DNA from: a virus | Length of the DNA stretch: 31,025 nt | IMG/VR virus record: IMGVR_UViG_3300042695_000429 | Location: 1-31,025 of that record | Direction: 5' to 3' (one strand) | Shown here: positions 1 through 31,025 of the stretch, one piece after another | How positions within the stretch are numbered: the first letter of the stretch is position 1 | How the letters are laid out: every line of letters starts with the position of its first letter | Program-made: the position numbers and the translations under genes | The notes under the pieces: generated by a model | Database searches by the model: none | What the model saw: only the letters and a program-made list of their open reading frames with translations | Told to the model about the DNA's origin: nothing

Positions 1-3
1 AGC

Positions 4-864
4 ATGTCTGGTAGTGGGTCGAACCAAGGAAACTATCCCGACGTAAGTCCATCCTACTGGAAGCTCGTAGCGCAGGCCGGAAGCCAAGGGGCGACTGGCG
101 ATACCGGCGCGACAGGACAAAACGGCCAAGACGGAGCGGTCGGACCTTCTGGTCCTTCCATCGCTGAATGGGATAGTGGCACGACCTACTTCGCAGGTAA
201 CGCCGCAACCTACAACAACGCCATCTTCGTGTGCGTTTCTGGGGGTATTACCGGAGGTAATTACCCTCCGGATAACGCCGGCTGGGTGCTGGCATCGGAT
301 AACTACTTCGCTCGCTTTTCTACTGTTTACGGAAAGGTCAATCGATCCGGCGACACGTTTACCGGGAAAGTAAACACGACCGCTACGGCAACGACCGCCC
401 CGCTTAATATTGCCCCACAGGCTACCGCCCCCTCCTCTACTATCGCTGGCGACATTTGGATTGCCACCAACATCAACTACCGGGATGTGAACGGAGTTGC
501 AAAAGCCGTAGCCAACACGAACACTTCCAACACCTACACCGCTCCGCAAATCATTCAGACAACTGTTGGGACTGTTAATGCCGCTTTGAGGGTGACTCAA
601 CTGGGAACTGGAAATGCCATCCAAGTCGAAGACAGCACAACCCCCGACGCTACGGCTTTCGTCGTAGATCAGCACGGCAAGGTCGGCATCGGCGTCGCCC
701 CGGATGCTACCGCCGCACTCAAGCTTGATGCTAATGGTATTTCGTTCAACGGACTTTCCTTCAACCCAACCAGCACCACCTCTCATAGCGGCGGTCACGA
801 TACCCTGGATCTGCTCGTCACCATCGGTGGCGTGAACTACCGCATCGGTCTTCGACCCGCCTAA
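4..864 (+). CDS. Collagen-like tail fibre protein with carbohydrate-binding-type module
   Basis: Probable receptor-binding tail fibre, 286 aa. Seen: a collagen-like Gly-X-Y stretch at about residues 27-51 (GATGDTGATGQNGQDG). It is followed by a tryptophan-rich segment (AEWDSGTTYFAGNAATYNN, ending in AGWVLAS) resembling the small CBM5/12 chitin-binding-like modules common in phage fibres. Further on are a fibre motif of the SGDTFTG type and a DQHGKVGIGVAP motif, typical of trimeric fibre shafts and tips. The C-terminus is beta-rich with no visible S74 chaperone domain. The ATG lies three bases into the window, so an upstream start or a longer fibre cannot be excluded. The stop codon overlaps the terminase start by one base (TAATG). 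Assignment as a fibre is inference from motifs and position; receptor unknown. Confidence 0.7.
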   Translation: MSGSGSNQGNYPDVSPSYWKLVAQAGSQGATGDTGATGQNGQDGAVGPSGPSIAEWDSGTTYFAGNAATYNNAIFVCVSGGITGGNYPPDNAGWVLASDNYFARFSTVYGKVNRSGDTFTGKVNTTATATTAPLNIAPQATAPSSTIAGDIWIATNINYRDVNGVAKAVANTNTSNTYTAPQIIQTTVGTVNAALRVTQLGTGNAIQVEDSTTPDATAFVVDQHGKVGIGVAPDATAALKLDANGISFNGLSFNPTSTTSHSGGHDTLDLLVTIGGVNYRIGLRPA

Positions 865-2465
865 TGGCTCGTAAGGCACCCAACGCCGAAGAGAAGCGAA
901 GGCAGGCGGAAATCGCCGAAGTCGAGGCGCAGTTGTCTGCGGCCCAGCGACTGCTCCGCGTCAAGATGGCGAGGGAGTCGCTCATCTCTTTCACCGGGAT
1001 GACCATGCCAGACCCGGAAGATCCGGACAACGTGGACAAGTCCCGCTACCAGCCGGTCAAGCACCACGAAACTATCTGTGCTGCCTTGGAGCAGGTGGAG
1101 AAGGGGCTGTACCAGCGTCTCATTATCTCCATGCCGCCTCGACATGGTAAGTCAGAACTGGCGTCACGGCGTTTCCCTGCCTGGTTCTTGGGTAAGGATC
1201 CTTACCGCCAGGTCATCTTCGCCACCTACAACGCCGACGTGGCGCAGGACTTCGGACGTTCCGTCCGTGAAATCATGCGGTCGCCTTCTTACCGCCAGGT
1301 CTTCCCTGGGTGCAAGCTGCGGACCGGCAGCCAGTCTTCCGACAAACTCCAGACCGAGGAAGGCGGACTAGCCAACTTCGTTGGCGTGGGTGGCGGCCTT
1401 ACTGGTCGTGGTGCTGACTTGCTGGTCATCGATGACCCGATCAAGGACCGCGAGGAAGCCGACTCCAAGCGTGAGCGTGACAAGCTGTGGGAGTGGTTCA
1501 CTCAAGTGGCTATGACCCGACTGATGGCCGGCGCCAGGGTGGTAATCATTATGACCCGGTGGCATGAGGATGACCTAGTGGGTCGCCTCACCGACCCGAA
1601 GAATCCCTGCTACAACGACGAAGTCGCACAGTCTTGGCGTATCCTGGCGTTGCCGGCGATTGCCGTGGAGAACGACCCGATGGAACGCGAACCTGGTCAA
1701 GCCCTATGGCCGGAGCGTTATGGCTTGGACTTCCTCAATGAGATTCGCCGGCTGAACGCCAAAGGCTTCTCGGCCTTGTACCAAGGCAAGCCTACCCCAG
1801 ACGACGGCGACTTCTTCCGCCGTGATTGGTTGAAGCCGTATCCTGGCGAACTGCCCAAGAACCTTCGATACTACTGCGTATCTGACCATGCCGTGTCTAC
1901 AGCCCAGACGGCTGACAAGACCGTGCTGCTTCCCTTCGGCCTAGACGAGGAAGACAACGTATGGATCCTGCCGGACGTGTGGTGGCGTCGCGCGTCTACG
2001 GACCAGGTCATCGACGGCATGATCGACTTGATGTCCCGCCACAAGCCCGCTAAGTGGGGAGCGGAACGCGGCCATATCTCCCAGTCCATCGGTCCGTTCC
2101 TGCGGAAAGTCCAGCAGGAGCGAGGCATCTGGACTGTGGTGGAGGAGATTACCCCGGTCAAAGACAAGCAGACCCGCGCGCAAGCGATCCGTGGACGCAT
2201 GGCGATGGGCAAGGTCTTCTTCCCCAAGTTCGCCCCCTGGTGGGCAGACGCGGAGACTGAAATGCTCAAGTTCCCTTCAGCCAGACACGATGACTTCGTG
2301 GACGCTATGGGTCTGGTCGGCTTGCTGCTCGGCACTATGGTCAGCGCGTCCCGCACCTATGAGAAACCCTCCGACATCCCCAGGAGCGGTACGCTCGCAT
2401 GGGTGAAGATGTCGGCCAAGTGGGACGAGGCGCGACGCAATCTCTTGCAGATGGGCGGTTTCTGA
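864..2465 (+). CDS. terL: Terminase large subunit
   Basis: DNA-packaging motor ATPase and headful/site nuclease, 533 aa, a normal length for the family. Seen: Walker A PPRHGKS at residues 91-97, Walker B LLVIDD at 186-191 followed by a DREEADSKRERDKLWEW helix, and a coupling motif MTRWHEDDLVGRL near 230-242. The C-terminal RNase H-like nuclease shows candidate metal ligands Asp341 (VSDHAV), Glu401 (GAERGH) and the HDDFVDA cluster (Asp476, 477, 480). The ATG overlaps the fibre TAA by one base and has no Shine-Dalgarno sequence, so translation is probably coupled. No small terminase gene is recognisable in the window; it may lie upstream. The next gene, the portal, is its docking partner. Confidence 0.97.
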   Translation: MARKAPNAEEKRRQAEIAEVEAQLSAAQRLLRVKMARESLISFTGMTMPDPEDPDNVDKSRYQPVKHHETICAALEQVEKGLYQRLIISMPPRHGKSELASRRFPAWFLGKDPYRQVIFATYNADVAQDFGRSVREIMRSPSYRQVFPGCKLRTGSQSSDKLQTEEGGLANFVGVGGGLTGRGADLLVIDDPIKDREEADSKRERDKLWEWFTQVAMTRLMAGARVVIIMTRWHEDDLVGRLTDPKNPCYNDEVAQSWRILALPAIAVENDPMEREPGQALWPERYGLDFLNEIRRLNAKGFSALYQGKPTPDDGDFFRRDWLKPYPGELPKNLRYYCVSDHAVSTAQTADKTVLLPFGLDEEDNVWILPDVWWRRASTDQVIDGMIDLMSRHKPAKWGAERGHISQSIGPFLRKVQQERGIWTVVEEITPVKDKQTRAQAIRGRMAMGKVFFPKFAPWWADAETEMLKFPSARHDDFVDAMGLVGLLLGTMVSASRTYEKPSDIPRSGTLAWVKMSAKWDEARRNLLQMGGF

Positions 2466-2480
2466 ACATAAATACTTTAA

Positions 2481-4580
2481 ATGGAAAACGAATACGAGAG
2501 CGAGGGATTCCCGGCAGAACCGATGCAGCCGGAAGTTAAGCCCTTGTCGGCGATCACCCGCGACGCCGAAAAGCCCGGTCCTTCCCGCGCCGCCCTGGTC
2601 AAGGCACTCGTCAAGAAGGTGGAACGCGCCAAGAAGCATTGGAAGAAGTCCTTTGACAAGATGAAGGAAGACACGGACTTCTACATGGGCAAGCAATGGT
2701 CGTCCAACGACACCGATGACCGCTACGTCGCCAACATCGTCCAGCGTCACGTCGGCCAGCGAGTCTCCGCCCTGTACGCCAAGAATCCGAAGTTCGTCGC
2801 CAAGCGACGCGAGACTCTGGACTTCGCCAGTTGGGAGGGCGACATGTCGTCTTTCCAGTCCATCCAGACGTCCATGCAGAATTCGATGGCGACCGGACAG
2901 CCCATGGATCCTGTGATGATTCAGACGATCCAGGACGCCCAGCAGGGTTTCGAGCGTCGCCGTATGTTGGACAAGGTGGCGAAGACCCTTGAGATTGTCG
3001 CCCACTATCAGCTCCAGGAGCAGCAGCCTTCGTTCAAAGGGCAGATGAAACAGCTCGTCCGTCGCACATGCGTGAACGGCGTGGGCTATGTGAAGATCGG
3101 TTACCAGCGCACGATGGAGAAGCGTCCGGAAGACGTGGAGCGTATCACCGACATCACGGAGCAGATGACGACACTTGAGCGTCTCGGTGCTGACAAGCAG
3201 GACGAGAAGTTCTCTGAAGACAATGAGAAGATGGAACAGCTCCGCCTGCTCCTCAATTCCCTCCAGTCCAAGCAGGACGTCATCGTACGAGAAGGCATCG
3301 TCTTCGACTTCCCGATGTCCAGTTCCATCATCGTCGATCCGAAGTGCCGTCAGTTGTCCGGCTTCGTGGGTGCTGACTGGATCGCCCAGGAATTCGTCCT
3401 CGACCTGGACGAAGTGAAGGAAGTCTACAAGATCGACCTTGGTAAGGAATTCACGGCCTACGAAGACAAGAACGAAGGCGACGAGAACTGCGACAAGGCT
3501 ACCATCTGGGAAATCTATTCCAAGAAAGACGGACTGGTGTACGTCGTGTGCGACGGCTACCACGACTTCCTCAAGGAACCGGAAGCACCGGTCCTAGACC
3601 TTGAACGCTTCTGGCCGTTCTTCCCGCTGATCTTCAACGAAGTCGATTCCGACCGAGACGTCATCCCGCCTTCCGACGTCCGATTGCTGATGCCGGTGCA
3701 GAAGGAATACAACCGCGCGCGACAGGCTCTCCGCGAGCATCGCTTCGCCAACCGCCCCCTGTACGCCACCTACGAGGGTGCCTTGTCCGAGAAGGACATC
3801 TCAAACCTCCAGGCACACCCGGCCAACGCAGTCATCAAACTCCAGAACCTGTCGCCTGGACAGGCCGTCAACTCCATCCTACAGCCGGTCCAACACGCCC
3901 CCATCGACCCTAGCCTGTACGACACGTCCATGCTACTGGACGACATGATGCGTGTGGTAGGCAGCCAGGAGGCTAACCTCGGCGGCACGTCCGCATCTAC
4001 CGCCACGGAAGTCTCCGTCGCCGAAGGCAGCCGCATGTCCAGTCTGTCGTCCAACGTGGACGACCTTGAAGACTTCCTCGGCGAACTGGCAAGGGCTGCC
4101 GGGCAGGTACTGCTCGTCCAGATGGACCAGCAGACCGTGATGAAGATCGCCGGTCCTGGCGCCGTATGGCCGCAGCTTACCGCCGGCGAAGTCGCCCAGG
4201 AGCTGATGCTTGAAGTCGAAGCCGGCTCCAATGGTCGCCCCAACAAGGCCATCCAGATTCAGAACTTTGAGCGTATCGCCCCAATCCTGCTCCAGATCCC
4301 CGGCATGAATCCCGAATTCATGGCGAAGGAAGCCCTCAAACGCATGGACGATGGCATGGATATCACGGATGCGATCCGTGCGGCCTTGCCGTCCATCGTA
4401 GCCATGAACGCCCAGAAGCAGCTCGCCCAAGGCGATCCTGCTTCCGACCCGAACATGCAGGGTGCCGCCGGTGCGACTAACGTCGCTCCCGCTCCCGGCG
4501 CGCCTGGTGCGGACGGACCGACCGCTCCCGCGTCCCCTGCGGACATCCGCTCGCAGGGCGTCCAGTACCCCAACGCTTGA
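2481..4580 (+). CDS. Portal protein (P22-type podovirus)
   Basis: Dodecameric portal through which DNA enters and leaves the capsid, 699 aa, matching the roughly 700-aa portals of P22-like and related podoviruses. Seen: an N-terminal helical region with DFYMGKQW and NIVQRHVGQRVSALYAKNPK, the conserved membrane-proximal start of this family. Next come DWIAQEFVLDLDEV and the block LLMPVQKEYNRARQALREH. A GGTSASTATEVSVAEGSR segment near residues 501-518 falls where the wing/stem helices of portals lie. The last 60 residues are an Ala/Pro/Gly-rich tail. The gene follows the terminase after 15 nt of AT-rich DNA with no ribosome-binding site. Domain limits are inferred from family knowledge, not measured. 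Confidence 0.93.
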   Translation: MENEYESEGFPAEPMQPEVKPLSAITRDAEKPGPSRAALVKALVKKVERAKKHWKKSFDKMKEDTDFYMGKQWSSNDTDDRYVANIVQRHVGQRVSALYAKNPKFVAKRRETLDFASWEGDMSSFQSIQTSMQNSMATGQPMDPVMIQTIQDAQQGFERRRMLDKVAKTLEIVAHYQLQEQQPSFKGQMKQLVRRTCVNGVGYVKIGYQRTMEKRPEDVERITDITEQMTTLERLGADKQDEKFSEDNEKMEQLRLLLNSLQSKQDVIVREGIVFDFPMSSSIIVDPKCRQLSGFVGADWIAQEFVLDLDEVKEVYKIDLGKEFTAYEDKNEGDENCDKATIWEIYSKKDGLVYVVCDGYHDFLKEPEAPVLDLERFWPFFPLIFNEVDSDRDVIPPSDVRLLMPVQKEYNRARQALREHRFANRPLYATYEGALSEKDISNLQAHPANAVIKLQNLSPGQAVNSILQPVQHAPIDPSLYDTSMLLDDMMRVVGSQEANLGGTSASTATEVSVAEGSRMSSLSSNVDDLEDFLGELARAAGQVLLVQMDQQTVMKIAGPGAVWPQLTAGEVAQELMLEVEAGSNGRPNKAIQIQNFERIAPILLQIPGMNPEFMAKEALKRMDDGMDITDAIRAALPSIVAMNAQKQLAQGDPASDPNMQGAAGATNVAPAPGAPGADGPTAPASPADIRSQGVQYPNA

Positions 4581-4605
4581 TTTAAGATAAATCGTAGCGT
4601 ATAGT
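4577..4605 (+). promoter_or_regulatory. Candidate sigma70-type promoter, possibly leaderless
   Basis: TTGATT at 4577-4582 and TATAGT at 4600-4605 are separated by exactly 17 nt (4/6 and 5/6 matches to the bacterial consensus). The expected transcription start, about 7 nt after the -10 box, falls on or next to the ATG at 4612. A transcript from here would therefore be leaderless or nearly so. It would drive scaffold and capsid and end at the terminator at 6714-6745. Judged by eye only. Confidence 0.45.
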
Positions 4606-4611
4606 AATCTC

Positions 4612-5634
4612 ATGCCCGATCCAACCGAGCCAACCGACGCCCTCGAAACGCAGGACAATGCTCCTGTGCAAGAACCCATTTCCGCACCTGTACAGGAAAC
4701 TGCACAGGAGCCGGCCGACGCTAAAGAAAATAGCCAGACTACCTCGTCGGAGTCGGGCGACCAGGACGCTAATAAGAAGCCTAAATCCCTGCTCGACGCG
4801 GTAAAACGCGCGGCGCAAGGATCGGCTGACGAGGATTCGTCCAACTCGGAAACCAACGGCAAATCCGCCTATGGAGAAGGAAACTCTACGCCTAGTCTGG
4901 ACGACACAGCGAAGGGCAAATCCTCTCCGGAAGCTGACAAGAAACTGCCGTTCCACAACCACCCTCGCTGGAAGGAGATGATCACGGAGCGTGATGCATA
5001 CCGCGCCGAATCGGATGAATTCCGAAAGGTCACTACCTTCATGTCGTCAAATGGGTTGTCCACCGAAGAAGTCGCAGAGGGGTTCCAGATAATGGCCCTA
5101 ATGAAGACCAACCCGGTAGAAGCCCACAAGAGGATCAGCGAATACAAGTCGCGGCTCGATGCTTTCGTCGGTGCGACGTTGCCCCCGGATATCCAGAAAA
5201 AGGTTGAAGAGGGTTACGTCGATGAGGAAAGCGCCAAGGAACTTGCTATGCTCAAAGCACAGCACGGTCTTTATCAGCAGCAACAGGCGAACGTGATGCA
5301 GCAGCGCGACCAACAGTCTCGCGGCAACATCCATTCTGCGGTGGTTGGTTGGGAACAGCAGATGAGGGTCAAGGATCCCGATTGGTCCGCCAAACAGGAG
5401 ATGGTCATCGACCAGGTCAAACTGATGTTGCAGGCGGAAAAGCCGAGTACTCCGGAGGAGGCTCTTGCGCTCGTTGAGCGCGCCCACTCCACTATCAAGG
5501 AGCGGCTTTCCCGATTCGCACCCCAGCGTCGGCCTGTCACCAATGTATCAAGCTCCACGTCGTCCGCCCACGCAACGGCCCAGCCGCGCAGCCTCCTAGA
5601 GGCGGTTCGTCTCGGCGCAATGCAAACCCGCTAA
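4612..5634 (+). CDS. Capsid scaffolding protein
   Basis: Probable scaffold that templates procapsid assembly, 340 aa. Assigned from position (between portal and capsid) and character: a highly acidic, Ser/Glu/Asp-rich, disordered N-terminal third (residues 1-110), a long helical centre, and a Gln-rich coiled coil around residues 205-240 (GLYQQQQANVMQQRDQQ). The C-terminus is basic and helical, as in scaffolds that bind capsid. A short motif appears at both ends: PKSLLDAV at residues 57-64 and PRSLLEAV at 325-332, which might be two equivalent binding helices. No Shine-Dalgarno precedes the ATG. A promoter candidate ends 6 nt upstream. No protease domain is visible, so cleavage is not predicted from this gene. 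Confidence 0.77.
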   Translation: MPDPTEPTDALETQDNAPVQEPISAPVQETAQEPADAKENSQTTSSESGDQDANKKPKSLLDAVKRAAQGSADEDSSNSETNGKSAYGEGNSTPSLDDTAKGKSSPEADKKLPFHNHPRWKEMITERDAYRAESDEFRKVTTFMSSNGLSTEEVAEGFQIMALMKTNPVEAHKRISEYKSRLDAFVGATLPPDIQKKVEEGYVDEESAKELAMLKAQHGLYQQQQANVMQQRDQQSRGNIHSAVVGWEQQMRVKDPDWSAKQEMVIDQVKLMLQAEKPSTPEEALALVERAHSTIKERLSRFAPQRRPVTNVSSSTSSAHATAQPRSLLEAVRLGAMQTR

Positions 5635-5646
5635 CGCACAAAACCT

Positions 5647-6690
5647 ATGGCATTCTCTAACGCAGAACTCGCTAACATCGCCGCGTCGGCCCTCGATTAC
5701 TACATCAAGGGTCCGGCCTTCGCCCAGAACATCCAGGAAAAGCCCCTGCTCAAAGCCCTCACCGGCAAGCAGAAGACTTTCCCCGGCGGTAAGGGCAACA
5801 TCAGCATCCCGGTCACGTTTGATTACACGACCGCTATCGCTGGCTTCACCCACAACGACACCGTCTCGTACGCCAACCCGGCTAACACGAAGCGCGCCTC
5901 GTACCAGTGGAAGGAAATCCATGCCGGCATCTCGCTTACGCTCACCGAGCTGAAGCACGATGGCCTTTCCGTCACGGATTCCACCACCGGTGCCTCTACG
6001 TCCAAGCACTCCGAGCGCGACCTCACGGTCCTCACCGGCATCCTGGACGAAAAGCTCAAGGACATGACCGAAGGCTGGGCGCGCTCGTTCAACGAGATGC
6101 TCTGGTCTGATGGCGTCGCCGATCCCAAGAAGGTCGCCGGCATCACCTCGCTCATCACGGACGACCCCACCTCCGGCACCGTCGGCGGTATCGACCGTGC
6201 TACGAACGCCAAGTGGCGCAACCGCGCCGCTGTCGGTGCGAACGCCATCGTCTACGTCTCCGGCCAGCAGAAGATCAGCGAGTTCCTCCGCAAGGAAGTT
6301 CGTCAGCTGACCCGCTTCGGTGGCAAGCCCTCCCTGGTCCTTTGCGGTTCCGGCTTCCTTGAGAAGCTCGACCTCGAAATCACCAGCAAGGGTACCTACA
6401 CCCAGTCTGGCTTCGCCAAGGGCAACACCGACATCGGTCTGTCCGGCATCACCATGCAGGGTATCGGTGAGTTCGTCTACGACCCGACCCTCGATGACCT
6501 GGGCTTCACGAACCGTGCCTACTTCATCGACACCAACAACATCAACCTCATGGTGATGGATGGTGAAGACAAGAAGCAGCACAACCCCGCCCGCCCGCAT
6601 GACCAGTACGTTCTGTACCGCGCCATGACCTGGACCGGCGGCCTCGTTGGTAAGCAGTTCACCGGCTGCGCTGTCTACGAAATCGACTAA
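5647..6690 (+). CDS. Major capsid protein (HK97 fold)
   Basis: Major head subunit, 347 aa. Seen: N-terminal helix then QEKPLLKALTGKQKTFPGGKG and an extended-loop-like beta segment (GFTHNDTVSYANPANTKRAS). After it comes YQWKEIHAGISLTLTELKHDG, a long spine-helix-like region with NEMLWSDG, and a C-terminal set of strands (NLMVMDGEDKKQHNP, TWTGGLVGKQFTGCAVYEID). These are typical of HK97-fold capsid proteins in podovirus metagenomic genomes. Codon use is very GC3-rich and uniform, as expected of the most highly expressed gene. The stop codon lies within an 8-bp hairpin and a strong intrinsic terminator follows. The exact capsid subfamily was not resolved. Confidence 0.93.
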   Translation: MAFSNAELANIAASALDYYIKGPAFAQNIQEKPLLKALTGKQKTFPGGKGNISIPVTFDYTTAIAGFTHNDTVSYANPANTKRASYQWKEIHAGISLTLTELKHDGLSVTDSTTGASTSKHSERDLTVLTGILDEKLKDMTEGWARSFNEMLWSDGVADPKKVAGITSLITDDPTSGTVGGIDRATNAKWRNRAAVGANAIVYVSGQQKISEFLRKEVRQLTRFGGKPSLVLCGSGFLEKLDLEITSKGTYTQSGFAKGNTDIGLSGITMQGIGEFVYDPTLDDLGFTNRAYFIDTNNINLMVMDGEDKKQHNPARPHDQYVLYRAMTWTGGLVGKQFTGCAVYEID

Positions 6691-6702
6691 TCGGTAGTCG
6701 AT
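6682..6702 (+). other. Hairpin over the capsid gene stop codon
   Basis: Perfect 8-bp inverted repeat ATCGACTA / TAGTCGAT (6682-6689 and 6695-6702) around a 5-nt loop. The left arm contains the last capsid codons and part of the TAA. It may protect the capsid mRNA 3' end or work with the terminator 12 nt downstream. Confidence 0.5.
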
Positions 6703-6713
6703 AGACTCCCCCA

Positions 6714-6745
6714 GGGGGTGGTTACGCAAGTAGCCACCCCCTTTT
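6714..6745 (+). terminator. Intrinsic terminator after capsid gene
   Basis: A 12-bp GC-rich stem (GGGGGTGGTTAC at 6714-6725 with GTAGCCACCCCC at 6730-6741, one G-U pair) closes on a GCAA tetraloop of the GNRA class. It is followed by TTTT and a T-rich run. A run of five C at 6708-6712 could compete for the G run, which leaves room for a weak alternative fold. Confidence 0.88.
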
Positions 6746-6781
6746 GCTTGCAACAATGGCAAGCCGTGGCACGATGTATGG

Positions 6782-7078
6782 ATGGAATACGCCAACGTAG
6801 AAGTCCGACTCGCCGGCTCCCTTGAGAACACCGTTCGCAAGGAAGTCTCCTCCCCCGAAATCGCCGTCATCAAAGCCCTCCACGGCCACGATGCTGTCGT
6901 GAACATCAAGAAGTCCCGCGTCTCTCCGGTCGAACAGGCCGTCGAGCGTGATCGCCTTGGTAAGTTCTACGGCGATGACGTCATCGCCAAGTTCTTCCCT
7001 GGAGTCACCTCCAAGCTTCCGACCACCCTCGCCGAGGTTGGCGTCGAAGTGCCGGAAGAAACCTCCAAGAAGAAGTAA
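6782..7078 (+). CDS. Small virion-block protein of unknown function
   Basis: 98 aa, no function recognised. It is charged, with a segment SSPEIAVIKALHGHDAVVNI and a Lys-rich C-terminus (EETSKKK). Similar short proteins often sit between capsid and adaptor genes in podoviruses of this organisation, so a head-completion or accessory role is possible but not shown. Start chosen at the ATG at 6782; two nearby ATGs (6774, 6778) are in other frames. The 36 nt between terminator and start contain a 6-bp inverted repeat (GCTTGC / GCAAGC, 6746-6751 and 6759-6764) and TTGCAA at 6748-6753. These could belong to a promoter that restarts transcription. Confidence 0.62.
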   Translation: MEYANVEVRLAGSLENTVRKEVSSPEIAVIKALHGHDAVVNIKKSRVSPVEQAVERDRLGKFYGDDVIAKFFPGVTSKLPTTLAEVGVEVPEETSKKK

Positions 7079-7081
7079 CCG

Positions 7082-7780
7082 ATGGCTCGCGGCACCCAGC
7101 TCTCCGCGCTGGTCGATGCCCTGCGGGCAGAGATCGGTGCTTCGACCAACGTGGCGATGGGAGTTAACTCCCTGCCGGCGTTGAAGCAGATCCTTAATCG
7201 CACCCAATCCTGGCTGTGGGAAAAGTTCGACTGGCCGTTCGCGTATATCGAGCGAGACGAGCAAATGGTAAACGGCTCTCGGTACTACGGTTTCGACCCA
7301 GAGATCGACTTCGGTAGGATCACGGAATGCCACGTCAAGTACTCGGACAGCTGGCGCAAGCTGGACTACGGCATCGGCACGGAGCAGTATAACTCTTCGG
7401 ACATCGCCGACGGCGACAAGGAAGATCCGCCCACCCGGTGGCGTCACTACGAAGGTAACCAGTTTGAAGTCTGGCCTACCCCTTCCAGCAACGAGTGCGT
7501 CGTACGTTTCAAGGCTATCAAGCGACTGCCCAAGATGGTCAATGACCACGACCTGGCTTTGCTTGACGACAATCTGATCGTCCTGTTCGCCGCTGCCGAG
7601 ATGCTCGCCCGCGCGAAGTCTGATGACGCCCAGGGCAAGATGAGTGCTGCCAACGAACTGTTCACCAAGCTCAAGGGCAGCGGCATCAAGAATGATGTCT
7701 TCGTGATGGGAGGCGGTATGCCTGTTGAAGGTCAAAGCTTCCTTAACGGCGCGCGTATCCTGCCCAGCACCAGGGTCTAA
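7082..7780 (+). CDS. Head-tail adaptor (tail tubular A / gp4-like)
   Basis: Probable adaptor ring joining portal and nozzle, 232 aa. Seen: an N-terminal helical start (SALVDALRAEIGASTN), the block LKQILNRTQSWLWEKFDWPF, a central beta region with WRKLDYG and RWRHYEGNQFEVWPTP, then a helical C-terminal half (LLDDNLIVLFAAAEMLARAKS). This order (LNRTQ-WLW-DWPF followed by FEVWP-P) is characteristic of podovirus adaptor proteins that sit between capsid and nozzle genes. The start lies 3 nt after the previous stop; the nozzle starts 3 nt after this stop. Function is inferred from these motifs and gene order. Confidence 0.74.
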   Translation: MARGTQLSALVDALRAEIGASTNVAMGVNSLPALKQILNRTQSWLWEKFDWPFAYIERDEQMVNGSRYYGFDPEIDFGRITECHVKYSDSWRKLDYGIGTEQYNSSDIADGDKEDPPTRWRHYEGNQFEVWPTPSSNECVVRFKAIKRLPKMVNDHDLALLDDNLIVLFAAAEMLARAKSDDAQGKMSAANELFTKLKGSGIKNDVFVMGGGMPVEGQSFLNGARILPSTRV

Positions 7781-7783
7781 TTT

Positions 7784-10453
7784 ATGGCATATATCGTCGT
7801 CGAGAACTTTTCAGCCGGCCTCGACACTCGGAGGCATCCCCTCACGGCCAAGCCTGGTACGCTACAGAAACTGGTCAACGCCCACTTGTCGCGTGGCGGT
7901 GAGATTGAAAAGCGTAAGGCTTTTGAGCTGATTAACCCAAGCATCAATCAGAACATCTTCACCAATCCTTTCCACGGATTGCAGGCTACGGCAGACAAGA
8001 TCTATACCTTCACGGACTTCTGGGGTAGCAGCACGACAAGCAATGAACTTCAGATTGGCACAAGCGGGGTTTACGTCAGACTGATCAAGCATCCTAGTTG
8101 GGAGCTTGGTGCTTCAGCACCTTTCCCATCCTTGGTGGACGTTCCTTACACGACCCTTTACGGAGGTAAAACTTTCATCATCACGAAATGGGATAACGGA
8201 GACGTCATCCCTTACTTTGACGGAGAATTTATTCCAGACTTTTACATCGGAACGACAAAGGCATGGATGGCTAATCGTCCCAACGTGTGGGATGGTTTCG
8301 CCGGCACCATTGTTTGGCAAATCAATGGTGGAAGTTCTGGTTCTAATTCAACTACTGGATGGTCTGCTTCTGGTTCAAATGGTGTGCAAAACACTCCTGG
8401 CTACGTTGACGTTACGGCTCCGGAAGGGGTGAATTTTACTCCTTCATTTACGACCGATCCTCTTGTCCCTGTCGTCATCTCGACGTTGCAGGACTATGTC
8501 GCGCCAAAGGCAGAAGTACTAGCTTCTGGTTCTTTTGCCGTCACCGGAGGTTATGCACAGCCGGCAACCTTGTTTAAGGATGGACGCAACTTTGACGCAG
8601 CTGCATGCCCAGGCATCCGCAGTATCCGTGTCGGCGCGTCTAGTCCAACTGCTACGGACGGACTTGATTTGCTTGGCTGGGGTGGCACGGTTGGTCTGCG
8701 ATTTGATACATATTCACCGACTTACACCACAGGCTCAAACTGGGGATCATTGCTGTTTAATATCGCAAAGGTAATCAACGAAAACTCTACAGCAGGACTT
8801 AACCACAAGTACTCTGCGTATTCGTATCGTCGTGACACAAACAGCGGAAATGACACGAATTCTATGTACCTTTATGCTCCTGCTGAAAAAGGCGTAGAAG
8901 CCAACGGCGAGCTAATCCAAGTCGAGTTTGACGCTAATCCTAACGCAGTTTACGACCTTCACCAATTGGTTGATCCTGCTTCCATAGCGGTAAGCCCATA
9001 TAACCCTAGCAGGTTTATCGCCACTATGGGTACTCTTAACGGAGGATCTACCAATGCAATTACTTCTGTCACCGTTGATGGTGTTGAAATCATGGGTACG
9101 CCGACTAACTGGAGCGTATCCCACAGTAATCTTATGCAGCAGGTTGTTGATAAGATTAACGCACATGTGTCTTCGACGGAGTATAACGCAACGCTTTCGG
9201 CAGGCCGTGTAGTAATTACGGCTTTGCCTGGTACTGGTTCTAGCCCAAACGGACGTCCGGTCGAGGTAAAGACTAGTGGAAACGTTGTCATTGGAAGCGT
9301 CATCGGAATGAACTTTGGCGTCAACGCCGTCGCCGGCAAACGTAAGGTCGTTCGCTATTCAATCGGCGGTAGCACCTTTTACCCGGAAAAGAATGTCACC
9401 TTGATCGCAACCAAGGAACTGGACGCAGCAAACCCCATCTATTGGGGTGCGACTCGCGTAACCAATTCCAAGGGTGTAGCCGCGCTTACCTACAAGACCA
9501 AGGCACACCTGGCGTCTGGATCTAGCCTGTTCTTCTCCGGCGTAAACCAGCCCACCAAGTGGGGCCAGGATGGAGTCGGCGCCGGCTTCATCAACATGTC
9601 CAATAACAACGGAGGCAATGAAGTGCTTACGGCTGTCGCCCTGTACCAGGGTAACGTGGCTTCGTTCTCCCGCCGCACCATCCAGCTTTGGAGCATCGAC
9701 ACGGATCCGGCCAACAATCGACAGGGGCAGATCCTGGCTAACACCGGTTCCTTCGGGCAGAAGAGCGTCATCTCGGTAGGAGACATCGACGTCTTCTATC
9801 TTTCCGACTCCGGAGTTCGGTCTATCCGCGCGCGAGACAGCTCCAATTCAGCCGTCGTAAATGACGTCGGTACGCCTATTGACGGACTGGTCTTGTCGGA
9901 CATCGCCAACATGACCTTCGACCAGAAGGCTAAATGCCCAGCCGTCATCGAACCTATCGATGGACGCTACTGGCTGGCTATTGGCAGCAAGATCTACGTC
10001 TACTCGTACTTCCCAAGCAGCTCCGTTGCCGCCTGGTCTACCTATGACTCCGGTCATAACTTCACGGAATTCACTACCAAAGACGGCAAGGTATACGGCA
10101 AGGAAGGGAAGAATGTGTACGTCTATGGCGGACTGGACGGAAATACCTACGACAACAGCGAGATTGAGGTAATCCTACCCTACCTGGACGGAGGCAAGCC
10201 GGCGCACATGAAGACTCTTTTGGGTCTAGATATGACCTGCGAAGGCGAGTGGGCGGTCGAGATTGGTATGGATCCGGTTGCTCCGGACGCCCGCGATCTT
10301 GTGGCTACGGTCAGCCAGCCCACCTTCACCCTTGGCCGAATCCAGGCTACCGGGATGGGGACGCATGTAGGCATCCGCATGACCAGTAACTCGGACGGCT
10401 ACGCGCGATTGGCTAACCTTATCGCCCACTTCGACTTCAATGAAAGCGACTGA
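7784..10453 (+). CDS. Tail nozzle (tail tubular B / P22 gp10-like)
   Basis: Probable hexameric nozzle beneath the adaptor, 889 aa. Seen: the typical start VENFSAGLDTRRHPLTAKPGT with LVNAHLSRGGEIEKRKAF, and a C-terminal propeller-like part with repeated beta motifs (SFSRRTIQLWSID, DVFYLSDSGVRSIRARD, DGRYWLAIGSKIYVYSY). The middle, roughly residues 75-520 (about 8000-9350), is beta-rich, Gly/Ser/Thr/Asn-rich and clearly richer in A+T than the flanks. For example, 26 of 60 bases are G or C at 8341-8400 against 37 of 60 at 9541-9600. This suggests an inserted, exchangeable domain. The 3' end overlaps the next gene by 14 nt. Confidence 0.83.
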   Translation: MAYIVVENFSAGLDTRRHPLTAKPGTLQKLVNAHLSRGGEIEKRKAFELINPSINQNIFTNPFHGLQATADKIYTFTDFWGSSTTSNELQIGTSGVYVRLIKHPSWELGASAPFPSLVDVPYTTLYGGKTFIITKWDNGDVIPYFDGEFIPDFYIGTTKAWMANRPNVWDGFAGTIVWQINGGSSGSNSTTGWSASGSNGVQNTPGYVDVTAPEGVNFTPSFTTDPLVPVVISTLQDYVAPKAEVLASGSFAVTGGYAQPATLFKDGRNFDAAACPGIRSIRVGASSPTATDGLDLLGWGGTVGLRFDTYSPTYTTGSNWGSLLFNIAKVINENSTAGLNHKYSAYSYRRDTNSGNDTNSMYLYAPAEKGVEANGELIQVEFDANPNAVYDLHQLVDPASIAVSPYNPSRFIATMGTLNGGSTNAITSVTVDGVEIMGTPTNWSVSHSNLMQQVVDKINAHVSSTEYNATLSAGRVVITALPGTGSSPNGRPVEVKTSGNVVIGSVIGMNFGVNAVAGKRKVVRYSIGGSTFYPEKNVTLIATKELDAANPIYWGATRVTNSKGVAALTYKTKAHLASGSSLFFSGVNQPTKWGQDGVGAGFINMSNNNGGNEVLTAVALYQGNVASFSRRTIQLWSIDTDPANNRQGQILANTGSFGQKSVISVGDIDVFYLSDSGVRSIRARDSSNSAVVNDVGTPIDGLVLSDIANMTFDQKAKCPAVIEPIDGRYWLAIGSKIYVYSYFPSSSVAAWSTYDSGHNFTEFTTKDGKVYGKEGKNVYVYGGLDGNTYDNSEIEVILPYLDGGKPAHMKTLLGLDMTCEGEWAVEIGMDPVAPDARDLVATVSQPTFTLGRIQATGMGTHVGIRMTSNSDGYARLANLIAHFDFNESD

Positions 10454-10937
10454 ACTGTATCCCGAAGGGGTGCAGCACGTCGTCCACAACATGAGGGCGA
10501 AGGACCAAGCGGAGATTTACGCTACCCAATGGACCGACGACCCTTGGGAATTCGGCAACTCGATCCTGCGGATGAACGGCGGCGGGTATATCCTACATGC
10601 CGACGACGGCGAACCAGTCGTCGCCTGCGGTGCCATGCCCATGTGGAACGGCGTCATGTCGATTTGGATGTTCGCAACCGACAGGTTCGACGAGATATCT
10701 CTATCCGTACACAGGTTCGCCAAGAGGGTGTTTTTCCCAGTCCTAGACGAAATCGGATGGCATCGCCTGGAGTGCCGGAGCATCGCAACCCACGACGTCG
10801 CCCACCGATGGCTGGAGCTGCTCGGCGCGGTAAAGGAGTGTGAGGTATCCAACTACGGCAAGGCCGGTGAAGCGTTCTATCTGTATTGCTGGACAAAGCC
10901 GCCGGCAGAGACACAATCGACTCAAACCAATGTGTAG
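10440..10937 (+). CDS. GNAT-like protein, possible internal virion protein A analogue
   Basis: 165 aa. Seen: a GNAT-like pattern with WTDDPWEFGNSILRMNGGGY, VVACGAMPMWNGVMSIWMFATD and HRLECRSIATHDVAHRWLELLG. The last motif resembles the C-terminal part of acetyltransferases that ends in a helix and strand around A-x-x-W-L. The canonical Q/R-x-x-G-x-G/A acetyl-CoA loop is not obvious, so activity is doubtful. In T7-like phages a GNAT-fold protein often sits between nozzle and ejection proteins (gp13 position), which supports a virion or assembly role. It begins inside the nozzle gene (14-nt overlap) and ends with TAG, rare in this window. The next gene starts inside its last codons. Confidence 0.66.
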   Translation: MKATELYPEGVQHVVHNMRAKDQAEIYATQWTDDPWEFGNSILRMNGGGYILHADDGEPVVACGAMPMWNGVMSIWMFATDRFDEISLSVHRFAKRVFFPVLDEIGWHRLECRSIATHDVAHRWLELLGAVKECEVSNYGKAGEAFYLYCWTKPPAETQSTQTNV

Positions 10938-11247
10938 TGTAAACCCAGCGACGTACGGAAAGCCGTTGAAGCAACTCCGAGGAATCGGTGGTAGCATCAT
11001 TGGTGACTTGCGACAGGGTGGAAGTCCTACATCTAATCCGATTAAGCGTAGTCTTAATAACGCATCTCCTGCCGGTCCGCAGACTCAATACTCACCCTCT
11101 ACCGGCGTAACCCCTGTAAACCAAGCAAGCCCACTAGCCAACGCGATGGTCGGTATGGCAATCGCCAAGCAAAACCCTAACGCCTTCGCAAACGGACCTA
11201 TTAAGATGAATAATTCTGCAAACAAGACCGGGAGGGTTATCTCCTAA
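10930..11247 (+). CDS. Small Met-Cys virion-block protein
   Basis: 105 aa, unrecognised. The start is taken at ATG 10930 (ATG TGT AGT), overlapping the previous gene by 8 nt; the frame stays open upstream but only within the preceding gene. The protein is rich in Asn, Pro, Ser and Gly, with little predicted order (NPIKRSLNNASPAGPQTQY), and contains one hydrophobic patch (LANAMVGMAIAKQ). It is the first of four consecutive products that begin Met-Cys. Its stop overlaps the next start as TAATG. A minor internal virion or assembly protein is the simplest guess, from position only. Confidence 0.62.
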   Translation: MCSVNPATYGKPLKQLRGIGGSIIGDLRQGGSPTSNPIKRSLNNASPAGPQTQYSPSTGVTPVNQASPLANAMVGMAIAKQNPNAFANGPIKMNNSANKTGRVIS

Positions 11248-11867
11248 TGTGCTTCGGTGGCGGAGGCGGTGACGGTGGCGCAGCCCAAGCCCGCGCCGAC
11301 GAGATGGCGCGCCAAGCCCGCATCAAGCAGGGCATCGGCAACGTAAACGAAAGGTTTGAAAAGTTCGACAAAGGTTTCTTTGACTCTCGCGGACAGGCTT
11401 ACCGGAACTTCGCCACCCCCCAGGTCAATGACCAGTATAAGCAGGTTGGCGATCAGTTGGCCTTCAGCCTAGCCCGCACCGGCCTTGACCAGTCTAGCGA
11501 GTCTGCCCGCCAGCAGGGCGTACTGATGCGTGACAACGCCCTTGCCCGACAGACCCTGGCTGAAGGTGCTACCACGGAAGCGACGAAGGCTCGCCAAGCC
11601 GTTGAAGACCAGCGCAACTCCCTTATCTCACAGGTCAATATGACCGCAGATCCGGAGATGGCTGCCCAGAACGCCCTGCGTTCCGCCGGCATCCTGGAGC
11701 AGCAGCAGGCTTTCAACCCTGTTGCCAACTTGTTCGCCAATACAACCGGACTTCTGTCCGCCGCCCAGAACGCCGGTTACTACTCTGGCGGTCCTGGCCT
11801 AAAACCCTTCCGTGAATTCGTCGGTCTTGGTTCTAAACAAAACCGCGTCGTCGGTTCTGGATCTTAA
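11247..11867 (+). CDS. Internal virion protein candidate (Met-Cys start)
   Basis: 206 aa, helical and Ala/Gln-rich after a Gly-rich leader (MCFGGGGGDGGAAQARADEMARQARIK is split by the Gly run). Seen: FEKFDKGFFDSRGQAYRNFATPQVNDQYKQ and long helices around residues 65-150 (SLARTGLDQSSESARQQG), then AGYYSGGPGLKP at the end. Proteins with an MCxGG start and this helical make-up are found among ejection-protein genes of podoviruses. No enzyme motif seen. It is joined to its upstream neighbour by TAATG, with GGGAGG about 10 nt before the ATG, one of the few Shine-Dalgarno-like sequences here. Confidence 0.66.
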   Translation: MCFGGGGGDGGAAQARADEMARQARIKQGIGNVNERFEKFDKGFFDSRGQAYRNFATPQVNDQYKQVGDQLAFSLARTGLDQSSESARQQGVLMRDNALARQTLAEGATTEATKARQAVEDQRNSLISQVNMTADPEMAAQNALRSAGILEQQQAFNPVANLFANTTGLLSAAQNAGYYSGGPGLKPFREFVGLGSKQNRVVGSGS

Positions 11868-11871
11868 TATT

Positions 11872-12360
11872 ATGTGTACTCCTCAAATTCAACAGGCCAT
11901 CGCAGGCGCGCAAGCTGCCGGTATCATCCCCGGTCAGCAGGTTAACCCCCAGGATGCTATGGCCGCAGGGCAGGTTGGCGCCGCCATGGGTCAGTCTGCA
12001 CCGCAGTTTGACCCTCGTCAAAACGATCCTCGATACAATAAATTCGGGGCGACCGCTCAACAGATTTCTGAACTATTTGATCCTCGTACCGGACAGGTAA
12101 CCCGCCAGGTTGGTCCGCCCAGGGAAATGCAAGTCGTTCCTATCAGCCGCGCAGAATTCGACGAAGAAGGTCCGGTGATGAGCGACAGCATCCAAAGCAT
12201 TCCCCAGCACATGATGCGTAAGGAATACGCTCCGATGCAGCCCATTCAGCGAATCCAGCGTTCACCTACTGTCGGAGAAATCCTTGGCATCAAGCCAGGT
12301 CAGTACGAAGAAGTCGGCGGCCCTGGTGACTTCCGCAACCTAAACGTCCCCCTTCGTTAA
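11872..12360 (+). CDS. Small Met-Cys virion-block protein
   Basis: 162 aa, unrecognised. The start is the ATG at 11872 (ATG TGT ACT); an in-frame ATG at 11812 lies inside the previous gene and is rejected. Composition: Gln, Pro, Met and Arg-rich with an Ala/Gly-rich N-terminal half (QQAIAGAQAAGIIPGQQ), then a repeated Asp-Pro-Arg theme (FDPRQNDPRYNKF, LFDPRTGQVTRQV). It lacks membrane helices and catalytic motifs. The leader is TAATATT directly before ATG, with no Shine-Dalgarno. Its stop overlaps the following start (TAATG). Probably a minor ejected or assembly protein, by position. Confidence 0.64.
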   Translation: MCTPQIQQAIAGAQAAGIIPGQQVNPQDAMAAGQVGAAMGQSAPQFDPRQNDPRYNKFGATAQQISELFDPRTGQVTRQVGPPREMQVVPISRAEFDEEGPVMSDSIQSIPQHMMRKEYAPMQPIQRIQRSPTVGEILGIKPGQYEEVGGPGDFRNLNVPLR

Positions 12361-13163
12361 TGTGCTACCCTGTTGCCATCGCACTAGCTCTTACGGCGGC
12401 AGGATCTGCCGCCCAGGCTGCCGGCGCTCGTCGCGCCGCAAAGGCTATGGCTGGCGCGCGTACGGCTGAAAGCATCCGCCAGAAAGGATTCCAGGATCAA
12501 GCCGACTCCGTAGTCGCCGAATCCCTTAATAAGTCCGGCAAGGACGCTACTGATGTCGGAATGAAGGAAGCCGCCGCCAAGCGAGCTGCCGACGCCGACG
12601 CTGCTGTCGGAGAAGTTCGCGCTCCAGTTGAAGCTGTTGGTGAGAACATCGCTGGCGACCAGTCTATCAACCAGGTAATGGCAACGGAGGAAGACGTAGC
12701 CAGAAATAAGAACCTAGGCTACGCAACACAGCAAGGGCGAGCAAAGGCCGACCTTCTGTCTTTCAACGACATCACTTTCCAAAACGCGATCAACAACATC
12801 CGTGCAGGTCAGCAACTAAACACAGTCGGCAACTTCATGCGTGGTTCGTCCAACGTACTACCCATCGAACTGGAAGCCGCTTCCCGCAAGGGGGACAACC
12901 TAAAGACACTCGGAACCGTTCTGTCTACGGCAGGGTCTGTCGTTGGCATGGGTGCTGGTGCTGGGTGGTGGGATCCAAAGACTGTGGCAGACACCGCTGG
13001 TACTGTCGCGTCTGCCGCTCCGGTCGCCGCTGGTGGAACTAAACTTGGAGTCAATTATGGCAACCTTCTGCTTCGTGACGGACCTGTTGATATCTTTGGT
13101 AACCCAATTGGACTTCAGACCACACCGATTACCGTCCCTGCAATCAAACCTTTTAAAATCTAA
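12360..13163 (+). CDS. Internal virion protein B-like (T7 gp14-like)
   Basis: Probable ejection protein, 267 aa. Seen: MCYPVAIALALTAAGSAAQ followed by Ala-rich amphipathic helices (AGARRAAKAMAGARTAESI, KRAADADAAVGEV). T7 gp14, which forms the outer-membrane part of the ejected conduit, likewise starts Met-Cys, then a hydrophobic Ala/Gly/Ile segment and Ala/Gln helices, and is similar in size. Later parts include a second hydrophobic Gly/Ala stretch (STAGSVVGMGAGAGWWDPKT) and a Pro/Thr-rich C-terminus. Flanked on both sides by TAATG overlaps, so translation of the whole block is probably coupled. Homology to gp14 is inferred from features and order. Confidence 0.76.
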   Translation: MCYPVAIALALTAAGSAAQAAGARRAAKAMAGARTAESIRQKGFQDQADSVVAESLNKSGKDATDVGMKEAAAKRAADADAAVGEVRAPVEAVGENIAGDQSINQVMATEEDVARNKNLGYATQQGRAKADLLSFNDITFQNAINNIRAGQQLNTVGNFMRGSSNVLPIELEAASRKGDNLKTLGTVLSTAGSVVGMGAGAGWWDPKTVADTAGTVASAAPVAAGGTKLGVNYGNLLLRDGPVDIFGNPIGLQTTPITVPAIKPFKI

Positions 13164-14575
13164 TGAATCGCGTAAACGTCCAAGGCGACCCTTACTGGGC
13201 GAAGGCTACCGAGAATGTTGCTAACCTTTTCAATCCGGAGGCGGAAGCCAAAGGTGCTGCTGTGCTTTCTTCCGCTCGTTACAACAACGCCCGCGCCGCC
13301 GGCGTAGAAGATCAAAACGCTGCCTTTAGTGACGCATACCTTGCTGCCGCCGGATACTCGCCGGCAGAGATTGCAGCCGCTCGCATCACCCGCGACAACT
13401 CGTTGTCTTCCTTTGGCAAGGGCATTAATACGCTTCGCGGTGGTGCGCTGATCGCTGGTGGTGACTACCGCCAGGGTCTTGCCCTTACCGATCCAGGTTC
13501 GTGGAAGAACTTCGCCGAAGGTGACACAACCTACGCCGCAGTAACCGACCCGGCTACTGGTAAGATTGACCCAAGCCTTGCTGCCGTATTTGGTCAAGGC
13601 GTCAAGAACGAGGGTGGAAACACCTATGTTTGGGATCCGGCCAACAAGACCTTCAAGGTTCTGGACGTTAATCCGCAGGGTCAGAGTTCCCTTGCCGGCG
13701 GACAGGCGAAGACCGACGTCGCGGGAGCAAACGTCAACAAGATCAACACCCAGGCTACGGCTATCAAGAACTTGAGCGAGGCGCAGATCGCTGACCGCGC
13801 GCGTCTTACCGACGCCCAGATTGACGACTTGGTAAACAAGGGTGCAAACCGCGACCTTCTTACCCTTTCTCGTACGCAGGCCATCGAGTTTATGAATGGT
13901 CTTGCGAAGGATAAGAACGACGCGCTGATTGAGAATATCAAGGCCAAGACCGCAGGATTCAACGAAGAGTCTGCCGCCCGAATCAATCGTACGAATTCGC
14001 TCATTAACCTTGATGCAATCCGTGGGCAGGTCGCCCTACTCGGCGATCCGGTCAAGAAGGCCCAGGCCGAAGCTACCCTTTACCGGTCCATCGAAAACCA
14101 CTACGCCAGGGACTTCTCGGAAAATCTTGGTAATGCCAACCAATGGGAGAAAGTTGACCCGCTCCAGAAGAAGTCCCTGTCGGACCGCGCGCTTGAGTAC
14201 ATGCGTCGAGGCGACGACTTCGGCCTGGCCTTGGCGAAGTCAGAAAAGGACCATGGTTTGACCGGGAAGATGGTTCGCGGCCAGAAGACTTCGTTCTTCG
14301 GTCTTCGTACCGCTCCGGACGGAAAGGTTACTTTTGAAGGCTTCACCGCTCCGTCTGACCTGGCTGACGCGGTCGCCGCCGGCGCAGCCCCTGGTGCCGC
14401 TCCGGCTATCGCTCCTGCACCAGCTCCCGCTCCTGCACCAGCTCCCGCTCCTGCACCAGCTCCTGCCGATGCTCCGAGATTGACTGATGATGCGGCTGGT
14501 CGTGAGGCTTACGCCAAGTTGCCAAAGGGTGCTGTTTATGTTGCTCCAGATGGAACGGTCCGTACAAAGGAGTAA
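13163..14575 (+). CDS. Internal virion protein (gp15-like position) with Ala-Pro linker
   Basis: 470 aa. Seen: an N-terminal VQGDPYWAKATENVANLF, a long helical centre (residues about 190-330, for example LSEAQIADRARLTDAQIDDL), and a SFFGLRTAPDGKVTFEGF segment. Near residues 405-436 is an Ala-Pro linker, encoded by three 18-bp DNA repeats, and the protein ends YAKLPKGAVYVAPDGTVRTKE. That last motif recurs at the ends of podovirus ejection proteins as a beta hairpin of the LPKGAxYVxPDGxxRxK type. It is the middle member of the gp14-gp15-gp16-like order. TAATG at both ends. No lysozyme or transglycosylase signature seen in it. Confidence 0.76.
   Translation: MNRVNVQGDPYWAKATENVANLFNPEAEAKGAAVLSSARYNNARAAGVEDQNAAFSDAYLAAAGYSPAEIAAARITRDNSLSSFGKGINTLRGGALIAGGDYRQGLALTDPGSWKNFAEGDTTYAAVTDPATGKIDPSLAAVFGQGVKNEGGNTYVWDPANKTFKVLDVNPQGQSSLAGGQAKTDVAGANVNKINTQATAIKNLSEAQIADRARLTDAQIDDLVNKGANRDLLTLSRTQAIEFMNGLAKDKNDALIENIKAKTAGFNEESAARINRTNSLINLDAIRGQVALLGDPVKKAQAEATLYRSIENHYARDFSENLGNANQWEKVDPLQKKSLSDRALEYMRRGDDFGLALAKSEKDHGLTGKMVRGQKTSFFGLRTAPDGKVTFEGFTAPSDLADAVAAGAAPGAAPAIAPAPAPAPAPAPAPAPAPADAPRLTDDAAGREAYAKLPKGAVYVAPDGTVRTKE
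14411..14464 (+). repeat. Three tandem 18-bp repeats (Ala-Pro coding)
   Basis: Three in-frame copies of GCTCCTGCACCAGCTCCC at 14411, 14429 and 14447, the last differing by one base. They encode an Ala-Pro linker. Near-perfect DNA identity implies recent slippage or unequal exchange, so copy number probably varies between relatives. Confidence 0.92.
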
Positions 14576-17500
14576 TGAGCAATTTCTGGGACAAGGACAA
14601 GCCAGCACAGCCCAATCAAGATACTAAACCGAAGGTTAACTTTTGGGAGCAGGACAAGCCTGCATCCGTTCCCGAACAGGTTGTCCAGCCGCCTGTCGTC
14701 AAAGAACCAGTCGTCGCCGTAGAGCAGCCTGCTCCGGTCGCCACCGCTCCGTCGGTATCTGACGCATTCAAGGCCGCTACTCCGAATGAACCAGTCGTCG
14801 ATCCGGTAAAGGAAGCGAAGAAGCAGGAACTGATTAAGGAACTGATTGGCGCAGGCCGGCAGCTCGGACAGGACATCGAAGCCCCTGGCATGGCTGACCT
14901 TCAGCAGCCACGCCTTCGCATGGGCAACACCACGACTGGTGCTACCCGACCAAAGGATCCTGTCATCAAGCCGTTCTTCGACGCCGTCGGGGATTCATTC
15001 GCCCGCTCTTGGCTTGGTTCGACCCAGTCCGACCTTTACAAGGGTCTTGCTCGACGACTGAACGCCAAGAATGTTTACGCACAGGGAGGCGCACCTGCCC
15101 TAGAGTCTAGGTTTGAAGAACTTTTGGGAAGGCTTCGTATGAAAACCGCTTTTAGCGGTTTGAGCAACGAAGAGTACGAAGAACTAAAGGATCTTGGCAG
15201 TCTATTCGGATTTAAAGTTTCTCCTGTGGGAACCCTTAATGGCAATCCTGTGAGCCGAGAATCAATTGGATTGAGGCTAGACGATGAAATCGGCAAGCTA
15301 AAGCTACTTGTCAAGGATACCAATGAAGCCCTCAAGGGCGTACAAGGTACGACCAAGGGCATGGCTAACCTTGAAAAGGCTAAAGGTTTCTGGGAGTCTA
15401 CGAAGGCTATTGTTTCTTCCCCTCTGGATATCGCAGCCGAAGGATTCGGTGGATCGCTCACCGGAACTGCAAAGGGTGCTGTTGCTGCCGCCGTAATGGC
15501 TGCCGCAGCTCGACGCGGTGGTGCTGGTCCTTCTGCAATCAAGTGGGGCGGCCTTATCGGTGCCGGTATGTCTACGGCCAAGGACGCCTATGACGGCAAC
15601 CTGCTTGAGAAGTTGGTCAATTGGGGTGAAGCCAATGGAGTCGATGTCCTTGCCGACGTCGATGGGTGGGTTGCTGCCGCCAATAAGAATCCGGAAAACT
15701 TCGACCAGGAATACGCCAAGGCAAAGAAGGACGCCCAGTTTGAAGCCAACGTCGAAGGTCTTGCCGTGACTGGTCTAGGCGGCGCGATGGAAGCGTTGCC
15801 TGGCGGAAAGAAGTGGCTTGCCCGCGCGATCATCGGACGAGGCAAGGAAGCCTTTGAAGAAGTCGGTACTACCTTCATCGGAAATGTCGCCAAGGGCGAC
15901 ATGGGTCGCTCGCAGGATTACCTTCTGTCTGCGTTGCTCGGTGCCGCTATGGGTGGTACGGAAGACATCGGCGGCAACACTCTTGCCGGAACCGTATCCG
16001 CTCAACAGACCGCACAGCAGAATGCTGATCGCCTCAACACCGTCGGTCTTGGCATTCCGATTTCCACCGCTCCTGTCGCCCCTGCTGCTAGTGGTGCTAC
16101 CCAGCCTCCTCCTGCCGCCCCGACGCCTGCCGCTCCTACTCCTGCGCCGGCAGCCCCTGTTGCACCTACGGCTCCTGCTCCTATCGCCGGCGAAGTCGTT
16201 CCTCCTGCCCCCGCTCCGGCTACTCCCGCGCCGGCTCCTGCGACTGCTGCTCCTGCTCCGGCCGCCCCAGCAACCGCTACAAACGCAACCCCTGCCCCTG
16301 CCCCTGCTGCCGCACCGGCAGTCGATACGACCGCGCTAGAGCAACAACTGAATGCATCCAGGGAATTGCTGTCAAAGTATGAAGCAGCCAGGGCAAAGGC
16401 AGAGTTTGAAGTAGAGGCTGCCAATGCAGCCCTCCAGGATGATCCAGAGAATCCCGCAAAGATTGCGGCAGCCCAAGCAGCCCAATCCCTTCTAGATTCA
16501 ACCAACGCTGGCTATGACGCAGCCACCACCCAGGTGGCTGACATCACCGCGCAACTGGAGGCTGCCTCCAAAGGAGGAGCATCACAGTCTGCCCCTGCCG
16601 CTCCTGCCCCCACCGCCGTTCCTGCTCCTGCAAACCCTGCCCGACAGGCTTTGGTTGACGCCGTTGCAGCCGCCGACGTCGAATACCAGGCATCCGTGTA
16701 CGCCATCAATAGTCGCGACGGATCTGACCCTGCGGGTGACCAGGCCGCCATTGATAGGTTCAAGAAGGCTGCTGCCGCTCAAGAGGCTGCTCAACGTGCT
16801 TTGTTTGCTTTCGACAGGAATCCAGCCCCTGCGCCGGCGCCTGCACCTACTGCCCAGGCTACGCCTGCTCCTACCCCTGCGCCTGCTCCTGCAGCACCAA
16901 AACCCGCACCCGCCGCCGCTCCTGCTCCTGCCGCCCAGTCTACCCCCGCTCCTGCCCCTGCTCCCTCGCCTACCCCTGTCCCTCCTGGTCCTACGCCACC
17001 CCCGGCAGCAGCCCCTGCCCCTGCCTACGACGGAGGCGACCCTCGCAACGACCCTCGATTCGACGACCTGCGTCGTAGCGTCAAGGAAGACCTTCGCCGC
17101 GCCTACCAGTTCCTCCTAGAGCAACAGCAGAAACTGGCGGACATGAAGGCGAAGAACTACAAGACGGAAAAGAAGGAGAAGCAGATTGAGAAGATCAAAG
17201 CCAACATCGCCCAGCTTCTCGGCGACCCTGCACCTGCTGCCACGGCTACTCCTGCTCCTCAAGCCGCCCCTGCCCCGCAGGCTACCACCGCTCCGACCGC
17301 ACAAGCAGCCCCTGCTCCTGCACCCCAGGCTGACGCAACCCCTGCCCCCACTCCAGCTCCGCAGGCAACCCCTGCCCCTGCTCCTACCCCTGCTCCAGCC
17401 CCTACGGCTGACGCTACGCCCGCTCCTGCTCCTACCCCTGCTCCTACCACTCCCGCCCCTGCTACCCCCGCTCCAGAGGCAAAGCCGAAGCGTCCTTCTA

Positions 17501-20500
17501 TCGTCGAAGGTCTTCGCCAAGGACTGGAAGCCATCAAGGGCAAGGAGAAGTCCGGCGCGCCTACCCCGCCGGTCCAGCCGTCTGGTACGCCTGTCGCCGC
17601 CGACCCTCGCAACGACCGCCGCTTCGACGCCCTTAACCGCAACCTAAAGCAGGACGTCCGCCAACTGCACAACAAGGTAATCAACGACCAGAAGACGCGC
17701 GAGAAGGCTATCAAGGAAGGACGCTCGACCAAGAACCTGGATGACCGAATCGCCCAGAACAAAGAGAAGATTGAACGCATCCTGTCCGGTCAGCCGGCCG
17801 CCAAGCCTAATGCCCCTGTAGATCCGAACGTCGCCCCCATCGACCCGACCGCCGGCGACCAGACCTACGACTACGATGAGACGCCGGCAGCTCCAGCGCC
17901 AACGCAGGAATCTACCCCGGAACAACGTCGCGACAGCGCACCTGGTCGTAACAGACAAACAAAGAGCAGTAACGAAAATGAAAGTGGCAATGACAATGGA
18001 CGTCAGCAGTTTTCGTACGATGAAAAAGGAAAAGACCGCGAAGATATCGACGACAAGCTGGGCGACTTCATGCTTGAAGGTGAGGATTGGTTTAAACCAA
18101 ACAAAACCGCAAGACAGGTCCTCCAGAAAATCATTGAATTGAATGGCGTGTTTTCTCCCATCGCAAAGATCATCCTTCAAGTAGGAGACAAGAAGTCTCT
18201 TGATCGAAAGGTGACCAGCGGAGATGTCGATGGAGGACATTGGGCGCCACTTGATAAAATCACGGATTACGACACCGAACTTCCTAACGGAGATCATCCT
18301 TTCAGATATGATGAGGTTATCTACGTCGGTGCGCTTCAGAACGAAGGTGTTAGCGTAGAAGCTGTTACTGTGGAAGAAATCGTGCATGCTGCTACGGTAT
18401 CAAAATACCCTAACGACCTTCGTGAGGCTCTGTCCGAGGCGATGGAACCTACGCCAGAGCAGAAAGCAAAAGGACAAAAGAAACTTGTTGGTAAATCTAG
18501 GACGGAGAAGGAAATTCAAGTTGCAAGGGATTACGCAAAGAACGGTTCTAATCCGGAGTGGAGAAACCTGTGTCGTGCATATGTAGCGTTCACGGATAAG
18601 ATGCAGTCGGAAAAAGGATTCAAGCCTCGTGATCTTTTGCATGCAGGAATCGATTATCGTGCATCAAATCTTGCTGAATTCATGGTAGGCGCCCTCATCG
18701 AACCCGAAGTACAGAGAATCCTTTCAAGCATCCAAGATCCTGAATACAAGCAGAGCGTCCTTCGTACTTTCTTTGACGCCGTAATGAAGGCGTTCAATAT
18801 CTCGCAGAAGCAGATGGAGTCTATGCTAGGAACAACCATTTCTTCGATTGAGGCGATCGCAGCAAGCGAACGTACGTTGAAGGAAGGAGAAGGTTATTAC
18901 GGACCAGTAGATGAAGAGACCAGACAACAAATGGAAAGGGGCGATTATGCCCAATCCAACAACCTTCCTGCCGATGCGAGCGATACGCCTGGCATCGTGC
19001 AACAGTTGTCCGGTCAGAAGCTTTCAGAGGCTGCAGCCTCTGAAATCGAAATCCGTTCTGAAGAAGGTCTTCAGCCGGACTTCCTCGACGAAGCCGGCGT
19101 GACTGACTTGAAGGGTCATCTAAAAGATCTTCTCGAAAGACTGGACGTGTCTCTAGACGCAGCTCGACAGTACGGAGACACGCCCGCAGAAAAGCGAAAG
19201 AACATCAAGGCAGCAAAGGATGCCATTGCGGCAGTCCAGGGAGCGATTGATGCCTTGAACCGCCAGAAGTCTGAAACAAGGCAGGACAACGCACCTAGGG
19301 CTGGTGCTGTGGTAACCCCTGATGGCGACGTAGCCAACCACCGAGACTCCGGTCTGGCAAAGAGAGGATTCGTGTCTGCTATTTCCGACGAGAAACTTTC
19401 AAATAAAGACAGGGAATCTCTGTCAGTTGATTTTGAATTCGTTGATGAGGAAAAGTTCAGCGGATACGTTGCTCGACTGATGCGCAACGGACAGAGAATC
19501 GGAAGGATTGAAGTAGAATTTGATGAACGTTCTTCAACCGCAAAAATCGGTGAGTCGCGTGTTGCAGATGAAGAGCAGAACAAAGGCTATGGAACGATCC
19601 TTTATGCAGAAGCAGGAGAGCGTCTTCGACGACTTGGCGCTACACGACTTACTGGGGATCTTGCCAATTCTGAAAGCGTACCGCTTATCATTCGAGAGAA
19701 AGTATTCGGTAAAGGTTCTACGAAGGTAACCTACAAAGGCGATGAGATGTCCGTTGATGACTTCCGTAAGATTGATCCGGACAAGGTTGATTGGAACGGA
19801 CTTTATAGTCCTACTATTGAAACGAGCGTACCTCTTGATCCCATCTCGCAGAAACTGGCGGCAGACATCAAGGCCGCCTCGCAAGGCGACCCTGCAACTC
19901 TGATGGAGCGTGTCACCAAGCTACTCGACCAATGGGAACGCGACGTGTTGGGCGACCCGGACAAGCCCAGCTACAGGCTTCTTTCAATCAACCCGCAGGC
20001 TTTGTCCGCTTGGGCATACCGCATCTCCAAACTGATCGTCAAGACTGGCATGAAGTTCGCCTCCTGGGCGAAGAGCATGGCTGGGAAGATGAGCAAGCAG
20101 CAGATGAAGGACGTGTGGAATCGCGCCAAGGTTCTCGCCAGATTCCCGATGTCCATCGTCACCATGCGATTCTTGGACAGCCGTGCTGACAAGATGTGGG
20201 AGCATGTCTCCCAGAATCCCAATTCGCCTACCATGCGTAAGCTGGCGAATCTTATCTTCACCAAGGCTGGTCCGGACGCAGACGCCGAAGTCACGACCAT
20301 CGGTCCGGACGGCAAGCCTGTCACGGAAGCAGTCCGCAATTCTATTCCGCAGCGCATCAAGCAGATCCGCGCGCAGTTCGCCAACCAGTATTCCAATATC
20401 ATCAACCGATTCGCCAACGAATTCGCGAAGATGAACGCCGACCAGCGTAAGGAATGGGACAAGCAGTTCCGCCGCTACGTCATCGGCCTTGACCCTCTGC

Positions 20501-22653
20501 CTTCCGGCGACCTTGGACAGGCTGTCCTTGAATTCCGCAGCATGATGAGGGACTTGCTCAACTACCAGCGTAAGGCCGGCATGGATATCGGCGACGCCGG
20601 TGATGGCTACTTCCCCCGCGTCTGGTCTGCCAAGAAGATCCAGGAAAACCTCCAGGCTTTCTACGACGCCGCAAAGCAGATGTACCAGAAGCGCGACCTG
20701 CGACTTCTCAACAAGGCAATCGATGAAATCAACGCCGGCGTTGACGCCGAGGCTGCCCGCAAGAAGCAGCTTGATATCGACGCAAACAAGCGCGGAGCAA
20801 ACCGACGCATCAAGACTGACGCAGAGTATCAGCAGGACGCCCGCGACCGGGCTGACGAACGCATCGCCGAACTACAGGCGGAGCATGACGCCAAGGACGA
20901 CGCCCATTACCAGAAGATGGCAGAAGACTGGGCGTGGCGCGCGCAGAACGGACGCCTGGACGAAGTCCAGCTTGGAGACTCCGGCATCCGCCAGGCAACC
21001 CTTCCGGATCACGCCGACCCTCGCACCTTTACCGACGAGGAAGCCTCCATCGCAGACGCCTTCATGGACGATGACATCGACAAGACCGTCACTCGTTACG
21101 TCTACTCTTCCGTCAAGAAGGCTGAAATCGCCCGCGCCTTCGGAGCCGACGGCAAGAAGTTCAGCGACATGATGGTCGCGTTGATGAAGGAAGGATTGGA
21201 CGAGAACGCGCAGGAAGAAGTAGCCGACCTTATCCGTGGTTCTCTCGACGTAGGAACCAGCAGGCTGAAGGGATTCCAGGCCAAATTCATGGACTGGGCT
21301 AACTTCGTCGTCGTATCCGGTTACCTCACGTTGAGTTACATCAACAACCTGTTCCTTGAACCTATTTCATATGGTATCCGCACCGGATCGCCACTCCTTG
21401 CTATCGAAGCCGTGGCGAAGACTTGGGCGCACTTCGGACGTGAAATAGTCAACTCGGCCGCTACGGCCAAGCTGGTTCGCAAGAAGTACGGAAGCCGATT
21501 TGAACTAGCGAAGGCTATGGATACGGCTTTGGCTGAAACGCTCGGCCTTACCCACGTCGAACTTGAACGCATCGCCCAAGACAGCGCGATTGACTTCAAC
21601 GCCGACCAGGAAACCGAAGGCAGCCCGATGGCTCGCTGGCTCACCCAGCGCGTCCTTCGCGCCAACCTCATGGAGCAGTCCGAACGCGCGAAGATTTCCG
21701 CTTCGATGGCTATCGCCAGGGGGCATCTCCTCAACGTCGCTCGCACGTTCAATGGAAACTCTCCGTTGCAGAAGGTATTCAGTATGATCCCAGGTGTCAG
21801 CGAATCCGGAGAGACTTCCGCAAGGGGTATGCTTCGTGAAGCAGGCGTCGCCGACGCTGATCACGCTTCCTTCTCGGCATTCGTCGCGTCCCTAAAGGAC
21901 ATGAACGACTCCGACTACGAAGCCGCTGTCCTAGGTGGTAGCAGAGAAGCAGCCCTGTATCGTCAAGCTCTCCAACGTACCAGCACCGGCCTTGCCATCC
22001 AGACCGACGCTTCCATGAAGATTGCCGGATCTGATAACATCATCGGTCGCTTGCTTATGCAGCTGATGAACTACTCCTACGCATACTCAAACCTGGTGAA
22101 GGATCGTATGTACGACATGGCTCTCGGCGTGTTCAAGCGTTCAACCCCGCAGGAACAGATCACGGCCCTAGACCGCGTGAAGTACGCCATGCCTCTCATG
22201 GCTGGCGGGTTGATGACTACTGTGGCTTCGGTTGCCACCAAGGCTTTCGTTGCCTCGATGTTCCCCTCCGACTCCGGCGACGACTGGATGGAAAAGGAAG
22301 ATGATTTGAAGTTCCTGGATGCCGCCTCCTACGCCGGCATGTTCGGAAAGAAGTTTGAATATGCCATGCGCTGGTTCTCTCGCGGACAGCTCCCTGGCGG
22401 ACCTATTCCGGAAGCCATCGGTCGCCTTGGAGGTGCCGCCTACAAGGCTGCCGCCAACGCCGGAGACTCCGACGCAGCCAACTACAACGCCGCCAAGGCC
22501 GTCAAGGACACCGTCCTAAAGCCTGCGGCTGTAGGAACAGTATCAGCCATCAACCCTGTCGCTGGCGGCGTAGTTAACTACTTCGCCCGCGACAAGGATG
22601 TCTCCGAGTGGATTGTCGAGGGTCTGTCCGGCACCCCTAAACCCAAGAAGTAA
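14575..22653 (+). CDS. Giant ejection/polyvalent virion protein (2692 aa)
   Basis: Probable gp16-like ejected protein fused to extra modules. Seen in order: two NFW(D/E)xDKPA motifs (residues 3-11, 22-30); helical and Gly/Ala-rich membrane-prone region (about 280-340); long Ala-Pro linkers (about 496-582, 750-818, 885-965). Between the linkers lie a coiled coil (583-669) and two related 62-residue modules starting DPRNDxRFD (822, 1010). Next are a degenerate zincin-like motif VEEIVHA (1266-1272; the first His of HExxH is Glu) and a GNAT domain (about 1620-1710, loop QNKGYG at 1668-1673). The long C-terminal ejection region includes GYFPRVWSAKKI and hydrophobic segments near 2244 and 2537-2563. 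Residues about 1122-1759 are encoded by AT-richer DNA, suggesting acquisition. Start by TAATG overlap. No transglycosylase motif identified. Confidence 0.9.
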   Translation: MSNFWDKDKPAQPNQDTKPKVNFWEQDKPASVPEQVVQPPVVKEPVVAVEQPAPVATAPSVSDAFKAATPNEPVVDPVKEAKKQELIKELIGAGRQLGQDIEAPGMADLQQPRLRMGNTTTGATRPKDPVIKPFFDAVGDSFARSWLGSTQSDLYKGLARRLNAKNVYAQGGAPALESRFEELLGRLRMKTAFSGLSNEEYEELKDLGSLFGFKVSPVGTLNGNPVSRESIGLRLDDEIGKLKLLVKDTNEALKGVQGTTKGMANLEKAKGFWESTKAIVSSPLDIAAEGFGGSLTGTAKGAVAAAVMAAAARRGGAGPSAIKWGGLIGAGMSTAKDAYDGNLLEKLVNWGEANGVDVLADVDGWVAAANKNPENFDQEYAKAKKDAQFEANVEGLAVTGLGGAMEALPGGKKWLARAIIGRGKEAFEEVGTTFIGNVAKGDMGRSQDYLLSALLGAAMGGTEDIGGNTLAGTVSAQQTAQQNADRLNTVGLGIPISTAPVAPAASGATQPPPAAPTPAAPTPAPAAPVAPTAPAPIAGEVVPPAPAPATPAPAPATAAPAPAAPATATNATPAPAPAAAPAVDTTALEQQLNASRELLSKYEAARAKAEFEVEAANAALQDDPENPAKIAAAQAAQSLLDSTNAGYDAATTQVADITAQLEAASKGGASQSAPAAPAPTAVPAPANPARQALVDAVAAADVEYQASVYAINSRDGSDPAGDQAAIDRFKKAAAAQEAAQRALFAFDRNPAPAPAPAPTAQATPAPTPAPAPAAPKPAPAAAPAPAAQSTPAPAPAPSPTPVPPGPTPPPAAAPAPAYDGGDPRNDPRFDDLRRSVKEDLRRAYQFLLEQQQKLADMKAKNYKTEKKEKQIEKIKANIAQLLGDPAPAATATPAPQAAPAPQATTAPTAQAAPAPAPQADATPAPTPAPQATPAPAPTPAPAPTADATPAPAPTPAPTTPAPATPAPEAKPKRPSIVEGLRQGLEAIKGKEKSGAPTPPVQPSGTPVAADPRNDRRFDALNRNLKQDVRQLHNKVINDQKTREKAIKEGRSTKNLDDRIAQNKEKIERILSGQPAAKPNAPVDPNVAPIDPTAGDQTYDYDETPAAPAPTQESTPEQRRDSAPGRNRQTKSSNENESGNDNGRQQFSYDEKGKDREDIDDKLGDFMLEGEDWFKPNKTARQVLQKIIELNGVFSPIAKIILQVGDKKSLDRKVTSGDVDGGHWAPLDKITDYDTELPNGDHPFRYDEVIYVGALQNEGVSVEAVTVEEIVHAATVSKYPNDLREALSEAMEPTPEQKAKGQKKLVGKSRTEKEIQVARDYAKNGSNPEWRNLCRAYVAFTDKMQSEKGFKPRDLLHAGIDYRASNLAEFMVGALIEPEVQRILSSIQDPEYKQSVLRTFFDAVMKAFNISQKQMESMLGTTISSIEAIAASERTLKEGEGYYGPVDEETRQQMERGDYAQSNNLPADASDTPGIVQQLSGQKLSEAAASEIEIRSEEGLQPDFLDEAGVTDLKGHLKDLLERLDVSLDAARQYGDTPAEKRKNIKAAKDAIAAVQGAIDALNRQKSETRQDNAPRAGAVVTPDGDVANHRDSGLAKRGFVSAISDEKLSNKDRESLSVDFEFVDEEKFSGYVARLMRNGQRIGRIEVEFDERSSTAKIGESRVADEEQNKGYGTILYAEAGERLRRLGATRLTGDLANSESVPLIIREKVFGKGSTKVTYKGDEMSVDDFRKIDPDKVDWNGLYSPTIETSVPLDPISQKLAADIKAASQGDPATLMERVTKLLDQWERDVLGDPDKPSYRLLSINPQALSAWAYRISKLIVKTGMKFASWAKSMAGKMSKQQMKDVWNRAKVLARFPMSIVTMRFLDSRADKMWEHVSQNPNSPTMRKLANLIFTKAGPDADAEVTTIGPDGKPVTEAVRNSIPQRIKQIRAQFANQYSNIINRFANEFAKMNADQRKEWDKQFRRYVIGLDPLPSGDLGQAVLEFRSMMRDLLNYQRKAGMDIGDAGDGYFPRVWSAKKIQENLQAFYDAAKQMYQKRDLRLLNKAIDEINAGVDAEAARKKQLDIDANKRGANRRIKTDAEYQQDARDRADERIAELQAEHDAKDDAHYQKMAEDWAWRAQNGRLDEVQLGDSGIRQATLPDHADPRTFTDEEASIADAFMDDDIDKTVTRYVYSSVKKAEIARAFGADGKKFSDMMVALMKEGLDENAQEEVADLIRGSLDVGTSRLKGFQAKFMDWANFVVVSGYLTLSYINNLFLEPISYGIRTGSPLLAIEAVAKTWAHFGREIVNSAATAKLVRKKYGSRFELAKAMDTALAETLGLTHVELERIAQDSAIDFNADQETEGSPMARWLTQRVLRANLMEQSERAKISASMAIARGHLLNVARTFNGNSPLQKVFSMIPGVSESGETSARGMLREAGVADADHASFSAFVASLKDMNDSDYEAAVLGGSREAALYRQALQRTSTGLAIQTDASMKIAGSDNIIGRLLMQLMNYSYAYSNLVKDRMYDMALGVFKRSTPQEQITALDRVKYAMPLMAGGLMTTVASVATKAFVASMFPSDSGDDWMEKEDDLKFLDAASYAGMFGKKFEYAMRWFSRGQLPGGPIPEAIGRLGGAAYKAAANAGDSDAANYNAAKAVKDTVLKPAAVGTVSAINPVAGGVVNYFARDKDVSEWIVEGLSGTPKPKK
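16058..17490 (+). repeat. Ala-Pro low-complexity linkers in the giant gene
   Basis: Several blocks of GCTCCTGCC/CCTGCTCCT-like codons (about 16058-16320, 16593-16640, 16824-17030, 17227-17480) encode (Ala-Pro)n and Pro-Thr-Pro linkers that separate coiled-coil modules. Pyrimidine-rich on the + strand. They produce spurious long open frames on both strands. Confidence 0.9.
17038..17790 (+). repeat. Duplicated 62-residue coiled-coil module
   Basis: Two homologous segments, 17038-17226 and 17602-17790, both open with the same 16 bases (GACCCTCGCAACGACC). They encode DPRNDPRFDDLRRSVKEDLR and DPRNDRRFDALNRNLKQDVR, then charged helices ending EKIKANIAQLLG and EKIERILSG. An Ala-Pro linker of about 125 residues separates them. 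Divergence in the rest shows an old duplication. Confidence 0.8.
19022..19045. other. Perfect 24-bp palindrome inside the giant gene
   Basis: TTTCAGAGGCTG at 19022-19033 is followed immediately by its exact reverse complement CAGCCTCTGAAA at 19034-19045, with no spacer. It encodes LSEAAASE and lies in the AT-rich inserted segment. A perfect spacer-free dyad of this length is unlikely by chance in 31 kb; role unknown. Confidence 0.9.
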
Positions 22654-22667
22654 CGAATCAGTTGACG

Positions 22668-22711
22668 AATGTTGGGTGTTGTGGGAGGATGCTCTCGCAA
22701 TGCCCAACATT
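22668..22711 (+). promoter_or_regulatory. Inverted repeat enclosing the start of the Nmad1-like gene
   Basis: AATGTTGGG (22668-22676) and CCCAACATT (22703-22711) are perfectly complementary 9-mers. They enclose a GGGAGG sequence (22683-22688) and the ATG at 22700. In RNA the stem would place the start codon at its base and the ribosome-binding sequence in the loop. TTGACG at 22662-22667 may be a -35 element. It could be a translational switch or an operator. Confidence 0.5.
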
Positions 22712-23035
22712 GATACCGACGCCCTGGCCGATAAGCTCCACGCTGATCTCGGCCTACAGACTGAAATGGGACGCGAATACCTCCGCGCCATTCTTCCCCT
22801 CGCCCAGCTTATGGATCATAAGCAGCGGGACTACGGAAGCAGCAACATCAGTCTGAACGGCGAGTTGGGTGTCATGGTCCGCACCCAGGACAAGGTCAGT
22901 CGCATCCGGAATCTCCTCACCAAGGAGATGAAGGGCGAACCTGCCGCATCGAACGAACCTATCGTCGATTCTTGGTCCGATCTCGCGAACTACGGCGTCA
23001 TCGGCCTGCTCCTCCGGAGCGGCAAATGGCGCTAG
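22700..23035 (+). CDS. Nmad1/DUF1599-type nucleotide-modification-associated protein
   Basis: 111 aa. Seen: KQRDYG (residues 41-46), the block RTQDKVSRIRNLL (61-73) and DSWSDLANYGVIGLL (90-104). This series (K-x-x-DYG, V/R-x-x-DK-x-x-R-x-x-NL, D-x-x-x-D-L-A-N-Y) is the signature of the DUF1599/Nmad1 family, often linked with phage nucleotide metabolism or modified DNA. The biochemical role is not settled for this protein. The start is set at ATG 22700, which has a GGGAGG 10 nt upstream; the open frame extends to 22598 inside the giant gene but without a start supported by context. It ends in TAG, and the same frame reopens after a second TAG into an HNH-like ORF. Confidence 0.78.
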   Translation: MPNIDTDALADKLHADLGLQTEMGREYLRAILPLAQLMDHKQRDYGSSNISLNGELGVMVRTQDKVSRIRNLLTKEMKGEPAASNEPIVDSWSDLANYGVIGLLLRSGKWR

Positions 23036-23041
23036 ACCTAG

Positions 23042-23407
23042 ATTAAGACCGGCCAAGAGAAGGCCGCCTGGCTAAAGACATACCGGACCGCAAACCCGGC
23101 GAGATACCTTCTCGGCCTAGCCAAACAGAGGGCTACGCGGTACGGCCTAGAATTCGATCTGAAGCCTTCCGACATCCCGATTGGCAAAGTATGCCCAGTC
23201 CTTGGTCTGACGTACAAGAGGGGCATAAACGGCACCCCAATTGACACATCCCCGACCATCGACCGGATCGATAATTCAAAGGGGTATATCAAGGGTAACG
23301 TAATTGTGGTTTCGTACCTGGCTAACCGCATCAAGTCGTCGGCCAACGCCGAGCAACTGGGCAAAGTCTACAGGTGGCTGAAACGGTTGACCAAAGCCCA
23401 GTCCTAG
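23042..23407 (+). CDS. HNH-like endonuclease ORF without a standard start codon
   Basis: 121 codons, open from 23042 to the TAG at 23405-23407. Seen: NPARYLLGLAKQRATRYGLE, then CPVLGLTYKRG and SPTIDRIDNSKGYIKGNVIV followed by SYLANRIKSSA. This matches the phage family of small HNH-like proteins with CPVLG, then DRID-x-x-KGY-x-x-GN-V and an AN-x-x-KS end. The usual His of D-H-I is Arg here, so catalysis is uncertain. No ATG, GTG or TTG precedes the conserved region. The first codon after the in-frame TAG at 23039 is ATT (ATT AAG ACC), one base from ATG. It is in frame with the upstream Nmad1-like gene, separated by two TAG codons. Either a rare ATT start, amber readthrough, or a mutated start is implied. 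Confidence 0.62.
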   Translation: MKTGQEKAAWLKTYRTANPARYLLGLAKQRATRYGLEFDLKPSDIPIGKVCPVLGLTYKRGINGTPIDTSPTIDRIDNSKGYIKGNVIVVSYLANRIKSSANAEQLGKVYRWLKRLTKAQS

Positions 23408-23423
23408 ACAAGATGGTAGGGGT

Positions 23424-23555
23424 ATGATCCTCGCCTCTATCACGCTCGTTATTGGTTTCGCCTGCGGTTTTGCCGCCGGCGTGAAAAATGCCAAGTCCTC
23501 CAAGGTCGCCAAGATCAAGGAAGTCGCCGAAGTCTTCAAGTCCGACAAGGAGTAA
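23424..23555 (+). CDS. Small single-TM protein (43 aa)
   Basis: Short reading frame starting MILASITLVIGFACGFAAG: one hydrophobic helix (residues 2-19) and a Lys-rich tail (KNAKSSKVAKIKEVAEVFKS). It probably sits in the inner membrane with the basic tail in the cytoplasm. It ends with TAA directly before the GTG of the next gene, and an AGGGG lies 1-2 nt before the ATG. Position at the head of the lysis cassette suggests a holin accessory or regulator, but no family is recognised. Confidence 0.55.
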   Translation: MILASITLVIGFACGFAAGVKNAKSSKVAKIKEVAEVFKSDKE

Positions 23556-24266
23556 GTGCGGTACGTCCTGCCAGTCGTAATACTCGCGCTGGCAGGATGC
23601 TCGTCCAAGCCGGAGCTGCCAGTTCAGCCCCCCGCGCCGACCAAGCCGGACGCCGTAACGACCCTAGGCAAGGACTTGGACAAGACCGACCATCGCGTCG
23701 GTGCTGCCCTGGTCGCAATTGAACGGAACGCGGACAAGCCGAAGGTAGTGGTGGCTGAATCTCGACTAGCCCAGTCATACCTCCCACCTGTCCCGCCTGC
23801 GGACGTCGCATTCGCGGAGGCGCGGGCGGCCAAGGGTAGTGAAATCGACTACGCCAAGCAGATGGCCTTCGGCCGGCAGCTGGCTACGGCTGTCAATAAG
23901 GCTTGGGAGCGGCTTGAGAAAGACCAGGCGGAAGCCAAGCGTGTCTCCGATCTAAAGGACAAGAAGATCGCGGAGCTGACCGAGAAGATCGAGCAGGGGA
24001 AGAAGGATATCTGGACCATGGCCGGCGTCGCGCTGGCTGTGATTGGCGGGGTGGTGACTGCCCTGGTAGGTCCACGCACCGGCATCCCATTGCTGCTGTG
24101 CGGTGGTGCAATCGGCGCATTCCCATTCGTGGTGGATAGTCCGTATTTTAATTATATCGCCGGAGGTTCGCTTGCCGTCGGGTGTGGACTGTTGCTCTAC
24201 CTGCTGTGGGACTACGTCCGTGACAAAGCCAATGAAGACACGCCCAAAGATCAAGGTGGAGTTTAA
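23556..24266 (+). CDS. Lipoprotein with coiled coil and C-terminal TM helices (spanin-like)
   Basis: 236 aa from a GTG start directly after the previous stop. Seen: a lipoprotein signal MRYVLPVVILALAGC with lipobox LAGC, lipidated Cys15; a Pro-rich linker (LPVQPPAPTKPD); a periplasmic helical region with a coiled coil at about 100-150 (AWERLEKDQAEAKRVSDL). Then come three hydrophobic segments at about 152-172, 176-194 and 200-220, and a charged tail. Unimolecular spanins join the outer membrane by an N-terminal lipid and the inner membrane by a C-terminal TM. This protein has that layout but with three TM segments instead of one. It neighbours a holin, which supports the lysis role. Spanin function is inferred. 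Confidence 0.75.
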   Translation: MRYVLPVVILALAGCSSKPELPVQPPAPTKPDAVTTLGKDLDKTDHRVGAALVAIERNADKPKVVVAESRLAQSYLPPVPPADVAFAEARAAKGSEIDYAKQMAFGRQLATAVNKAWERLEKDQAEAKRVSDLKDKKIAELTEKIEQGKKDIWTMAGVALAVIGGVVTALVGPRTGIPLLLCGGAIGAFPFVVDSPYFNYIAGGSLAVGCGLLLYLLWDYVRDKANEDTPKDQGGV

Positions 24267-24498
24267 GGAGCTGGGCGAACATCCGCCCACCAACTCCAAC
24301 AGCACCGACTTCGGCCAGGCCGACAAGGCTACCGGCGAGGTGACTCTTGATCCTCGGCAGCCGGAGTCTGAAATGCTAGATTCTGCAATCCACGAATTTT
24401 TGCACGTCGCCTGTCCATACATGGCTGAAAAGAATGTGGCTACAACGGCGACCATCGTAGCCGAAGCCCTCTGGAAGATGGGATACAGACGCCGATGA
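24232..24498 (+). CDS. HExxH-containing small metallopeptidase-like protein
   Basis: 88 aa. Seen: a canonical zinc-binding HEFLH at residues 54-58 within DSAIHEFLHVACPYMAE, with Glu66 as a possible third ligand, and a conserved-looking end (IVAEALWKMGYRRR). Phages often carry such a minimal HExxH protein near lysis or packaging genes; its substrate is unknown. The start is the ATG at 24232, giving a 35-nt overlap with the lipoprotein gene. The longer open frame back to 24103 runs inside that gene and is rejected. The holin start overlaps the stop (ATGA). It might act on cell wall peptide or on a virion or host protein. Confidence 0.72.
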   Translation: MKTRPKIKVEFKELGEHPPTNSNSTDFGQADKATGEVTLDPRQPESEMLDSAIHEFLHVACPYMAEKNVATTATIVAEALWKMGYRRR

Positions 24499-24860
24499 AG
24501 CCACCAGATGAAGCCCAGTCCGGAGCGGACCTAATCACGCACCTCAAGCAAGGTGGATTCACGGCAGCCCTTATCGGTATGGCCGGAATGGTGGCAAAGA
24601 TCCTACTTTCAAACGACGCGGAGATGACCGTCGGTAAGGCTGCGCGTCACGTCCTTGCCGCTGGCATCGTCGCCTGGCTGGTCGGCCAAGGTCTACAGGA
24701 AGTGGCTATGTCGCAGGGTCTGAAGACGGCCTGCATCGGCGTAGCCGGCGCCGCCGCAACTCACATCGTTGATTATGCCATCGCCTGGGTTAAGGCGAAA
24801 GGGGAGGCGGAGGTTGCCAAGGTAAAGAAGGGAGGCGGCCGTGGTAAAAGGAAAAAGTAA
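24495..24860 (+). CDS. Holin (three TM segments)
   Basis: 121 aa. Seen: hydrophobic segments at about residues 21-37 (GFTAALIGMAGMVAKIL), 50-68 and 74-97, with an acidic N-terminus and a very basic C-terminus (KKGGGRGKRKK). This is the class I holin layout: small, three TM helices, positively charged cytoplasmic tail. The start ATG overlaps the previous TGA. The following gene begins just after this one stops (or overlaps it, if a GTG at 24841 is used). No endolysin is adjacent, which is unusual. Confidence 0.74.
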   Translation: MKPPDEAQSGADLITHLKQGGFTAALIGMAGMVAKILLSNDAEMTVGKAARHVLAAGIVAWLVGQGLQEVAMSQGLKTACIGVAGAAATHIVDYAIAWVKAKGEAEVAKVKKGGGRGKRKK

Positions 24861-24864
24861 GACC

Positions 24865-25155
24865 ATGCCCACCCTTGAGGTGGCGTTGCTTGGTACGCTC
24901 TTCATCGCCGACGCCGTATGCGTCCGGCTGTGGATGATCATGGAGGATATCCGGCTTGCTCTGACAGATCCAGGCGCGATGGCTATCATCGTCACCGAGG
25001 ATTCGATCAAGAGTGACAGCTCGCGCGTCGAGAACCAACTAAACACAGCACGCTCGGCGTTTGAAGACACCGAGCGTGCGACCGCTGTGTTCAGCGTTTG
25101 CCTTGCCCTTATCACCCTCGCGCTACTGGCGAGGATGATGAAGGGCCGGCGTTGA
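24865..25155 (+). CDS. Two-TM membrane protein, possible second holin or antiholin
   Basis: 96 aa from ATG 24865; a GTG at 24841 in the same frame would add 8 basic residues and overlap the holin gene, so both starts are possible (a dual-start holin/antiholin arrangement would look like this). Seen: TM segment at about residues 5-26 and a second at 74-92, separated by a charged helical region (SRVENQLNTARSAFEDTERA). A long inverted repeat lies in its coding sequence (25042-25091). Its TGA at 25153-25155 abuts the stop of the convergent minus-strand gene with no gap. Confidence 0.64.
   Translation: MPTLEVALLGTLFIADAVCVRLWMIMEDIRLALTDPGAMAIIVTEDSIKSDSSRVENQLNTARSAFEDTERATAVFSVCLALITLALLARMMKGRR
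25042..25091. terminator. Large inverted repeat near convergent gene ends, possible bidirectional terminator
   Basis: GCACGCTCGG (25048-25057) pairs perfectly with CCGAGCGTGC (25070-25079) around a 12-nt loop. Outside it AACACA (25042-25047) pairs with TGTGTT (25086-25091), leaving a 6-nt bulge on one side. It sits 65 nt before the abutting stops of two convergent genes. There is no U-tract, so factor-independent termination is uncertain. Confidence 0.4.
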
Positions 25156-25365
25156 TTACTTCGCTTTCTTGAAGCCGCCCACGAACAGGTAGTGGGCGAC
25201 GCCGCCGTCGAGGGTCTTCTTGCCGGCGTTGTGCGTGGCGCAGGCGTCGGCGACCTTACGCTCGACGTACGCATCGAGGGCGAAAAGGAATTCCTTCGAC
25301 ACTCGCTTACCGTGCGACTTGGCGAACTGTTTGATGAGGCTGGGCTTGATGTATTGGATCTTCAT
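25156..25365 (-). CDS. Single histone-fold protein (phage/bacterial histone-like)
   Basis: 69 aa, the only minus-strand gene. Seen: a short helix (IKPSLIKQFAKSHG, residues 6-19), a long helix (KEFLFALDAYVERKVADACA, 24-43) and a short third helix after GKKTL (48-52). The pattern of I-x-x-x-I-x-x-x-x-G, RVS (21-23), long amphipathic helix, then GKKTL matches archaeal and bacterial histones (RVSxxA-L, then GRKTI), and the length is right for one histone fold. It is Lys-rich, with a basic tail (FKKAK). It would bind DNA, perhaps the phage or host chromosome. Start ATG at 25365 with leader CTCCCAAC and no Shine-Dalgarno. Divergent from an HTH regulator. Identification is by pattern, not by alignment search. 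Confidence 0.75.
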   Translation of the reverse strand: MKIQYIKPSLIKQFAKSHGKRVSKEFLFALDAYVERKVADACATHNAGKKTLDGGVAHYLFVGGFKKAK

Positions 25366-25380
25366 GTTGGGAGGAAGGAA

Positions 25381-25410
25381 GACAGCATCCTACATTTCGT
25401 AGGAGATGTC
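25381..25410. promoter_or_regulatory. Inverted repeat in the histone/HTH divergent region (operator candidate)
   Basis: Arms GACAGCATCCTAC (25381-25393) and GTAGGAGATGTC (25399-25410) form an imperfect dyad with a perfect CCTAC/GTAGG core around ATTTC. It overlaps the spacer, -10 and part of -35 of the minus-strand promoter candidate, so a bound regulator would block it. The HTH protein encoded next door is the natural candidate. Confidence 0.5.
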
Positions 25411-25412
25411 AA
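25384..25412 (-). promoter_or_regulatory. Promoter candidate for the histone-like gene
   Basis: On the minus strand TTGACA (complement of 25407-25412) and GATGCT (complement of 25384-25389) are separated by 17 nt. The -35 is a full consensus match and the -10 is poor. About 18 nt of leader follow before the ATG. AT-rich DNA lies just upstream of the -35 (25413-25440). Confidence 0.45.
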
Positions 25413-25441
25413 GCCTGTAAAAAAAGCATAGTAAAAACAAA

Positions 25442-25786
25442 GTGGTGATTGACGACCCTACACCCAGTAGGCACAACCCTCTCATCGGACCCAACACCGT
25501 GGACATCAAACTCGACATTAAAAAGCTGGTCGCCCACTTCGGCGGTCGCATCAATCTCTGGCGTAAACTTAACGCCGCCGGCTACACTCTCTCGATCAAG
25601 ACCATCGAGAAGTGGTCGGAACGCGACAGCCTTCCGGCGCACCGCATCGTCCAGTTGATGGACCTTGCCAAGCGTGACGGCCGTGTCATTGACCTTAACT
25701 CTTTCTTGCTAAACTCCGCCCCCAACGCCGAGAAGAAGCTTTCCCCCAACACCGATGAAAAACAAAAAGTCCGCAGCAGCCGTTAA
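25442..25786 (+). CDS. Small helix-turn-helix regulator (Cro/carph-isopro-like)
   Basis: 114 aa from GTG 25442; a second GTG at 25499 would give 95 aa and keeps the whole domain, so the start is uncertain. Seen: DIKKLVAHFGGRINLWRKLN, then AAGYTLSIKTIEKWSERDSLP with AHRIVQLMDLAKRDGRVIDL. This is the shape of phage carph-isopro/Cro-type HTH proteins (helix, FGG, turn, recognition helix with a W, then IPAHxxxxLxxLAxxxG). Likely a DNA-binding repressor of early genes and of its own divergent region. The C-terminal 25 residues are polar and disordered. The 3' end overlaps the next gene by 32 nt. Confidence 0.72.
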   Translation: MVIDDPTPSRHNPLIGPNTVDIKLDIKKLVAHFGGRINLWRKLNAAGYTLSIKTIEKWSERDSLPAHRIVQLMDLAKRDGRVIDLNSFLLNSAPNAEKKLSPNTDEKQKVRSSR

Positions 25787-26201
25787 GGCTCTCTCGGAGA
25801 TGGACGTCGCGGAACTCCGCGACGCCGCCTCCATCCAGAACAACATCGTCGATGCCGCCAAGGCTCGACTCGCCGACATCCAGTCGGAACTGACCACCCG
25901 GTTCGCCGACGTGATCAAGTCCGCTTTGGAGGACGAAGGCAAGACCCACGGCCAGCACACCTTTGAGTCCGAGGGCGTCAAGCTCACGTCCGAGGTTCGC
26001 GCCACCGTCAAGTGGGACAGCCCCAAGCTTGAACTGGTCGCCCGCTCCCTGCCCTACGACCAGGTTCAGCGCATGTTCAAGATTGAGTTCTCCGTTCCGG
26101 AGAAGTCCTTCCAGTCCGTCACCGACAACACCCTCCGCGACAAGCTGCTCGACGCCCGCACCGTCAAGTACAGCGAACCCAAGTTCACCTTCGTTTCCTA
26201 A
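25755..26201 (+). CDS. Recombination-block protein of unknown function
   Basis: 148 aa, no firm family. Seen: an N-terminal helical half (SEMDVAELRDAASIQNNIVD, residues about 14-65) and a C-terminal beta-rich half with VKLTSEVRATVKWDSPKLEL, VQRMFKIEFSV and RTVKYSEPKFTF. Proteins of this build often stand directly before Sak4-like ATPases in phages and may assist the recombinase or act on nucleotides, but no activity is visible. Start ATG 25755 lies within the end of the HTH gene and no Shine-Dalgarno is present. It stops 17 nt before the ATPase gene; the gap contains TCCCAACCCAA. Confidence 0.74.
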   Translation: MKNKKSAAAVKALSEMDVAELRDAASIQNNIVDAAKARLADIQSELTTRFADVIKSALEDEGKTHGQHTFESEGVKLTSEVRATVKWDSPKLELVARSLPYDQVQRMFKIEFSVPEKSFQSVTDNTLRDKLLDARTVKYSEPKFTFVS

Positions 26202-26218
26202 TCTCCCAACCCAACCAC

Positions 26219-27088
26219 ATGATCAAAATCATCAAGGCTGACGACCGCCTCAAGGCCGTACCCAAGATTAACATCGCCCTGTTCGGCCCCGCCGGCGTGG
26301 GCAAGACCACGCAGGCTCGCACCCTCGACCCGAAGACCACCCTCTTCGTGGACCTGGAAGCCGGAACCCTCGCCATCCAGGACTGGCCGGCAGACGTCAT
26401 CGACGTCCGCGATGTCGCCCAGACCTTTGGCAAGTATCCGTGGGAAATCGCCCGCGCCCTTGCCCTGTACGTCGGCGGCCATGACCCCAGCGATGCCACC
26501 GGTCCGTACTCCAAGCCGGTGTACGACGCCGTCGCCACCGCCTTCTCCAACATCGACCTTGCCAAGTACGACACGATCTTCATCGACTCCATCACCGTCG
26601 CCGGTCGTGAGTGCTTCAAGTGGGCGAAGGTCCAGCCGGAGACGTTCAACCGTGAAGGCAAGCCCGACACTCGCGGTGCCTATGGTCTGCTCGGCCAGGA
26701 GATGATCCGCTGGCTGACCCACCTCCAGCACTCCAACAAGTCCATCATCCTGTCTGGCATCCTCGACCAGGAAATCGACGACCTCAAGCGCGTGTCGTGG
26801 AATCCCCAGATTGAAGGCTCCAAGACCGGCCGTGAGCTGCCGGGTATCTTCGACCAGGTGATCACCCTCCAGAACTTCAAGAACGAGGACGGCTCGATGT
26901 ACCGCGCCTTCTGCTGCCAGCAGCAGAATCCGTGGGGCTACCCCGCCAAGGACCGCTCCGGTCGCCTCGACCTGCTTGAAGCCCCGGACCTCGGTGCGCT
27001 CATCAAGAAGATCCGCTCCGGTAAGCGTGTCGATACCAACCTCGTCCGCACCATTCCCGCTTCCACCCCCAATACCAACACCAAGTAA
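26219..27088 (+). CDS. RecA-fold ATPase, Sak4-like recombinase (AAA_24)
   Basis: 289 aa. Seen: Walker A GPAGVGKTT at residues 23-31, TLFVDLEAGT at 41-50, Walker B TIFIDS at 119-124, and GRECFKWAKV. A conserved AYGLLGQEMIRWL helix follows, then SIILSGILDQEID and a C-terminal GRELPGIFDQVITL. This is the phage nucleotide-binding family (AAA_24) that includes Sak4 single-strand annealing ATPases. These promote annealing and replication-linked recombination, usually with a partner SSB encoded next to them, as here. No Shine-Dalgarno; the leader is CCAACCCAACCAC. Strand-annealing function is inferred from family. Confidence 0.9.
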   Translation: MIKIIKADDRLKAVPKINIALFGPAGVGKTTQARTLDPKTTLFVDLEAGTLAIQDWPADVIDVRDVAQTFGKYPWEIARALALYVGGHDPSDATGPYSKPVYDAVATAFSNIDLAKYDTIFIDSITVAGRECFKWAKVQPETFNREGKPDTRGAYGLLGQEMIRWLTHLQHSNKSIILSGILDQEIDDLKRVSWNPQIEGSKTGRELPGIFDQVITLQNFKNEDGSMYRAFCCQQQNPWGYPAKDRSGRLDLLEAPDLGALIKKIRSGKRVDTNLVRTIPASTPNTNTK

Positions 27089-27096
27089 TACATAAT

Positions 27097-27690
27097 ATGA
27101 GCATGTTCTCCCCCACCTCCGGCGCCGGCTCGGCCCCGGAACTCATCCCCAACGGCACCCTGGCGTGGGCGTTGATCACCATCGGCGGCGCGAAGCAGTC
27201 GAAGTCCAGCGGCGGCACCTACTACCCGGTGACGCTCACGGTCATCGGCGGTGAACACGAAGGCCGCAAGGTCTTCGACATGATCCCCGACGTGCAGGAC
27301 GACCGCAACGGCGAGAAGTGGCGCAAGATGGGCATCACGTCCATCACCCGCATCTTCGAGTCTAGCGGTCACTTCAAGCCCTCCGACCCGAAGTCCTACG
27401 AGGCGTTCAACGGCAGGGATACTCTGATGATCATGAACTTCATGGACGGCCAGCGCGTAGCCATCAAGGTCAAGGTCGAGAAGAACACCGACCCGGCGTA
27501 CGCCGACAAGAACAAGGTCGGCGAATGGCTGTCGCCCAACCCAGCCTCCGGCGGCTACCGCGACTTCCAGAAGCTGGTCGCCGGTCAGTCTGGCGTCGTC
27601 GAGCAGGCTCGCGCTGCGGCCTTCTCCGCTCCGACTCCGACCGCCGCTCCGGGCTGGGTGAAGACTCCGTCTTCCTCCAATCCGTTCTAA
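27097..27690 (+). CDS. Single-stranded DNA-binding protein (OB-fold, DUF669-like)
   Basis: 197 aa. Seen: an N-terminal OB-like core with AWALITIGGAKQSKSSGGTY, YPVTLTVIGGEHEGRKVFD and EKWRKMGITSITRIFESSG, then DGQRVAIKVKVEKNTDP. The Pro/Ala/Ser-rich flexible C-terminal third ends SSSNPF. The GGTYYPVTLTV then GxxxGRKVFD pattern is that of phage SSB/DUF669-type proteins beside Sak4-like ATPases. The aromatic C-terminus (NPF) recalls the interaction tip of bacterial SSB (DDIPF) but lacks the acidic residues. The start lies 8 nt after the ATPase stop, within TAATACATAAT. Followed by a long structured non-coding gap. Confidence 0.78.
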   Translation: MSMFSPTSGAGSAPELIPNGTLAWALITIGGAKQSKSSGGTYYPVTLTVIGGEHEGRKVFDMIPDVQDDRNGEKWRKMGITSITRIFESSGHFKPSDPKSYEAFNGRDTLMIMNFMDGQRVAIKVKVEKNTDPAYADKNKVGEWLSPNPASGGYRDFQKLVAGQSGVVEQARAAAFSAPTPTAAPGWVKTPSSSNPF

Positions 27691-27702
27691 TACGTCCTAC
27701 TC

Positions 27703-27770
27703 CAGGCGTCCCTTGAGAAAGTTGCTGACAAATCTGAATAACATGTCAGCATCTTCTCAAGGGACGCTTG
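27703..27770 (+). ncRNA. 68-nt long hairpin (terminator, small RNA or origin element)
   Basis: The outer stem pairs 27703-27719 with 27754-27770 (17 bp, one G-U; core GCGTCCCTTGAGAA with TTCTCAAGGGACGC). A small 3/2 internal loop follows, then an inner 8-bp stem TGCTGACA/TGTCAGCA (27723-27730, 27744-27751) closes a 13-nt AT-rich loop. The 3' flank TCCTTTTGCTCTTT is T-rich. The stem is longer than most intrinsic terminators. Confidence 0.55.
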
Positions 27771-27894
27771 TCCTTTTGCTCTTTAAAACACAGGGTGAGA
27801 GCGGGACGACAACCTGGCCGTCGGTCCAGACACTTCCGTCCACGCTCGCAGCGGTGACGCAGATGTTGGGTTTGCCTCTCCCGCCGCCCCCCTC

Positions 27895-27913
27895 TTTCCG
27901 CTCTAGCGGGAAA
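27895..27913 (+). other. Bulged hairpin in the helicase leader
   Basis: TTTCCGC (27895-27901) pairs with GCGGGAAA (27906-27913) around TCTA, with one bulged G. Second of three predicted stems in this interval. Confidence 0.4.
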
Positions 27914-27920
27914 CTACAAC

Positions 27921-27954
27921 GGCTCCCCTCCCTACCGAAAGGCACAGGGGAGTC
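27921..27954 (+). promoter_or_regulatory. Hairpin just upstream of the helicase start
   Basis: GGCTCCCCT (27921-27929) pairs with AGGGGAGTC (27946-27954; 9 bp with one G-U) around a 16-nt loop containing CCGAAAGG. The right arm contains GGGGAG, the best Shine-Dalgarno-like sequence before the helicase ATG at 27967. The stem could therefore control helicase translation; it could also be a weak terminator (TCTTCCCTTTC follows). Confidence 0.45.
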
Positions 27955-27966
27955 TTCCCTTTCACG

Positions 27967-29622
27967 ATGAAGCTCCGGCCTAGGCAGGTGGACTTCGTCC
28001 ACAAGATCAACTACGCCCTCAACGACAAGGGCAATACGCTCGGCGTCGCCCCTACTGGGGCGGGCAAGACCGTCATGCTTTCCGCCGCCATCAAGGCCGC
28101 CGGAAAAGGCAAGACCATCGTCCTCCAACACCGCGACGAACTGGTCGCCCAGAACCGGGCGACATACCGGCGCATCGACGCCGACACGCCGACCGACATC
28201 TACGCAGCCGACCGCAAACGATGGTCGGATGGCGTCACCTTTGCGATGGTTCAGACCCTAGCCAGGGAAGACAACCTCGCCACCATGCCGCCTGTGGATC
28301 TGCTCGTCATCGACGAAGCGCACCATGTCGCAGCTGAATCCTATATCCGCATCGTCGAGAAGGCGAGGGAGTTGAATCCCTCTGTCCGCATCCTGGGCGT
28401 GACGGCTACCCCTCAACGCGCCGACAAGAAAGCCCTAGCCGCCGTCTTCTCCAACGTCGCCGACGTCATCTCCATCAAAGAGCTGATTGAGGCTGGCAAC
28501 CTGGTCCGCCCCCGCGTCTTCGTCATCGACTGCGGACTACGCTCTGAACTGGCAGGCGTCCGGCGGACTGTCGCCGACTTCGACATGGCCGAGGTGGAGA
28601 AGATCATGGATAAGTCCGCAGTCACCGAGCGGGTCATCGGAGAGTGGCGCGAGAAGGCCGGAAGCCGGAAGACCATCGCCTTCTGTTCCACCGTCGAGCA
28701 TGCGGAGCATGTCACCCAAGCCTTCTGCGACGCTGGCATCAAGGCCGACATCGTCCACGGCAACCTGTCTGACGGCGACCGCCGTCGCGCCCTCATCGAC
28801 TTTGAGAAAGACCGCACCCAAGTACTGGTCAACGTCGCCGTCCTAACCGAGGGCTATGACTGCCAGACCGTAAGCTGCGTCCTACTCCTCCGCCCCTGCT
28901 CATTCAAGTCCACGATGATCCAGATGATTGGTCGTGGCCTGCGCAAGGTAGACCCGGAGAAGCACCCAGGAGTCATCAAGTCAGACTGCATCGTCTTGGA
29001 CTTCGGATACTCCATCCTAACCCACGGCGGACTGGACAGCGACGTCGTCCTTGAACCTACCAAGGGCCAGGCGAAGACCAAGGTCTGCCCTTCCTGCAAG
29101 ATGGAAGTACCCCTCGGCGTCGCCACCTGTCCGGCCTGCGAGCATATCTTCGACGGCGTCGAGCGTCGCCAGAAGGAAGCCGAGGAACGCGGTGCGCTTG
29201 AGAACTTCACCCTCACCGAGGTGGAGATCCTTGAGATGTCCCCCTTTCGGTGGGAATCTTTCTGGGACGGCATCGTGACCATCGCCTCCGCTATGACCGC
29301 ATGGGTCGTAGTCGTGCAGCACGACGGAAAGCAGTACGCCATCGGCGGCCGGGACGGACAGACTGGTGCGACGCTCATCTCCGTCACCGACGACCGGCTC
29401 CAGGCTGTCGCCTCCGCCGACGACTACCTCCGCGAGCATGGCGACAAGGACGCCGCCCGGAAGAGCAAGCGTTGGCTGACCGAGCCTCCCTCCGACAAGC
29501 AACTTGTCCAGCTTGGGCTTGATGTGTTCTCGTCCGTGGGTATGACCAAGTACCGGGCGACGTGCGCGCTGACCTGGAAGTGGCGCGAGCGTTTCATCAA
29601 AGCCAAGATTCTTTCCATCTAA
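27967..29622 (+). CDS. SF2 DEAD/DEAH-box helicase with zinc ribbon
   Basis: 551 aa. Seen: motif I APTGAGKT (residues 28-35), motif II DEAH (116-119), motif III TAT (146-148), motif V region LVNVAVLTEGYDC, and motif VI QMIGRGLR (319-326). A four-Cys zinc ribbon follows (CPSC 374-377, CPAC 388-391), then a C-terminal domain of about 150 residues with no recognised fold. This is the phage version of the UvsW/RecG-like and RadD-like SF2 helicases, which remodel recombination and replication intermediates. It follows SSB and recombinase, and stops directly before a nuclease gene, together suggesting DNA-end processing. It starts after a hairpin leader. Confidence 0.95.
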   Translation: MKLRPRQVDFVHKINYALNDKGNTLGVAPTGAGKTVMLSAAIKAAGKGKTIVLQHRDELVAQNRATYRRIDADTPTDIYAADRKRWSDGVTFAMVQTLAREDNLATMPPVDLLVIDEAHHVAAESYIRIVEKARELNPSVRILGVTATPQRADKKALAAVFSNVADVISIKELIEAGNLVRPRVFVIDCGLRSELAGVRRTVADFDMAEVEKIMDKSAVTERVIGEWREKAGSRKTIAFCSTVEHAEHVTQAFCDAGIKADIVHGNLSDGDRRRALIDFEKDRTQVLVNVAVLTEGYDCQTVSCVLLLRPCSFKSTMIQMIGRGLRKVDPEKHPGVIKSDCIVLDFGYSILTHGGLDSDVVLEPTKGQAKTKVCPSCKMEVPLGVATCPACEHIFDGVERRQKEAEERGALENFTLTEVEILEMSPFRWESFWDGIVTIASAMTAWVVVVQHDGKQYAIGGRDGQTGATLISVTDDRLQAVASADDYLREHGDKDAARKSKRWLTEPPSDKQLVQLGLDVFSSVGMTKYRATCALTWKWRERFIKAKILSI

Positions 29623-29623
29623 T

Positions 29624-30403
29624 ATGTTCAAACCAGAAACCCAACCCTGCGAGATTGCCGAAGGCGTGAAAGCCTTGATCGACGCGGGCATCAAAGAGCA
29701 TCGTGGCAAGCAGACTCCGCGACAGTACCTCGGAGCTTCCCGCATCGGCGACGAATGCGAGCGACGCCTGGCGTACGAATACCACATGACGCCGAAGGAC
29801 GAAGGTGCAGACTTCAAGGCCAACACCCTACGCATCTTCGACATGGGACATGACGGCGAAACCCGCGTCGCCCAATATCTTATATTCGCCGGCTTCGACC
29901 TACAGACCCACCAGTTGGACGGCAAGCAGTTCGGAATCACCGACGCAGGCGACAAGTTCAAGGGGCATCTCGACGGCATCATCAAAGGCGGACCTGCGAT
30001 CAAGGGTCTGCTCTACCCCTGCCTATGGGAAAGCAAAGCCCTCGGCGACAAGAGTTGGAGCGACGTCGTGAAGAAGGGGCTGAAGGATTCCAAGCCTGTG
30101 TACTACGCCCAGGTGCAAATCTATATGGCGTACAAGGACCTTCTGTCCTGCCTGTTCACGGCAATCAACCGCGACACCGGCGAGATCCATGTGGAGATCG
30201 TCCAGTTCAACGCCCGCGACGCCCAGATGTACATCGACCGCGCCGTCCGCATCGTGAAGACCGACAACCCGGAGCAGCTTGGCCGCATCGGTCGTGGCGT
30301 CGATGACTTCAAGTGCAAGTGGTGTGACTACAAGAAGCGTTGCCACGGCGTAGCCGAGCAGAAGACGCCGGACGCCGAACCTCCGAAGACTTGGGCTTGG
30401 TGA
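29624..30403 (+). CDS. PD-(D/E)XK nuclease with Cys cluster (RecB/Cas4-like)
   Basis: 259 aa. Seen: GHDGE (residues 75-79), GHLDG with Asp117, WESKA with Glu136 and Lys138, and a Gln-containing helix YYAQVQIYM (Q163, Q165). Together these form the RecB-family nuclease core. Cys45 (GDECERRL) and the C-terminal Cys231, Cys234, Cys240 (CKWCDYKKRC) have the spacing of the iron-sulfur cluster in Cas4 and AddB-type nucleases. Probably a 5'-3' exonuclease giving single strands for the recombinase. One base separates it from the helicase stop; the leader is TCTAAT with no Shine-Dalgarno. Confidence 0.9.
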   Translation: MFKPETQPCEIAEGVKALIDAGIKEHRGKQTPRQYLGASRIGDECERRLAYEYHMTPKDEGADFKANTLRIFDMGHDGETRVAQYLIFAGFDLQTHQLDGKQFGITDAGDKFKGHLDGIIKGGPAIKGLLYPCLWESKALGDKSWSDVVKKGLKDSKPVYYAQVQIYMAYKDLLSCLFTAINRDTGEIHVEIVQFNARDAQMYIDRAVRIVKTDNPEQLGRIGRGVDDFKCKWCDYKKRCHGVAEQKTPDAEPPKTWAW

Positions 30404-30404
30404 T

Positions 30405-30971
30405 ATGACCCTGTCCATCAAGCTCGACGAAATCACGATGCGCAACGCCGAGGCCGAAGCCAGGGCGAGAGGCGAATCCAACCGCATGGCCGGCGTCGCC
30501 GACCAGAAGGCGGGCAAGCAGTCCGGTCTGGTGTCCGACCTGGTCGGGCTGCTCGGCGAGATTGGCTTCTCACGCATCTTCGACCTTGAGCGTGACGACA
30601 CCGTGTACGCGAGGAGCGGTACGCCGGACTTCGTCGCCGGCAACGGTCAGTTGATTGAGGTTAAGTCCAGTCACCATGACAACCCTCACCTCCTCGTCCC
30701 CGCCTACCAGATCGACGGCAAGTGGACTACCAAGGAAGCCATCGATGTGTACGCCCTCATGCGCGTACGCTACGACGAACAGATCGTGACCTTCGTCGGG
30801 TGGGCTGAACGCAAGGACGTGATCAACGACGCCAACCTAGGTTACTTCCGTGGGTCTAGCCGGATGTCCTACATCGTGCCTGCCGAGCAGATGTCCAGTC
30901 TCGACTCCATCACCGAAGGCTACCTCTGCTGGGTCGGCAAAGCCAAGGGGCATACCATCACTTCCCCATAA
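30405..30971 (+). CDS. Second PD-(D/E)XK-type nuclease-like protein
   Basis: 188 aa. Seen: Glu52 (GEIGFSRIF) on a helix, then TPDF with Asp75 and LIEVKSS with Glu85-x-Lys87, the order E ... PD ... ExK of restriction-endonuclease-like folds. A beta/alpha C-terminal half follows (EAIDVYALMRVRYDEQIVTF, VGWAERKDVI). The core is complete, so it could be an active endonuclease, a resolvase-like enzyme or a structure-specific nuclease; no family was recognised. The start lies one base after the previous stop (TGATATG). Together with its neighbour it gives two unrelated nucleases in tandem. Confidence 0.76.
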   Translation: MTLSIKLDEITMRNAEAEARARGESNRMAGVADQKAGKQSGLVSDLVGLLGEIGFSRIFDLERDDTVYARSGTPDFVAGNGQLIEVKSSHHDNPHLLVPAYQIDGKWTTKEAIDVYALMRVRYDEQIVTFVGWAERKDVINDANLGYFRGSSRMSYIVPAEQMSSLDSITEGYLCWVGKAKGHTITSP

Positions 30972-30978
30972 ATTTTCA

Positions 30979-31025
30979 TTGACCGACACTTCGTCTGAAT
31001 CCATCAAACTTATCCCAACCCAATG
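30979..31025 (+). other. Leader and possible start of the next gene, cut by the window
   Basis: After the previous stop come TTGACC at 30979-30984 and then TCCCAACCCAA at 31013-31023, ending in ATG at 31023-31025, the last three bases of the window. The same 11-mer precedes the recombinase ATG at 26219. Only the start codon is visible, so nothing can be said about the product. Confidence 0.35.

Follow-up and report, generated by a model that had tools for sequence, protein, structure and literature searches.

A predicted minimal histone of a tailed phage and its candidate Cro-like control region

Three solved prokaryotic histones are the nearest described relatives of the protein reported here: HBb (Bd0055), the bacterial dimer histone of Bdellovibrio (PDB 8CMP, 8FVX, 9EZZ, and 9F0E), HTkC, a face-to-face (FtF) alpha3 histone from Thermococcus kodakarensis (PDB 9F2C), and HLp, an FtF histone of Leptospira perolatii (PDB 9QT0). 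In alpha3 histones, helix alpha2 is 4–5 residues shorter than in nucleosomal histones and alpha3 is cut to 3–4 residues (Schwab 2024, PMC11390915). HBb contacts DNA through N22, R57, S9, T53, T8, S24, K10, K12, K52, and K16 (PMC11317129), and in HBb, HLp, and HMfB loop L2 is held steady by an R-D clamp (PMC12701072, PMC11317129). The first formal description of histones from tailed phages dates from 2024 and presents them as a minor group from metagenomes that bears an additional domain; in these "phage histones" (A0A2E7QIQ9), basic residues of alpha1 and L2 are conserved, and one Arg strongly so (PMC11390915). No report of the small histone family presented below was found in the literature.

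The window analyzed is a stretch of 31,025 nucleotides (IMG/VR record IMGVR_UViG_3300042695_000429), and the terminase, portal, and major head proteins found in it indicate a tailed phage. The label "podovirus" given in the preliminary description was not confirmed, since portal and head proteins were present and no tail gene was identified in the window. A codon-usage gene caller placed 28 of the 29 genes on the plus strand; the sole minus-strand gene, as first described, is the histone-fold gene at 25156–25365. It runs from an ATG at 25365 to a TAA at 25158–25156 and encodes exactly 69 amino acids (MKIQYIKPSLIKQFAKSHGKRVSKEFLFALDAYVERKVADACATHNAGKKTLDGGVAHYLFVGGFKKAK; pI 9.95, net charge +9), with RVS at residues 21–23 and GKKTL at residues 48–52, in agreement with the layout originally noted. 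The assignment draws on translation, family alignment, AlphaFold2, Foldseek, dN/dS, and charge. A dN/dS of 0.18–0.23 against the two nearest non-identical relatives (75–77% protein identity) and the full-length alignment of 36 distinct sequences place the reading frame above chance; it is a genuine gene under purifying selection. We propose, with a probability of about 0.6, that its product is a minimal histone acting as a phage nucleoid-associated protein, repressed here by a Cro-like protein via two CCTAC-N5-GTAGG operators.

An AlphaFold2 monomer model, built with 19 family sequences, had a mean pLDDT of 88, with 41 residues at 90 or above and helices at residues 8–17, 24–43, and 54–61. Along the chain, alpha1 (8–17) is followed by L1 with K20, R21, V22, and S23, by alpha2 (24–43; 20 residues in the model), by L2 with H45, N46, A47, G48, K49, K50, and T51, by alpha3 (54–61; 8 residues in the predicted model against 3–4 in alpha3 histones), and by a Lys-rich tail (66–69). 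The tail, part of the layout in the preliminary description, is limited to the subgroup of the window and a few further ones and does not hold as a family feature in the alignment. When the model was compared with 350,542 PDB chains by Foldseek, ranks 1–7 were all entries of HLp, HBb, and HTkC, followed by eukaryotic histones. The TM-scores of these seven matches were 0.58–0.69 by query and 0.64–0.83 by target and their probabilities 0.91–1.00, while the best E-value was weak (0.13) owing to the short chain of 69 residues. The predicted helix–loop–long helix–loop–helix order and the top PDB matches thus agree with the histone fold originally suggested, and on the basis of the model the family protein very probably has this fold.

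Sequence comparison pointed in the same direction. The family profile, searched against all PDB chains, matched HTkC with E = 2.9e-4 and HBb with E = 0.15, and hhalign gave a probability of 93% against the three prokaryotic histones. The bit scores of the profile were 22.6 for HTkC, 13.9 for HBb, and 10.2 for HLp, compared with maxima of 4.8, 6.1, and 5.6 bits, respectively, for 150 column-permuted control profiles. The search of CBFD_NFYB_HMF (PF00808) proposed in the preliminary description gave no match to the window protein (P0001) or any of the 19 members, nor any in the two bacterial genomes where the histone gene was first detected, and the histone call rests on the family profile against the solved prokaryotic histones. 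Profile searches of Pfam and NCBIfam returned nothing usable for the window protein or the family, which is unnamed in Pfam, NCBIfam, and PHROGs; neither was there in these three collections any confident assignment to another small helical family, the competing class named at the outset. We regard it as very improbable that the protein is some other small helical DNA-binding protein, such as a fragment of a RuvC-like resolvase or a helix-turn-helix of Cro type, that looks like a histone by chance. Residues 1–33 of one relative do resemble the C-terminal motif of a RuvC-like resolvase of Vibrio phages (E = 0.003), but this likeness is a short motif that ends before HNGGKKT, no RuvC or helix-turn-helix structure was among the best 50 PDB matches, and the permuted profiles never attained the observed histone scores.

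The RuvC-like resolvase motif, for example PPTTLKKFATGNGKATKKE (L084 1195–1719 and L085 1183–1683), resembles the N-terminal half of the family with E = 0.003 and is an annotation trap for it; the matches in Vibrio and Bacteroides phages represent this motif and lie outside the histone family. Other look-alikes were rejected as well. Matches of the family profile to TAL effectors were an artefact of a short H-x-GGK likeness summed over many repeats, with no single significant stretch, two loci (L008 and L009) were false positives that by eye are an ATPase and a terminase-like protein, and one (L125) was a chance match within an 870-residue open frame.

Profile-guided scans of IMG/VR yielded 46 loci with 35 distinct family proteins. 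Two more copies were found in GTDB contigs, one in a Candidatus Aquidulcis MAG (L039) and one in an Ignavibacteriaceae MAG (L040), and a third bacterial-genome copy (G126) came from searching genomes of the phylum to which the Ignavibacteriaceae MAG belongs. At the sensitivity used, no member was detected among the INPHARED phages, where cultured phages were queried with three members, or in plasmid records. All members are 62–70 amino acids in size, with a pI of 9.6–10.3 and a net charge of +6 to +9, and the A3 alignment of 36 sequences is almost free of gaps across 60 residues. Two BFVD proteins of uncultured Caudovirales phages, A0A6J5MS37 (91 amino acids) and A0A6J5QYV5, both "uncharacterized" and with no function assigned, are close family members with 53–55% identity in the structural alignment and TM-scores of 0.83–0.84 by query. 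PHROG_20657 (63 amino acids, function unknown) matches the family across nearly its full length with a marginal E-value of 0.014 and, judged from this match, may be a more distant branch.

As L039 has a block of neighbouring genes in common with a viral contig (L063), the likeliest interpretation is a phage sequence that was binned with the Candidatus Aquidulcis genome or is inserted in it. The Ignavibacteria copies are located in chromosomal contigs. In G126 the histone gene lies on a 3.7-Mb contig about 0.9 kb from tRNA-Met, in a short cluster (L126 4827–7960) that also encodes an ArdC-type anti-restriction protein (phrog_7245, E = 7e-66) as well as a Sak4-like ATPase (phrog_124, E = 3e-14) and is probably an integrated mobile element. 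A similar pair of Sak4-like and histone genes was seen in L040/L127.

At the positions of the ten HBb DNA contacts, in the order listed above, the window protein has R21, G55, S9, T51, P8, S23, L10, K12, K50, and K16, the position equivalent to HBb R57 being outside the aligned stretch and extended by hand. Six of the ten are identical by alignment (S9, K12, K16, S24, K52, and T53 of HBb), and the replacement of N22 by Arg is a basic one. All 36 sequences have a basic residue at positions 12 and 20 as well as R21, K49, and T51, and 33 of them are basic at position 50 too; the strictly invariant residues are R21, H45, N46, G48, K49, and T51. The RxTxxxxD (R-x-T-x4-D) clamp is absent, with K49-x-T51 and V, L, or I at position 56 in every sequence (K49...V56 in the window protein). 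L2 carries a motif invariant across the family, H-N-x-G-K-x-T, in which H45-N46 has no counterpart in HTkC, HBb, or HLp, and D53 follows in 35 of the 36 sequences. Judging by this conservation, D53 and H45-N46 may steady L2 in another way.

The conserved basic residues at DNA-facing positions, together with the two conserved operator-like repeats described below, support the proposal, while the loss of R57, D58, and the R-D clamp of HBb in the window protein counts against it. The invariant H45-N46 could also serve a different function. The fold might, for instance, form a protein-interaction dimer that has lost general DNA binding and uses H45-N46 as its interaction site, as an inhibitor or as one component of a complex for recombination or anti-defence. 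Some prokaryotic histone-fold groups without DNA-binding residues provide a precedent (Schwab et al., PMC11390915), and the lost clamp and the invariance of H45, N46, and G48 in 36 sequences, with H45-N46 absent from the three solved relatives, would fit. Nevertheless, the remaining invariant positions are the basic residues that face DNA in alpha1, L1, and L2, and all members are strongly basic, which makes such a dimer quite unlikely. DNA architecture is the likely function of the histone protein.

The stop codon of the histone gene abuts that of the plus-strand gene at 24865–25155. Its position between lysis and recombination modules was as originally described: on one side lies a holin-like gene (24495–24860, plus strand; phrog_785, E = 5e-4), and on the other, past the divergent gene, a Sak4-like ssDNA annealing ATPase (26219–27088, plus strand; phrog_124, E = 2.2e-41), followed in the recombination and replication region by a helicase (27967–29622) and a Cas4-type exonuclease (29624–30403). 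The lone position divergent from a helix-turn-helix gene is real in the window but is not the usual arrangement, as among 35 gene-called loci the histone gene stands alone against its neighbours only in the window's own group (3 loci); in 25 of the 35, both neighbours are co-directional with it. In other phages, RusA, endonuclease VII, a PDDEXK nuclease, a replication initiator, a DnaC-like loader, and a primase/helicase were encoded within 12 genes of the histone, as was ArdC in a few loci. This is the usual early/replication zone of such phages and lends weak support to a role in DNA metabolism; since the neighbourhoods vary, no single partner is indicated. Giant-virus histones (PMC11390915) offer an analogy for a virion protein that would condense capsid DNA like the histone doublets of Marseilleviridae. 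The gene, however, lies outside the structural block and on the opposite strand, with genes of regulation and recombination next to it, and we consider a virion role highly improbable.

A few further features of these loci were observed. The window encodes a small H-E-x-x-H-type protein (IHEFLHV) at 24232–24498 that has no Pfam match, and its homologues occur a few genes from the histone in 13 other loci of otherwise different phages. The protein encoded at 14575–22653 has 2692 amino acids, is rich in Pro and Ala over long stretches, and matched nothing in PHROGs. Few genes of the window and of the family loci have a Shine-Dalgarno sequence, which suggests that the hosts have SD-poor translation; the leaders before the starts are pyrimidine- or C/A-rich, and a near-identical leader, TTTCTGTTCTTTCACATCCGCAT, precedes the histone ATG throughout one phage group.

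The gene divergent from the histone gene encodes a predicted helix-turn-helix protein of 95 amino acids from a GTG at 25499 (25499–25786, plus strand). This start, as called in L042 and L044, is more likely than 25442 and leaves a divergent region of 133 bp. The AlphaFold2 model of the protein (core pLDDT about 88) has four helices forming a small helical domain of helix-turn-helix type, and its best PDB match, a weak one, was phage N15 Cro. No Pfam or PHROG match was found for the protein; from the model, a Cro-like nature is plausible. A homologue, followed by the same next gene, is present in an unrelated phage (L051).

On the minus strand, a TTGACA hexamer at 25412–25407, conserved in the relatives L015 and L044, is a candidate -35 of the histone promoter. 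The hexamer put forward in the preliminary description thus exists, but the candidate -10 that follows after a 17-nt spacer (GATGCT, 25389–25384) is poor, with 3 of 6 matches to TATAAT, and the pair was absent from the output of a consensus promoter scan. In L015 and L044 the -10 candidate is GATACT (4 of 6). Within the spacer of this candidate promoter lies an inverted repeat, CCTAC-ATTTC-GTAGG (25389–25403), with perfect 6-bp arms TCCTAC/GTAGGA at 25388–25404, and 68 bp away a second one, CCTAC-ACCCA-GTAGG (25457–25471), directly 3' of TTGACG (25449–25454). Each of these two operator candidates is preceded on its own strand by a TTGAC[A/G] hexamer, and they are the only exact CCTAC-N5-GTAGG sequences in the window. 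None of 2000 dinucleotide shuffles of the divergent region yielded two palindromes with common arms, and elsewhere in the window such a pair was found at one place only, near 28041. Both repeats are kept in L044 and L015, the first in L044 with its arms intact and its loop changed, and the second in all close relatives. The intergenic identity to L044/L015 is 89–93%, compared with 78–79% in the histone coding sequence. Past the histone stop by 77 nt, an intrinsic-terminator-like hairpin (25048–25079, minus strand; 13 bp with 9 G-C, then TGTGTTTAGT) has an equivalent stretch in L015 and is absent from L044. No Rfam RNA family was found in the control region. The simplest reading of these sequence features is that in the window's phage group the histone gene is a repressor-controlled, monocistronic unit, and the adjoining repressor-like gene probably switches it.

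Under the nucleoid-associated reading that we favour, two histone copies would pair through alpha2, and the alpha1 face with loops L1 and L2 would hold the DNA by its backbone irrespective of sequence and so bend or coat it, by analogy with HBb. The protein would sit on DNA during infection, most likely on that of the phage itself as it enters or replicates. In the window's group the gene would form its own transcription unit of promoter, gene, and terminator, and the Cro-like protein would probably repress both divergent promoters by binding the two operators. What we infer is that the protein dimerises, that it binds and bends DNA and may compact or silence it, that its gene is repressed, and when and on which DNA it acts. 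A small basic protein, lying within early-gene runs in many phages and apparently repressor-controlled in the window, might alternatively coat or silence the host chromosome during host takeover. The recombination, replication, and ArdC anti-restriction neighbours and the presence of the gene in an apparently integrated element fit the element's own DNA as well or better, and we regard a host target as unlikely.

If it binds DNA, this domain-minimal viral histone joins the debate on the movement of histones between bacteria, archaea, and viruses. Its 69 amino acids permit direct expression and testing, and the conserved control region gives a concrete prediction of when the phage would deploy it. 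A wider generalization, that the family constitutes widespread, unnamed minimal histones of mobile elements in which H-N-x-G-K-x-T of L2 replaces the R-D clamp, possibly entailing a separate manner of holding DNA, and one lineage has acquired a two-operator Cro-type switch, is at present doubtful; if it were true, infection by that lineage would include a repressor-controlled chromatin step.

Among the known systems, HLp comes first by structure (TM 0.69 by query, 0.83 by target), although its tetramer residues R49/N53/R55 are not kept in the phage family. HTkC shares the three-helix histone fold and comes closest in sequence, at 38% in the Foldseek alignment and with a profile E of 2.9e-4, with R-V-S in L1 and G-[RK]-K-T in L2 in common. 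The phage family lacks its R-D clamp, however, and does not keep the FtF tetramer residues R...N.R before the T, position 43 being variable, 47 Gly or Ala, and 49 Lys. Like the window protein, HBb is a single histone fold of about 65 amino acids, but its R51-D58 clamp and R57 correspond to K49, V56, and G55, and its alpha3 is a single turn compared with the predicted 8 residues. The H1-like proteins of moraphages (PF07432; PMC12619734) are likewise basic chromatin-type proteins of aquatic phages, but they are of the H1/Hc1 type with no histone fold, and no Pfam match ties them to this family. With the "phage histones" of PMC11390915, the family has in common the histone fold, an origin in tailed phages, and the lack of RxTxxxD, but their C-terminal helical tetramerisation domain is absent from all 36 aligned members, which end after alpha3; this separation follows their published description. 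The missing C-terminal domain places the family outside the published phage histones, just as the predicted 8-residue alpha3 and the missing clamp place it outside the alpha3 histones, to which it is related by sequence and nearest without being filed as a member. It is simpler than the described phage category and recurs across many different environmental phages and chromosomal elements.
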